Of a stretch of DNA of 53,791 nt, positions 1 to 53,791 are shown piece after piece. A model generated the notes under the pieces. It was not told the DNA's origin and searched no databases. It worked only from the letters and a program-made list of their open reading frames with translations. The DNA is from Defluviitaleaceae bacterium (GTDB lineage Bacteria > Bacillota > Clostridia > Lachnospirales > WRAX01): positions 1-53,791 of the forward strand of contig WRAC01000014.1 in the NCBI GenBank assembly GCA_009780415.1. The letters run 5' to 3'. The position numbers and the translations under genes are program-made. Within the stretch, counting starts at the first letter, position 1. The number at the start of each line of letters is the position of its first letter.

Positions 1-21
1 AAAGGTATGTTTTGCCAGTGC

Positions 22-54
22 CGGGCTTGCCGAAAATATATCTAAGCAAGCCCG
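22..54 (-). terminator. Hairpin overlapping the stop of the HD-domain gene
   Basis: A perfect 9-bp inverted repeat (CGGGCTTGC at 22-30, GCAAGCCCG at 46-54) encloses the stop codon of the leftward HD-domain gene in its loop. There is no clear U-tract after it on the minus strand, so it may be a weak terminator or an mRNA 3'-end stabiliser. Confidence 0.45.
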
Positions 55-602
55 ATTTCCCCTGCAACGGAACGCATTCCGAGGATTGTCTCGTCTATAA
101 GGTCTTTCAGCTCCATGCCCAGCATCTCCGCGCCTTTTTTGATTACCTCGCGGTTTACCCCGGCGGCAAAGCGGGCGTCCTTGAATTTCTTGTTAACAGA
201 GGAATATTCAAGATCCATCAGGCTTTTTGAAGGACGCATAAGGGCCGCGGCGTTGATGAGGCCGGTTAGCTCATCTATGGCGTAGAGTACTTTTTCCATG
301 CGCGAAATTGGCTCCACATCGCAGCAAAGACCCCAGCCGTGGCTGACAACGGCGCGGACGAAGTCTTTGTCAAGGCCTTCGTCTTCCATTAGTTCCGCCG
401 TTTTTTTACAATGCTGGTCGGGATACAACTCGTAGTCCAGGTCATGGAGAAGTCCCACCGCCGCCCAATATTCCGCGTCCTCATTGTATTTTTGAGCAAA
501 ATGGCGCATAACGCCCGAGACGGCGGCGGCGTGGTTTATCAAGCTTTCGTTTGAGTTGTATTTGCGGAGGATTTCGTGGGATTGCGGCATTGTTGGTATC
601 AT
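42..602 (-). CDS. HD-domain hydrolase (HDIG-type), 186 aa
   Basis: This is a predicted metal-dependent phosphohydrolase of the HD superfamily. The visible signature is H24 followed by the H53-D54 doublet in LLHDLDYE, and a later histidine in the VVSHGWG stretch; these are the metal ligands of the family. The substrate cannot be told from sequence. The reading frame is open further upstream, but the ATG at 602 is preceded by GGAGG at an 8-base spacing, so I start there rather than at upstream in-frame codons. It lies 45 bp downstream of the class II aldolase gene on the same strand and is probably cotranscribed with it. Small stand-alone HD proteins of this size are common in Clostridia and are usually annotated only as HD domain-containing. 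The fold assignment is firm; the function is unknown. Confidence 0.85.
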   Translation of the reverse strand: MIPTMPQSHEILRKYNSNESLINHAAAVSGVMRHFAQKYNEDAEYWAAVGLLHDLDYELYPDQHCKKTAELMEDEGLDKDFVRAVVSHGWGLCCDVEPISRMEKVLYAIDELTGLINAAALMRPSKSLMDLEYSSVNKKFKDARFAAGVNREVIKKGAEMLGMELKDLIDETILGMRSVAGEIGLA

Positions 603-647
603 TTGTACTGCCTCCAAAAACATTTTTAACCACAAAAAACACAGAAA

Positions 648-1604
648 TTAAATTCTGTTTGAAGAACCCAGGACATTGCGGATTTTGTGCTTTACAAGCT
701 CCTTGACGTTTGCGCGGGCGTAGGTCAGGTACTGGCGCGGGTCGAAATGGTCGGGCTTCATGTTGAAGTATTCGCGGATGCTGCCCGTCATTACCAGACG
801 CAGGTCGGAGTCTATATTTATTTTACACACCGCCATCGCGGCGGCTTGGCGCAGCATATCCTCTGGAATGCCGATAGCGTCGGGCATTTTACCGCCGTTG
901 TTATTTACCTTCACCACCCAGTCCTGCATCACCGACGACGCGCCGTGTAAAACGATTGGGAAATTGGGCAGGCGTCTCTGAATATCCTCAAGTATATCGA
1001 AGCGCAGGCGCGGCTCCTGGCCCGGCTTGAACTTGAACGCGCCGTGGCTTGTACCGATGGCGATAGCAAGGGAATCCACGCCGGTTTTTGTTACGAATTC
1101 CTCGACTTCGTTGGGATCGGTAAACTGGGCGTCCTCTTCGGCTACGTTAACCGCGTCCTCAATGCCGGAAAGTTTGCCCAGCTCGGCTTCGACGACTACA
1201 CCGCGTGCGTGGGCGTACTCAACGCATCTCTTTGTAAGTTCGATATTTTCTGCAAGCGAATAATGCGATCCGTCAATCATAACGCTGGAAAACCCGCCAT
1301 CCACGCAGCTTTTGATTTCCTCAAATGCCTGATCCGGGTTTAGGCCCGCGCCGCCGTGATCCAAGTGCAGGGCCATGTCCAGCCCCGTGTCCAGCATTGC
1401 GGCTTCCACAAGCTTTGTCAGGTATGTGGGCTTGGCGTATTTCCTTGCACCGGCCGAAACCTGCAAGATTACGGGCGATTTTTCCTCAAGCGCCGCTTCG
1501 GTTATGGCCTGCACTATCTCCATATTGTTTACGTTAAACGCGCCGATGGCGTATTTGCCCGCGTAAGCCTTTGCGAACATGTCCTTCGTTGTGACGAGTG
1601 CCAT
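648..1604 (-). CDS. fba: Class II fructose-1,6-bisphosphate aldolase
   Basis: This is a zinc-dependent aldolase of glycolysis and gluconeogenesis, interconverting fructose-1,6-bisphosphate with dihydroxyacetone phosphate and glyceraldehyde-3-phosphate in the cytoplasm. At 318 aa it is near the usual length of the family. Visible motifs are GAFNVNN near residue 21, the zinc/catalytic HLDHG at 80-84, VEAELGKLSG, IAIGTSHG (second zinc histidine), LHGASS and the phosphate-binding KINIDSD. An AGGAGGG ribosome site sits just upstream of the ATG. A sigma-A-like promoter lies about 35 bp farther up. A tagatose-1,6-bisphosphate aldolase is a close relative and cannot be fully excluded, but context and length favour Fba. 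A class III fructose-1,6-bisphosphatase (38624-40609) provides the opposing gluconeogenic step. Confidence 0.95.
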   Translation of the reverse strand: MALVTTKDMFAKAYAGKYAIGAFNVNNMEIVQAITEAALEEKSPVILQVSAGARKYAKPTYLTKLVEAAMLDTGLDMALHLDHGGAGLNPDQAFEEIKSCVDGGFSSVMIDGSHYSLAENIELTKRCVEYAHARGVVVEAELGKLSGIEDAVNVAEEDAQFTDPNEVEEFVTKTGVDSLAIAIGTSHGAFKFKPGQEPRLRFDILEDIQRRLPNFPIVLHGASSVMQDWVVKVNNNGGKMPDAIGIPEDMLRQAAAMAVCKINIDSDLRLVMTGSIREYFNMKPDHFDPRQYLTYARANVKELVKHKIRNVLGSSNRI

Positions 1605-1639
1605 TGAACACCCTCCTAAGGTTTATTTTTGTCTAAATA

Positions 1640-1668
1640 ATTATAATCTTTTATATTGATTTGCGCAA
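1640..1668 (-). promoter_or_regulatory. Sigma-A-type promoter for fba
   Basis: Read on the minus strand, TTGCGC (1668-1663) is followed by a 17-bp spacer and a perfect TATAAT (1645-1640). Transcription would start about 30 bp upstream of the aldolase start codon. The -35 element is imperfect. Confidence 0.6.
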
Positions 1669-1707
1669 GCAAAAAATGTATACTAAAACGGTGAAAGCTG
1701 GTGAAAT

Positions 1708-4119
1708 ATGCGACTTATTAGCATTTCTTTATTTATTCTTACCGTATTATTTCTCCCCTCCTGTCATACAGACGGAGAAGGTTATTATTTGGAATATACT
1801 TATGAAGCGGAAACACCCCTGCCTGAAGATATTGGCGTGGATATGCATGTTACGCGCGCTTTGGCGGCAAAGCAGCTTGCGTTTATCCATAGCGGCAGGA
1901 TTGCGATAAATTCAATGGAGCGCGAAATTACCTTTACCGATGTGGAGATGGAACATTGGCACAATCGCTATGTTAACGCCGTTTTTGCCATGGGGTTGAT
2001 GTCCGGCGCGGGGGATGTATTTATGCCGGACGCGCCGCTGACGTATTCGCAGGCGAGGTTTTTATTAAACCGTGTTTACGCCGATGACGATGAATTTGAA
2101 CACTATTTCGACCACACCGAACCTATTCCTTACTCTTATTGGACTGAATTGCTGCTGGACGCATTGGATAAAGCAAGCGGCGGCGATATTTGGGGGTTGT
2201 ATGGTATAAGCCGTATAAGCCTGATACCATTACAAACCGTTGAAAATGGCGTGTTTACGGACTGCGGGCCGTTTGGCTGTGCCGGAATAGATATAGCGCC
2301 TTATATCGACAAGCAGATCACCGCGTTGGTTAAAGACGATGAAATCCTTGCCCTGCTTGGTGTTGAGAGCGAAGCGCCTGTTATCCGGGGGGCTTATATA
2401 CAGGATATTTATGACGAAGCCATCGTCATTTTCGCGGGCGGCGCGATACGGGCATATGCCTGGTTAAATCCGCTCCCGGCGGGAAATGTGTGCGATATCA
2501 CAGTGTCACGCGGAACCGCCCTTGATGTAAAAATCCTCGAAACGGAGATTAGCGGCACGCTAAACCGCATAACGCCGGGGTTTACCGAGCTGCGCGATAT
2601 TGAGCTGCTGCCGAATGCCGCCGATGTCAGGGTTTACGATGTCTCCGAAAAAAATGTTGCGGGTGGGACGCCCGCGCTCCCAGTCCCGGTTTTGCGCGGT
2701 TTAGGAGACGTAATATCCGGAAGTGACGACGCCAGTTTCATTGTTGAAGACGGCGAAGTCCGCGCTGTTTTGATAAACCACATATCCGATCCGCGCACGG
2801 TGCGGGTTTTACTAAGCACTACGGGTTTCCGGGGTTATTTACACGAAAGCGTCAGCCTTACCAGCGACGTACCGTTCACTGTTTGGGCAAACGGCGACCC
2901 CTATGCCTACGCCGCCGGAGAGGTGTTCACCGCCGCGGTTTGGGAGAATTTACACATTTTTTCCGAATCCAAACCGCGCATTTACATAACGACGGATACA
3001 TATTACGGGCGCATAGAGCTTCTGAGTATTTTGCGAAACGGAGAGCACCCGCGCTATCGCGGGGTTTTGGAGATTTGTTTGGAGGCGGATGGACGTTTTA
3101 CCGTTGTTAATGAGTTAAATATTGAAGAATACTTATATTCCGTGGTTTCCAGCGATTCACTCCATACGCACGGCTTTGAGGCCGCTAAGGTGCAGGCCGT
3201 CACCGCGCGTTCCTATGCTTATACGCATTTCTTCGCCAACAGTTTCGGCGCGCTGGGTGCTAACTTCAACGATTCCGTTATCAGCCAGCTGTATAACAAC
3301 ATGCCCGAGAACACGCTGTCCGTGCGGGCTGTTAACGAAACGCGCGGTATGATGCTGAGCCACGCGGGGAATGTTATCGCGGGTAATTTTTTCAGCGCAT
3401 CGGCGGGCGTTACGGCAAATTCCGGCGAGGTTTGGCCGGATATGCTGACCGGCGCGTTCCCCGGCGAAACCTTACCCTATCTGCGTTCAACCGTTTTGCA
3501 TTCGGGAGGAAATTACGGCGATTTACGCAACGAATCAAACGCGGCCGCGTTTTTCCGCGATTGGAATGTGCAGTGCTGTGATTCAGGCTCCCCGTGGTTC
3601 CGCTGGTACGCCGAAATGACCGCCGCCGAGCTTACCGCCTCAATAAACGCCGCCTTGCCCACCCTCTACGCCGCTAACCCCGCGCTTATAAAAACATTGC
3701 AGCCGGACGGGTCTTTCCGCAGCCGCCCTATTGAGACAATCGGTGATTTGGTTAATATTGAGGCGCTTTCACGCGGTGAGGGCGGTAATGTTATGTCGAT
3801 GCAAATAACCGGCACCGAGGCCGTTATAACCGTTTACACCGAGTTGAACGTACGCCATCTGCTGAGGCCCGCGAGCGTAACCCGCCATATGGGCGGCGCC
3901 GCGGAAAATTTGACGATGATGCCTTCGGCGTTTTTTGCTATAGAGAAGCATGTGGACGAGTACGGCGGCATGTGGGCCGTGACCTTCCACGGCGGCGGTT
4001 TCGGTCATGGCGCCGGGATGAGCCAGAGCGGCGTAAGGGGCATGGCGGAGGCCGGATTCAACTTTGAGCAGATTTTGCGGAGATATTACAGAAGCGCGGT
4101 TATTGTGAAAAGGTGGTAG
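1708..4119 (+). CDS. SpoIID/LytB-domain lipoprotein with SLH-like N-terminus, 803 aa
   Basis: The protein starts with a lipoprotein signal peptide (hydrophobic core residues 3-16, lipobox-like LPSC with Cys19), so it is probably membrane-anchored outside the cell. Residues about 45-130 resemble an S-layer homology repeat region (FTDVEMEHW, AVFAMGLMSG, LTYSQARFLL). The C-terminal third is a SpoIID/LytB domain: NIEEYLYSVVSSD, AAKVQAVTARSYAY, GNFFSASAG and the terminal HGGGFGHGAGMSQSGVRGMA motif. In SpoIID and LytB this domain acts on peptidoglycan as a lytic transglycosylase or as an enhancer of an amidase. It is much longer than sporulation SpoIID (about 330 aa), so it is a vegetative or accessory relative rather than SpoIID itself. 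A dispersed palindromic repeat appears to be inserted in frame at 2657-2681, adding a GGTPALP-type peptide between domains. Confidence 0.85.
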   Translation: MRLISISLFILTVLFLPSCHTDGEGYYLEYTYEAETPLPEDIGVDMHVTRALAAKQLAFIHSGRIAINSMEREITFTDVEMEHWHNRYVNAVFAMGLMSGAGDVFMPDAPLTYSQARFLLNRVYADDDEFEHYFDHTEPIPYSYWTELLLDALDKASGGDIWGLYGISRISLIPLQTVENGVFTDCGPFGCAGIDIAPYIDKQITALVKDDEILALLGVESEAPVIRGAYIQDIYDEAIVIFAGGAIRAYAWLNPLPAGNVCDITVSRGTALDVKILETEISGTLNRITPGFTELRDIELLPNAADVRVYDVSEKNVAGGTPALPVPVLRGLGDVISGSDDASFIVEDGEVRAVLINHISDPRTVRVLLSTTGFRGYLHESVSLTSDVPFTVWANGDPYAYAAGEVFTAAVWENLHIFSESKPRIYITTDTYYGRIELLSILRNGEHPRYRGVLEICLEADGRFTVVNELNIEEYLYSVVSSDSLHTHGFEAAKVQAVTARSYAYTHFFANSFGALGANFNDSVISQLYNNMPENTLSVRAVNETRGMMLSHAGNVIAGNFFSASAGVTANSGEVWPDMLTGAFPGETLPYLRSTVLHSGGNYGDLRNESNAAAFFRDWNVQCCDSGSPWFRWYAEMTAAELTASINAALPTLYAANPALIKTLQPDGSFRSRPIETIGDLVNIEALSRGEGGNVMSMQITGTEAVITVYTELNVRHLLRPASVTRHMGGAAENLTMMPSAFFAIEKHVDEYGGMWAVTFHGGGFGHGAGMSQSGVRGMAEAGFNFEQILRRYYRSAVIVKRW
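2657..2681. repeat. REP-like GC-rich palindromic repeat inside a coding region
   Basis: A 25-bp GC-rich sequence whose reverse complement matches 22 of 25 bases of an intergenic copy at 51860-51884. It is translated in frame within the SpoIID-like gene as AGGTPALP. The core is a GCGGG/CCCGC palindrome, typical of repeats dispersed by a REP-like mechanism. Confidence 0.6.
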
Positions 4120-4130
4120 ACAATATTTTG

Positions 4131-4174
4131 GTTTTATAGTATTATTTAGTTTGTTTTATAGTATTATTTAGTTT
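4131..4174. repeat. Tandem 22-bp duplication upstream of rqcH
   Basis: Two exact tandem copies of a 22-bp AT-rich unit (4131-4152 and 4153-4174) are followed by a third partial copy. They fill the gap between the SpoIID-like gene and the rqcH start. Each unit contains a TATAGTATTAT-like string that could act as a -10 region, so the duplication may also duplicate a promoter element. That function is inference. Confidence 0.7.
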
Positions 4175-4201
4175 GTTTTATCAATTTTCAGGAGAAAATT
4201 C

Positions 4202-5962
4202 ATGGCCCTAGACGGAATCGCGATAGCGTATCTTGTCCGCGAACTGGACGCCGCATTAACCGGCGGTAAAATAGATAAAATCCACCAGCCCGAGCCGGAC
4301 GAGATAATTTTGGTAATAAGGAAAGACGTTAACCGCCGCCTGCTGCTGTCCGCCGGCGCACAGGCTCCGCGCGCCCATTTTACCGAAATCCCCAAGGATA
4401 ACCCCATGACCGCGCCGCTTTTTTGCATGGTGCTGCGCAAGCATCTGCTTGGCGGGCGGATTACCGGGATCACTCAGGGCGCGGGCTTCGAACGCGTTAT
4501 TAATTTCGATGTTGAAGCCGTAAGCGAGATGGGTGAAATATGCCAAAGACGCCTGATTATTGAGATTATGGGCAAGCACTCCAACATAATACTGCTGGGC
4601 GGCGGCGTAATTCTTGATTCCATAAAACGCGTAACACATGAAATGAGTTCCCTGCGCGAGGTCTTGCCGGGCAGAACTTATACGGAACCTCCGGCGCAAG
4701 ATAAAATTAACCCTGCCGCCGCGATGGACGATATGGAAATATTTACCACACGGCTGTTAAACAGCGGTGATACCGCGCCCAAAGCCCTTTCCGGCGGTTT
4801 TAACGGCATAAGCCCCGCCACCGCCAAAGAGATAACCCACCGCGCCGGTATTGATGCCGGCGCAATGGCTGATAAGCTTGAAAACGCTGAAGTTACACGG
4901 CTTTATAATGTTTTTGGAACGATTGTCACTGACGCGCTCTCAGGCAAATTCAACGGCGAGCTGGCGGAAAACGGCAAAGGGGCGGCGGTTGATTTCGCGC
5001 CCTATGAAATGACCGTGTATCCCAAAGAACTGCGGCGTGGCGCGGAAAATATGTCCCGGTTGCTGGAAGAATTTTACGGCGCCAAGGACCACGCACTGCG
5101 CATAAGCCAGAAATCACAGGATTTGCGCCGCCTTGTCGCGCAGAACATCGAACGTTGCGTGCGTAAATACGACGCGCATCAGCGGACGTCGCTTGAAATT
5201 GAGAATAGGGATATGAATAGGCTGAGCGGTGAACTTTTAACCGCAAATTTATATCAAATAACACCAGGCTTGCAAGAGGTAACGCTGCCCAATTATTACG
5301 ATGAAAACGGCGGCAACATCACAATCAAGCTGGATGCGAGACTTACCGCCGCCCAGAATGCCCAGCGATATTTCAAGCGTTATAACAAGGAAAAACGGGC
5401 GTTTGAGGCCCTTGGCCCGCAGATGGAGCAAAACGCCGAGGAATTGAAATATTTGGAAAGCGTGATGGAATCGCTGTCAAAGGCCGATAATCTGGCGGAG
5501 TTGAATGAAATCCGCGAGGAGCTTGCGGAAACGGGCTTCGCGCGGCGGAAAAACGTGAAAAAAGAAGCAAAACGGCCTGCCCAAGCCAGCCAGCCCGTCT
5601 CATACACCTCATCGGACGGTTTCACTATTCTGGTAGGCAAAAACAACCGCCAAAACGACGAGTTAACAATGAAAACCGCCAATCCCGGCGATATCTGGCT
5701 TCACGCGAAGGACATCCCCGGCTCTCATGTCATAATAAGAACGGAAAACGCCGGGGTTCCCGACAGTACGCTGGAAGAAGCGGCCTCCCTCGCCGCGTTT
5801 TACAGCAAGGCCGGGGCTTCGGCGCTTGTGCCGGTGGATTATACCCTAAGGAGGCATGTTAAAAAACCGGCGGGCGCAAAGCCCGGGATGGTTATTTATA
5901 CGCATCAGAAAACGGCTTTTGTGAAGCCCAGCGATAAGGTGAGTCATGAGAAACATATTTAA
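4202..5962 (+). CDS. rqcH: Rqc2/RqcH homologue (NFACT family), ribosome quality control
   Basis: RqcH binds 50S subunits that still carry stalled peptidyl-tRNA and directs C-terminal alanine tailing of the nascent chain for degradation. At 586 aa the length fits bacterial RqcH. The NFACT-N domain begins MALDGIAIAYLVREL. The position of the conserved D97-R98 pair of Bacillus RqcH is E97-R98 here (GFERVI), a conservative change. A central coiled-coil (about 370-440) precedes a lysine-rich linker and the NFACT-R domain (about 470-575) with GDIWLHAKDIPGSHVII. AGGAG stands upstream of the ATG. The last 17 bases overlap the next gene, which suggests translational coupling. Older annotations call this family fibronectin-binding protein A. 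Confidence 0.93.
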   Translation: MALDGIAIAYLVRELDAALTGGKIDKIHQPEPDEIILVIRKDVNRRLLLSAGAQAPRAHFTEIPKDNPMTAPLFCMVLRKHLLGGRITGITQGAGFERVINFDVEAVSEMGEICQRRLIIEIMGKHSNIILLGGGVILDSIKRVTHEMSSLREVLPGRTYTEPPAQDKINPAAAMDDMEIFTTRLLNSGDTAPKALSGGFNGISPATAKEITHRAGIDAGAMADKLENAEVTRLYNVFGTIVTDALSGKFNGELAENGKGAAVDFAPYEMTVYPKELRRGAENMSRLLEEFYGAKDHALRISQKSQDLRRLVAQNIERCVRKYDAHQRTSLEIENRDMNRLSGELLTANLYQITPGLQEVTLPNYYDENGGNITIKLDARLTAAQNAQRYFKRYNKEKRAFEALGPQMEQNAEELKYLESVMESLSKADNLAELNEIREELAETGFARRKNVKKEAKRPAQASQPVSYTSSDGFTILVGKNNRQNDELTMKTANPGDIWLHAKDIPGSHVIIRTENAGVPDSTLEEAASLAAFYSKAGASALVPVDYTLRRHVKKPAGAKPGMVIYTHQKTAFVKPSDKVSHEKHI

Positions 5963-6815
5963 GCAAATGCGCGTCCAGCAGTATATTAAGAATATCCTTG
6001 TTTTCCTGCCGCTGGTTTTTTCGCTGAACCTGTTCAACACCTCCAGTTTTATTCGTGCCGCGTTGATTTTTCTGGCTTTCTGCGCGGGATCCTCCGCGGT
6101 ATACATCATAAACGACATCGCCGACGCGCCCAGGGACAGGCTCCATCCGCGCAAAAAAAACCGCCCCATCGCCAGCGGCGCAATGAGCGTTCGCTTTGGT
6201 GTTGTTTTGGCGGCTTTCTGCTTTGTTTTTGCCGGTTTTACGGCGTTTTTTACCCATGTTCATGCCGGGGTTCTGCTTGTTGCCTACATCGCCGTAAACA
6301 TGCTGTATTCCTTTGTTTTAAAGCGTCTGGCACTGGTTGACGTGTTCTGCGTAATGACCGGGTTTTTGCTGCGGATAGCGGCGGGAGCGGCCTCGATAGG
6401 GGTTCCTGTTTCAAGCTGGCTGATGCTTACCATCATGTCGCTAAGCCTGTTCATGGGATTTGGCAAAAGGCGCGGCGAACTGAACGGCGTTCCCGGCGCG
6501 GCTGCCGCCACACGCAGGGTTCTGTCAAAATACAGCGCCGCGTTTCTGGACAAGGCAATGTATTTTACAATGACGCTAAGCGCCGCGTTTTACGCGCTTT
6601 GGGCCATAGACGGCGAAACCGCCGCAAAACTGGGCACGGAGAATTTGATTTGGACGACGCCGCTTGTAATCGCGGGATTGCTGCGGTATGCGCAGATTTT
6701 GGAATCCGCCGATTCCGACGGGGATCCCACCACGGTTTTGCTTACCGATTTGCCGCTGCTATGTATTGTGCCGGTATATGCGCTGGTTGTTGTGGGGATT
6801 GTTTATTTTGGGTAA
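5946..6815 (+). CDS. UbiA-family prenyltransferase, decaprenyl-phosphate phosphoribosyltransferase-like
   Basis: This is a multi-pass membrane enzyme of 289 aa with about eight hydrophobic segments. The first UbiA aspartate motif is clear as NDIADAPRD at residues 56-64 (NDxxDxxxD), followed by HPRKKNRPIASG, which binds the phosphate-bearing substrate. The second motif region is DSDGDPTTVLLTD near the C-terminus. The sequence resembles the subgroup that transfers 5-phosphoribosyl pyrophosphate to polyprenyl phosphate, or related prenyl transfers, better than menaquinone MenA. This subgroup call is from memory of family patterns. Its start lies within the end of rqcH (17-bp overlap). The end overlaps the convergent GNAT gene by 13 bp. 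Confidence 0.8.
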   Translation: MRNIFKQMRVQQYIKNILVFLPLVFSLNLFNTSSFIRAALIFLAFCAGSSAVYIINDIADAPRDRLHPRKKNRPIASGAMSVRFGVVLAAFCFVFAGFTAFFTHVHAGVLLVAYIAVNMLYSFVLKRLALVDVFCVMTGFLLRIAAGAASIGVPVSSWLMLTIMSLSLFMGFGKRRGELNGVPGAAAATRRVLSKYSAAFLDKAMYFTMTLSAAFYALWAIDGETAAKLGTENLIWTTPLVIAGLLRYAQILESADSDGDPTTVLLTDLPLLCIVPVYALVVVGIVYFG

Positions 6816-7384
6816 TCGGATTTGCAAACCGCGTAGCAGGCGACATCGACAAACCCTCCCAGCTTCGCCATATAATCGCATTGGCGGCTGATACCCTCGA
6901 ACGTCATGCCGGTTTTCTGCATTACGCGGCCCGACGCTGTGTTATCCGCGAAATGATGGGCGGCAATGCGGTTAAAACCCGCGTTGTTGAATAAATGCTT
7001 TATGACGGCGGCGACGGCTTCGCTTGTGATCCCTCGGTTCCAAAACCGGCGCCCTATGCACCAGCCAAGCTCGCAGCTCAGGTGCGCGGCCCTCATGTTC
7101 ACGACGGATGCCGTGCCGATCAGCTGCCCTGTTTCCTTAATCTCTATGCCCCACTGGTAAAAGTCCGGCTCCGAGTACTGACCTTCCCAGAGCGCCAGCC
7201 TCTCCTCGCTGGCCACGACGCCTTTATGCGCGTCCCACAGCATAAACTTCGTAACTTCCGGGTCATTTGCCCAGTTTTCAAACATCTGGGGCGCGTCGGA
7301 AACCGACATGCGGCGCAGGTTCAGCCGCTCCGTCTCCAGCGGGACGGTTCCCGTGTGGGAAAGTTTTGGACTGTCATTCATCAT
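6803..7384 (-). CDS. GNAT N-acetyltransferase, RimJ/RimL type, 193 aa
   Basis: The protein has the layout of GNAT acetyltransferases that use acetyl-CoA to modify amines or protein N-termini: ETERLNLRRMSVSDAPQMFENW at the start, then GTASVVNM, CELGWCIGRRFWNRGITSEAV (the acetyl-CoA-binding motif A region) and NTASGRVMQKTGMTFEG (motif B), close to the RimJ/RimL pattern. The substrate is unknown. Two adjacent ATG codons (7384 and 7381) overlap the stop codon of the upstream aspartate-rich gene (ends 7374), so translation is probably coupled to it. An extended frame to 7411 exists but would overlap farther and has no ribosome site. Confidence 0.85.
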   Translation of the reverse strand: MMNDSPKLSHTGTVPLETERLNLRRMSVSDAPQMFENWANDPEVTKFMLWDAHKGVVASEERLALWEGQYSEPDFYQWGIEIKETGQLIGTASVVNMRAAHLSCELGWCIGRRFWNRGITSEAVAAVIKHLFNNAGFNRIAAHHFADNTASGRVMQKTGMTFEGISRQCDYMAKLGGFVDVACYAVCKSDYPK

Positions 7385-7724
7385 CTTCGTCGTCCCCGGC
7401 GTTGTCCTCAAACTGCTTTAAGAAATCCATGTCGAATTCCTCGTCAAAATCTTCGTCGCCGTCCCCGATTATGAACCCGTCCAAAAAATCGTCATCATCA
7501 TCGTCATCGTCATCATCGTCATCATCGTCGAAATCATCCTCGTCATCGTCATCGTCGTCGTCAAAATCAAAATCAAAGTCGTCGTCTTCTTCTTCATCAA
7601 AATCATCATCGTCATCATCGTCGTCATCGTCGTCAAAATCGAAGATATCGTCATCTTCATCGTCTTCGTCAATATCATCCATATCGCCAAAATCTTCGAT
7701 ATCAAAAAAATCGTCGGAATTCAT
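7374..7724 (-). CDS. Extremely aspartate-rich low-complexity protein, 116 aa
   Basis: I do not recognise a family. About two thirds of residues are Asp or Glu, mostly in uninterrupted Asp runs broken by Phe, with short more ordinary ends (MNSDDFFDIEDFG at the start, DMDFLKQFEDNAG near the end). The net charge must be extremely negative and the chain is almost certainly disordered. It is a believable gene because GGAGG stands 6 bases before the ATG at 7724, a near-consensus promoter lies at 7754-7782, and its stop overlaps the start of the GNAT gene. A GTG three bases upstream is a less likely start. The DNA is a GAT/GAC trinucleotide tract, prone to length change by slippage. It could be a polyanion acting as a DNA or RNA mimic, a cation sink, or a chaperone-like tail; nothing visible decides. 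Confidence 0.7.
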   Translation of the reverse strand: MNSDDFFDIEDFGDMDDIDEDDEDDDIFDFDDDDDDDDDDDFDEEEDDDFDFDFDDDDDDDEDDFDDDDDDDDDDDDDDFLDGFIIGDGDEDFDEEFDMDFLKQFEDNAGDDEDDE

Positions 7725-7753
7725 CACGTACCTCCATGCAAGTGTTTTAACAT

Positions 7754-7782
7754 ATTATACAGCTACCATTTATTGTTTTCAA
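7754..7782 (-). promoter_or_regulatory. Sigma-A-type promoter for the Asp-rich gene and GNAT
   Basis: On the minus strand TTGAAA (7782-7777), a 17-bp spacer and a perfect TATAAT (7759-7754) precede the Asp-rich gene by about 30 bp. Together with the ribosome site this argues that the low-complexity frame is expressed. Confidence 0.7.
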
Positions 7783-7815
7783 GCCTATAATTAATTTTCG
7801 GAACTAAAATTGATT

Positions 7816-7827
7816 ATAAACGTTTAT
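7816..7827. promoter_or_regulatory. 12-bp palindrome upstream of the anti-sigma gene
   Basis: ATAAACGTTTAT is a perfect palindrome in the AT-rich divergent space between the Asp-rich gene and the zinc-finger protein gene. It could be an operator. No convincing ECF-type promoter is visible next to it. Confidence 0.3.
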
Positions 7828-7865
7828 TAAGTAAATATTAACTTTTTGTTAAGGAACGATGTATT

Positions 7866-9215
7866 ATGGGATGCCGCCAGTATAAAGAAATGATCACGCT
7901 TTACGTGGACGGTTATCTGGATGATGTCCGGAAAGCCCGGCTTTTAGCGCACGCGAACACTTGCGGGAGGTGCAGCGGCGCACTTCGGGCCTATACCGAT
8001 ATGGCGGGCGACCTGAGAAGGCTGGCGGAAGTAGTGCCGGACACGCAGTTTCTCAGGGAATCCATGGCGCGGATCGAAAGTTTTTCCGGTAAAAGCCGCA
8101 TTGGGCGGATGCTGCCGGAGAGGCGGGCCAGATTACAGGGATTTATAGGAACGCTCGGCGCCGCCGCAGCGATGTTTGTGTTTGTAGTGGCGGCAAGCGC
8201 GCTGGGGCTGCTCAGGCCGGAGGCCAATCAGGTCAGGCATGACGCGGGCTGGGCGGATTACGGAGCGCGTGCCTTTGATATGGCGTATGCCGAAACGGAT
8301 TCTTTTAACACGGCATTTTTCGGCGCTCAGTCATATGGCGGCGTCATGGGCATTGGCGCGGACAATATTATATATGACCGGTCTGACGATACCTACCTTC
8401 TTTACGATTCCCCGGATAATACGTATGAAGCGGCGCGCGCGGGGGGACGCGGCGATTTTCCGGTGGTATACGCGGACGGATTAATGCCCGCCGCCGCGCC
8501 GTTTGAAGAGCCGTACAGGCAAAGCGCGGAGTTTGAGATTTTTGGTTATCATCCGCCGCCCATGGGCGATATTCTCACCGAACAGCGCCATTTAACAATA
8601 GAAACCTCCAATGCCGAGGGAATGCTGCAATCCGTGCAGATGCTTGGCATACAGATAACGGACAGCAGCACGCGTACCGGAGGCGATAGGGTTTACAGCT
8701 CCGCCACAATAAGGCTGCATATACAGCAATATCCCATGGTTGCGGCGGTTTTGACGGATTTCGGCGATATTACGTGGGAAAGCGCGTCAGTATGGTCTTT
8801 AGCCGATGAGATCAACGACGCGCAGGCCAGTCTCAGCGCAAGGCGCTCCGAATACGAGCGGCTGCTGACATACAATGACCACGCCGGCGAGCTGCATGGG
8901 CTTATAATCTTACATGACAGGATAAATAATGTTTTACGGCAGATTGACAGCTTCGAGGGCCGGCTGAGGCGGCTTTATTCCGACGCCAATATGTCCACGG
9001 TCTACATTTCAGCTTCCAGCCCGGCGGCGGCCCCGGTTGCGTTAAGCTTCGCCGAACGTCTGCTCAACGGGTTTATGGACGGGCTGGAAGGCATGTCCCA
9101 GGCGGCGGAACGCGTAATCGTTTTCGTGACGGGGGCGATAATCCCGGCGGCTATTGTGGTTATTTTAATCAGCGCGGTATACGCGGTTATTTTCCGCAGA
9201 AAGGGGAATCGTTAA
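7866..9215 (+). CDS. Zinc-finger anti-sigma-like membrane protein with DUF4349 domain, 449 aa
   Basis: The N-terminus is a zf-HC2/ZAS anti-sigma domain: C3, H29, C33 and C36 in HANTCGRC (HxxxCxxC). A transmembrane helix follows at about 97-118. The outer region ends in a DUF4349 domain: ISDSSTRTGGDRVY-like strands, a coiled-coil around LSARRSEYERLLTY and LRQIDSFEGRLRRLY, then a C-terminal transmembrane helix. ZAS proteins normally bind and hold an ECF sigma factor at the membrane. No sigma factor gene is adjacent here, so the partner must be elsewhere or the domain has another role. The next gene, one base downstream, encodes a second DUF4349 protein with the same coiled-coil and C-terminal membrane layout. 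The two probably form one envelope complex. AAGGA precedes the ATG. Confidence 0.8.
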   Translation: MGCRQYKEMITLYVDGYLDDVRKARLLAHANTCGRCSGALRAYTDMAGDLRRLAEVVPDTQFLRESMARIESFSGKSRIGRMLPERRARLQGFIGTLGAAAAMFVFVVAASALGLLRPEANQVRHDAGWADYGARAFDMAYAETDSFNTAFFGAQSYGGVMGIGADNIIYDRSDDTYLLYDSPDNTYEAARAGGRGDFPVVYADGLMPAAAPFEEPYRQSAEFEIFGYHPPPMGDILTEQRHLTIETSNAEGMLQSVQMLGIQITDSSTRTGGDRVYSSATIRLHIQQYPMVAAVLTDFGDITWESASVWSLADEINDAQASLSARRSEYERLLTYNDHAGELHGLIILHDRINNVLRQIDSFEGRLRRLYSDANMSTVYISASSPAAAPVALSFAERLLNGFMDGLEGMSQAAERVIVFVTGAIIPAAIVVILISAVYAVIFRRKGNR

Positions 9216-9216
9216 T

Positions 9217-10236
9217 ATGAACGGGATTCTTCGCTTTCGGTCTGGAACGTTAATTCTGGCGGTTATCGCCATAACAGCGTTATTATCCGGCTGCCGCAGA
9301 AATCAGGACGCGGGTTACGGCTGGGATACGTCATCGCCCCGCTTGTATGAAAGCAATTACGCTATAATGTATGACAGCGATTACGCCGATTATATGTATA
9401 CCGGCCTGTCACATTCTTCAAACTTTTCCGCTCCTCCAAGCCCCGCGGGAAATATTTTTCATGAAGAGCTTGAAACGCGGCGGAACCGGCAGATAATAAG
9501 AAACGGCTCCGTATACATGAGTACGCGGGATTTTGATACCTTGACAAGTTACGTGCTTGACTTGGTTGAGTCCTTTAACGGGTATATCGAGTCGACAGAT
9601 AAGTACACTACCCATGAGGGCCTGCGGAATCAGAGTTTTTCCCTGCGCGTCCCCTCCGGGAACTTTGAGGCGGCTATGCGCGGCATTGAGTCCCAGGGCG
9701 GGGTGCGCAACTCTTCCCGCGGCCAATCGGACGTTACGGACCATTACTACGATATCGCCGCAAGGCTTGATGCCCGGACAATCGAGGAACAGCGGCTGCT
9801 TGAGCTTATCGCCCAGGCGCGGGAGATCGCGGATTTGATTCTGCTGGAACAGCGGCTTTCCCAAGTGCGCCAGGAAATCGAATCCATGCGCGGGCAGCTG
9901 CAGGGCATGGACCGGAGGGTTTCCTACTCCCAGATCTGGCTCTCCATAACCGAGGAACGCGGCATTTATGAACCCGGAACGTTATTGGCACGCGTGGCAA
10001 AGGCTTTTACCGATTCTATCGACGCCACTGCCGCCTTTGCGCAAACAGTGCTGGTTTTCCTTGTTTCAGCAATAATCCCCCTGATTTTTATCGCGCTGAT
10101 GCTGCTGGTCGGGCGTTTCACGTTCAGAAGGCTTGTGCGCCGCAGACGCAAGAGAAAACCGGCGGTTGACAAAAGTGCCTTGAAAGCCGTTAAATTGCTT
10201 GTTGAAGACGCTAAGGACGAAGGAAACGGCCAGTAG
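9217..10236 (+). CDS. DUF4349 lipoprotein, 339 aa
   Basis: A lipoprotein signal is visible: hydrophobic residues 11-24 and lipobox LLSGC with Cys26. The central domain (RNGSVYMSTRDFDTLTSYV through SLRVPSGNFEAAMRGI and VTDHYYDIAARLDAR) is typical DUF4349, followed by a coiled-coil built around LLEQRLSQVRQEIESMRGQL. A single transmembrane helix near residues 285-305 and a basic tail rich in Arg and Lys end the protein. The topology would thus be lipid-anchored and also membrane-spanning. It starts one base after the anti-sigma-like gene and repeats that protein's C-terminal domain. Function is unknown; a role in sensing or envelope stress is inferred only from the partner. Confidence 0.85.
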   Translation: MNGILRFRSGTLILAVIAITALLSGCRRNQDAGYGWDTSSPRLYESNYAIMYDSDYADYMYTGLSHSSNFSAPPSPAGNIFHEELETRRNRQIIRNGSVYMSTRDFDTLTSYVLDLVESFNGYIESTDKYTTHEGLRNQSFSLRVPSGNFEAAMRGIESQGGVRNSSRGQSDVTDHYYDIAARLDARTIEEQRLLELIAQAREIADLILLEQRLSQVRQEIESMRGQLQGMDRRVSYSQIWLSITEERGIYEPGTLLARVAKAFTDSIDATAAFAQTVLVFLVSAIIPLIFIALMLLVGRFTFRRLVRRRRKRKPAVDKSALKAVKLLVEDAKDEGNGQ

Positions 10237-10271
10237 GGGCGGGTCCATGGGATCATAAGCAGGTGAGATAA

Positions 10272-11201
10272 ATGCATCAATTGACTTGTATGTCACGCCA
10301 GGGTTATTTTTGTACGGCCATGGAGATTATGCCCATGGCTTGTGCGTTTATATCCGACACATACGAATGTATCGGGCAAAACCGCGAGTGTGTGGCGCTT
10401 TACGGCTTTGCCGGCAACGAAGATAAAATGAAGCGCATATTCGACTTGGCCCCGCAATATCAGGCTGACGGCCGTCTTTCCGTTGAAAAATCCCTCGAGT
10501 ACGTCAAACGCGCTTTTGAGGGCGAAAGCGGGCGTGTGCGCTTCGAGTGGATCCTGTCCACCAGCGAAGGCTTGCAGGTACCGGCCGAGGTAACCCTTAT
10601 ACGCATGGATACTGGCGGTAACTATGTTTGCGCCGCGTTCATAAACGATTTGCGCGAGCTTAAAGAAGCCATGGCTTCGCTGGATAAAATTTCGACGCTC
10701 GCTTTTAAGGACAGCCTGACCGGGCTATATAACCGCCGCTATTTCATGGACCGCCTTAACTTTGAGTTCCGTATTTTCGGTTCAAGCCAGAAATCCATTT
10801 CCGTCATCATCTACGACCTTGATAAATTCAAAAATGTGAACGACACCTACGGTCATCCCGTGGGCGACGAGGTCTTGCAGCAAGTATCCAACCGCGTTAA
10901 AACCGTCTTGCGCGCGCGCGACCTGCTGGCGCGGTACGGCGGCGAGGAGTTCATTGTCATGCTGCTGGACACATCGGCTGACGAGGCTTTCAGGCTTGCC
11001 GAACGCCTGCGCGATTCCGTATGCGCCGCGCCTATCCCATACAACGGGAATGAGATTAACATATCCATAAGCCTTGGCGTCGCCACCAAAACACTGCCGC
11101 AAACAACCATGGAGAAGCTCATAGAAAGCGCCGACAAAGCGCTGTACAAAGCCAAAAACAACGGGCGCAACCGCACGGAGGCCTGTAGCGGGGAGCTATA
11201 G
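10272..11201 (+). CDS. Diguanylate cyclase with N-terminal PAS-like domain, 309 aa
   Basis: The C-terminal half is a complete GGDEF domain that should make cyclic di-GMP: DSLTGLYNRRYF at the start, YDLDKFKNVNDTYGH, and the active site GGEEF at residues 223-227. An inhibitory I-site RARD (214-217) sits exactly five residues before it, so product feedback is likely. Residues 1-130 contain a cysteine-rich PAS-like sensor region (GYFCTAMEIMPMACAFISD). No transmembrane helix is visible, so the protein is cytoplasmic. Cyclic di-GMP usually controls motility, and a flagellar operon lies at 44.5-50.6 kb, but a link is not shown. A rho-independent terminator follows directly. AGGTGA precedes the ATG. 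Confidence 0.92.
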   Translation: MHQLTCMSRQGYFCTAMEIMPMACAFISDTYECIGQNRECVALYGFAGNEDKMKRIFDLAPQYQADGRLSVEKSLEYVKRAFEGESGRVRFEWILSTSEGLQVPAEVTLIRMDTGGNYVCAAFINDLRELKEAMASLDKISTLAFKDSLTGLYNRRYFMDRLNFEFRIFGSSQKSISVIIYDLDKFKNVNDTYGHPVGDEVLQQVSNRVKTVLRARDLLARYGGEEFIVMLLDTSADEAFRLAERLRDSVCAAPIPYNGNEINISISLGVATKTLPQTTMEKLIESADKALYKAKNNGRNRTEACSGEL

Positions 11202-11208
11202 AAAAACT

Positions 11209-11250
11209 AAAAGCCGCAAGATTTATAAGTTAAACCATCGCGGCTTTTTT
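11209..11250 (+). terminator. Rho-independent terminator after the diguanylate cyclase
   Basis: AAAGCCGC (11210-11217) pairs with GCGGCTTT (11240-11247) across a 22-base loop and runs into TTTTTT. It lies eight bases after the cyclase stop codon. Confidence 0.8.
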
Positions 11251-11260
11251 AATATTGCGA

Positions 11261-11304
11261 TAATAAAAAGCAATCCACTCTGCTGCTTCGATAACAGAGT
11301 GGAT
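11261..11304 (-). terminator. Terminator of the small YtxH-like gene
   Basis: A perfect 10-bp stem (ATCCACTCTG at 11273-11282, CAGAGTGGAT at 11295-11304) is followed on the minus strand by GCTTTTTATTA. It ends transcription of the leftward small gene. Confidence 0.75.
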
Positions 11305-11334
11305 AATACAACATCTAAAATGCAAACCCTTAAT

Positions 11335-11502
11335 TTAATACTTCGATGTAAAATCATCTATCGCGTCTTGCGCTTTTTCCATCATGCGCCTGCCCTGGCG
11401 GCACATTTTCCGCCGCGCGCGCCCGTCGCTTAAAACATAACCCGCGCCAATGCCTATTACCCCGATTATCGCGCCTGTGACAACGCCTGCTTTGAATTTC
11501 AT
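11335..11502 (-). CDS. Small YtxH-like membrane protein, 55 aa
   Basis: A short protein with one glycine-rich transmembrane helix at about residues 6-24 (AGVVTGAIIGVIGIGAGYV), then a strongly basic stretch and an amphipathic tail (MMEKAQDAIDDFTSKY). This layout is that of the YtxH-like family, whose members are general-stress or envelope proteins of unknown activity. The start was set at the ATG at 11502 because GAGGAGG lies 8 bases upstream; the frame is open six codons farther. It has its own terminator and no operon partner. Confidence 0.75.
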   Translation of the reverse strand: MKFKAGVVTGAIIGVIGIGAGYVLSDGRARRKMCRQGRRMMEKAQDAIDDFTSKY

Positions 11503-11639
11503 ATTAATCAGCCTCCTCATTATAAGTATGGCCTTTTCATTATATATTTATTCGTAATGTTAATTCAATAATGCATTTATTTTAATGTTGTGATATAGTA
11601 CGGATAAAGTAATAAATTCAATGCGAAGGAGGCCTTAAC

Positions 11640-13301
11640 GTGAAGGACCCCAAATTAGTACGAAAGTATCGTATGCTGGATCAGGATATTGCCGCATTCG
11701 ATGATAAGCTCCATGGAATTAACGGTTTTGAGGCAAAGCCGTTTATACCGACCTCCGCCAACCGCAGGATGATGCAGGACGCGCTGGACGCGCTTTTTGC
11801 CCGCCAACAGGCCCTCGAAGCCCCCGATGAGGTTTTTTGCATTATCAAGGATCATTATGCCGATTTTTTGGAAGGGCTGCGGCTTAGCCTGAACAGCGTG
11901 TACCAGTCTCCCTTAACCCGCCTTGGATTCGGAGGGTTCAGCATCAGCGCTTTGTTCCGTAAGGACACGCGCCCTGATGAAACCCGCAAAATGATTATGG
12001 AAGCCCGTATGGAGCAATATGATCTGCAGTTCGCGGCTATGTTCGAGTGGCTTGACGCATTGCCGGTTGATGAGCTGAACGGCCTGCTTGCCCGGATTAA
12101 TAACCTCGTGGAAGTAGTTAATATTGAACGGGAGGAAGCCGGTCAGTTTATGGCTTTGCTTAGTGAAGCAGAGCTTGAGGAACTGATTGAGAAAATGCGG
12201 GTTTTTGTTGACGGTACGCTTGTTAAGTGGACTTCAAGGCTGAAAGAAATGATCGCGGGTAAGGGCGGGATAATAAAAACCGAAGCCCGCGGGGAAAATG
12301 ATGTTATTCCTTTGGATATAGAGGGCTACCGGCAGGCGTTAGAGGCTCAGGGCGTCAGTTTAGACGATATCCTCAGCTGGCATGAATCCGAGGCGGAGAA
12401 AACACGCAACGAGTGCTTTGAGCTCGCCAACAGCCTTGATATCTCTGAAAAACCCGTCACTTCAATGGCGCAGGTAAACGATATACTGTTTAAATACGCC
12501 GGCCCATGCGATTCCCCCGAAGAAATGTTCCGCCGCGCAAACGAATACGTAACCCGCGGCACCGCCGCCGCCCGAGAATACGTCTGGCTGCCTGAAGACG
12601 CGGATTGCCCGCCCCAAGCGATGTACAGGCAGATGAGAAGCTCATACCCCTGGGGAGCGGGCGGTTCCTGCAGCCCGTACAGCAGGCCGTTTAAGGGGCG
12701 TTTTATGCTTAATGACGAAAATTACCGCGCCATCACGGACGGCTGGATAAAGATCAACTGCATCCACGAGGTTCACCCCGGACATTATACCCAATTTCTC
12801 CGCGCGCTTCTGGATCCCATGCCCGAGACCTTCAAACGGGGCGCAAAACATAGCTGCCTTACGGAGGGCATGTGCATACGCACGGAAAAGCTGTTTGAAT
12901 ATATCTTTGCAGAAGACCCTTATTACCCGCTTTTTACGGCCTACCGAAGGCACCATACCTCGGTTCGCATCAAGGTGGATTTATGGCTGCGTTATTTCGG
13001 CAAAACCATCGGCGATGTCATAGAGCTTTACATACAGGAGCTTGGTTTCGACAGAAACAGCGCCCGCATACAGGTTCAGGCCCATGAGAACAGCAACGGG
13101 TATTTTACCACCTATTATTACGGTTACAAGAAAGCCGCCGAATGGGAGAAATACTACGGTTTCGATAAAAAAGAATATACCGAGCTTCTTTTCTCAGTGG
13201 GACGGGTAAGCCTGGCCACATTCGAGCGCTTTCTGAAACTCAGCGTGGAAGACCGGTTCAGCTTAACACATGAATTTGCCAGTTTGAACCAGTTCAGGTA
13301 G
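11640..13301 (+). CDS. DUF885-family putative zinc metallopeptidase, 553 aa
   Basis: The family signature HExxPGH is present as HEVHPGH at residues 376-382, giving the two zinc histidines and the catalytic glutamate. Other family blocks include GAGGSCSPYSRPF upstream, TEGMC, and ARIQVQAHENSNGYFTTYYYG near the C-terminus. DUF885 proteins are thought to be cytoplasmic or exported peptidases related to gluzincins. No signal peptide is visible. The start is a GTG with AAGGAGG seven bases upstream. It is followed 16 bp later by the oxidoreductase gene and is probably cotranscribed. Substrate unknown. Confidence 0.82.
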   Translation: MKDPKLVRKYRMLDQDIAAFDDKLHGINGFEAKPFIPTSANRRMMQDALDALFARQQALEAPDEVFCIIKDHYADFLEGLRLSLNSVYQSPLTRLGFGGFSISALFRKDTRPDETRKMIMEARMEQYDLQFAAMFEWLDALPVDELNGLLARINNLVEVVNIEREEAGQFMALLSEAELEELIEKMRVFVDGTLVKWTSRLKEMIAGKGGIIKTEARGENDVIPLDIEGYRQALEAQGVSLDDILSWHESEAEKTRNECFELANSLDISEKPVTSMAQVNDILFKYAGPCDSPEEMFRRANEYVTRGTAAAREYVWLPEDADCPPQAMYRQMRSSYPWGAGGSCSPYSRPFKGRFMLNDENYRAITDGWIKINCIHEVHPGHYTQFLRALLDPMPETFKRGAKHSCLTEGMCIRTEKLFEYIFAEDPYYPLFTAYRRHHTSVRIKVDLWLRYFGKTIGDVIELYIQELGFDRNSARIQVQAHENSNGYFTTYYYGYKKAAEWEKYYGFDKKEYTELLFSVGRVSLATFERFLKLSVEDRFSLTHEFASLNQFR

Positions 13302-13317
13302 TTACGGAGGAATTAAG

Positions 13318-14310
13318 ATGAGGGATTATAAATGGGGCATCCTGGCGCCGGGAACCATTGCCGACAGGTTTGCCCGGGGGCTGGCTGTTTTACCGAACGC
13401 CGTGCCGTATGCGGTTGGATCGCGTGATATTGGCAGGGCACGGGCGTTTGCCGGCAAATACGGGTATGAAAAAGCTTACGGAAGTTATATGGAGCTGGCG
13501 CGGGACCCCGATGTTGATATCATTTATGTGGCGACGCCCCATCCCCAGCACTCGGAAGCGGCTATGCTTTGCTTGAACCATGGGAAAGCGGTTATCTGTG
13601 AGAAGCCCTTCGCCGTGAATGCCAAGCAAGCGTTACGTATGATAGAATGCGCCCGAACCAACAAGGTTTTCCTGATGGAAGGCATGTGGACGCGCTTCCT
13701 GCCCGCGGTTCGCAAGGCGATGGAGCTTATCGCCGCCGGAGAAATCGGAAATGTCCGCCATATCTCCGCCGATTTTTGCTTCCGTGCCGAGGTTGACCCG
13801 GCCAGCCGCCTTTTCGCCCCGCATATGGCGGGCGGCTCATTGCTGGACGTGGGGGTATATAATCTTTCGCTTTGCAGCATGGTTTTCGGAACGCGGCCTG
13901 ACCGGGTGCAATCCCATATGTATACCGGCGCGGCGGGCGTGGACGAGACGGCGGCGGCGCTCCTTGGTTACGGCGAGGGCCGGAGCGCTCATGTAATCTC
14001 ATCCATCCGCCTGAACACGGCGCATGAAGCCGCGATTTACGGTGAGCAAGGATACATAAAGCTCCCGTCATACTGGTGCGGGGATACCGTTTTGCTATCC
14101 GGCAAGGACGGCTTGCGGGAGATAAAGCTGCCTTTCGAGGCCACGGGGTTTCAATTTGAGGCTATGGAGGTTATGGCATGCCTTGAAAAGGGCCTTGCCG
14201 AGTCCCCCGTCATGCCGCTTGACGAAACCCTCGCCATAGTCGAAACCATGGATAAGATACGGCTTGACAACCATTTGCGCTATCCCTTCGAGGAGGAAAA
14301 CGGCGTATGA
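13318..14310 (+). CDS. Gfo/Idh/MocA-family NAD(P)-dependent oxidoreductase, 330 aa
   Basis: An N-terminal Rossmann fold is marked by GILAPGTIADRFA (residues 7-19; the usual GxGxxA is altered to APGTIA), then SRDIGRARAFA and YVATPHPQH. The conserved catalytic-site EKP (95-97) is present with Lys96. The C-terminal domain contains GGSLLDVGVYNL. The pattern resembles the trans-1,2-dihydrobenzene-1,2-diol or D-xylose dehydrogenase-like subgroup, common in Clostridia. It probably oxidises or reduces a sugar or sugar-like ring. It follows the DUF885 peptidase by 16 bp (GGAGG before ATG), and its end overlaps the start of an aldo/keto reductase remnant by four bases (ATGA). Confidence 0.88.
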   Translation: MRDYKWGILAPGTIADRFARGLAVLPNAVPYAVGSRDIGRARAFAGKYGYEKAYGSYMELARDPDVDIIYVATPHPQHSEAAMLCLNHGKAVICEKPFAVNAKQALRMIECARTNKVFLMEGMWTRFLPAVRKAMELIAAGEIGNVRHISADFCFRAEVDPASRLFAPHMAGGSLLDVGVYNLSLCSMVFGTRPDRVQSHMYTGAAGVDETAAALLGYGEGRSAHVISSIRLNTAHEAAIYGEQGYIKLPSYWCGDTVLLSGKDGLREIKLPFEATGFQFEAMEVMACLEKGLAESPVMPLDETLAIVETMDKIRLDNHLRYPFEEENGV

Positions 14311-14685
14311 AAACCATGTCAAGGCTTATAATGGGGACGATGATCATTAACCTCGAAAATGCCTGTGCTTGCGTATTCCAGCCTTGGGCGCGGTTTGCTG
14401 TCCGGCAGGGTTACGCGTGAAAACCACAGGGAGCTGCTTGACGGCGCGGCGTTGAACGCGTATGCGTACGAGGTGAATTTTGCCCGGCTTGACCGGGCGC
14501 GGGAGTTGTCGGCTGAGAAAAATGTGTCGGTCCCGCAGATAGCCCTGGCTTATCTGCTGGCTCAGCCGCTTGCGGTATTTCCCATTGTCGGCGCGGCTTG
14601 CGAAAAGGAAATCGCGGAGATTGCCGCCGCTTTGGACATTAGGCTGACGGGCGGGGAATGCGCGTGGCTGGAAAACGGCGCTTAG
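14307..14685 (+). pseudogene. Internally deleted aldo/keto reductase
   Basis: The first about 17 codons (14307-14357, MKTMSRLIMGTMIINLEN) look like the natural N-terminus of an aldo/keto reductase and overlap the previous stop by ATGA. They are then joined out of frame to the C-terminal about 108 codons of the same family (14359-14685), recognisable as VLAYSSLGRGLLSGR, VPQIALAYLLAQPLAVFPIVGA and the final helix. The missing middle, about 190 codons, would hold the catalytic Asp-Tyr-Lys-His residues. A deletion, rather than a small gene, is the best reading. The C-terminal piece alone cannot be an enzyme. Confidence 0.75.
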
Positions 14686-14706
14686 TATCGGAGGGGTGAA
14701 GCGATT

Positions 14707-15549
14707 ATGAATTATAGCCACTGGTATAAATACGGGGATGAGCTGCTGGCGGAAATCAGGGATACCGAGGTGTTTCCCGGCTCCATAGCCATATGGTTTT
14801 TTGGGCAAGCCGGTTTTGCGTTGAAGGCCGGCAGAGTTGTTGTTTATATTGACCCTTACTTTAACGAAGGCAAGAATCCGGACGGAACAAGCAAAAGACG
14901 CTTCCCGCCCCCGTTCGCGCCTGATTGTGTGGATCACGCCGATTACGTTCTCTGCACGCACAAGCATTCCGATCATCTGGATCCGTATACTCTGACCGGA
15001 ATCGCGTCCGCGTCCCCTGATGCCAAGTTCATCGTTCCCGCGCCGCATAGGGCCGTGTTAATTGACGGAGGTATTGACGAATCCAGTATAATCGGCGCTT
15101 TTGATAACCGGGCTATAACGCTTGAAAAATGCGGTATTATCCCAAACGGCTGCCCCCATGGCGTTTTTGAGACTGATGAATACGGCAATCATCTTCATAT
15201 GGGTTATGCCATCAATATGGGCGGCATTTGCGTGTACCATTCCGGCGATACGGTTGAGTGGCCGGAAATGCGCCCTATGCTGAAATCCCGGGGTATTGAC
15301 GTTATATTGCTTCCAATAAACGGCCGCGACTGGGAACGCGACAGAAAGGGTATAATAGGTAATTTAAACTCCCGCGAATCCGCTTATATCGGGGCGGAGT
15401 GCGCCGATTTAACCATCCCCATGCACCATGACCTTTTTGAGGGAAACAGCGAGAACCCCGCGCATTTCGTGCATTATATGCACCAATACCACAAGTCAAA
15501 AAAATATAAGATCATGGTGCCGGGCGAGCGTTTTATTTATGTGAAATGA
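14707..15549 (+). CDS. UlaG-like metallo-beta-lactamase-fold hydrolase, 280 aa
   Basis: The metal-binding motif THKHSDHLD gives H85, H87, D89 and H90; a second ligand site is HSGDTVEW, and MHHDLF near residue 240 supplies a further histidine pair. The overall pattern (WFFGQAGFALK, VYIDPYF) matches the UlaG subgroup, whose type member opens L-ascorbate-6-phosphate lactone. No ascorbate genes are nearby, so the substrate may be another sugar lactone or phosphoester. GGAGG precedes the ATG; it lies 21 bp after the reductase remnant. The gene cluster 11640-15549 may once have been a sugar-derivative pathway. Confidence 0.82.
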   Translation: MNYSHWYKYGDELLAEIRDTEVFPGSIAIWFFGQAGFALKAGRVVVYIDPYFNEGKNPDGTSKRRFPPPFAPDCVDHADYVLCTHKHSDHLDPYTLTGIASASPDAKFIVPAPHRAVLIDGGIDESSIIGAFDNRAITLEKCGIIPNGCPHGVFETDEYGNHLHMGYAINMGGICVYHSGDTVEWPEMRPMLKSRGIDVILLPINGRDWERDRKGIIGNLNSRESAYIGAECADLTIPMHHDLFEGNSENPAHFVHYMHQYHKSKKYKIMVPGERFIYVK

Positions 15550-15563
15550 ACATGGCTTCGATT

Positions 15564-16829
15564 CTAATCCGGCTTTTGCATAGTCTGGATATAGCTTTTT
15601 GATTTCAGGCGGATGCTCAGTATAAACGCGGCGACGGCGGAAACCCCGCCTATCGTGAACGCGGCGACGAACCCCCGGCTGTCGATAATCATACCCAACG
15701 CATATCCGACAAAGCTGAACGGGATGCCGATGCAGGTGCCGATGACCTGAAAAACGGAGCGTTCTTCCCGCGGGGCGATATCAAGGAAATAGTTAAAGTA
15801 TCCAATCCAGTTGCTCATCGTGAGGCTTGCAAGCGCGCATGTCGCAAAAAGCCAGACGTATCCCAGAGACGGGAAGAACACCAAAGACACCGCCATGCCC
15901 AGCGCAATAAAAACACCGGCATTGCAAAACATTATAGTTACCTTGTTCCCGAAACGCCTGCTGATTTCACCCAAGGAAATGCCTCCGACAAGCCCGCCGA
16001 CAATATTTGCGTATACAAGCCACGACACCTGCACATCGGAGAGGTCGAGGGTGCTTGCCCCGAAAACGACAATGAACGTGACGGACGAAAACCCGATAAA
16101 CGCGGGAAGCCTGGCAATCAACGCGTGCTGCAGCAGTTTTTCGCGCTTTATGATAGCGGGGATACGGGCGTAGTATTGACGGATGTGCAGTTTTTCCGGG
16201 TTTTCAATGGGGCTGGGGTCGTTGACAAGCCGTATTGCCAGAACGGAGGGCAGCAAAATTAAACCCGCCAGCACGAAAATTACCGCGAAACGGTAATTGT
16301 CGCTCAAAGACGGCGTAGCCAGCAGCCAGGTCAGCAGCAGCCCGGTTAATAACGACGCGATGCCGCCGATTGTCACCTGCATGCCCATCATATGGCTGCG
16401 AAGCTCGGGTTTTAACGCCCGCGCGCTAAGCTCGCCCCAAGGCACGGTCAAGAAACCGTCGTAAAACCAGAAAATTCCAAACAGAGCCAAAAATATGCCG
16501 ACCGGCCAATTACCGGCGATACCGATAAAAAGGGGTAAAGCCATTAAGAGCGGAATGGTTCGCTGAAATATCATGTGCTTGAAGAGAAATCCGGGCAGCT
16601 TGCGTATTGTCCTGATATAGGGCGCGATGGACAACTGGCCAAGGAGCATGGACAGTGTGGCCACCGTAGCGGCAAGGCCGACCAATGCCTTTGACCCCGT
16701 CATAGAATCCAAAAAAAGCGCGACGGTACCGCTGGTGGATAAAAGGGCGATTCCCGCCATAAAAAAAGAACCTTCAACGGCCATCGCCCAGTAATTACGG
16801 TTGTGTCCACTCTTCTCACTAGCGCCCAT
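15564..16829 (-). CDS. MFS transporter, 421 aa
   Basis: About twelve hydrophobic segments and a cytoplasmic loop around NDPSPIENPEKLHIRQYYARIP between helices six and seven give the Major Facilitator Superfamily layout. Residues such as EISRRFGNKVT resemble the loop 8-9 signature. The substrate is unknown. Two in-frame ATGs occur; the G-run GGGGGGGG abuts the first, so I start at the second (16829), which has a six-base spacing. It converges on the UlaG-like gene with 14 bp between stops. Confidence 0.85.
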   Translation of the reverse strand: MGASEKSGHNRNYWAMAVEGSFFMAGIALLSTSGTVALFLDSMTGSKALVGLAATVATLSMLLGQLSIAPYIRTIRKLPGFLFKHMIFQRTIPLLMALPLFIGIAGNWPVGIFLALFGIFWFYDGFLTVPWGELSARALKPELRSHMMGMQVTIGGIASLLTGLLLTWLLATPSLSDNYRFAVIFVLAGLILLPSVLAIRLVNDPSPIENPEKLHIRQYYARIPAIIKREKLLQHALIARLPAFIGFSSVTFIVVFGASTLDLSDVQVSWLVYANIVGGLVGGISLGEISRRFGNKVTIMFCNAGVFIALGMAVSLVFFPSLGYVWLFATCALASLTMSNWIGYFNYFLDIAPREERSVFQVIGTCIGIPFSFVGYALGMIIDSRGFVAAFTIGGVSAVAAFILSIRLKSKSYIQTMQKPD

Positions 16830-16879
16830 GCGCATCCCCCCCCTTTAATCCCCGATGTCAGGTTTTGATGAAATTGTCA

Positions 16880-18406
16880 TTAAATAGAAAGATTGCTGGT
16901 GATTACATTATATGACCGGTCCCTGTTGTCGATAATTATGTATCTGCCGCTCTGCGGAAAATTATCGGGCCGGTAGGTTTTTATGATGTACTTGCCGTTA
17001 CCGTCGAAACGGATCGCCACCGATTTCGAATACCCTTCCCTGCCCGGTTCCTTTTCATCGATAGTAAGGCTTGCGTTATATTCCTTCAGGGTCTTGAATG
17101 TTGTTTCAAAACCTATCCCGCCGTCCTTTTTTTCAACGCTTGTAGATACCCGCTCCGTTCCAAGCCGCACGAGGGTATCCACTTTGAAAGGCGCGCCGCC
17201 GTCAAACACGGTAAACCCGAAATGCTTCCCCGAAAGCCCCACTACCACCAGAATATCCCGATAGGGCGAGCCGCTTGATTCTATGGCGTTGATAGCGTTA
17301 TGGATATGCCCGCTTATAAGCACCTCAAGCTTTCCCTGATCGACATTTTTCTCAACCATATTTGCGATATTGCCTTTTATTATGAGGTTGAAATTTATAT
17401 TTTCCTCTTCGCATTTCACCAAATAGTACGCGAATATCCTGTCCAGCATTTTTATGCCTGTGGAAGGCAGTTCCTTGGTTATCTTCAAATTCCACTCCAC
17501 CGTCCGCATCTCATCCGTTAACTTGCTTATATCTTCCAACATGCTGACCAGTTCATCGCCCGAAACGCTTCCACCGTCATTTTGGCTTGTTTTCACGCTA
17601 AGCTCCATCGCTGCGAGCCGGCTGTTAATGTTATGGTGCGCAACCCGCAATTCGTTAAGCTGGGCTAATAATTGATTGTTTTCCAGTTCTTTTTTTTCAA
17701 GTTCTGTTTGCATTTGGAAAAGTATAAATTCGTCCCCGATTAATTCCAGGATAGAATCGGAATTCCCGGAAGTTTTAAGGTTTAACGTATTCTTCACAAC
17801 ATTGCGCTCTAACGCCGCCAGCCGGTTGCTAATGTTTTGGTGTATTATTTGCAATTCTTCTATCTTTTGAATCAGCTTGGCGTTTTCCTGTTCTTTCTGT
17901 TCCAGGCTGTTTTCAAGAAGCCGGTTTTCAGCGGTCTTTTCAGCTAATTTGCTTTCCAGCACCGCTTGGCTTCCTCTTTTGGGGCGCGTATCCGGTTCGT
18001 GAAAGATACCGCCACGTTTAATCCTGATGCCGATAAAACGGGCGGAAATAACGGAAACAAGGCATTGTGACAACGCAAACAATACGGGTATATTGCCTTC
18101 CATTTCAAATAAGTCATTTATTAAGCCAAACAGGTAGAGAAACGTAAAACCTATCGCCGCAGAGAATAAAAACGGCGGGATAAGCTTGCCCGGATTTAAT
18201 TTCGTTATGATATATATAAGCAGCGCGAACGCCGCGCACACTATAAAATGCAAAAGCAATCCGGGCATCCAAGTTGAAGCAAACGAAAAAAGAACCGCGC
18301 AAACGAGACAGGCCAGCACGATGAATATTATCTCGCGCCGGGAAAGTTTGCGCCAGATTATATTATTCAATATTAACAAACACGAGAAAAGGAACCCAAA
18401 TACCAC
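16880..18406 (-). CDS. GHKL-type membrane sensor histidine kinase with two H-box-like repeats, 508 aa
   Basis: Five hydrophobic segments at residues about 1-20, 25-43, 47-68, 75-96 and 105-127 form a polytopic sensor of the AgrC/DpiB-like kind. A long coiled-coil (145-275) contains two similar blocks, IIHQNISNRLAALE (187-200) and VAHHNINSRLAAME (255-268). They look like duplicated phosphoacceptor H-boxes (H189 and H257/H258). The ATPase domain has an N-box-like HIHNAINAIE (367-376), a G1-like FDGGAPF and GGIGFETT. It lies just downstream of, and is surely partnered with, the response regulator at 18469-19332. The annotated GTG start has no good ribosome site. The frame is open upstream to about 18445, where GGGGGG precedes ATT and ATA codons, so a non-standard start is possible. 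Confidence 0.8.
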   Translation of the reverse strand: MVFGFLFSCLLILNNIIWRKLSRREIIFIVLACLVCAVLFSFASTWMPGLLLHFIVCAAFALLIYIITKLNPGKLIPPFLFSAAIGFTFLYLFGLINDLFEMEGNIPVLFALSQCLVSVISARFIGIRIKRGGIFHEPDTRPKRGSQAVLESKLAEKTAENRLLENSLEQKEQENAKLIQKIEELQIIHQNISNRLAALERNVVKNTLNLKTSGNSDSILELIGDEFILFQMQTELEKKELENNQLLAQLNELRVAHHNINSRLAAMELSVKTSQNDGGSVSGDELVSMLEDISKLTDEMRTVEWNLKITKELPSTGIKMLDRIFAYYLVKCEEENINFNLIIKGNIANMVEKNVDQGKLEVLISGHIHNAINAIESSGSPYRDILVVVGLSGKHFGFTVFDGGAPFKVDTLVRLGTERVSTSVEKKDGGIGFETTFKTLKEYNASLTIDEKEPGREGYSKSVAIRFDGNGKYIIKTYRPDNFPQSGRYIIIDNRDRSYNVITSNLSI

Positions 18407-18468
18407 GGCAGCTTCACTTACGACTACGGCAGGCTGTATGGCAATCCCCCCGTTCTTAGAATCTATAT

Positions 18469-19332
18469 CTATATGGCCTTTCGGATTTTGTCCGCGTAAT
18501 AATGAATGAATTCAACCGGGGACGGCACGCCGAGCCTCTTGTCCACCCGCGCGGTGTAGTACTGTTGGAGGTCCTCAATGTCGGAACCGTCCCATGTCTT
18601 GTTTATTGCGGTTTGTATAGCCCTGATAACCGAACTGTAGTTCACCCCCGTCACTTGGGCGACTTGGTTAAGCACGGTTTCAGAATCACGGCTTCCATTG
18701 CCCTGCCGGTTTAAATCCTTGGTTACGAGGATATTTATTGCTTTTTCAAGGTAACCGCGCCCTTTGTAGCGGACGCTTATGCCAATTAAATCCAGCTCTT
18801 CATTTATCATCGTATTTATTTTTGCTTGAACATTCATTTTATTAATTTTGGCGGGAACCATTTCATCCGAATATTCCGTCATTATGCCGTCGTCATCGTC
18901 GTCGTCCGTGCCGTCGTCGCCCATATTCGCTTCGCGCAAGTCAAGCATGAGGTTTATTATCATTTCGATTTTGAAGCCTTTTTGCCTCTTAAAAAAAATC
19001 AGATCGACGCCCTTGTCACGAACCAGATTATGTACCATATTAGACGGCGTATTCGTCGAAACGACAATTATCGGCTTTGGGTCTTCCAGTTCGCTTATGC
19101 CGCTTAAAAAGTCCATCCCGCTTCCAACCCCCCGCAGCAGCTCAAGGTCAAGTATAATACCCTCCGGGGCATGGTTATGCACATATCTGATGCCGTCGGC
19201 GCTCGAATCGGTCATGCCTACAAATTGAATCTTATTCCTGAAATTATAAGACTCGGCAAGCTCCCGGTACTTGACGCGCACAGCAGTGTCGTCCTCGATG
19301 AGCAGCAGTCTCATCGGCTTTTTTCTACCCAT
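18469..19332 (-). CDS. Response regulator with Spo0A-like DNA-binding domain, 287 aa
   Basis: The N-terminal receiver domain (about 7-125) shows the acidic pair in LLIEDD and the phosphoacceptor D62 in IILDLELL. An acidic linker (GTDDDDDDG) follows. The C-terminal half resembles the Spo0A effector domain: ISVRYKGRGYLEKAINILV corresponds to the Spo0A pattern around the KGYxYLREAI helix. VNYSSVIRAIQTAINKTW matches the recognition-helix block normally read as SRVERAIRHAIEVAW. It is not Spo0A itself, since the linker and ends differ, but could bind 0A-box-like sites. AAGGAG stands 8 bases before the ATG at 19332; a longer frame to 19374 lacks a site. The kinase follows immediately. Confidence 0.82.
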   Translation of the reverse strand: MGRKKPMRLLLIEDDTAVRVKYRELAESYNFRNKIQFVGMTDSSADGIRYVHNHAPEGIILDLELLRGVGSGMDFLSGISELEDPKPIIVVSTNTPSNMVHNLVRDKGVDLIFFKRQKGFKIEMIINLMLDLREANMGDDGTDDDDDDGIMTEYSDEMVPAKINKMNVQAKINTMINEELDLIGISVRYKGRGYLEKAINILVTKDLNRQGNGSRDSETVLNQVAQVTGVNYSSVIRAIQTAINKTWDGSDIEDLQQYYTARVDKRLGVPSPVEFIHYYADKIRKAI

Positions 19333-19838
19333 CTTTGTACGCTCCTTAGGAAAGAGATATATTTCACTATTCATATTAGAGCAATTATATGACTAAATAT
19401 TCAGTATAGCTGCATAAATTATTCATATTTTTAATGCATAAAACTTCATCATACCCATGTTTATTTCTGTTATAATATATTCAATTAATTCTTTGCCCTA
19501 AATTACCCCTCTTTGTCCTGTATAAAAATGCCGTGACCTGCAATGTTAAAAAATGCATTTAACGCTGCGTTTATGCTATTTTTGCTTAAAAATACTGTGA
19601 TTTAAAGCATAAATGTACTCCGGTGATGCATGTTTCTTCATAGCGCTTGTCCGCGTTTCTGTTATAGTTATGTTGTCGTTAGTGCTACTAAGTGCAGTAA
19701 AATTCGGTTGACAACTCTAATAACAGAAATTGTAACATAAAAGTATAAATTTTGCAACAACAATTTAATTCATTAGAGTTCATCCGATATCACTGCTGGT
19801 TGCTTAATGACAAATAAACCTGGACCGGGGTGATTAAA
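19333..19838. promoter_or_regulatory. AT-rich divergent regulatory region with repeated TTTCTGTTAT motif
   Basis: These 506 bases carry no gene. The 10-mer TTTCTGTTAT occurs at 19464-19473 and 19656-19665, and inverted at 19720-19729 (ATAACAGAAA). A plausible sigma-A promoter for the rightward gene is TTGACA at 19708-19713 with a 17-bp spacer and TGTAAC at 19731-19736, so the inverted copy lies inside the spacer. Weak TTTGTC strings (for example 19512) recall 0A boxes but none is a full TTTGTCGAA. The repeats are candidates for operators of the adjacent Spo0A-like regulator; this is inference. Confidence 0.45.
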
Positions 19839-20114
19839 ATGACACACTTGCAAAAAGACTATTTGCGCGAAGCCGAAAAGTTTTCATACGAGAAGCTGAC
19901 AAAAGAAGAATGGATTGCTATGCGGAAAGCGGAAAACGGGAGCCACAATTTGTTTGTAAACATGATGCTGACAAGTGGGAATTGGAATAACCCCTCTATA
20001 ATGAAGTTTACAAATGCCGGGGTCCCGGTTGAGGACGTTGAATTTGGAACAATGTTAAATGAAATCATTGACTTACATAAGTTGCCGATGGCTGTCAGCG
20101 ATAAAACGGATTAA
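19839..20114 (+). CDS. Small unrecognised protein with KLTKEEW motif, 91 aa
   Basis: I do not recognise a family. The protein is hydrophilic, with no signal or membrane segment. It contains KLTKEEWIAMRKAENG near residues 17-32, a motif that recurs as KLTKEEWEEMQRRRNE in the 60-aa protein encoded at 21381-21563. The start is taken at the ATG at 19839 because GGGGTG lies six bases upstream; the GTG at 19830 overlaps that site. A sigma-A-like promoter is visible 100 bp upstream and a clear terminator follows 17 bp after the stop, so it appears to be a single-gene transcript. Low GC and lack of homologues suggest acquisition or a lineage-specific gene. Confidence 0.65.
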   Translation: MTHLQKDYLREAEKFSYEKLTKEEWIAMRKAENGSHNLFVNMMLTSGNWNNPSIMKFTNAGVPVEDVEFGTMLNEIIDLHKLPMAVSDKTD

Positions 20115-20130
20115 ATTCCGCTGTTGATTC

Positions 20131-20168
20131 AATGTAAGCCTAATTTAAAAAATAGGCTTACATTTTTT
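20131..20168 (+). terminator. Strong rho-independent terminator
   Basis: A perfect 12-bp stem (AATGTAAGCCTA at 20131-20142, TAGGCTTACATT at 20153-20164) with a 10-base loop runs into a T stretch. It separates the 91-aa gene from the next pair. Confidence 0.88.
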
Positions 20169-20211
20169 ATGCAAATTTTTGGCGTAACTGCGTACAGGGG
20201 GAGCGGTTTTT

Positions 20212-20835
20212 ATGCAGGAATGGGATAAGTTTATTGAGCAAATAAGAAATATTGCTGTTAAATTGGATGAAGACGTATTCTCAATGTATGGCGGGTGCGT
20301 TATATGTACGCTTGATAATATTGAACAAATAAAAGCCACGTTTATTGAAAGCCATGCTCTGATGATGAGGGAAATGGACGAAGAAACCGAGAATTTAGAG
20401 CATCACAAGCTCATATCCTCAAGTGTGAAATCAATTCTTAAATATCCCATATTCACGGTGGCCGCGGATGCTGCGGACGAAATGTTAAAAAAAGACCCTT
20501 TGCCTATTAAAGCAAGGTATCCGAACGAGTATTTCGCGTATATTGCCATTTGGTCACTTATGGCGGATTTCGGCGCCGCGTTTAAAAATAGGTTATGGAA
20601 TATTGAATCATATACATTCAAATTTCCCGATTATTTATATTATACCAAAAAAGACGGGGATGACTACTACGCCCACAGCTTTCAGTATGCCGAGGTTATG
20701 ATAAAACTCCTGCATCACTTGGGGAAAGACGTAGACAATTTTCCTTTATTTACATTCAACCATACGTTGCAAACTCTGGAAATGCTTAACGATTGCGTAT
20801 TCCATGGGTTTGCCAACAAGTATTTTGGGGAGTGA
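20212..20835 (+). CDS. Unrecognised protein, 207 aa
   Basis: No family is recognised. The protein is soluble-looking and rich in aromatic and acidic residues, with predicted long helices (QEWDKFIEQIRNIAVKLDED, ALMMREMDEETENLEHHKL). A mixed segment ESYTFKFPDYLYYTKKDGDDYY is followed by HSFQYAEVMIKLLHHLGKD. It has no Cys cluster, Walker motif or signal peptide. GGGGGAG stands 9 bases before the ATG. The following gene starts six bases after its stop and is surely cotranscribed, so the two products may interact. The terminator upstream shows that the pair has its own promoter, which I could not define. Confidence 0.65.
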   Translation: MQEWDKFIEQIRNIAVKLDEDVFSMYGGCVICTLDNIEQIKATFIESHALMMREMDEETENLEHHKLISSSVKSILKYPIFTVAADAADEMLKKDPLPIKARYPNEYFAYIAIWSLMADFGAAFKNRLWNIESYTFKFPDYLYYTKKDGDDYYAHSFQYAEVMIKLLHHLGKDVDNFPLFTFNHTLQTLEMLNDCVFHGFANKYFGE

Positions 20836-20841
20836 TTTTTC

Positions 20842-21378
20842 ATGGATGAAAAACATAAGAGAAGAATAATCTCTGACGCGTATGCGGAAACAGAACGGGA
20901 CATTAAATCTGTTGATACGTTTAAAGCCGTGAATTTCCCACGCATAGATAAATATTTGAATGATAATTCGGGAACGATAGATAAATATGAACGCGGGTTA
21001 AGCCCAACAGACGAGTTGGAAAAGCTTGCGCACACGATGGTAAAGACATTCTCGATGAAGCCAATACTGATACCAAGCGTAATTACGCTGCGTTCTGTTT
21101 ATGACGAAATACCAAACATCGTTATTGATGAACGCGTCCTCCGCCCCAACGATATGCTGTGCAAAGAGATGATGTACGCGGTGCACAGGGAGATTGCAGC
21201 CAAACGCACTGATCTCGCGCTATTTGACAGGAAGTATTTAGACAGTTTTATGGAACCCTTCATTGACCGCATGGAAGAAGTAAGGGGTAAACTTACGGAT
21301 ATAGAAGGCATTACGCCCTATTTTATCACAAAATCTTTAGGGTTAATTATGGGTATTCATGAGGACATTATTAAATAA
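20842..21378 (+). CDS. Unrecognised protein, 178 aa
   Basis: No family is recognised. The chain is helical and charged (KHKRRIISDAYAETERDIK at the N-terminus), with SPTDELEKLAHTMVKTF and a C-terminal block MEPFIDRMEEVRGKLTDIEG. It ends in a moderately hydrophobic segment TPYFITKSLGLIMGI. There is no obvious catalytic motif. GGGGAGTG precedes the ATG, partly inside the end of the 207-aa gene, giving coupling. It converges on the 60-aa gene with two bases between stops. Confidence 0.62.
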   Translation: MDEKHKRRIISDAYAETERDIKSVDTFKAVNFPRIDKYLNDNSGTIDKYERGLSPTDELEKLAHTMVKTFSMKPILIPSVITLRSVYDEIPNIVIDERVLRPNDMLCKEMMYAVHREIAAKRTDLALFDRKYLDSFMEPFIDRMEEVRGKLTDIEGITPYFITKSLGLIMGIHEDIIK

Positions 21379-21380
21379 TA

Positions 21381-21563
21381 TCACCGCATCCGTTGATTTT
21401 TCTGTTTTATATCATTATAAAGCGTTTCCATTTCATCTAAATAATCTTGCTCTGTTTTATTTGAATCCTCATTACGCCTCCGTTGCATTTCCTCCCATTC
21501 CTCCTTCGTAAGCTTGGGATACTGCCATGTCTCCCGGTCTATTTTTTTGCCCTTTTCACACAC
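21381..21563 (-). CDS. Small KLTKEEW-motif protein, 60 aa
   Basis: The product (MCEKGKKIDRETWQYPKLTK at the start) shares the block KLTKEEWxxM with the 91-aa protein at 19839-20114, and otherwise is a charged helix rich in Glu, Gln and Asn. The start is set at a GTG at 21563 because GGAGG lies exactly seven bases upstream. The longer open frame to 21698 has no such site and includes an unlikely hydrophobic lead. An overlapping ATG two bases away is out of frame. Function is unknown; the shared motif suggests two members of one small lineage-specific family flanking the unknown gene pair. Confidence 0.6.
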   Translation of the reverse strand: MCEKGKKIDRETWQYPKLTKEEWEEMQRRRNEDSNKTEQDYLDEMETLYNDIKQKNQRMR

Positions 21564-21650
21564 ATAAGCGCCTCCATGGATAAGAGTGACTTCCCTTGTC
21601 CAGTTTATGCAAAAAAACATTATTATATGCAGGAGGTTAAGGAATTGTTT

Positions 21651-21680
21651 AAGAATATTCGAATATTCCTTGAATATTCC
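21651..21680. repeat. Three GAATATTC palindromes in a 205-bp intergenic gap
   Basis: GAATATTC occurs at 21653-21660, 21661-21668 and 21672-21679. The first two together form a near-perfect palindrome. They lie in the gap 21564-21768, upstream of the 40-aa basic gene and of the leftward 60-aa gene, and could be an operator. I see nothing else in this gap. Confidence 0.4.
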
Positions 21681-21768
21681 TGTTAATTTTACGCACACTA
21701 TTTATACCATCTTACTATCATTTAGATTGCAACATGGTATTAAAATGCGGAAAATTCAGGAGGTCAAA

Positions 21769-21891
21769 ATGCCAGACAAAGGTAAAAACAACAAAAAGAG
21801 CAAATCCAAGAGTGCGCAGAAAGCTTCCCACACCAATTTACCGGACATGAATACCAATACCGACACGAAAAAAACATCAAGGAACGATTAA
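21769..21891 (+). CDS. Tiny basic protein, 40 aa
   Basis: A CAGGAGG ribosome site six bases before the ATG supports a 40-residue product. It is very rich in Lys in its first half (KGKNNKKSKSKSAQK), then has SHTNLPDMNTNTDTKKTS. It resembles the small Lys/Asn/Thr-rich proteins of unknown role found in spore-forming Clostridia, but no family can be named. It is too small for firm gene status; the ribosome site is the main evidence. Confidence 0.5.
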   Translation: MPDKGKNNKKSKSKSAQKASHTNLPDMNTNTDTKKTSRND

Positions 21892-21990
21892 ACCAAAAGG
21901 CATATACTTGAATAACAAACCCAATCAAGATAACCAGAGAAAGCGGGCAAGAATAATCCGCGGTTGAACGCGCGCCGGAAAGAGGTATTT

Positions 21991-22890
21991 ATGAGAAGCA
22001 GACGGATACCCGAGCCCAGGGTTGCAATTACAAAAAACGCGGACGAACCTAAGGCCGTGGCGGAAGCATTGGACTTGCTGGGAATAAAAGCGGCGCTAAA
22101 CATGCGGGACGCAGTTGTTATAACCGCAAACTGGGTTTCCGCAAAACAGCCCGAGACCGCGGATGTGGTGGGTAATGTTACGCTTAAAGGGATCATTGAG
22201 TACATTAAGCAGGCTGAACCAAAGCGTATTGTTGTCGCGGCGGGTTCAGGCGGCGGAGACACGCGTGATGTTATGAAAACGGTTGGCTACGATAAAATCA
22301 TACGGGAAACAGGAGCTTGTTTTGTCGACCTGAACGAAGGGCCGTTCACCGAAATCGGCCTGAACCACGCAAAACCCTCTTCCACAAAACTGAACCGGCT
22401 TATAGACGAAATGACATTCCATATATCCTTTACCCAGTTAAAAATCCATGAGGAAGCCACAATGTCCGCATCCGTCAAAAACATGGCCCTTTCGTGGCCG
22501 CCGACGGCACAGCACGGCGCGCCCAAGAAGGATACGGGCATACACGAAAGCCTGCAAGCCTTTATCGCCGAAATGGCGCGGCATATTCCCATTGACCTTT
22601 CCATTGTCAGCGCGTCGCCCGCAATGATCCATACGGGACCTCATAACGGCATCGCGGTTCATTCAGATATAGTGGTTTGCGGAACCGACCCGGTTGCGGC
22701 TGATACTGTCGGCGCGAGGCTCCTTGGTTTTAAGCCGCAGGCGGTACAATACCTGTACGCCCTTGGGAACGATGGAATAGGCGTATCGGACACCGCTGAA
22801 ATGTCTATTTTGGGCATGCCCTTGAAAGACGCGGAGGAAAGTTTCTGCCAAAGCGCTTACAAAACAAACGGATTTATTGTGGATAAATAG
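21991..22890 (+). CDS. DUF362 domain-containing protein, 299 aa
   Basis: The protein begins with RVAITKNADEPKAVAEALDLLG and continues with IKAALNMRDAVVITANWVS, VVAAGSGGGDTRDVMKTVGY, SVKNMALSWPPTAQHGAPKK and CGTDPVAADTVGARLLGF. These are the blocks of DUF362, a family fused in other proteins to ferredoxin domains. No ferredoxin Cys cluster is present here. The role is unknown, though a link to iron-sulfur or redox metabolism is often proposed. AAGAGG stands before the ATG at 21991, and I prefer this over the in-frame codon at 21964. It converges on the DUF2935 gene with two bases between stops. Confidence 0.85.
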   Translation: MRSRRIPEPRVAITKNADEPKAVAEALDLLGIKAALNMRDAVVITANWVSAKQPETADVVGNVTLKGIIEYIKQAEPKRIVVAAGSGGGDTRDVMKTVGYDKIIRETGACFVDLNEGPFTEIGLNHAKPSSTKLNRLIDEMTFHISFTQLKIHEEATMSASVKNMALSWPPTAQHGAPKKDTGIHESLQAFIAEMARHIPIDLSIVSASPAMIHTGPHNGIAVHSDIVVCGTDPVAADTVGARLLGFKPQAVQYLYALGNDGIGVSDTAEMSILGMPLKDAEESFCQSAYKTNGFIVDK

Positions 22891-22892
22891 AT

Positions 22893-23312
22893 TTACTCCA
22901 GAACCAGTTGGTCAATGCCTATAAAATACTGCGATTCCCTTATCATATGGTGGATTACGGTCTGGGATACCTGGCTGGCGCGGACGGCATGGCTGTTTTG
23001 GAGCATTTCTTCCATTAAACCGACAAAAACCTTGCTTTGCTCCACGCATTGGCTGACCAGGTTCAGCATTTGCGTTTTCAAGCCACGGTTCACCATTCCC
23101 CTTGAACGCGTGGCGCTTTCTATGTATTTAACGGCCTCGGCGTTCATATGGTATAATTCAACGCCTAATTGCTCCAGCCTTTTGACGTATTGATGCTCAA
23201 GGTTCGGGGTTACCGCCGGAATCAGCCCGGCGTGTTCCGCTTCCTGATGCTTCCAGAATTCAGCCTCATCTAATGCTCTTAACACGTTTTGCACTCCATA
23301 ATAAAATTGCAC
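22893..23312 (-). CDS. DUF2935-like four-helix protein, 139 aa
   Basis: The start is a GTG with GGGAGGG seven bases upstream. Residues 15-35 (DEAEFWKHQEAEHAGLIPAV) carry the FW-x-HQ-x-EH arrangement I associate with DUF2935, whose typical members contain two such domains and are thought to bind metal. This one has a single copy, about half the usual length. A second histidine pair near the C-terminus (VIHHMIRESQYFIG) could complete a metal site. It is cytoplasmic with no membrane segments. It is not in an operon. Confidence 0.6.
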   Translation of the reverse strand: MQFYYGVQNVLRALDEAEFWKHQEAEHAGLIPAVTPNLEHQYVKRLEQLGVELYHMNAEAVKYIESATRSRGMVNRGLKTQMLNLVSQCVEQSKVFVGLMEEMLQNSHAVRASQVSQTVIHHMIRESQYFIGIDQLVLE

Positions 23313-23413
23313 GCCTTTACCCTCCCGCTTTTTAATAGTATAATACTATGACGGGATCAGGCCGTTTCATGCCTGCTTCCCACGGAAAGGCCGCGCATAT
23401 GGTAGTAAATCTG

Positions 23414-24622
23414 CTATTTAAGCACTTCATCCCTCGCTGTTTTTATTAATTCCAGCAGTTCAATTACCCTTTCCGCCAGAACTTCCATGCTGGTATAGAT
23501 ACTGTTTCTAAAAGCTTTAATATCTTCCTTAACCCCTTTATGGGCAACGCTTAAATTAACCGCGTTACTGCTATCCGTTAAATCCACATACCTTTGGAAT
23601 TCCAATAATGCCGCGTTGGGTACTACTCCGGGGTCGATTGCGTGCATTTTGGCGAAAAACTGCAACGCAACCGCCAGCCACCATACCTGAGGGCTGCTTT
23701 TCCATTTATCAACTTCGCTGTTGAACTTTTTATATAACTGCCCCAGCTTGCGCCTTAAAGATTCCCCGCAGGGGCTGTATTCCGCAACGCCGCAATTCGT
23801 AAGCTCCCTGCTTACATCGTTCAATTTATTATGTACACACCCATAAAACGCCCTCATGCTTTTACCGTTGCTTCTCTCTTCATAAAAGTCAACGGTAAAA
23901 AAGCATTTGTAGCGTTTCAGCAGATCGTAAAGTATATCCGCCGACTTGTCCGCCTGCCCGGATGCCGCAAGTTCAGCCGCTCTTTTTACGCCTTCGTAAA
24001 CCCGGACATAAAAAGCGTCCTTTTCAATCAGCTCAGGATCATACTTCGTCTCCATTAACAGGGCTTTCAACGAATCATAAACGGAACAGGAGAAGTCATT
24101 AAGGCTGTTCCGATATCCGTACTCCGCATGCAAACAAGAGGCGATCCCGCTTATAAACAGTTTCCTGTCATCGCCGCAAACCTCACTGTAGACATATGTA
24201 TCGCGTCCCGCGTCCAGGTCTATGCTGTAAGAATCGCGTATGCGGTTCAGCTCGTATGTGGTGTCATTACATCCGCATTCCGCTGCCAGTGTTATCACCG
24301 TCCCGCAGCTCAGGCACCTCTGTCTCCTTACGGCGCCTTTCCCAACGCTTTTGTCTTCACATCTATTTTCACACGCATTCGCGCAGCATGACCTCACATA
24401 GTTAAAGCAGGGCCTTTTTGAATCCCCGAAGCCATCAAAAAGCGGTTCGCGCAATACCCAATTTTGCTGATTGCTGTGCGCTTGCCAAAATATCAAATTA
24501 TAAAGTTCGTCTTCCATATAGGGCTTTACCGTCTGTTGTTCGCCTATTTTCCTCACAAAGTACCAAACTGGGGCATCACAGGTACGCGTCAAGGCGTCCT
24601 TAAAGGTTTGATCGTGAATCAT
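23414..24622 (-). CDS. Cysteine-rich unknown protein, third gene of the PRTase-like operon, 402 aa
   Basis: I do not recognise a family. The N-terminal 120 residues carry ten cysteines (C15, C72, C79, C80, C84, C88, C103, C106, C116, C118). The CLSC and CGC pairs look like a zinc-ribbon-type metal site. The rest is helical, with a long amphipathic C-terminus (KEDIKAFRNSIYTSMEVLAE onward). No membrane helix is visible. The ATG follows directly on the TAG stop of the upstream gene, with its GGAGG inside that gene's last codons, so the two are tightly coupled and probably form a complex. It is the last gene of the operon that starts near 27390. Confidence 0.7.
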   Translation of the reverse strand: MIHDQTFKDALTRTCDAPVWYFVRKIGEQQTVKPYMEDELYNLIFWQAHSNQQNWVLREPLFDGFGDSKRPCFNYVRSCCANACENRCEDKSVGKGAVRRQRCLSCGTVITLAAECGCNDTTYELNRIRDSYSIDLDAGRDTYVYSEVCGDDRKLFISGIASCLHAEYGYRNSLNDFSCSVYDSLKALLMETKYDPELIEKDAFYVRVYEGVKRAAELAASGQADKSADILYDLLKRYKCFFTVDFYEERSNGKSMRAFYGCVHNKLNDVSRELTNCGVAEYSPCGESLRRKLGQLYKKFNSEVDKWKSSPQVWWLAVALQFFAKMHAIDPGVVPNAALLEFQRYVDLTDSSNAVNLSVAHKGVKEDIKAFRNSIYTSMEVLAERVIELLELIKTARDEVLK

Positions 24623-26539
24623 CTATACCTCCGGGCTTGAAGAAATTCTACATCCTAAAGCATCAGCCTCTCTGTTGCATTCATCATTTGAAATTAAGGG
24701 ACTGACTCCCTGTTCGTCTCCCTCTATCTGACCCTTCATTACGATATCGAGGAATTTTTGCTCATTATTATAATTCAGCCTTATGCTTGCCTCAAAATTA
24801 CGCTCATTAAAAACCGCGCGCACATCCTTCGGCCATATGGGCCTAAGATTCTCAATAAATCCGCGCAGATTCTCCCTCATCCGTTCATAACCGCCAACCG
24901 CTATCTTAAACGCAAATAAAGCGTTCAAAACGACGGGCGGAATGTCGATATAAGCGGCCTTAATTGAATTTTCGCCCGCAATAAGCGCCCTGCTGCCCCA
25001 TTCCTTGCCGTCCCTTGTGCGCGTGTAAAAGGAATCGGAGGAGCAAACGCTTTCCTCCATCAGCGGGACAACCACCTTGCGCATGCATATCCCGGCGGCA
25101 TCCCGGTCAAGCCCCATATTCTGGAAAGCATGGGAAAGGACAACCCTGACGGGCTTTGACTTGAAGGTGTTTCTGCCTTTGCAATGCTGCATCAAAACCC
25201 CAAAGTGAGCCTTGACTTTCGCGTAATCCACGCCGCCCTCCCCCCGGCGAAGGGGGTCGACATCCTCAAAATGCATTTTAACAAGCTCAAGCTCGGGGTG
25301 CCCTTCCAAATCCTCTATATCGTTAAATTGAAAATAATCGTCAATCCTATCATAGCCGTTGAAGGGGCCTTGCCCTTCCTCAAGCTGGAACATACCTTGC
25401 ATTCTTTCCAGGATTCCTTCAATTTTCGCAACATCCTCAAACTTCAGCCCTTTGATGAAGTCGTTGAAATTAGCCCCGAAATGGGCTTTGGGCGGCATAA
25501 GCCCGTAAACCATCTTATTGTACAGCGCATCACTAAGGCCTTGTTCCCTTAGCATGTTAAAGAATTTAAAACCCAGGCAATGGTTCAGGATACAATTAAC
25601 GGCCCTTTGGTAGTTAACGCAAACGACATTCCTTTCCAAACCGTCGCCCAGCGCCATTTCAATAAATTCGGCCAGGTTTCCGTTCCGGGACAGCTCCACA
25701 TCGTCCCTCAGGCATTCCATAAAGTATTTCGCGCTGTCAAAATCAAAGCAGTCAAGGGCTACGAAGGGAACGAAGCTCACCATATAACCGTCGCTGTAGC
25801 TTACAAAACTATAGCCTACATGCTGGCTGAATGTAGGCCAAGGTGATGTTACCGCTTTATCAGACGCAACCAGCAAATATTTGTCCTCTAATATATTATC
25901 CGGCTTAAGCGCGTCCAGTAATTTAACTTCGTGTCTTTCCTTTATCCATGTGCCGCCGTTATGGATTTTCTCAATCAAACCCTCAATCTGTGCCATTTCC
26001 TCACTGGATACGGTATTAATCCTGCTGATTGGTGTTTCTATATAATAGACCAGCCCAATAGTCTGGATTGCGTGCACCTGGCGTAGGGAGAACTCCTCCA
26101 TTTCGGACGCGCACATGTCGACCATGCAGAACAAGCGTTCCGCTATCCCGTCCTCTATTTTACCGGACACATTCCGCGCGTACACATATACGGATATGGC
26201 GGCGCACTCAAATTTATCCCGAAGCGTCGCCAGCAGCACGGATAACTTGGCCGCCATGCGCACCGCGTCGTCCACAAGCAGCACCTTTTTGCCCCTGAAC
26301 AGCTCCTTCTCATACCGTCCAACCTTATTTATCACGCGGTCCGAATAAACATGCTTGCCGTCCAGATTGCAACCGCACAGGCGCCAAACCAGATACAGAA
26401 TATACGCCTTTCTCGACACCAAAATTATAACTTCATAATCGCTTTTCTTTATATTTTCGAAAAATCGGAATAATCTCTCGGTATGAACCTTGCCCATTGT
26501 TCTCTCAAACTTTTTGCGGGCCTCTTCATCTCTACTCAC
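24623..26539 (-). CDS. Phosphoribosyltransferase-like protein of unknown role, 638 aa
   Basis: The first about 150 residues follow the type I phosphoribosyltransferase fold. YEVIILVSRKAYILYLVWRL stands where the first core strand and helix occur. KKVLLVDDAVRMAAKLSVLL occupies the PRPP-loop position and keeps the VDD acidic pair, but the usual TGxT is replaced by RMAAK. PRPP binding may therefore be altered or lost. The remaining about 480 residues are not recognised; they contain helical blocks and a region around LVASDKAVTSPWPTFSQHVG. No signal or membrane helix is visible. The start is GTG with GGGAGGG nine bases upstream. It is the middle gene of a three-gene operon, and its stop abuts the ATG of the cysteine-rich gene. 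Such PRTase-like domains fused to large unknown regions are often found in conflict or regulatory systems; assignment here is inference. Confidence 0.68.
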   Translation of the reverse strand: MSRDEEARKKFERTMGKVHTERLFRFFENIKKSDYEVIILVSRKAYILYLVWRLCGCNLDGKHVYSDRVINKVGRYEKELFRGKKVLLVDDAVRMAAKLSVLLATLRDKFECAAISVYVYARNVSGKIEDGIAERLFCMVDMCASEMEEFSLRQVHAIQTIGLVYYIETPISRINTVSSEEMAQIEGLIEKIHNGGTWIKERHEVKLLDALKPDNILEDKYLLVASDKAVTSPWPTFSQHVGYSFVSYSDGYMVSFVPFVALDCFDFDSAKYFMECLRDDVELSRNGNLAEFIEMALGDGLERNVVCVNYQRAVNCILNHCLGFKFFNMLREQGLSDALYNKMVYGLMPPKAHFGANFNDFIKGLKFEDVAKIEGILERMQGMFQLEEGQGPFNGYDRIDDYFQFNDIEDLEGHPELELVKMHFEDVDPLRRGEGGVDYAKVKAHFGVLMQHCKGRNTFKSKPVRVVLSHAFQNMGLDRDAAGICMRKVVVPLMEESVCSSDSFYTRTRDGKEWGSRALIAGENSIKAAYIDIPPVVLNALFAFKIAVGGYERMRENLRGFIENLRPIWPKDVRAVFNERNFEASIRLNYNNEQKFLDIVMKGQIEGDEQGVSPLISNDECNREADALGCRISSSPEV

Positions 26540-26592
26540 TTAAAACTCCCTCCCCTGCTACATTATGCTTTCGCGTTACCCCCGGTTACTTA

Positions 26593-26648
26593 TCGGATTT
26601 ATCTTGTCGGATTTATCTTGTCGGATTTATCTTATCGGATTTATCAAA
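26593..26648. repeat. 14-bp tandem repeat, four units, inside the operon gap
   Basis: Unit TCGGATTTATCTTG at 26593-26606 and 26607-26620, TCGGATTTATCTTA at 26621-26634, and a partial fourth at 26635-26648. It lies in the 183-bp gap between the first and second genes of the PRTase-like operon. The rest of the gap shows nothing else. Confidence 0.85.
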
Positions 26649-26722
26649 TGTTTAATTCTATGCCCGTTGCCACGGGTTTAGAATTTGTGCCGGGAATACT
26701 TGTCCGCAAATCTTTGGACGCA

Positions 26723-27280
26723 TCAGCCGATGCGCCAATCAACATCCGCGAAAAACGGGTCAATACCGGCGGTCAACTCGCTCAGGCGTTCCTTGTGGCC
26801 AATGCCTAATTTTGTGGAAGGGGCGTTTTTCAACCGCATTGCCGCGCCGTCAAATATTTTCCACCGCAAAGAGCCCGTCCCGCCGTCATGCAGAACCAGC
26901 GCAAGCAGCTGCTTTGCCTCAGGCGCGGCAAGCTGGCGGTCATGCCGCAGCAAGGAAATATATTTCAGCGTGTTGACTATGTCAATCTGCACAACTTTTA
27001 TTTTCAGCCTGTCAATAGCCTTTGCCACCGCTTCGGAGCCCGTAACGGCCTTGGCCATCCGTTCGGCGATAATATTATTGTAAAGCTTCTCCGCGTCCGC
27101 TCCGGTTACCCCGGCCCCCGTAAAGTCCGCAAGCCTGCCCCATGCCGGGGACGATTTCAATTGCGAAATGATATCGGCCGGCGGCGTATTTAAGTTAAGC
27201 TTATCCTCAATAATATCCTGAAGCGCCAAAACCACATCCAGACCGTTGCTTTCCTTTCTCGACGCAAACGTCACGCTCAT
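26723..27280 (-). CDS. Unrecognised protein, first gene of the PRTase-like operon, 185 aa
   Basis: No family is recognised. The chain is helical with alternating Ala/Leu-rich and charged segments (NGLDVVLALQDIIEDKLNLN, KLYNNIIAERMAKAVTG, EAVAKAIDRLKIKVVQID) and a Trp in LRWKIFDGA. No membrane helix, signal or metal motif is visible. The start is set at ATG 27280 because GGAAGGGG stands upstream; the longer frame to 27313 begins inside that site. A strong sigma-A promoter at 27394-27422 leaves a leader of about 107 bases. A 183-bp gap with a tandem repeat separates it from the PRTase-like gene on the same strand, so operon membership is likely but not proven. Confidence 0.65.
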   Translation of the reverse strand: MSVTFASRKESNGLDVVLALQDIIEDKLNLNTPPADIISQLKSSPAWGRLADFTGAGVTGADAEKLYNNIIAERMAKAVTGSEAVAKAIDRLKIKVVQIDIVNTLKYISLLRHDRQLAAPEAKQLLALVLHDGGTGSLRWKIFDGAAMRLKNAPSTKLGIGHKERLSELTAGIDPFFADVDWRIG

Positions 27281-27393
27281 GTTGCCCCACCCCTTCCAAA
27301 ATAAACCGAACAATCCTAAAACAATCCAGAAAACATGTTTTTTTAAGTTTATCCAAATAATCCGAATTTTTTGGATTTTCCGAACTTTTTGTC

Positions 27394-27422
27394 ATTCTAG
27401 CACAAACACATCTTTTTGTCAA
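27394..27422 (-). promoter_or_regulatory. Strong sigma-A promoter of the PRTase-like operon
   Basis: On the minus strand a perfect TTGACA (27422-27417), 17-bp spacer and TAGAAT (27399-27394). The transcribed leader to 27280 is AT-rich and holds a 7-bp inverted repeat, ATCCAAA/TTTGGAT, that could fold. The bases 27281-27393 hold no gene. Confidence 0.8.
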
Positions 27423-27521
27423 CCTTTTATTTACATCTTTTGGAATTAATTTATCACACCAGGTATCGTCCACACCACCACTGCCTCCATCGCACCTCCA
27501 ACGTTAAAACCCGCGCCGTTA

Positions 27522-27758
27522 TCAGCTTTGCGGAGGTGTGGGCGTGGCGGAGGTAAACTCCTTATACCCAGAGATATCCACGTACCTTCTTGTGTTGACG
27601 TTGTAATCGGCGGCCAAGGCCAGGAGTTCGTTATAAAGCTCGGACACCAACCGTACCGAATCATCTTCGGGGATTTTGACTTCATAATCTATCGGTAATC
27701 TTATTTGATAATTTCGATTACCTGTGCTATAATTTTTTTGCTGTAAGTTGATTGTCAT
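27522..27758 (-). pseudogene. N-terminal fragment of an IS1182-type transposase
   Basis: The first about 40 residues (YQIRLPIDYEVKIPEDDSVR and the following LV) match the usual opening of IS1182-family transposases, which reads like YQLKLPLxxEYxIPxDDSVRLL. After that the frame continues for 35 residues of unrelated-looking sequence (YNVNTRRYVDISGYKEF) and stops. The full-length enzyme would be about 450-550 aa, so the rest has been lost or replaced. No good ribosome site is visible. Confidence 0.55.
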
Positions 27759-27774
27759 AACTCTATTTTACAGC

Positions 27775-27809
27775 AAAAACGAGCCTTTTTCTACTTAGGC
27801 TCGTTTTTT
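27775..27809 (-). terminator. Bidirectional terminator hairpin
   Basis: AAAAACGAGCC (27775-27785) pairs with GGCTCGTTTTT (27798-27808), giving a strong stem with A and T tracts on both sides. It would stop transcripts leaving the GH127 gene before they enter the IS remnant. Confidence 0.85.
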
Positions 27810-27838
27810 GTTCGGGGAGTTTTGCAACAGCCCCGTTT

Positions 27839-29770
27839 TTACCGTTCCCTGACCCAAACAATCATTTCCCCTAAATCCCCGCCGTTGCCCCACAGATGGT
27901 AGGGTACAAAGACAAGCTCACGGGCGGCGCGTTTCTTGGGTATGTGGGTATAAACACTGTCGTCCGCGCTTTCCTCGGCAAACCCGCCCGCCGTCAGCAC
28001 CACGCAGTCCATACCGCCGACTGAGCCGGGTTTCTCCCGTATTTCCGCCGAAGCGTCGAGGCTCAGCGAGTGCAGGTTCGGTATGTTGTCGCGCTCCTCA
28101 AGGCAGTAGACCAGCGGCCCGCGCCGTATGCAGGCCTTGCCCGCCGCCGCCCGGAGCCCGGGGTTTGCGTAGACAACGCGCGGGCGCATATCAAAGCTTA
28201 ATTCCAATACGTCGCCCTTAACGAATTTATGTGTGATATAGGCATATCCCTTCCTAACGCTGACATCCGCGTTTTTCCCGTTCAGTTTGAAGGACGCGTC
28301 CCCGCACCAGCCGGGTACGCGGAACGCCAGCGTCGCGTTGTCCGTAACGTCCGACCCGGCGGTAAGCATGACAGCGCCGTCAAGCGGGTATCCCGTCCGC
28401 ACGCCGAACGCGAACGGGCCGCCCTTCAAATCGGCGGTTACGTCCGAGGCCGCGTACAGGTGGACGTAAACCGTATCGCCGTCAACCGAATACAGATACT
28501 TTCCAATGGACGCCAGCAAGCGGGATATGTTCGGCGGGCAGCAGGCGCACGCGTTCCACTTTTGCCGCCTGGACTTGGCATGCGTGCGCGCGGGGTTGCG
28601 TTCGTTCGCCTCCGGCACGGTTTCCATGGGGTTTACGTAGAAATAGCTTTGCCCGTCCGTCGAAACGCCCGCCAGCACCGTGTTGTACAGCGCGTTCTCC
28701 ATTAAGTCGGCGCAGGCCGCGTCAACCTCCGTTTTCAGCATGGCATGCATGAAGAATACCAGCCCGATTGACGCGCAGGTTTCCGAATAATTGGTTTCGT
28801 TGGGCAAATCGTATGCGAAGGTAAATGCCTCGCCGTGGTTGGTTGAACCGATCCCGCCCGTAACGTACGTCTGGCGGCGGAGATCTTCAAATAATACGCG
28901 GCAGGCGTCCAGCAGGCTTTCGTCGCCGGAAAGGCGCCCAATCTCCGCCATCGCCGCGTACATGTACATGGCCCGCACCGCGTGCCCCACCACTTTGTCC
29001 TGCTCCCGCACGGGCAAATGCGCCTGGTTGTAGGTATAGTCCGCCGGGAGTTTTTCGCTGCGCTGCGTCCACTCGGACAAACCGCCGCGTTTTTCCCATT
29101 CCTGCGTAAAGAAGTGCGGTTCCCTGCCGCGCTCGTCCAGAAAGTACTTTCCAAGCCTCAATAATTTCCCGTCATTTGTAACTTCATAAAGCCTCGCCAG
29201 CGCCAGCTCGATTTCCTGATGCCCGGGATAGCCCCTCAGCTTGCCCTCCCCGCTTCCGAAACGGCTGTCTATCAAATCGATAAACCGCAGGACGATGTCA
29301 AGCAGCTCACGCTTCCCGGTTGCCTGCGTATACGCGGCGGCGGCTTCGGCCAGATGGCCCAGGCAGTACAGCTCATGCGCCTCGTACAGGTTCGTCAGCT
29401 TGCGTTCCGGCGCGGTAAGCTGGATATATGTATTAAAATAGCCGTCCGGCTGCTGCGCGGATTTTATCGTTTGTATAACCCCGTCGGCTATGGCCTCAAA
29501 TTCGGCGGCGTCGCCGTTCTGCACGCAATACGCCAAAGCCTCCAGCCATTTGGCGACGTCGCTGTCCTGGAAAAGGAACCCGTAAAACTCCCCTTCCCTC
29601 TGCCCGGCGGCGATCCTTATGTTGTCGATGCAATGGCTCTTTACCGCGCCCTCAACCCTGTCGTTCATCGCCTCCCACTGATATGGGATCATAACGTCCC
29701 TGACCAGGCGGTAATACGGGCTGAGGTAACCTTCGGCCAGGCGCACGTTTTTAAGCGGCACTTGCTTCAT
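27839..29770 (-). CDS. Beta-L-arabinofuranosidase, glycoside hydrolase family 127
   Basis: The protein (643 aa; the Bifidobacterium type enzyme HypBA1 is about 658) belongs to GH127, which removes terminal beta-L-arabinofuranose. Visible active-site parts are ETC in NYSETCAS (the Glu and Cys zinc ligands) and CACCPPN, holding the Cys pair whose second member is the nucleophile. Other family blocks are VGHAVRAMYMY, TYVTGGIGSTNHGEAF and QQPDGYFNTY. No signal peptide is visible, so it acts in the cytoplasm on imported oligosaccharides. GGAAGGAG precedes the ATG. It follows the GH43-like gene by 20 bp on the same strand. Confidence 0.92.
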   Translation of the reverse strand: MKQVPLKNVRLAEGYLSPYYRLVRDVMIPYQWEAMNDRVEGAVKSHCIDNIRIAAGQREGEFYGFLFQDSDVAKWLEALAYCVQNGDAAEFEAIADGVIQTIKSAQQPDGYFNTYIQLTAPERKLTNLYEAHELYCLGHLAEAAAAYTQATGKRELLDIVLRFIDLIDSRFGSGEGKLRGYPGHQEIELALARLYEVTNDGKLLRLGKYFLDERGREPHFFTQEWEKRGGLSEWTQRSEKLPADYTYNQAHLPVREQDKVVGHAVRAMYMYAAMAEIGRLSGDESLLDACRVLFEDLRRQTYVTGGIGSTNHGEAFTFAYDLPNETNYSETCASIGLVFFMHAMLKTEVDAACADLMENALYNTVLAGVSTDGQSYFYVNPMETVPEANERNPARTHAKSRRQKWNACACCPPNISRLLASIGKYLYSVDGDTVYVHLYAASDVTADLKGGPFAFGVRTGYPLDGAVMLTAGSDVTDNATLAFRVPGWCGDASFKLNGKNADVSVRKGYAYITHKFVKGDVLELSFDMRPRVVYANPGLRAAAGKACIRRGPLVYCLEERDNIPNLHSLSLDASAEIREKPGSVGGMDCVVLTAGGFAEESADDSVYTHIPKKRAARELVFVPYHLWGNGGDLGEMIVWVRER

Positions 29771-29790
29771 ATAGTACTCTCCTTCCGGTA

Positions 29791-30744
29791 TCAGTATTTC
29801 CCGTAATCGTCAATATCGAAACCGAACGATTTTATCCGCGTATATTCCTCCTCGGATATAGCCAGTATTGTACCATGTTTAAAGCCGTATGGGAAGGAAA
29901 ATTCGCTGTCGGAGCGTTTAAAGTCCGCTTTTTCCAAGCTCCCGGCCACAAACGGCACATACCCCTGCCCCGCGCCCTTTACCCCGTAATAGTCCAGGAA
30001 CAGGCACCAGCCGTCATTTGTCCGCGCCGCTGTGGGCGCCTCATAATTGCCCGCCTCAATTCTTTCCATGCCCTCGTCAAAGGCTCGCACCCTCTCAAAC
30101 GGGCCTGTGGCGGCGGCGGATTTAAGCATGATAATCCGCGCGGGGTTCCCCTCGCTTTTTACGAACAGGTAATAGTGTCCGTTCTCCTCGTACATGGCGG
30201 AGTCGATTATGCCGCTGTCCTCTTTTTGGTATAAAACCTCCGGTTCGGAGTATTCCGCAAAATCCCTCGTTTTGCTGTAATAAATCCTTTTCCTTTCATA
30301 ATTGTCGCTTACGTGGGACGACGACCAATGCAATATGTATTCCCCATTGCCGCCGTATATTACATCCGGCGCCCACACGCAGCCCATGCCGTCCGTACCC
30401 ACCCTGACAAGCCTCTGTTCGCCCCAGTTTACCAAATCCGGCGATTCCCATATGGAAAGGCATTTGCTGCCGTTTCGCGAAATATTCCGCCAAGAGCTTT
30501 GGTATTGGTTCCGCATGCCGTAAGCCAGGCTTAAATCCGTAGCCAGTATATAAAACATGCCGTTGTTTTTATTCCGCACAACAGTGTGGTCACGGACGCC
30601 CTTATCGCCGTAATAAGCCCAGAGCACGGGCCGCCCGCCGTTTACTTCCTCCCAATGAAAACCGTCCCTGCTCAGACCAAAGTAAACCTGCTCTCCCGCC
30701 GGTATGGTTTTTTCCCTGAAATGCACGAATAAATAGCATTGCAT
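29791..30744 (-). CDS. GH43-like arabinosidase/xylosidase, 317 aa
   Basis: The sequence has the features of a five-bladed beta-propeller glycosidase: YFGLSRDGFHWEEVN, GVRDHTVVRNKN, SIWESPDLVNWGEQRLV, CVWAPDVIYGGNGEYILHW, GIIDSAMYEENGHYYLFVKS and EAPTAARTNDGWCLFLDYY. The WAPDV and EAPT elements hold acidic catalytic residues of the GH43 type. The substrate is probably an arabinose-containing oligosaccharide, given the GH127 gene 20 bp downstream and the GH51-like remnant upstream. No signal peptide is seen. The ATG at 30744 has GGAGG at a seven-base spacing; an earlier ATG at 30750 is only one base from it. Confidence 0.82.
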   Translation of the reverse strand: MQCYLFVHFREKTIPAGEQVYFGLSRDGFHWEEVNGGRPVLWAYYGDKGVRDHTVVRNKNNGMFYILATDLSLAYGMRNQYQSSWRNISRNGSKCLSIWESPDLVNWGEQRLVRVGTDGMGCVWAPDVIYGGNGEYILHWSSSHVSDNYERKRIYYSKTRDFAEYSEPEVLYQKEDSGIIDSAMYEENGHYYLFVKSEGNPARIIMLKSAAATGPFERVRAFDEGMERIEAGNYEAPTAARTNDGWCLFLDYYGVKGAGQGYVPFVAGSLEKADFKRSDSEFSFPYGFKHGTILAISEEEYTRIKSFGFDIDDYGKY

Positions 30745-30761
30745 AGCCATTCCTCCATAAT

Positions 30762-30903
30762 CTATCCATGAATGCGGCAAACGCGGAATGATTCCCCGGG
30801 AAGGTCAAGCTCAAGCCTGCCCCCCGTATGGATACCTCAAATTCCTTTGGCGTAACCAGCCGGGGCTCAACAAAGGAGTTAACTGCATCCGGCAAAAACT
30901 CCC
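30762..30903 (-). pseudogene. C-terminal remnant of a GH51-like alpha-L-arabinofuranosidase
   Basis: About 47 codons resemble the end of GH51 arabinofuranosidases. One frame reads LPDAVNSFVEPRLVTPKEFE and the next reads RLELDLPGESFRVCRIHG before a TAG stop at 30764. The two halves are joined only if a one-base change in the C6/G6 run at 30820-30825 is allowed, so a frameshift is visible even in this piece. The rest of the gene (about 450 codons) is gone. It sits directly upstream of the GH43-like gene, which suggests a former three-glycosidase arabinan operon. Confidence 0.55.
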
Positions 30904-30938
30904 TTAGGAATCATAAATGGCAAAGCCTAGTCGGTTTT

Positions 30939-30962
30939 GTCGGAATACAGCACATCACCCAG
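30939..30962 (-). pseudogene. 24-bp crumb of a third stalk-domain protein gene
   Basis: This stretch translates as LGDVLYSD on the minus strand and matches the start region of the two stalk-domain genes at 31030-34462, with one base different from the first. It shows that a further paralogue once stood here. The rest of 30904-30980 holds nothing recognisable. Confidence 0.5.
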
Positions 30963-30980
30963 ATAAGAATCCCGTGACGC

Positions 30981-31021
30981 ATACAGTCGTTACGGTTGAA
31001 AACAAGCCGCAACGACTGTAT
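30981..31021. terminator. Hairpin after the first stalk-domain gene
   Basis: Arms of 15 bp with one mismatch (ATACAGTCGTT at 30981-30991 with AACGACTGTAT at 31011-31021, plus ACGG/CCGC inside) enclose an 11-base loop. It lies nine bases after the gene's stop on the minus strand. There is no clear U-tract, so termination is likely but inefficient or factor-dependent. Confidence 0.5.
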
Positions 31022-31029
31022 ATTCTACC

Positions 31030-32739
31030 TTATTGCCTGTTATAAGCTCCGATATTCTCTGCCTTTAATTCGATAACCTGCCAATCAGAAGCCGCGTTTG
31101 TCCGGTTTTCCGCATACTGGATATGGATATGATATCCGGGGTGGATGTCAAAATCGGGTGTGATATGGGCTAAAGGCTTGGTATCAGCCGAAACACTCCA
31201 GCCCGCGTGGTCAGACCAGCCTCTATGTGTCCCGAAATTACCGCTGAATTCACTATGCAGCTTATTTCCGTATTGGTCGGTAAAGTAAATTGTGTAAGGT
31301 AATCCAACCTCTAAACCATAAACAATGACGACATTTGTCACGGCAGACCCGGCTTCCCCGATAGTTGTGTCAAGGTACGCGTTAGGAATGGCGTGTTTAC
31401 CTGTTATCGTATAATCAAACGTGAGGGGCGCGCTGTAGACGGTCTCTCCGTAGTATTCAACCCGGGCTGTATATGTGCCGTTAGGGAATGGTAAACCGGT
31501 ATAAAAACGGATTCCGTGACCGTTACCGTACAAATCCTCTAATGCTATCATGCTGCTGCCGTCCCTGCCGGTGAACTCCCATTCGCTGCCTTTATCATCA
31601 GTCATAAATAATCTGCCCCTGCCGCCGAACGGTGCGGTTACGGAATCGGCTGCCACGGTTATATCTCTGTTTTGCGGACTCCATAATACCAAATTTTTAA
31701 TCATAGAACTGTCGAACGCAGGCGCAACCTTTAGCGGCGGCGTTAAATTCTCCATGTTCGCGGCAATAGGTTCTTTGGGGTTAAATATATGCGTTTCGGT
31801 GTTTTTATCGTAAAAATATTCGATTCCCAACGCCTGCGCGAAAAATTCGGCGCGAACATAAATCGGGTGATGGGCCGCTCCAAGATGATTGGCGCTCCAC
31901 GGCCTTTCCGGAACCCCATTAACACTCATCTGATAAGGAATATCGTTCACCCAATAAACAAATTGAGTGTCGAATCCCCTTTCAAAATCTACCGTCATTC
32001 CGGGTATTGAAAGGTTTATGTATGTCTGCATACCCATAGTATGATTGTACCCGCCATTCATTCCCATCGCTTTCCCCATAGAGTAAACCGGCACAAAAAC
32101 GCCGTCACCGCCTTGAGCGTCTATCTTTGTATCCAATGTTACGTCGCTGCCGTTTACTTTAATCCGGTTTTCATATAATTTAAATTCAACGGTATTTAAC
32201 GCCGGATTATATGCCGCCGCAGCCGTTGCAACAGGTTCGGGCGCTGTGACAACCTCAGACGCGGCAATGGTCAGCCTAAGTGACCGCTCTGCCCCATCCC
32301 AAATTATATCACCGTACTTTGCCAACAGCTCAAAATCAATCAGTGTTTGCCCGTCTATTGCGAAGCTGTCAACAAGCTCGCCCGATAAATACGTCTTTAT
32401 TGCCGTGTAAACATAATGGCATTTGAACGTGCCTGCCGGCGCGGTGTTTGCTTCAACCGGCAAAGGGTCTATGCCGCCGCCGGTATATTCAATGCTCAGC
32501 GTGAAATCATCGCCGTTCCAAACCACATCAAAACCGTAATTGCGTAAATCCTCCGCAACCACCATCGTTCTGCCGTCAGTGATTGATGCTGGTATGGCGT
32601 GATCGTTGATGTAGGTTACGATGTCGGAATACAGCACATCGCCCAGCGCGTCGCCGGGGTTATTTGCCGCGGCAAAAGCCGTATATGCCGAAATTGTTAA
32701 AATTGCCGCTAAAAGCATCGCGGTCAACTTCCTTTTCAC
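31030..32739 (-). CDS. Secreted stalk-domain (copper amine oxidase N-terminal-like) protein, 569 aa
   Basis: A Sec signal peptide (basic start, hydrophobic LTAMLLAAILTISAYTAF, cleavage near AFAAA) begins the protein. Two repeats of the copper-amine-oxidase N-terminal-like fold follow: one around IPASITDGRTMVVAEDL through VVWNGDDFTLSIEYTGG, and one around FAIDGQTLIDFELLAKYGDI through LRLTIAA. A third, less clear copy is around ALGIEYFYDKNTETHIF. The C-terminal half, from LVLWSPQNRDITVAADS, looks like beta-sandwich domains. No catalytic residues of amine oxidase are expected in such stalk-only proteins; they probably bind cell wall or substrate. The start is GTG with GGAGGG upstream. The upstream gene is a close paralogue, with 52 bp between them. 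Confidence 0.8.
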   Translation of the reverse strand: MKRKLTAMLLAAILTISAYTAFAAANNPGDALGDVLYSDIVTYINDHAIPASITDGRTMVVAEDLRNYGFDVVWNGDDFTLSIEYTGGGIDPLPVEANTAPAGTFKCHYVYTAIKTYLSGELVDSFAIDGQTLIDFELLAKYGDIIWDGAERSLRLTIAASEVVTAPEPVATAAAAYNPALNTVEFKLYENRIKVNGSDVTLDTKIDAQGGDGVFVPVYSMGKAMGMNGGYNHTMGMQTYINLSIPGMTVDFERGFDTQFVYWVNDIPYQMSVNGVPERPWSANHLGAAHHPIYVRAEFFAQALGIEYFYDKNTETHIFNPKEPIAANMENLTPPLKVAPAFDSSMIKNLVLWSPQNRDITVAADSVTAPFGGRGRLFMTDDKGSEWEFTGRDGSSMIALEDLYGNGHGIRFYTGLPFPNGTYTARVEYYGETVYSAPLTFDYTITGKHAIPNAYLDTTIGEAGSAVTNVVIVYGLEVGLPYTIYFTDQYGNKLHSEFSGNFGTHRGWSDHAGWSVSADTKPLAHITPDFDIHPGYHIHIQYAENRTNAASDWQVIELKAENIGAYNRQ

Positions 32740-32791
32740 AATCGAACCCTCCTATGCTTGTTTAAATTGCTGCACATTGTTTTATTTAACC

Positions 32792-34462
32792 TTACCGTTG
32801 ATTATACCCGCCGATATTCTCCGCTTTTATCTCAATAACCGTCCAATCGGAAGCCATGTGCGTCCGGGTGTCAGTATATTGAATATGAAGTTTATAGCCG
32901 GGGTGAAAATCAAACAAAGGCTCAAACCAATAACGCTCGGCGTTGGGATTTCTGTCGCTGATAGTCGCTGTGCCAAGCCAAATATCCCCGGGGACTCTAT
33001 CGCCTTTTAGGTCAGTAATATACATCGTAAATGGTATTCCTCTTTCTAAACCTAACATAAACATGACGTTTTTATCATTTGTGTCCGCCCTGTCAAGAGA
33101 TACCTTTGGAGCGTCGAGTTTTCCCGTAGCCGTGTAATTTATCGTTAGCGGCGCGCTGTAAATGGAAACTCCGTAATAATCAACCCGCGCCCTGTATGTG
33201 CCGTTAGGGAACGAATGGGCTATGCGTATTCCGTGACCGTTGCCGTACAACATCTCCAATGTTATAACGTTGCCGTTATTAAACGCAAATTCATTGCCTT
33301 TGTCATCGACAATACACAGTCTGCCTCTGCTGCCGAACGGCGCGGTTACGGAATCGGCGACCACGGTTATATCCCTGTTTTGAGGACTCCATAATACCAA
33401 GTTGTTTATTTTAATGCTGCCGAAATCGGGCGCAACTCTTAGCGGCGGCGTCAAATCCGCCATATTCGCGGCAAGCGGCTCTTTGGGGTTAAAAATATGT
33501 GTTTCCGTATCTTTGTTGTAGAACCATTCGATTCCCAGCGCTTGCACAAAAAATTCAGCACGGACAGCCAAGAGTTTGCCTGGGTCAAAAAAGTATGTTC
33601 TGAGCGGAGTACCTTTATCCTCCATCGGATAAGGGATATCATTTATATAATAAACAAAATGGGGGCGGTCTGACGAACTCCATTCAAATTCTATCTTCAT
33701 TCCGGGAATATTAATAGTAACGTCATACTGATGCAGACCGAAACCAAAATCGATGATGTTATCTTCAACATCTATACCAAGGGCTTTTGCCATTTCGGAT
33801 ACCGGAAAATATATATTGTTATTATCTTGGTCAATTGTAATCGCGACCACGTCTAGCCTGCTTTCCCTGCCGTTAACCATAATTTCGTGTTCCAATAATT
33901 TAAATTCAACGGTATTTAACGACGGATTATATGCCGCCGCAGCCGTTGGAACAGGTTCAGGCGCTGTGACAACCGCAGGCGCGGGCGCGGCAATGGTCAG
34001 CCTAAGCGAACGTTCTTCACCGTTCCAAGTAATATCACCGTACTTTGCCAACAGCTCAAAGTCAATCAGCGTTTGCCCGTCTATTGCGAAGCTGTCAACA
34101 AGCTCACCCGATAAATACGTCTTTATTGCCGTGTAAACATAATGGCATTTGAACGTGCCTACCGGCGCGGTGTTTGCTTCAACCGGCAAAGGGTCTATGC
34201 CGCCGCCGGTATATTCAATGCTCAGCGTGAAATCATCGCCGTTCCAAACCACATCAAAACCGTAATTGCGTAAGTCCTCCGCAACCACCATCGCTCTGCC
34301 TTCCGTGATTGATGTCGGTATGGCGTGACCGTTAATGTAGGCTACGATGTCGGAATACAGTACATCGCCCAGCACATCGCCGGGTGAGTTTGCATACACG
34401 GAAGTTACCAAGCCGACGCACATAACGACGGTAAGTATAAGGGACAGGATTCTTTTTTTCAT
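32792..34462 (-). CDS. Secreted stalk-domain protein, tandem paralogue, 556 aa
   Basis: It has the same architecture as the downstream gene: signal peptide (MKKRILSLILTVVMCVGLVT, cleavage near VYANS), two stalk repeats, then LVLWSPQNRDITVVADS and beta-rich domains. The N-terminal repeats are nearly identical at DNA level to the partner (for example 33910-34370 against 32190-32640). The C-terminal halves have diverged, and a metal-free binding role is likely. The ATG at 34462 has AAGG seven bases before it; the frame to 34504 has no site. The duplication and the crumb at 30939 suggest a cluster that grows and shrinks by recombination. Confidence 0.8.
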   Translation of the reverse strand: MKKRILSLILTVVMCVGLVTSVYANSPGDVLGDVLYSDIVAYINGHAIPTSITEGRAMVVAEDLRNYGFDVVWNGDDFTLSIEYTGGGIDPLPVEANTAPVGTFKCHYVYTAIKTYLSGELVDSFAIDGQTLIDFELLAKYGDITWNGEERSLRLTIAAPAPAVVTAPEPVPTAAAAYNPSLNTVEFKLLEHEIMVNGRESRLDVVAITIDQDNNNIYFPVSEMAKALGIDVEDNIIDFGFGLHQYDVTINIPGMKIEFEWSSSDRPHFVYYINDIPYPMEDKGTPLRTYFFDPGKLLAVRAEFFVQALGIEWFYNKDTETHIFNPKEPLAANMADLTPPLRVAPDFGSIKINNLVLWSPQNRDITVVADSVTAPFGSRGRLCIVDDKGNEFAFNNGNVITLEMLYGNGHGIRIAHSFPNGTYRARVDYYGVSIYSAPLTINYTATGKLDAPKVSLDRADTNDKNVMFMLGLERGIPFTMYITDLKGDRVPGDIWLGTATISDRNPNAERYWFEPLFDFHPGYKLHIQYTDTRTHMASDWTVIEIKAENIGGYNQR

Positions 34463-34665
34463 TTTGCTGCCTTGTATAATGAAAACATAGGGTTCATCAT
34501 ACAATCCTTTCGTTTAGATTTTAAAAGATAGCCCTATACTATCCGCAGGCGCTGTGTTTTGGTTTTGCATCCACTGTTTCCCGAAGTCTACAACCACAGC
34601 TTTGTGCTAAATTTGTAATGAGTTAAATAACGCATAGACGTTTTATGTTGGGAAATGCCTACCCT

Positions 34666-35270
34666 TTATAAATACCGCACACCAACGGCCATATCGGTCT
34701 TCGTTATCGGGAATACATCATCCGCCATGCAGACAACACAGCCTTCGCCCCGCTGCATATCGGGGATTTTATCAAGCTGCTTAAACGCGGTTATATCTCC
34801 CTTATCGCAGTTTATATGCTTCTTGACTTCTATGGGGTAGAGAATGCCGTTGCGTTTAATGAGCAAGTCGATTTCGTTGCCATCTTTGTCGCGGAAGAAA
34901 TAGAAATTCATGCTGGGGATGACACCGTTTGAATTTGCCCATGACTTGATAATCGCTGGGAACCCGAAAGCACAAACGCGCCTTTGGCTCCGGTTTTGCC
35001 GATGTGAATTTTAATATATGGGAAAAGCGATGGCGCGTATTGAATTTCATCTATAAAGACAGGCGGCTCGAATTGCTCGAAGAATTCCTCCGGCCGTTCC
35101 AATGCAAGCCGTAGCAATCTGCTTTCGTCTAATGTCAGTTCCTTATGCCCTATAAACAGGATTTTCAATACGGACGATTTACCGACTTGTCTCGCGCCTG
35201 TTACGCAGAGCGCACCCTTTTCATTTATCGCTGATTTTAATACTTCTTCGATGTGCCGCTTGATATACAC
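34666..35270 (-). pseudogene. Internally deleted DUF4143-type AAA ATPase
   Basis: The 5' part (35270 to about 34915) encodes the ATPase domain with Walker A GARQVGKS and Walker B VFIDEIQ and ends near VLSGSQ. The 3' part (34911-34666), in a different frame, encodes the C-terminal FYFFRDKDGNEIDLLI block typical of DUF4143 proteins with a nuclease-like fold. The middle, about 190 codons, is missing. Intact members are about 400 aa and are often called ATP-binding protein of unknown role. AAAGGAGA precedes the ATG at 35270, so the 5' fragment may still be translated. The 203 bp between this and the stalk gene (34463-34665) hold nothing recognisable. Confidence 0.75.
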
Positions 35271-35353
35271 AGCGAGTCTCCTTTCGTCAAAAATGTAATT
35301 GCGCTCATATTATAGCCGTTTTATGATAAAAGTCAAGGAGTTTTATTTTTCTG

Positions 35354-35408
35354 TTGACATTTATCTTCATATTGGATTTAATGACCATATTATCATATAC
35401 GGTCATTA
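35354..35408 (+). promoter_or_regulatory. Promoter with TetR-type palindromic operator
   Basis: TTGACA (35354-35359), a 17-bp spacer and TTTAAT (35377-35382) form a sigma-A promoter. An inverted repeat TAATGACC (35379-35386) and GGTCATTA (35401-35408) with a 14-bp spacer overlaps the -10 region and start site. It is ideally placed for repression by the TetR-type protein once encoded downstream. Confidence 0.65.
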
Positions 35409-35425
35409 TAGAGGAGGTTATGAAT

Positions 35426-35590
35426 ATGCCCAGGGCATTAACCAAGCAAGAGAAGTGCAGACAGTGCCGGCGGTTACTGGAGAAAGGCAAAGCAGTTGTT
35501 TTTTCGCAAGGTATACGGAAAACCAGCGTTGTCGTGCTTGTCCACCATGCCGATGTTTCACACGGCACCGGCTTTTTTCTTTTTTGTTAA
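35426..35590 (+). pseudogene. Truncated TetR-family regulator, N-terminal helix-turn-helix only
   Basis: GGAGG is eight bases before the ATG at 35426. The 54-aa product (ALTKQEKCRQCRRLLEKGKA, then GIRKTSV) follows the first helices of TetR regulators, where a V-DD-(x)-A-G-GTFY element is usual. Here it reads VVVLVHHADVSHGTGFFLFC and stops, so the HTH is degraded and the ligand-binding domain is lost. A promoter and palindromic operator remain upstream. The end overlaps the opposite-strand small gene by 33 bp. Confidence 0.6.
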
Positions 35591-35749
35591 TCCTAGTGCT
35601 TTCGCAAAAAGTGCCGTGCGTTCATCTTTTCCCTGATCTAACGGTCGTGGTGCTATTTCCGTCACAACTTCTCCCGTTTTACGGTCGACACCGGCGAATC
35701 CTATGTAAAATGTGTCTTTACCGATTTTGATTGGCGTTCGGTTCTCCAT
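35558..35749 (-). CDS. Small hypothetical protein, 63 aa
   Basis: AGAGGTGATATT precedes the ATG at 35749 with the Shine-Dalgarno-like AGAGGTG at a proper spacing. The protein (PIKIGKDTFYIGFAGVDRKT near the start, then EVVTEIAPRPLDQ) has a short lysine-rich end, TKKKKAG. No family is recognised. It may be a full small gene or the start of a longer gene cut by the deletion that removed the TetR gene, since it ends inside the TetR remnant. Confidence 0.45.
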   Translation of the reverse strand: MENRTPIKIGKDTFYIGFAGVDRKTGEVVTEIAPRPLDQGKDERTALFAKALGLTKKKKAGAV

Positions 35750-35884
35750 AATATCACCTCTGTCACACCCTATGATTTTATTTGGATGTCTTATTCTCTG
35801 GACAATTTTGTATAACAGAATACTCTCAGGTCAACTTAGTATTTTACAAGGAAGAACCACAAAATTAATGTAATAAAGTCTACG

Positions 35885-35913
35885 TTTGCATAAAAACACA
35901 AACAGAGTATAAT
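35885..35913 (+). promoter_or_regulatory. Sigma-A promoter of the HicBA remnant
   Basis: TTTGCA (35885-35890), 17-bp spacer and perfect TATAAT (35908-35913), ending 19 bp before the ATG at 35932. Confidence 0.7.
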
Positions 35914-35931
35914 ATCTATAGAGGTGATGGT

Positions 35932-36153
35932 ATGAACAACGAATATAAGATTAATTTCATGCGGGACGATGAAGCAGATGTATGGATAGCGACAAGCAAG
36001 GATGTTTATGGCTTGATTTTACATAGAAAAGGCGACCATGATACGTGGTTTAGTCCTATTACAAATAAACCCATTTCCGTTGACGGCAAAATAAAATCAC
36101 GCCATACCGCAAACGGCATTTTAAAATGAGCGGGTATCAAGTATAAATTTTAA
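35932..36153 (+). pseudogene. HicB-HicA deletion chimera
   Basis: The first about 28 residues (EYKINFMRDDEADVWIATSK and DVYGLIL) match the opening of DUF1902/HicB-like antitoxins. From RKGDHDTWFSPITNKPISVD through KIKSRHTANGILK the sequence instead matches the C-terminal part of HicA-type mRNA interferase toxins. A deletion has thus joined antitoxin start to toxin end in one frame. The frame then has TGA at 36127 where HicA reads on; the following codons in the same frame (AGIKYKF and TAA at 36151) are the normal HicA end, so a nonsense change is also present. The 65-aa chimera has promoter and GAGGTGATGGT ribosome site and may be made, but lacks the toxin active-site half. Confidence 0.65.
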
Positions 36154-36168
36154 TTGGGAGCCAACTCA

Positions 36169-37560
36169 ATGCGTCAAGCTGCCTTATACATGCGAATGTC
36201 CACAGATAAGCAAGATAACTCAATAGCTTCCCAGGAACGGGTTTTAAAGGATTACGCGGATAAAAACAGATATAAAATCGTCGATTCATATGTAGACGAG
36301 GGCATATCCGGGCGGGCTGCTGAAAAGCGGCCGGCTTTTATGCGTATGATTGATGATAGTGGTAAAGAGTTGTTTGATGTGGTTCTGGTTTACGATTCAT
36401 CTAGATTCGCCCGCAACTTGGAAGAATCTATCGTATATAAATCTGTCCTGAAGCGCAACGGAGTGGCACTTATTTCGATCACAGAACCAACCCTAGACGA
36501 TGACAGCGCTTTGATTACCGACGCCATGCTCGGCGCATTAAATGAAATGTATTCCCGCAAATTATCAAGGGCCGTAAAGCGTGGCATGGTCGATGGCGCA
36601 ATGAAGGGGAAGTTCCAAACGCCGCCGCCTTTTGGCTATGCGAAGGAAAACAGAAAGCTCGTTATATTACCAGATGAAGCAAAAACTGTTCAGATGATTT
36701 TTTCATTTTTTACGGAAAGACCATCTTGGCATAGTGTTGCCGTGCAGTTAAATGATCTGGGAATCGGGAAGCGTAAGGCTTATGGATGGTATTCACGTGA
36801 CGTAAAACGTATGTTGCTTAATCCGGTTTATATCGGAAAGTTAAATTATGACGGCAATGTTTACAATGGCGAACATGATCCGATAATTGATTTTGAAACA
36901 TGGGAAACAGTGCAATCAATAATACAAAATAAACCTAAGGGTAGAACAAGACCGCCATCAACATATAAACATTGGCTTTCGGGTATTATGAGGTGTGCGT
37001 ATTGCGGCGGCAGGATGAATCACAGTTATGAAAACGTAAATAATAAACTAAACGCTTATTATCGTTGCAGTAAAGGCGCAAACGGATGCTGCAAATACAA
37101 GAATTGTCTTGGCATAAAAAAACTTGAAGCTGCTGTGAAACAGGCTCTTGAAATGGTTGTAAAGGATGATAATTTAGCTGAGTACGCGCATTTCACAAAA
37201 AGGAAAGAAGTAAACGAGCTGGATGCGCTCAACACCGCCTTAAATAAAATCCGTGTTAAGCTTGAGCGTCACAAGGCCGCATATTCAAGCGGCGTTGATT
37301 CGCTGGAGGAATATAGGGAAAACAAAGAAAAATGCACCCAGGATGAAAAATCTATACTAGAGAAGATAGCTTATGTGACAGATGAAAGAATAACCGGCGA
37401 AAAGATAGGCAGCCTTAAAAAATCGGCAAAAAATCTCATTGACATCTTATTTCACAGTGATCAGTCCATCGAACAGAAAAGCAATGCGATAAAATCGGTG
37501 ATTGATAAAATTGTTATAGATAAATACAACGCTACATTTGATTTTTATTATTTTTTATAA
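36169..37560 (+). CDS. Large serine recombinase (resolvase/integrase family), 463 aa
   Basis: The N-terminal resolvase domain shows the catalytic serine S11 in YMRMSTDKQ, then SIASQERVLKDYA, VDEGISGRAAEKRPAF and the catalytic arginines in YDSSRFARNLEES. A recombinase domain follows (PPPFGYAK, NDLGIGKRKAYGWYSRDVKR, LLNPVYIGKL). Then a zinc ribbon with CAYCGGRMNH and CSKGANGCCKYKNC, and a C-terminal coiled-coil (NTALNKIRVKLERHKAAYSS). The protein looks complete. Such enzymes integrate and excise mobile elements at att sites. The last codons overlap the stop of truncated murA by six bases, so an att site probably lies right at the junction. The start at 36169 follows TTGGGAG at eight bases. Confidence 0.9.
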   Translation: MRQAALYMRMSTDKQDNSIASQERVLKDYADKNRYKIVDSYVDEGISGRAAEKRPAFMRMIDDSGKELFDVVLVYDSSRFARNLEESIVYKSVLKRNGVALISITEPTLDDDSALITDAMLGALNEMYSRKLSRAVKRGMVDGAMKGKFQTPPPFGYAKENRKLVILPDEAKTVQMIFSFFTERPSWHSVAVQLNDLGIGKRKAYGWYSRDVKRMLLNPVYIGKLNYDGNVYNGEHDPIIDFETWETVQSIIQNKPKGRTRPPSTYKHWLSGIMRCAYCGGRMNHSYENVNNKLNAYYRCSKGANGCCKYKNCLGIKKLEAAVKQALEMVVKDDNLAEYAHFTKRKEVNELDALNTALNKIRVKLERHKAAYSSGVDSLEEYRENKEKCTQDEKSILEKIAYVTDERITGEKIGSLKKSAKNLIDILFHSDQSIEQKSNAIKSVIDKIVIDKYNATFDFYYFL

Positions 37561-38496
37561 ACACCGTCCCTTATTACACTTTGGAAATCCGGGGTGCGGT
37601 TCTGTGGTGAGGGTTGCCAGCGATTGCAGTCTGGACGGAGCGCGCAGCCAGCAATAATCCTTGCCGTCTTTAATGGTACAGCCCGCGTCCGACAGCCGGG
37701 TGTAAATGGGGCGTATATGATCCGTAATTACGCCAGTCAGCAGCAGCTCGCCGCCGGTCATTGCCGCCGCGCAGAGGTATGTGCCCGCTACTATGCGGTC
37801 GGGGATTACGCTATGCGATGCGTCATGAAGCCGCTTAACGCCCTCGATCACAATCGTACCGGTGCCCGCCCCGCGCACCTTCGCGCCCGCGCGAATCAAA
37901 TAATCCGCCAGTTCAACGATCTCCGGCTCCAACGCCGCGTTACGGATAACCGTCTCGCCTTCCGCAAGGACTGCGGCAAGCAGAATATTCTCCGTCGCGC
38001 CCACAGACGGCGACGGCAATGTAATTTGCTGCCCGGTAAGCTTTGCATTAGAACATAACAGCAGCTCTTTCTCGCAATCCTTAATAACGTCCGCTCCCAT
38101 CATTCGCAGCGCTTCCAGGTGATAGTCAAAGTTGCGCGCGCCTAAAGAGCACCCGCCGGGGAAACTTAGCTCCACTTCGCCGAAACGCCCCAGCATACTG
38201 CCTAAAAAAAGAATTGACGAGCGCATGAGCTTTGCCAGTTCCGCAGGCACAACCAAGGAACCGATGCCGCCGGAATCAACCGTAACGGTACCGTCCCTGA
38301 ATGAAGCCTCGCAGCCCAGCGCGCGTAGTATATCAAGCGTGTTAAATACATCCGTTATCTCCGGTACGTTGTGTATAATGCTTTTACCGCTGTTCAAAAC
38401 CGCGGCGGACAATATAGGCAAAACAGCGTTCTTCGCCCCGCCGGGGGTAATCTGCCCCGCTATCCGTAATCCGCCCCTCACATGGTATTCACCCAT
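37555..38496 (-). pseudogene. murA: MurA (UDP-N-acetylglucosamine enolpyruvyltransferase), 3'-truncated
   Basis: MurA makes the first committed step of peptidoglycan synthesis. This copy starts well (GGGAGG before ATG 38496, GGAKNAVLP with the conserved Lys-Asn, FPGGCSLGARNFDYHL with the active-site cysteine and LTTEPHPGFP) and then stops following native codons. In normal MurA GFP is followed by TDMQAQ, whose Asp is the general base (D305 in E. coli numbering). Here it continues KCNKGRCL and stops. Native sequence ends near residue 305 of about 420, so about 110 codons, including the catalytic aspartate, are absent. The break lies exactly where the serine recombinase gene ends. The missing 3' part was not found elsewhere in the window. 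Confidence 0.85.
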
Positions 38497-38623
38497 GGTA
38501 TTACCTCCCACAGGAATGCGTCAATATACCATTCTATGGGGGACAATTTTTGGGGGTTACTGGCTGATTGACATTTAACGCGGGCGCAGATAAAATAGAT
38601 GTTGAACGGAGGCGCCGAACGGA

Positions 38624-40609
38624 ATGAAAAAAGAAATAAGACTTGCAAAAGAAAAACTAAGCTTCCTTGAGCTTTTGTCCGAACAATACCCGAACCATAA
38701 CGCCGCATGCACGGAAATAATAAACCTTTCGGCAATCCTTAACCTGCCAAAAGGCACGGAGCATTTTGTTTCGGACATACACGGCGAATACGAAGCCTTC
38801 CACCATGTTATGAGGAACGCCTCCGGCGTTATTTGGGAATATATTGAGGAATTGTACGGCGCAAGCATACGCGAAAACGAAAAGCGCCAGCTTGCGCTGT
38901 TAATTTGCTATCCCGTGCGCTTACTGGAAAAAGTGCGCGGTTCGGAAAGCAATATGAGCGATTTTTACCGCGTTATGTTATTGCGGATGGTTAGGGTATG
39001 TAAGCGCGCCTCGTCGAAATATACGCGTTCAAAGGTGCGTAAGGCCATGCCCGCGGAATATGAGTATATTCTTGAGGAACTTATACACGAGGACGCGGAC
39101 AGGCTGCACAAGCATGAATATTATAACCAGATAATTGACCGCATCATCGGTTTGGGACGCGCCGAGGCGGTAATTGAAAAACTTGCCGCCTTGATCCTCC
39201 GCCTTGCCGTCGATCATCTGCATGTTATAGGTGATATTTATGACCGCGGGCCCGCCGCGCACTTGATAATGGACGACCTGTGCGTCTACCATTCCGTGGA
39301 CGTCCAATGGGGCAACCACGATATAAACTGGATGGGAGCGGCGTCCGGCTCTTTCGCCTGTATCTGCAACGTTATCCGCATAGCCGCGAAATACAACAAC
39401 CTGCATACGCTGGAGGAGGGTTACGGCATAAACCTGGTGCCGCTTGCGGCCTTCGCGATGGAGGCCTATAAGGACGACCCGTGCAAATGCTTTGCCCTTA
39501 GCGACGCGGAGCAAAGCGGGGTAAGGGATAAGGACGCTCTGCTTATAGCCAGGATGCACAAGGCCGTTACGGTTTTACAGTTCAAAGCCGAAGCGGAAAT
39601 CATAAGGCGCAATCCGGGTTTTGGAATGGACGGCCGGTTATTGCTGCATAAAATAAACTTTATTGAAAACACGGTGGAAATTGACGGCGTAACATACCCG
39701 TTGCTGGACAACTCCTTTCCTACCGTATGCGTAACGGATCCCTACGCCCTTACGCCGGACGAATCGAACGTGCTGGCAAAGCTTCGCCAAAGCTTCCTGA
39801 ACTGCGAAAAGCTCCAGCGGCATGTGCGCTTCCTGTTCAACAAAGGCGGCATGTACAAGGTTTATAACGGTAACCTCTTATTCCACGGCGGTATACCCAT
39901 GAACCCCGACGGCACATTAAGGGAAGTGGATTTCGGCGGAATACCCATGCACGGCAGGGAACTGTTTGACGCGATAGACAAGGCATGCCGCCAGGGATAC
40001 GCCCTGCGCGAACGTGACCTAAGCAAAACCAAGACGCGCGGGCTTGACATTATGTGGTATCTGTGGTGCGGGGCGGATTCACCCCTTTACGGAAAGGACA
40101 AGATGGCGACTTTTGAGCGTTATTTCATCGCCGATGAATCAACCCGCAAGGAAAGCCGCGACCCATATTTCATCCTGCGGAACAAGCGGGATGTTTGCGT
40201 GCGTATCCTTGAGAATTTCAAGCTTACGCACGAGGACGCCTGCATTATAAACGGGCATGTGCCCGTTGAGATAAAAAAAGGCGAAAACCCCGTTAAGGCG
40301 GAGGGTAAGCTCCTTAACATCGACGGCGGTTTTGCCAAGGCTTATCAGAATGTAACGGGCATGGCGGGTTATACCCTAACATATAACTCCAGGGGTATGG
40401 CGCTGACGGCACACAAGCCCTTTACCTCCCCCGGCGAAATAATACGCGATGAAAGCCTGGATTTCTCCCCGCGCGAACACATCAACTACAACGAAAAACG
40501 CATAATAGTCGCCGATACTGACGGCGGCAAGGCAATTCTTAACAAAATAGAAAGCCTGCAAATGCTTGTGCAGGCTTATGATGAAGGGCTGGTTAAAGAG
40601 GAATATTAA
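38624..40609 (+). CDS. fbp: Fructose-1,6-bisphosphatase class III
   Basis: This is the gluconeogenic phosphatase of Firmicutes, removing the 1-phosphate of fructose-1,6-bisphosphate. At 661 aa it has full family length. The metallophosphatase site is seen as VSDIHGEYEAF near residue 50, HVIGDIYDRGPAAHLIM, VQWGNHDINWMG and INGHVPVEIKKGENP towards the end. Conserved blocks LWCGADSPLYGKDKMATFER and NIDGGFAKAYQ are also present. GGAGG stands 10 bases before the ATG. The promoter region lies in the 127-bp divergent gap shared with murA. Its last 17 bases overlap the convergent CmpB-like gene. Confidence 0.95.
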   Translation: MKKEIRLAKEKLSFLELLSEQYPNHNAACTEIINLSAILNLPKGTEHFVSDIHGEYEAFHHVMRNASGVIWEYIEELYGASIRENEKRQLALLICYPVRLLEKVRGSESNMSDFYRVMLLRMVRVCKRASSKYTRSKVRKAMPAEYEYILEELIHEDADRLHKHEYYNQIIDRIIGLGRAEAVIEKLAALILRLAVDHLHVIGDIYDRGPAAHLIMDDLCVYHSVDVQWGNHDINWMGAASGSFACICNVIRIAAKYNNLHTLEEGYGINLVPLAAFAMEAYKDDPCKCFALSDAEQSGVRDKDALLIARMHKAVTVLQFKAEAEIIRRNPGFGMDGRLLLHKINFIENTVEIDGVTYPLLDNSFPTVCVTDPYALTPDESNVLAKLRQSFLNCEKLQRHVRFLFNKGGMYKVYNGNLLFHGGIPMNPDGTLREVDFGGIPMHGRELFDAIDKACRQGYALRERDLSKTKTRGLDIMWYLWCGADSPLYGKDKMATFERYFIADESTRKESRDPYFILRNKRDVCVRILENFKLTHEDACIINGHVPVEIKKGENPVKAEGKLLNIDGGFAKAYQNVTGMAGYTLTYNSRGMALTAHKPFTSPGEIIRDESLDFSPREHINYNEKRIIVADTDGGKAILNKIESLQMLVQAYDEGLVKEEY

Positions 40610-40997
40610 TGTTGTCAAGCCTCGCGTGGGTATACTCAAATAATAATCCCACGCCAAACCACAGCGGGGCGTAATCCAGACGGATTATACCCATCACGTT
40701 AAGCTTGGCGCTTGAATAATCCCAAGGGCAAACGTCAAACCGCCGCATTATATAACCAAAAATAAATTCTATCAAAAAAATGAAAAAGACATAAACTGAA
40801 CCGCGCACAAGCAGGGGGTACCGCGCCACGGCGTTTACAACGGGCAGAAAAAGCGCGCCGCACCCGTATATAAAGAACATCCATACAGACGTTTTGGACG
40901 TCATGCTGAAGTCCCCCCGAAAGAGCGACACAAACCCCGTCCATAATATCTCAAGGCACCAGCCTATAACACCAAAGAGTAAGAATCTCGTAATCAT
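40593..40997 (-). CDS. Putative ABC-transporter type IV (CmpB-like) membrane protein, 134 aa
   Basis: Four hydrophobic segments and the signature GVIGWCLEILWTG at the start, FFIYGCGALFLPVV in the middle and EFIFGYIMRRF with CPWDYS place it in the small membrane family sometimes named putative ABC-transporter type IV (CmpB). The biochemical role is unknown. It overlaps the end of fbp tail to tail by 17 bp and lies 28 bp upstream of the S41-like lipoprotein gene's stop on the same strand. Confidence 0.75.
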   Translation of the reverse strand: MITRFLLFGVIGWCLEILWTGFVSLFRGDFSMTSKTSVWMFFIYGCGALFLPVVNAVARYPLLVRGSVYVFFIFLIEFIFGYIMRRFDVCPWDYSSAKLNVMGIIRLDYAPLWFGVGLLFEYTHARLDNINIPL

Positions 40998-41025
40998 GGT
41001 GTTATTATTTGTGTAATATATTAAA

Positions 41026-42834
41026 TTATTCTATAAAATTATCACCTATAATATATCGGATTGCCGCTTCCATAAGTTCGTCACGGCCTTCCTTTACGCC
41101 TTGAACCGTCCTTTCCACGTAAATATCGGGTGTAAGGCCGATACGTTGGGTTTGCCCGCCTTCCGGCGTGAATACGCCTAATCCGGTAAAAGCCATCCTG
41201 TCCATACGCGGAAGGGGCAGCCAAACTATATTGCCATCCGCGCCGGTAGAATTACTGCCCATCACCACTACATTAGGCGCGGCGCGGAGCAGCATTACCG
41301 CGTATTCCGGGTTGCTCATCGATAGCTCGTCCATCAAAAGCACGATTGGTTTCTTGTAATTATCGGGATTCTCCCAATCAGGAGGCACAAATTCAGCCGA
41401 AGCATGTGACCCAAGAACTGGCGGTGAAGATACATGCTGATATATAAAAGCGCCGGGGATTACCGGATTAGGTATTGACACAATAACCGCAGGCTGCTGA
41501 TATTCCATAACATACTGCGGGAGCGTATGTGAGATGCTGTCAGCCGGGTACTGCCTATAATCAATGATAAGCCCCGCCGTATCGGCAAACTCGCGTATGA
41601 TCTCGTGTGTTTGGTTTCTTGCAAGCTTTGAAGGGTTGATTAAGCCTATATTGCCCTCAAGCAATTCGTGCGATACCGTAGGTTTATTGATCATAAAGCT
41701 TTCATTAGCGTTTATGACGGGAATTCCCTGTGCGCTGGTGACGCGGTACCCCGTCACACTAAGCTCCAGTTCAACGCCGTCACGGAGAACGGTGATATCC
41801 ATTGTTTCGGTATGCGAGCGAAGAAGCCAGGGCGCGATCCTTATCAGCACCTTTTCTGAACAGGGAACGGCTATGTATTGCATCCTGTGCGCAATTACGT
41901 CGTCAATGCATTCCCCATCCAATTTCAGCAAAACATCGCCGCGCCGAAGGGTACTTGTTCTGCCGCTGTAAATATCCCATACCACAAGCCGCCCATCCGC
42001 CCTTGTCAAATACGCCGGCGCGAAAAATGAGCCGAACTCCGCTTCAAAGAAGCTTTGGCCGGTAAAATACACATGGGCGTCATTTGTCCGCGCGCTCAGG
42101 GCCGCAAGTGTCAGCTCATAACTCTGCCTGTCCGTCCCTTCCAGCATTTCCGGGATAAATTCAAGAAGCACGTCGTCCCAATCATAATCCATGATATCTT
42201 TATACGGGAAATAATATTCAATGGCGTTCCACAGGCGGAACAGGCCAAGAAGTCGGTAGTTATTGCTGCGGAAGCCCATCGCCGGATGCGGTTTTTCATT
42301 GGAAAAGCTGCTAAATCCGAACTCAAAATTGTTTGGCGCTTTTTCGTTCGGGATTATATTAACATTCTTCAACCGTAATAACTCCGCGCTAAGGGATGCG
42401 CCGAGATATATTTCGTCCGCAACCCAGCTTCTGTCAGTTTGAATACTCATATCCTCTTTAGGAATATTTCTATATTCAAGCGCGGTTTCATCCGCAGGAT
42501 AATTGTCAACATCCTCAAGCCCGGTAATCCAATTAAGCATGATGTAATTGGCTTCCGGCACGCTTCCGGCGTCAAGCACCTCCGGCAAAAGGAGTAAAAG
42601 CTCTTCATCCCAGCATTTCTCACCGAGAAGGAACACAGGGTGATGATACTTTACAAACCCCCAAACCTTGCATAATTTATGCAGGTTCAAAACCCGCACA
42701 TCGGTTATACATGTTTCCTCTTCCATGATTTGAAACCGCGAGGCATTTATGTCTGTGATATATGTAACACATCCGGATAACACAGCGGTTAAAAAGATAC
42801 ATATAGCAACAATGGAATATTTCATTAGTTTCAA
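41026..42834 (-). CDS. S41-family peptidase-like lipoprotein, 602 aa
   Basis: A lipobox LSGC (Cys about 22) after a hydrophobic stretch makes it a lipoprotein. A region resembling a PDZ-like fold (TLRRGDVLLKLDGECIDDVI) precedes an S41 C-terminal-processing-like protease domain. The domain shows LLMDELSMSNPEYAVMLL with the putative catalytic Ser in the SMS block, then ANVVVMGSNSTGADGN and TPDIYVERTVQGVKEGRDEL, the usual S41 end. The N-terminal half (CKVWGFVKYHHPVFL, WNAIEYYFPYKDIM) matches S41 relatives with similar tricorn-like lead domains. The start is probably TTG at 42834, as GGGGTG is six bases upstream; an ATG at 42825 is farther. Confidence 0.82.
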   Translation of the reverse strand: MKLMKYSIVAICIFLTAVLSGCVTYITDINASRFQIMEEETCITDVRVLNLHKLCKVWGFVKYHHPVFLLGEKCWDEELLLLLPEVLDAGSVPEANYIMLNWITGLEDVDNYPADETALEYRNIPKEDMSIQTDRSWVADEIYLGASLSAELLRLKNVNIIPNEKAPNNFEFGFSSFSNEKPHPAMGFRSNNYRLLGLFRLWNAIEYYFPYKDIMDYDWDDVLLEFIPEMLEGTDRQSYELTLAALSARTNDAHVYFTGQSFFEAEFGSFFAPAYLTRADGRLVVWDIYSGRTSTLRRGDVLLKLDGECIDDVIAHRMQYIAVPCSEKVLIRIAPWLLRSHTETMDITVLRDGVELELSVTGYRVTSAQGIPVINANESFMINKPTVSHELLEGNIGLINPSKLARNQTHEIIREFADTAGLIIDYRQYPADSISHTLPQYVMEYQQPAVIVSIPNPVIPGAFIYQHVSSPPVLGSHASAEFVPPDWENPDNYKKPIVLLMDELSMSNPEYAVMLLRAAPNVVVMGSNSTGADGNIVWLPLPRMDRMAFTGLGVFTPEGGQTQRIGLTPDIYVERTVQGVKEGRDELMEAAIRYIIGDNFIE

Positions 42835-42855
42835 AGAAAATCACCCCATTTTAAT

Positions 42856-43488
42856 TTATACCCAAGCGATATTAAACGCGCCTTCCGCCCCGTGGGCCCT
42901 AAAATTGCTAAGAAACGCGTCGGCAAACAAATCCGCCTGCCTGCGCCCTTCCGCTCCTGCCTGCGCTTGAAAAGCCATCTGTTCCGCGCTCATCTGGCTG
43001 CTGGGAGCGTTATTGCTATGCCACTCGCCCTGGGCATTGAATACCGCCGCCCTTTCGAAATGCATTCTGGCTATATCGCGGAAGGCATCCTCCAAAAAGT
43101 TCCAGTGCTTGTTGGAATTTCCGCTTACTTCCTCCCGCACCGTTTCAAACGCGTTGGCTAAGTTCCGCATGTTTTCTTCAAGGTTTGATATGTGGGCGCT
43201 TGGAATTGTCATGGAACTGCTGCGCATTGCCTGCATCATTTGGATAGAATAATTCACGACACGTATTGTTGTTTGCGGGAAATTGAACTTAATTGCGCCG
43301 GAACCGTTTTCTTGGGCAAGCCGGAACGCCTCCGACGAAATGTCGATGACGGCGGCGCTCCCAAACCTGCCGGAGGGGTCAGGCCCCTCGATTTCATTGG
43401 TTAACGGCTTTACACCGGGAAAGTGGTTTGAAGTATTGTTTGTTAACACGCCTGGGATTTGTAACGGCGGTATAGTGTTATTATTCAT
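42856..43488 (-). CDS. Unrecognised protein, 210 aa
   Basis: No family is recognised. The chain is rich in Asn, Ser and Gln, starts with proline-rich PPLQIPGVLTNNTSNHFPGV and contains VIDISSEAFRLAQENG, a pattern common in flagellum-associated and surface small proteins of Clostridia (DxxxISSEA). A helical C-terminal part (ARMHFERAAVFNAQGEW, EQMAFQAQAGAEGRRQADL) follows. No signal peptide or membrane segment. GAGCGAAG precedes the ATG. It follows rpe on the same strand by 66 bp and lies 21 bp before the S41-like lipoprotein. It might be a flagellum or cell-surface partner, which is only a guess. Confidence 0.6.
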   Translation of the reverse strand: MNNNTIPPLQIPGVLTNNTSNHFPGVKPLTNEIEGPDPSGRFGSAAVIDISSEAFRLAQENGSGAIKFNFPQTTIRVVNYSIQMMQAMRSSSMTIPSAHISNLEENMRNLANAFETVREEVSGNSNKHWNFLEDAFRDIARMHFERAAVFNAQGEWHSNNAPSSQMSAEQMAFQAQAGAEGRRQADLFADAFLSNFRAHGAEGAFNIAWV

Positions 43489-43554
43489 TATCTTCGCTCC
43501 TGTTCATAACGGCTTTGACATTATATCGTCAAATCCCGCGCGTTACATTACCGA

Positions 43555-44205
43555 TTAAAAATATTTTAAGTATTCCGTAACTCTTGCCGATATATCTGGC
43601 GCGCGAAAAATATCCGTTCCCGCCACCACAATATTCACGCCGGAGGCAAGCACATCCGGGAGGTTTGAAAGGGTAATGCCCCCGTCCATTTCGACATCGC
43701 AGATATAGTTATTTCTTTTTATATGACCGCGCAGCAGACGCGCCTTTTCAAGCGCCGGCGGCATAAACGGCTGTCCGCCAAAACCCGGGCTCACCGACAT
43801 TACCAGCACCATGTCCAGCCCGCTTAAAAACGGCAGAAGCCGCTCCGCCGATGTTTCGGGATTTATCGCGGCGGCAGGTTTTTTGCCAAGGCCACGGATT
43901 TTCTTTATCAAACCGCAGGGGTCGGCGGCGGCTTCTATATGAAAGCAGATAATATCGGCCCCCGCCGCGGCAAAGGCGTCCACATAGCGTTCCGGCTCCA
44001 TAATCATGAGGTGCGCGTCGAACACAAGGCCGGAAACCTTGCGCAAACTTTCAATAACCGGCGGGCCTATGGAAATATTTGGCACAAAACGCCCGTCCAT
44101 AACATCCAGGTGAAGATACCCTGCCCCGGCTGATTCTACGGCATTAAGCTGCTCCCCTAGCATCGCGAAATCCGCCGCCAGAAGCGAAGGCGCAAGTTTT
44201 ATCAT
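43555..44205 (-). CDS. rpe: Ribulose-phosphate 3-epimerase
   Basis: The enzyme interconverts D-ribulose-5-phosphate and D-xylulose-5-phosphate in the pentose phosphate pathway and needs a divalent metal. At 216 aa the length is normal. Motifs are PSLLAADFAMLG at the start, LHLDVMDGRFVPNISIG, DAHLMIMEPERY, VLVMSVSPGFGGQPFMP, EMDGGI and VVAGTDIFRA. They supply the His and Asp metal ligands and the phosphate-binding loop. GAAGGGG precedes the ATG. In many Firmicutes rpe is near rsgA and thiN; here it is next to the hypothetical 210-aa gene. Confidence 0.95.
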   Translation of the reverse strand: MIKLAPSLLAADFAMLGEQLNAVESAGAGYLHLDVMDGRFVPNISIGPPVIESLRKVSGLVFDAHLMIMEPERYVDAFAAAGADIICFHIEAAADPCGLIKKIRGLGKKPAAAINPETSAERLLPFLSGLDMVLVMSVSPGFGGQPFMPPALEKARLLRGHIKRNNYICDVEMDGGITLSNLPDVLASGVNIVVAGTDIFRAPDISARVTEYLKYF

Positions 44206-44234
44206 CAGTTCATCCCCTTCTTTATATTAATATA

Positions 44235-44424
44235 AGAGCCTATACAACATTAAGAACGAAGTGTATTTCGCGGATTTTTTTCGTCTTGCTAGGAACCCGC
44301 TGGTTTGCCTGAAGGGCAAACCGCCAGATCCGCACGTACCCAAAGGTACGTAAGGATTTTCGTAACGACGCAAGACGGAAAAAAGACCGAAAGACACGAA
44401 GTTCCTTAATGTTGTATAGGCTCT
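44235..44424. repeat. MITE-like 190-bp imperfect palindrome
   Basis: Perfect 20-bp terminal inverted repeats (AGAGCCTATACAACATTAAG at 44235-44254 and its complement at 44405-44424) enclose about 150 bp. The inner flanks remain partly complementary (CGTCTTGC at 44282-44289 with GCAAGACG at 44370-44377). Two local hairpins lie in the centre: GGTTTGCC/GGCAAACC at 44302-44322 and ACGTACC/GGTACGT at 44334-44351. No transposase is coded, as in miniature inverted-repeat elements. It occupies most of the 314-bp divergent gap between rpe and flgM. The sigma-28 promoter lies just to its right. Confidence 0.75.
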
Positions 44425-44457
44425 AAGTATATCAAAAAAAAGTTTGTAAAAATAGTC

Positions 44458-44484
44458 TAATATTTTTTTCAGGTATGACGATAA
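44458..44484 (+). promoter_or_regulatory. Sigma-28 (SigD)-type flagellar promoter of flgM
   Basis: TAAT (44458-44461), a 15-bp spacer and GACGATAA (44477-44484) match the SigD consensus TAAA-N15-GCCGATAA at all but two bases. It sits 36 bp before the flgM start, in keeping with the late-class control of the operon and feedback through FlgM. Confidence 0.75.
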
Positions 44485-44519
44485 TATAATCAAATAGAAA
44501 GAGAAAAGGAGGTGCTTCC

Positions 44520-44783
44520 TTGAATATAGGGCGAATCAGCCAGGTAATGGGGGCTTATCAAGCACCGAAGGTTCGGCAGAGTGCGCCAAAGCGCAGCGGC
44601 GCGGATAAGGATGAGGTACTGATTTCTTCCGAGGGTAAGTATCTTGACTTTGCGAAAAAAATGGCGGCCCAACTTCCTGATATAAGGGAGGACAAAGTCG
44701 CCGCCGTGACAAAAAGGTTGGAAAGCGGCGGTTTGAACGTATCCGCCTCCATGGTGGCAAATAAAATGCTGGATAACATCTAG
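44520..44783 (+). CDS. flgM: Anti-sigma-28 factor FlgM, 87 aa
   Basis: FlgM holds the flagellar sigma factor until the hook is complete and is then exported. The protein has the typical disordered basic N-terminal half (APKVRQSAPKRSGADKDEVL) and helical C-terminal half (REDKVAAVTKRLESGGLNVS through ANKMLDNI). ISSEG after the DEV motif is the usual pattern. The start is TTG with AAAGGAGG nine bases upstream. It opens the operon flgM-flgN-flgK-flgK-fliW-csrA and has a sigma-28-type promoter, giving autoregulation. Confidence 0.85.
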   Translation: MNIGRISQVMGAYQAPKVRQSAPKRSGADKDEVLISSEGKYLDFAKKMAAQLPDIREDKVAAVTKRLESGGLNVSASMVANKMLDNI

Positions 44784-44788
44784 TAAAG

Positions 44789-44821
44789 GGAGCCAAGATC
44801 GGGCTGAAGGATTTTGGCTCC
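44789..44821 (+). promoter_or_regulatory. Intra-operon hairpin between flgM and flgN
   Basis: GGAGCCAA (44789-44796) pairs with TTGGCTCC (44814-44821) across a 17-base loop. No U-tract follows. It lies in the 108-bp space between flgM and flgN and might be an attenuator, an RNA-processing site or a CsrA-independent stabiliser. The rest of the gap shows nothing else. Confidence 0.45.
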
Positions 44822-44891
44822 GATTGCTGTCTGCAGCCGTTTGCGCTCATACACGCAGGGGCTGCGCATTCCGCGTTGAAGCAGGTGTATA

Positions 44892-45353
44892 ATGGCTGGA
44901 TTAATTGTTGATCTGATGGAAAAATTGGGTGATATGACCGCTCATATCGAGGCGCTGACGGAACTCGCGCATGTGAAAAAGGATACGATAATAAAAAACG
45001 ATACCGAAGCGCTTAAAGCCATCACCGCGCACGAAAACACATACGTCGGCAAATATCAGAAATGTGAAAAAGCCGTGGCTTCCATTATGGACGACATAGC
45101 TTTGGTTTTGAACCAGAAAAGAGCGGAGTTAACCCTTGGCAAGCTTGCCGGGATTATAAAGGAACAGGAAGATTACGACGCTTATGTCAAGATCTACGAC
45201 AGGCTGAAGCAGAGCCTGGAGCTTTTAAAGGAACGCAACGACCAAAACAATATCCTCATCGAAAACGCGCTGGAATATATTGATTACACGGTGAACGTAA
45301 TGCGGTCAACCTACAGCGGCGGCAGCGATGCGGTTCTGGATACAAAAAATTAA
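44892..45353 (+). CDS. flgN: Flagellar chaperone FlgN-like protein, 153 aa
   Basis: FlgN proteins are cytoplasmic chaperones for FlgK and FlgL before export. The sequence is a long helical coiled-coil type: MAGLIVDLMEKLGDMTAHIE, HENTYVGKYQKCEKAVASI, DAYVKIYDRLKQSLELL and ERNDQNNILIENALEYIDYT. The last block (NDQNxxLIxxALEYID) is the hallmark of the FlgN C-terminus. It lies directly before the two flgK genes, its expected clients. GCAGGTG precedes the ATG. Confidence 0.88.
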   Translation: MAGLIVDLMEKLGDMTAHIEALTELAHVKKDTIIKNDTEALKAITAHENTYVGKYQKCEKAVASIMDDIALVLNQKRAELTLGKLAGIIKEQEDYDAYVKIYDRLKQSLELLKERNDQNNILIENALEYIDYTVNVMRSTYSGGSDAVLDTKN

Positions 45354-45419
45354 AAATGATAAAAACCCTCAACGGATTGAATATATTTGGAACGGATTCG
45401 CAAAGACGGAGGGCACGCT

Positions 45420-47468
45420 ATGAAATTTTCGTCACTAAACACCGCCGTGTCCGGCATGAACGCAGCTCAGGCTAATTTATACGTCACCGGGCACAACATG
45501 GCAAACGCAAACAACGTTGGCTATACACGCCAGCAAGTGGTGCAGGCCGACCATTTTTCACAGAACGTAGGCAGGAATCACTCGGGTCTGATGCAGGTAG
45601 GCCTAGGCGCAAATATCCAATCCATCCGGCAGATACGCGATAATTTCCTGGATCTCGCATACCGTACCAGCGCGTCAACCCTTGGTTTTTACAGTGTTTC
45701 ATACAATGTGGGGCGCTCGGTGGAAGCGGCTTTCGGGGAACTGGAAGGCGAGTACAAGCTGCAAAGCGTCCTGCGCGACCTGAAAAACCATATCGCCGAG
45801 CTGCACAACAATATGACGGGAGTTGAAACGCGGGGTGAATTCATCTCATCCTGCCTGTCATTCGTAAACAAGGCGAACTCTACATACGAAGATCTGGTAG
45901 GCCAGCAATATAACCTGAACGACAATATAATCACCATGACCAAGCGCGTAAACGAGCTGATTGCGGAGATTAACCATTACAGCCAGCTTATCAGGATAAA
46001 CGAGCTGGCCGGGGACAGCGCGAACGACTTCCGCGACATCGTAAACCTGGCGCTTGATGAGCTTTCGACATATTTGCAAATCGACTATTCCATCAAACCC
46101 GGTTTTAACATCAGTATCTACAGCGAGGGCACCGCGCTTCTGGTCAATAACCACCAAACATTGCTGGGGTTTCGCTATTGTTCGCCCGATTCGGGCTTGG
46201 TGGAAATCGTTGTAACCAGATCAACGGAGATATTGAATTACGACGATGAAGCCCCTCTCTTTTTCCGCTACAACCGCAATATCGATTCAATGCACGGCAA
46301 CGACGGCGGTGCTTTGAAGGGCCTCCTTGTTTCCCGCGGGCTTAGGTCTGTTTCTTATGTAGACACGCCGGAGCAAATACAGGCGCGGTACAATAATGAC
46401 CGGGCTATGCTTGATGACGCGCTTGCGGCTGCCCGGATCGCACGTGACGACCTTTTAACCGAACAGGCCGCTTTGATAACCGAAAGGGACGACCTTATCG
46501 CCGAACGCGCCGCGCTTTTGCCTGGAGATCCCCGCATTGCCGATATTGACGGCCTTCTCGGCGACACAACCGATCCCCCAACCGGGATTACCGCGCGCTT
46601 GGCCGAATTAACGGTTCTTATCCCCGACACGGCGAGAACCATAGACAACGTGGAAAAAGACATCCGGCTGGCGACTTTGCAATTTCAACGCGATATGTTT
46701 AATATAAGAAACTGCATCATCCCTCAGGCGCAGATGCAGATGGACACGCTGATCAACTCCATCGTAAAGCTCATAAACAATACGCTGGCGCCGGTTGTCC
46801 TGAAGAACCCGAACGTTAACGACCCGAACCACGCCGATTATGACCCTTACCACGCTGATTTCAATGTTTGGGTAAAAGCGGACGGGTTTACCGTAAACGG
46901 CGTTGATTTTGACGGCTACCCCTACGGGCAGGACGGCAGCCAGGGATATATACCTATTTTCGTAAGGAAAAACGAGAGTTATAACTGGGATGAGGACACC
47001 CAGTCGGTACGCGGCGAGGATCCCGCAGACCGCGCCTCGTTGTTCACGATAGGCAACTTCATCTTAAATCCCGTTCTGCGCAACCAATCCGGCTACAAGC
47101 TGATGACTCTGTCGCCCTCCGGCGATATAGACGATCACCGCCTTTTGGCCGATTTGCTGAAGCAGTGGGATTCGAAGTTTGTCGGCATTGACGGGCAGCA
47201 AAAGATGTCCGTGGAGGATTTTTACGCAAAGATGGTATCGAACCTGGGCGTCGAGATCCAGAGGTTCAAGACCATCAGCGAATCCGAGAACGAAGTGCTG
47301 CAGTCCGTTGAAAACAATCGGCTGTCCATGTCCGGCGTGGCGCTGGACGAGGAAATGGCAAACATGCTCCGCTTCCAGCACGCATATCAAGCCGCGTCGC
47401 GCGTGTTCAACTATATTGACTCAATGATAGATAAGCTTATTAACGGAACCGGCAGAGTCGGATTATAA
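45420..47468 (+). CDS. flgK: Flagellar hook-filament junction protein FlgK, 682 aa
   Basis: FlgK (HAP1) joins hook to filament. The N-terminus FSSLNTAVSGMNAAQANLYV, then HNMANANNVGYTRQQV, is the rod/hook-family signature. The C-terminus GVALDEEMANMLRFQHAYQ and ASRVFNYIDSMIDKLI is the matching helix that packs in the axial core. The middle domain is longer than usual and contains a coiled-coil insert (about residues 315-435, RARYNNDRAMLDDALAAARI onward). GGAGGG is nine bases before the ATG at 45420; the in-frame open stretch from 45387 has no site. A second FlgK follows 15 bp later. Confidence 0.9.
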   Translation: MKFSSLNTAVSGMNAAQANLYVTGHNMANANNVGYTRQQVVQADHFSQNVGRNHSGLMQVGLGANIQSIRQIRDNFLDLAYRTSASTLGFYSVSYNVGRSVEAAFGELEGEYKLQSVLRDLKNHIAELHNNMTGVETRGEFISSCLSFVNKANSTYEDLVGQQYNLNDNIITMTKRVNELIAEINHYSQLIRINELAGDSANDFRDIVNLALDELSTYLQIDYSIKPGFNISIYSEGTALLVNNHQTLLGFRYCSPDSGLVEIVVTRSTEILNYDDEAPLFFRYNRNIDSMHGNDGGALKGLLVSRGLRSVSYVDTPEQIQARYNNDRAMLDDALAAARIARDDLLTEQAALITERDDLIAERAALLPGDPRIADIDGLLGDTTDPPTGITARLAELTVLIPDTARTIDNVEKDIRLATLQFQRDMFNIRNCIIPQAQMQMDTLINSIVKLINNTLAPVVLKNPNVNDPNHADYDPYHADFNVWVKADGFTVNGVDFDGYPYGQDGSQGYIPIFVRKNESYNWDEDTQSVRGEDPADRASLFTIGNFILNPVLRNQSGYKLMTLSPSGDIDDHRLLADLLKQWDSKFVGIDGQQKMSVEDFYAKMVSNLGVEIQRFKTISESENEVLQSVENNRLSMSGVALDEEMANMLRFQHAYQAASRVFNYIDSMIDKLINGTGRVGL

Positions 47469-47483
47469 GGCGGGTGAAAATAT

Positions 47484-49763
47484 ATGAAATCGTCATTTTT
47501 TGAATTCCATGTGGCGGTAAGCGGATTAAACTCGGCCCAGGCCGCGCTCCAGACAGTCGCGCACAACGTCGCTAACGCGGAGACAAAGGGATTTTCCAGA
47601 CAGGTCGCGCTGTCGAAAGCCACGGCGCCGCTGCAGCTCATGAACGGGCGCGGCATGGTCGGCACGGGTTCGCATGTTTTCAGCGTCATTCAAATCCGCG
47701 ACGTTTTTTTGGATAAAAAATACTGGGGCGCCATGCCCACCTTAGGCGAATACAACATAAAGCGTACGCAGCTTTCCATCAACCAGGCCGTGCTGGCGGA
47801 AATGAATGGCACGGGGCTTTCCTCCGTATTTAATAAATTTTTCGATACCTTGCAGGATCTTACGACGCACTCGGGCGACGCAACCTACAGGACAAACGTG
47901 CTGTCGTCCGCGGAATCCCTCACGACATTCCTAAAGGATACCTATGAAACCTTCGTAAAGCAGCAGAGGGACGTTAACGCTGAGATAGCCGCCGTAGTGC
48001 AGACCATTAACAGCATAGGCGGCCAGATACGCACCCTGAACGACAGGATACGCGTTATAGAGGCTTCGGGCAACTTGGCCAATGACCTGCGCGACCAAAG
48101 GGCGCTGTTGGTTGACGAACTTTCGCGCTATGTAAACATCGAGGCCTATGAGATTGACTACGGGAAGCCGGGGCAGTACGACAAACGCTTTTTCGTGAAG
48201 ATAAACGGGCAGGACTTTGTTATGAATAACAACCTGCGCCAGCTTACCGTCCGCCCCCGCGAAGCGGAAATGATGGATTATGACGCGCCGGTGCTTGACC
48301 GGTTCGGCTTCGAGATGTTCCGCGTAAACGGCAGAGAGTATTCAAGATACGACAACGGAACGGCAAGGACTCTGGATCTAGGCACATCCGGGCTTGACCC
48401 GCTTGGAAATTACGGTTTATATATATCGGGCGGCACAGGACTTATTGTTGACGAGGATACGGGTGAAATAGTGGGAAGGATAAACGTTCCGAACCCGCTT
48501 CCAAACCCTCCCCCAGCCTCCATTGACTTATCTGATATAAATGATGACGGCTACCCCATCGCCGCGGATATCGAACAAATCTACGCCACCGAGCGTGTCG
48601 AGGTTTACCGCAACGGCGAGGATAATCCAGGCATGTACGATATCTTCTGGGGCAACGGAAATACCAGGTTTGATATTTACAGCCGTACATTGTCGGGTGA
48701 GCTGAAGGGCCTTATCGACGTACGTGACGGTAATAACGGCAGCCACGCCGCCGTTTCTGGCGGCTACGCAAAAGATATGTACAGCCCCAAACCGCCGACC
48801 CTTACTGTCCCCATCTCCAGCCTGAGTAAAATTGATTTAGCCGAAAGCGGCGGCATCATAAGGGTTACGGATCCGCGGAACGGGCAGGCGATGGAGTTGA
48901 TTTACAATTCATACGAAATAAACACAATCAGCGGAGAAGTGGTTTTTGAGCTGGTTTATAAAAACCAAACTGAGGAAGCCAGGATAAACGACTTCTTCAC
49001 CACTATGGAAGCTCACCCGGGCGGCAGGATAACCATCGGCGCGACGACGGACTACAAGGGCATCCCTTATTATTTAAGCAGGCTGAACGATCTTGCGCGG
49101 ACGTTTGTAAGCGCGATAAACTTCGGCACAAGGCTTGACGGGACCGTAATACCCGATGTCGTCGGCCATGTGAACGGTTATAACCTGAACGGTGAAAAGG
49201 GCGCGCCCGATGATCCCGACAAACCGACATTATTCTTTACGTATTGGGACGATGTGTTGATGGATTATGTAACTATTGACCAATTCGACAATACGCGGGA
49301 TGATGACGGTAATCTGATAAACCATAATATTTTCAAGATAAAGGCCAATAATATATTTGTTAACCCCCTGCTGATCAGAACCCCAAGCCTGCTGAACGGG
49401 GCCAGCTCCCCAAGGGGCGAAAACGAAGCGGATCACGGCGTTGACAATAACAACACCTTTATCTCCTGGGGCAGGATAAACACAGACAATACCGTATTCA
49501 GCGAAGGGCGGCTTCTTGATTATATCATCGGCATGACGGGCGAACTGGCTATCGACATAAAACAGGCAGAAAATTTTGAGCGTAACTATAACAGCCTAAC
49601 CGTCCAGCTTAATATACAGCGCATCAGTGTGTCCGGTGTTGATATAAACGAGGAAATGATTACTATGATTCGGCTGAACCAGCAATGGCAGGCGGCGGCG
49701 CGGCTGATAAACGTTATCGACGGGATTTACAGCAATCTGGTTAACAACTTGGGAGTCACTTGA
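47484..49763 (+). CDS. flgK: Second FlgK-type hook-associated protein, 759 aa
   Basis: The N-terminus SSFFEFHVAVSGLNSAQAAL, followed by VAHNVANAETKGFSRQVAL, is FlgK-type, not FlgL-type. The C-terminus SGVDINEEMITMIRLNQQWQ and AARLINVIDGIYSNL also matches the FlgK end. Central domains are large, as in FlgK with variable insertions. It lies 15 bp after the first flgK and is the last hook-associated gene before fliW. flgL, expected here in most Clostridia, is not seen in the window. Either flgL has moved or this paralogue takes part of its job as a second junction protein. GGCGGGTG stands before the ATG. Confidence 0.82.
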   Translation: MKSSFFEFHVAVSGLNSAQAALQTVAHNVANAETKGFSRQVALSKATAPLQLMNGRGMVGTGSHVFSVIQIRDVFLDKKYWGAMPTLGEYNIKRTQLSINQAVLAEMNGTGLSSVFNKFFDTLQDLTTHSGDATYRTNVLSSAESLTTFLKDTYETFVKQQRDVNAEIAAVVQTINSIGGQIRTLNDRIRVIEASGNLANDLRDQRALLVDELSRYVNIEAYEIDYGKPGQYDKRFFVKINGQDFVMNNNLRQLTVRPREAEMMDYDAPVLDRFGFEMFRVNGREYSRYDNGTARTLDLGTSGLDPLGNYGLYISGGTGLIVDEDTGEIVGRINVPNPLPNPPPASIDLSDINDDGYPIAADIEQIYATERVEVYRNGEDNPGMYDIFWGNGNTRFDIYSRTLSGELKGLIDVRDGNNGSHAAVSGGYAKDMYSPKPPTLTVPISSLSKIDLAESGGIIRVTDPRNGQAMELIYNSYEINTISGEVVFELVYKNQTEEARINDFFTTMEAHPGGRITIGATTDYKGIPYYLSRLNDLARTFVSAINFGTRLDGTVIPDVVGHVNGYNLNGEKGAPDDPDKPTLFFTYWDDVLMDYVTIDQFDNTRDDDGNLINHNIFKIKANNIFVNPLLIRTPSLLNGASSPRGENEADHGVDNNNTFISWGRINTDNTVFSEGRLLDYIIGMTGELAIDIKQAENFERNYNSLTVQLNIQRISVSGVDINEEMITMIRLNQQWQAAARLINVIDGIYSNLVNNLGVT

Positions 49764-49808
49764 TTTTTCAACCGCAGATATGGTGCTTGCGCCGTTAGAA
49801 TACACAGA

Positions 49809-49842
49809 AAAGAAAGCGGGCCTCGAAATCCGCTTTTCTTGA
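49809..49842 (+). terminator. Terminator after the second flgK
   Basis: AAGAAAGCGG (49810-49819) pairs with CCGCTTTTCTT (49830-49840) with a one-base bulge and a 10-base loop, running into TTGATTTT. It may be partial read-through so that fliW and csrA are still expressed. Confidence 0.65.
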
Positions 49843-49895
49843 TTTTAATAATAATATATGGTACAGTATATAAATAAAACATACTGGAGGATATT

Positions 49896-50333
49896 ATGAT
49901 ACCGATCCATACCCGGAATTTTGGCGATATTGAGATCGCGAGCGAGAAAATACTCAATTTTTCACATGGGCTGCCCGGTTTTCCCGATTTGAAGCGTTTC
50001 ACGCTTATCGCGGATCCGGCGGATCTGGCGGAGGAATCCGCGGTTTTTTATTGGCTGCAATCACTGGACAACGCGGACGTCGCATTTTGCATCGTAGACC
50101 TGATGAGGTTTATGCCCGATTACAACCCCTTGGTAGACGCCGCGGAAATCGCCGTACTCGGCGGCAACCATGAGGATTACCTTATTTATAACATAATCGT
50201 TGTCCACGATGATGCCAAGGACATTTGCGTAAATATGAAAGCGCCTATCATTATTAACCCCGAAACCAGGGAAGGTATGCAAATTATCTGCCAAAACGAG
50301 GACTACGCCATAAGGCATCGTCTGTTTAAGTAA
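49896..50333 (+). CDS. fliW: Flagellar assembly factor FliW
   Basis: FliW binds flagellin and CsrA in a partner-switching circuit that couples flagellin translation to secretion. The 145-aa sequence has the family blocks [20 protein letters not shown] and [12 protein letters not shown] near the N-terminus, [20 protein letters not shown], and [20 protein letters not shown] near the end. GGAGGA is seven bases before the ATG. It stands directly before csrA, the usual arrangement. Confidence 0.95.
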
Positions 50334-50362
50334 AAAACTACTATGAAAGGCAAGGTCCGAAT

Positions 50363-50602
50363 ATGTTGGCGTTAACCAGAAAGAAAAACGAATCCATAAT
50401 AATTGGAGATAATATAGAAGTGGTTGTTTTAAGCGTACAGGGTGACCAGGTAAAGCTTGGCATTGCCGCGCCCAGGGATATATCCGTCCACCGCAAGGAA
50501 ATTTACGAGCAAATACAACAGGAAAACCGTGCCGCGTCCCATATCGAATGCGTGGATACGCGTAATATTCTGGAGCTTTTGAAGAATCAAAAGGCGGAGT
50601 AA
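50363..50602 (+). CDS. csrA: Carbon storage regulator CsrA, 79 aa
   Basis: CsrA is a small dimeric RNA-binding protein that blocks translation of hag and other mRNAs by binding GGA motifs. The N-terminus [20 protein letters not shown] and the [20 protein letters not shown] block are diagnostic. The C-terminal extension after QQENRAA is slightly longer than the 61 aa of E. coli and fits Firmicute members that bind FliW there. AAGGTCC stands before the ATG. The last 16 bases overlap the convergent comF gene. Confidence 0.95.
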
Positions 50603-51300
50603 CCGGCGTCGTCCCTATCATCACCGCTAGCTGCCGCAAAAGTGAGCGCGCAGACTCTTTTTGCTCCGGCTTTTTTCAATACGCGCGCGCATTCCTCAAC
50701 CGTTGCGCCCGTAGTGTAAATATCGTCCACCAAAATTATGTTTTTATCACGGACGTCACCGGAAACCGTAAACGCGCCGCGCACATTCTCAAAACGCCGT
50801 GTTCTCGTAAGCCCGTACATGGACTCTGTTTTTTGCGTACGGATTAAAGCATTAAATACCGGAATTCCGTATTCGCCTTCAAGCGCAAGAGCCAGCAGCC
50901 CGGCTTGGTTAAAACCGCGTTCATTGATACGGCTTTTATGCAACGGCACGGGAACAAGAAAATCCGCCGCCGCGATGTCATCCTTAAAATCATCGGGCCA
51001 TACGGCCTGTTTCATTAACGCCGCCATTACCGGGGCGTTTTCTTTCATCCCATGGAATTTAAGGCGGCGAACCGCGTCGCGTATCGGCCCTTCATAACGG
51101 AAGGCCGTATGCACACGGTGAAGTTCGCTGTACACAGTCGGAAGCATTGAATGCGCGGCAGGCGCGTATGTATAAACGGTTTCACGGCACTCGGCGCACA
51201 AATCCGTTTCCGCACCGTATTGTTGAACTTCGTCGCATAGCAGGCAGCGTTTAGGGTACAGCAGCATAAGGAGCTTGTTGGCTATCAGACTGGTTTTCAT
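50587..51300 (-). CDS. comF: ComF-family amidophosphoribosyltransferase-like protein, 237 aa
   Basis: ComF proteins take part in DNA uptake in competent bacteria. The sequence has an N-terminal zinc site (C19, C22, C35, C38 as CLLC and CAEC) and then a type I phosphoribosyltransferase domain with the PRPP loop [18 protein letters not shown] complete. The [17 protein letters not shown] block, with the RGFNQ motif, is diagnostic. The start ATG overlaps the stop of the upstream XRE regulator (ATGA), so they are coupled. It converges on csrA with a 16-bp overlap. Unlike the PRTase-like gene at 24623-26539, the TTGAT loop is intact. Confidence 0.88.
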
Positions 51301-51611
51301 TTTCTTGACACCCTTAGCAGATTTAATTCCTTATAATCAGATATCATTTCATCAATCATGCTTCTTTGTTCGGATGTCAAGCCCGTAACGTCTACATAAT
51401 CATCTTTGGCGTTACCCAAGAGATAATCTATGGAAACATTGAATAAATGGGCCATTTTAATCAAGGTCACAAGCGACGGGGTTCTGGTTCCGTTTTCATA
51501 CGCGGAGACTGACGAGATCGTTACGCCGATTCTCTTCGCCACCACTTTCATCGACAGGTTTTTTGAAGCGCGCAGCTTCCCTATTCTAACGGGCAAATCA
51601 ATATTAATCAT
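51297..51611 (-). CDS. XRE-family HTH regulator, 104 aa
   Basis: The N-terminal helix-turn-helix spans about residues 9-63: RIGKLRASKNLSMKVVAKRI, VTISSVSAYENGTRTPSLVT and LIKMAHLFNVSIDYLLG. It is the form of short DNA-binding repressors. The tail (TSEQRSMIDEMISDYKELN) is a helix of unknown role. GTGGTGAT precedes the ATG. Its stop overlaps the comF start by ATGA, so it may control the comF operon. Targets are not known. Confidence 0.85.
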   Translation of the reverse strand: MINIDLPVRIGKLRASKNLSMKVVAKRIGVTISSVSAYENGTRTPSLVTLIKMAHLFNVSIDYLLGNAKDDYVDVTGLTSEQRSMIDEMISDYKELNLLRVSRK

Positions 51612-51859
51612 ATTATCACCACAAGTAAACTTTAAAGAAACTATATCGACATACAGTATAACATATTACACATGATGGCGATATATATTCCTCCTTGCTT
51701 AATTCATATTTTTCCATTATTATATATAATAATAAATATAACCTATCCAACATAGGGAGTATAGCGGTTTTGCGACTTGTAACGTCAGCGGTTTCCAAAT
51801 TCAGCCCTAAATATGTGCGTATCCGCCGAACCGTTATGCGTAAAAAAAGCAACCGCTCC

Positions 51860-51884
51860 GGGAGCGCGGGCGTCTTGCCCGCAA
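51860..51884. repeat. REP-like GC-rich palindromic repeat, intergenic copy
   Basis: The copy of the repeat at 2657-2681, 22 of 25 bases identical in opposite orientation. It lies in the 316-bp gap 51612-51927 between the XRE gene and polA. The remainder of that gap is AT-rich and holds no recognisable gene or promoter that I can define. Confidence 0.65.
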
Positions 51885-51927
51885 TTCCTTCATGCGGCCA
51901 AAAATCTAATGACGAGAGATGAAAACA

Positions 51928-53791
51928 ATGCCCGAAACCTTAATGCTTTTAGACGGCATGAGCCTGGCGTTCCGCGCTTTTTACGCCCTGCCGCCCCTTA
52001 CGGCCTCGGACGGCACCCATGTAAACGCCATCCTGGGTTTTTTAAACACATTTTATAAGCTGTACGAAGAGGAGCGGCCTTCATACGCAGCCGTAGCTTT
52101 TGATTTGCCCGAACCGACGTTCCGGCACAAACTTTACGCGGAATATAAAGGCACGCGCGAGGCAATGCCCGCCGAACTGCGCTCACAGATACCGCTGTTA
52201 AAGGAAATGATCGCGGCTTTAGGGGTAACTATATACGAATCCCCCGGTTTCGAGGCCGACGACATCCTCGGCACGCTGGCGCTGAAAGGAGCCGGAGCGG
52301 GCCTTGGCGTTACAATCGTCACCGGTGACAGGGATTTGTTACAAACCGCGACGGATAAGGTGTGCGTAAAAATACCCCGTACACGGGCGGGGAAGACGGA
52401 GACAGAGATTTACTATGCCGCCGATGTGGTGGAAAAGTTAGGCGTTACTCCGCTCCAGTTTGTGGATGTCAAGGCCCTTTGGGGCGATACGTCGGATAAT
52501 ATCCCCGGCGTTCCGTCCATCGGCGAGAAAACGGCGTTAAAACTAATAAAAGAATTTGGTTCCGTCGAAAGCTGTATTGAGAACGCGGCGGCTGTAACGC
52601 CCAAAAAGGCTTCCGAAAATTTGATTATCTATAAGGAACAGGCGTTGCTCAGCAAAACAATGGCGGCGATTGTAACAAACGCGCCGGTAGAGCTTGAACT
52701 TGATAAGCTCGGGGCTTTGGATGTTTACGGCGAGAAGGCTTTCGGGATGGTAAAAAGGTTTGGATTCAAAAGCCTTTTCGGAAAGTTTAAGGACATAACC
52801 CCTAAACAGCCTTCAACCGAAAGCTTTACCGCAAAAACCATTACCCTAACCGATGACGCGGCTATTTCCGAAATTGTAAAGAAGTTCGCAAAACTTCCCC
52901 AAGCCGCTTACATTATCGTTCGCGGCTCGGGCTTTGAAGGGATTTCACTCGCCGCTCCCGATACGGATGAATATTTTATCCAAGCCACTTTCGGCGATCT
53001 GGACGAAAGCCGCATTTTAAGCCTTTTCAAGGAGTTTTTTGAAAGCAACGCAAAAAAGCTTAACTGGGACGCTAAATCCGACATGCATATCTTAAATGAT
53101 AACGGCCTTGCATTAAACAACTTGGATTTTGATGTGATGCTTGCGGCTTATGTTTTGAATAAACGGACTGACAAACCCGGCGGAGCGGCGGAACTTCTGG
53201 CGTTAAGCCAATCATACCGCGCAGAGCTTACCGATTTCGGCATGGAAAGCCTATATTACGGCATTGAGCTGCCACTTGTTCATGTTTTATCCGACATGGA
53301 AAAAGCGGGCGTAGGGGTGAACCCGCTGGAGCTTCAAACATACGGCGGGCTTCTTGGAAAAAGGATTGACGCGGTGACGCGTGAAATATATAATTTAACC
53401 GGAGAGGTTTTTAACATAAATTCCACACAGCAGCTCAGCGTGGTGCTGTTCGACCGTATGGGGCTTGAACCCGAGGGCAAGCGCATGAAAACCGGCGCGT
53501 ACTCCACCGCGGCGGATACGCTGGAACGCCTTTCCCCCCAGCATCCTGTTATTGAGCAAATACTGGAATACAGGAAACTCGCGAAGCTGAAATCAACCTA
53601 TGCGGACGGGCTGCTGCTGGCGATGGACAAAACCACAAACCGCATCCATTCAACCTTTAACCAAAATATTACGGCTACGGGTCGGCTATCCAGCACAGAC
53701 CCCAATTTGCAAAACATCCCCGTGCGCACGGAACTGGGCCGCGAGCTGCGCAAAGCCTTTGTGCCGTCCCCGGGCTGCGTGTTTGTGGATG
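51928..53791 (+). CDS. polA: DNA polymerase I, 5' part, runs off the right edge
   Basis: The first 621 codons are visible. The N-terminal 5'-3' exonuclease domain is clear: LMLLDGMSLAFRAFYALPPL at the start, GFEADDILGTLA, VTIVTGDRDLLQ and LWGDTSDNIPGVPSIGEKTA. The central domain (about 300-440) reads YIIVRGSGFEGISLAAPDTD where the DxE motif of a proofreading exonuclease would be, so the 3'-5' exonuclease is probably inactive, as in Bacillus PolA. The polymerase domain begins with LIEQILEYRKLAKLKSTYAD-type sequence (IEQILEYRKLAKLKSTYADG) and TATGRLSSTDPNLQNIPVR, and breaks off at VFVD in motif A. The ATG at 51928 has GAGAG nine bases upstream; the ATG at 51919 is an alternative. Confidence 0.95.
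   Translation, partial: MPETLMLLDGMSLAFRAFYALPPLTASDGTHVNAILGFLNTFYKLYEEERPSYAAVAFDLPEPTFRHKLYAEYKGTREAMPAELRSQIPLLKEMIAALGVTIYESPGFEADDILGTLALKGAGAGLGVTIVTGDRDLLQTATDKVCVKIPRTRAGKTETEIYYAADVVEKLGVTPLQFVDVKALWGDTSDNIPGVPSIGEKTALKLIKEFGSVESCIENAAAVTPKKASENLIIYKEQALLSKTMAAIVTNAPVELELDKLGALDVYGEKAFGMVKRFGFKSLFGKFKDITPKQPSTESFTAKTITLTDDAAISEIVKKFAKLPQAAYIIVRGSGFEGISLAAPDTDEYFIQATFGDLDESRILSLFKEFFESNAKKLNWDAKSDMHILNDNGLALNNLDFDVMLAAYVLNKRTDKPGGAAELLALSQSYRAELTDFGMESLYYGIELPLVHVLSDMEKAGVGVNPLELQTYGGLLGKRIDAVTREIYNLTGEVFNINSTQQLSVVLFDRMGLEPEGKRMKTGAYSTAADTLERLSPQHPVIEQILEYRKLAKLKSTYADGLLLAMDKTTNRIHSTFNQNITATGRLSSTDPNLQNIPVRTELGRELRKAFVPSPGCVFVD

Follow-up and report, generated by a model that had tools for sequence, protein, structure and literature searches.

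A Narrowly Distributed Three-Gene Operon with a Candidate Degenerate Phosphoribosyltransferase-like Domain in a Defluviitaleaceae Bacterium

Introduction

The domain of the type I phosphoribosyltransferases (PRTases, PF00156) is found in regulators as well as in enzymes, and PurR and PyrR are examples of proteins that reuse it for regulation. In type I PRTases, the loss of the TGxT motif argues against PRPP-dependent catalysis.

PRTases have also been reported in systems that take part in the conflict between bacteria and their viruses. A pair made of DprA and a PRTase confers protection against T7 and lambda (PMC9122126), genes for PRTase and winged-helix proteins are the usual effector genes of type III retrons (PMC12548924), and PRTase domains have also been described in the polyvalent proteins that phages and conjugative elements encode (PMC5512222).

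The locus described here lies in a window of 53,791 nucleotides, i.e., the whole stretch of DNA analyzed, which corresponds to contig 14 (WRAC01000014.1) of the 2.53-Mb, 85-contig genome of a Defluviitaleaceae bacterium (GCA_009780415.1). It consists of three genes, the second of which resembles the type I PRTases, PurR-type repressors included, in the VLLVDD strand-loop, found in the correct register, and in the placement of the segments SRK and SDR; the next strand is similar too, with VYARNV in gene 2 and VLVRNV in one PurR. Gene 2 differs from the type I PRTases in having MAAK for TGxT, a profile score below the cut-off, and about 460 residues of unknown nature after the domain. Likeness to PRTase-CE (PF24390) lies in the combination of a divergent PRTase-like domain with an operon of little-known proteins, although the PRTase-CE profile is unlisted for gene 2 at E ≤ 10, and the one true PRTase-CE member that we found adjoins, by inspection, a P-loop ATPase and a DNA methylase, both missing from the operon described here. 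Type III retrons and the DprA-PRTase pair share with this locus the presence of a PRTase-like protein in a small operon; however, none of the retron partners (reverse transcriptase, noncoding RNA, or winged-helix protein) was recognized beside the operon among the annotated neighbors, by Pfam, or by Rfam in the window, and the Pfam search of the neighbors revealed no adjoining DprA gene. Gene 2 may act like a ligand-binding relative of the PRTases such as PurR.

Organization of the Operon

The features discussed in this work are the following.

27525–27758, minus strand: IS1182-family transposase remnant, the first ~45 residues of a 78-aa ORF, directly upstream of the operon promoter
27422–27394, minus strand: putative sigma-70 promoter TTGACA-17-TAGAAT, 11/12 consensus match, extended −10 TG
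27280–26723, minus strand: gene 1, ORF with ATG start, 185 aa, family unknown
26589–26645, minus strand: tandem repeat in the gap between genes 1 and 2, 4.1 copies of the 14-bp unit ATAAATCCGAYAAG
26539–24623, minus strand: gene 2, ORF with GTG start after the Shine-Dalgarno sequence GGGGAGGGAG, 638 aa
26243–26293, minus strand: residues 83–99 of gene 2, the degenerate PRPP loop GKKVLLVDDAVRMAAKL, with which PRTase profiles align through their PRPP motif
24622–23414, minus strand: gene 3, ORF whose ATG start immediately follows the stop of gene 2, 402 aa

All three ORFs are genuinely coding, with a host-like codon bias in their own frame only: the in-frame codon log-likelihood is 0.28 for gene 1, 0.20 for gene 2, and 0.17 for gene 3, against 0.04 or less in any other frame. 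This agrees with the sequence-only reading of this DNA, made before our analysis, which had placed three genes of 185, 638, and 402 aa at the locus. That reading was also right in stating that the last two genes abut without a gap, as the TAG of gene 2 occupies positions 24625–24623 and the ATG of gene 3 begins at 24622; in addition, a Shine-Dalgarno sequence, GGAGG, is located at 24632–24628, inside the end of gene 2 and 5 nt before the gene 3 ATG. Because of this TAG/ATG junction and of the internal Shine-Dalgarno sequence, translation of genes 2 and 3 is very likely coupled.

The promoter, previously described as strong, keeps its 11/12 match and its extended −10 TG, but it is one among 13 promoter-like sites in the operon region (8.0 ± 3.3 in shuffles), and another site with an 11/12 match occurs inside gene 1. 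For these reasons, we regard it as plausible. Genes 1 and 2 are separated by about 180 bp, a gap that includes the 4.1 copies of the repeat, so that we are less confident that gene 1 shares a transcript with genes 2 and 3 than that the latter two are coupled. An RNA structure in this gap was considered and dropped (z = −0.17), and the Rfam search of the window gave no match. Two other candidates were also abandoned, namely a LacI-family tail on the plus strand at ~26650–26760 (TGLEFVPGILVRKS), opposite the end of gene 1 and devoid of a Pfam match, and a kinship of gene 1 with the ORFs at 19.8–21.4 kb, to which its similarity is nil.

As for the encoded proteins, none belongs to a Pfam or NCBIfam family above the cut-off, none matches a PADLOC or PHROG family, and the search of PDB sequences produced no significant match; the earlier statement that known effector domains are absent is thus confirmed within the reach of these searches. 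The three proteins have no clear membrane helix (maximum Kyte-Doolittle mean of 1.59 over 19 residues), and that of gene 1, which contains no cysteine, is probably soluble.

The gene 3 protein has ten cysteines in its first 120 residues, as had been counted before, at positions 15, 72, 79, 80, 84, 88, 103, 106, 116, and 118, with the cluster proper spanning residues 72–118. The clustering is mild, since 183 of 20,000 shuffles contain as many cysteines within a 46-aa window, and the Cys-rich segment has no match in Pfam, zinc-binding domains included. The single-sequence AlphaFold model of this protein has a pLDDT of 34. On the basis of the cysteine pattern, a role of gene 3 as a zinc-binding partner is plausible.

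The N-Terminal Domain of Gene 2

When residues 1–174 of gene 2 were searched alone, PF00156 came first among 24,736 Pfam models with E = 0.015, aligning gene 2 residues 77–140 to profile positions 81–144 in the correct register. The score is 15.1 bits for the domain alone and 12.3 bits for full-length gene 2, and the curated cut-off of 26.3 bits is not reached in either case; DsrH, another small alpha/beta domain, ranks second on the same residues with a nearly equal score (E = 0.036). Response_reg, the usual confounder for a VDD motif, is absent from the gene 2 Pfam matches at E ≤ 10.

Comparison by hhalign of residues 1–200 with 34 PRTase segments from related genomes gave a score of 33.5 and a probability of 62.9% over 28 columns, to be read against 23.2 for the best among 200 shuffles and 13.8 or less for the remaining segments of gene 2. 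The hmmsearch signal for PRTases amounts to 7.4 bits, a value equalled by one of the 1,813 scored shuffles, and among the 29 non-self matches to gene 2 that were listed and fetched from 391 genomes, five are purine PRTases of a single type whose alignments span VDD. The Smith-Waterman score with a PurR-type repressor is 84 over ~85 residues, compared with 63 for the best among 2,000 shuffles; the search of 398 genomes that contained this match gave three non-self hits at E < 0.01 in all, roughly the number expected by chance. All the PRTase signals are centered on one short motif, of 16–28 columns for hmmsearch and hhalign. The SRK and SDR segments are positioned where the PRTase loops would lie. 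The single-sequence AlphaFold model of gene 2 has a pLDDT of 35.

Because PF00156, hhalign, hmmsearch, the genome matches, and the PurR alignment combine, a PRTase-like domain at residues ~1–174 is probable, not certain, and its assignment is marginal. The sequence-only reading, according to which gene 2 opens with a degenerate type I PRTase-like fold, is therefore retained as the best available one, with PF00156 in first place, but with a score below the cut-off and with hmmsearch and hhalign signals of 16–28 columns.

Within this domain, the PRPP loop is DDAVRMAAK in place of DDxxxTGxT; hence, DD is retained and TGxT becomes MAAK. VDD had correctly been reported as kept, whereas the replacement had been given as RMAAK, which includes one extra residue. 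Because MAAK takes the place of TGxT, it is unlikely that the PRTase-like domain is catalytically active.

Genomic Surroundings and Distribution

The transposase remnant upstream of the promoter matches, by tblastn, an IS1182 transposase of E. faecalis (40.9% over 44 aa, E = 2e-4), with further IS1182 hits, and it occurs as a single copy in its own genome. Beyond it, in the upstream direction, there are genes for GH127 and GH43 glycosidases, on the operon's own strand, and downstream of the operon there are DUF2935 and DUF362 genes. In two other genomes belonging to the family, the DUF2935 relatives adjoin different genes, so that an empty site cannot be read from them, and the two long stretches read around such relatives share no other immediate neighbor with the locus.

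A large serine recombinase is encoded at 36154–37560, 9–10 kb away, and ends ~20 bp from the point at which a truncated murA, the third copy of this gene, is cut short after PHPGFP; the missing end of this murA was found neither in the window nor in the genome. Consequently, no borders could be set, and the idea that the operon is carried by an element with the recombinase (36.2–37.6 kb) at its boundary was dropped. PADLOC matched no model on the operon and its immediate neighbors, where a defense island is absent, and its sole match of weight, 8 kb away at 34.9–35.3 kb, is a degenerate ATPase fragment (AAA_14, PDC-S01). The link to conflict or defense proposed earlier finds no support, with PADLOC negative for the operon and its immediate neighbors and with flanks made of glycosidases, DUF362, DUF2935, and mobile-element debris. 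A role of the operon in defense or conflict is a guess, which the searches neither support nor exclude.

Relatives were sought in whole genomes of the host's phylum, with at most 398 genomes per search, and only noise-level hits were obtained: for gene 2 in overlapping sets of 146, 391, 398, and 392 genomes, for gene 3 in 299 and 392, and for gene 1 in 58 and 392. Many of these hits run across stop codons or fall within unrelated ORFs. Pattern scans, which detect close relatives only, yielded no confirmed relative for genes 2 and 3 in GTDB and IMG/VR, or for gene 1 and gene 2 segments in IMG/VR; a loosened query, consisting of gene 2 residues 31–330 with artificial conservative variants, returned an empty result from IMG/VR. 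Likewise, tblastn of the operon proteins against 72,556 plasmids and 50,697 phages gave no significant match. The operon is very narrowly distributed in the available sequence, and its absence from the collections searched does not equate to absence in nature.

Interpretation

The reading that we tentatively prefer, while leaving considerable room for others, is that of an accessory orphan operon in which a probable dead PRTase-like domain is reused for binding or regulation. Genes 2 and 3 would be made together via translational coupling, and their products would probably form one complex. The N-terminus of gene 2 would be a catalytically dead PRTase-like domain, which keeps DD, SRK, and SDR and has lost the phosphate-gripping TGxT loop; given what is kept and what is lost, this domain would most likely bind or dock a nucleotide, a PRPP-like ligand, or nucleic acid. 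Ligand binding would then govern both the long uncharacterized remainder of gene 2 and the product of gene 3, in which the cysteine cluster probably binds zinc. The loss of catalysis, the complex, the zinc, and the regulation are all features that we infer. A more ambitious version, to which we give little credence, is that of an undescribed system in which a pseudo-PRTase sensor of nucleotide or nucleic acid controls a large module and a coupled zinc partner, in an accessory and possibly defensive operon.

Other explanations concern either the nature of the domain or the role of the operon. On the former, the N-terminus of gene 2 might not be a PRTase, in which case GKKVLLVDD would be a strand-loop motif of the generic alpha/beta kind and the whole protein would represent an entirely new family. 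The match limited to ~28 columns, the nearly equal score of DsrH, the missing TGxT, and the low pLDDT (35) of the single-sequence model all fit such a case, which we consider somewhat unlikely in view of PF00156 coming first, and in the correct register, in the search limited to the domain, of Response_reg being unlisted at E ≤ 10, and of the SRK and SDR segments standing at the places expected for PRTase loops. On the latter, an accessory operon with a regulatory or metabolic role in the host, linked to the glycoside-hydrolase neighbors or to a stress response and using the dead PRTase as a sensor of purines or (p)ppGpp, is in our judgment unlikely. It would account for the flanking GH127 and GH43 genes, which share the strand of the operon, and for the host-like codon usage, the 14-bp tandem repeat ahead of gene 2 could be an array for the binding of a regulator, and PurR is an example of a PRTase fold put to use as a sensor; however, the IS1182 remnant stands between the operon and the glycosidases, and the stretches around the two DUF2935 relatives have no other immediate neighbor in common with the locus.

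We regard as quite unlikely that the operon is an anti-phage or anti-plasmid module, in which the PRTase-like protein would detect or produce a nucleotide signal, or be the toxic component, with gene 3 as its zinc partner and gene 1 as a regulator or antitoxin; a scheme of this kind has been proposed for the PRTases of type III retrons and of the DprA-PRTase system. Plasmid, phage, and viral collections tend to have defense modules represented in them, but no relatives of the operon were found in the 72,556 plasmids, the 50,697 phages, and IMG/VR. Furthermore, the codon usage is host-like and not foreign, PADLOC is negative for the operon and its immediate neighbors, and reverse transcriptase, DprA, methylase, ATPase, and other defense genes are all absent next door. 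These points are set against the mobile-element debris close to the operon, the rarity of the operon, which fits accessory genes, and the presence of PRTases in tested defense systems, such as DprA-PRTase (PMC9122126) and the type III retrons (PMC12548924).

Significance

At present, the main significance of the operon is that it exposes a gap in the coverage of protein families. If it were defensive, it would represent a system invisible to searches by known markers. If the first domain of gene 2 is indeed a dead PRTase fold, as in the reading that we prefer, it would be a new regulatory reuse of the fold of a housekeeping enzyme, attached to protein families without detectable relatives in the collections searched.

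Other features of the window

Besides the genes of the three-gene operon, the window contains the following features.

16880-19374: response-regulator domain plus Spo0A-type C-terminal domain protein, adjoining a 508-aa protein
19830-21378: three ORFs of 94, 207 and 178 aa in a low-GC stretch
26589-26645: tandem repeat, four copies of the 14-bp unit ATAAATCCGAYAAG (minus-strand reading), in the gap between genes 1 and 2
27525-27758: 5' remnant of an IS1182-family transposase, immediately upstream of the putative operon promoter
34666-35270: AAA_14 ATPase gene broken up into several short ORFs
36154-38511: large serine recombinase gene (+) and third murA copy (-), their facing ends ∼20 bp apart
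50587-51300: ComF-like protein that combines a double zinc ribbon with a phosphoribosyltransferase (PRTase)

Within the operon, the repeat array is possibly a regulator-binding array or a slippage site. The ComF-like protein is an ordinary PRTase, encoded in the same window as the operon. The 508-aa protein gives a weak HATPase match, and with its Spo0A-type neighbor it may form a sporulation-type two-component pair. None of the three low-GC ORFs has a family match above the cut-off, and a KLTKEEW motif occurs both in the 94-aa ORF and in a 105-aa ORF at 21381-21698.

The broken ATPase gene, which matches the PADLOC candidate PDC-S01, is probably of the DUF4143 type. The third murA copy breaks off at ∼37580, immediately past the conserved PHPGFP, and its remainder was found neither in the window nor elsewhere in its own genome assembly; the murA interior looks like a site of integration or rearrangement.
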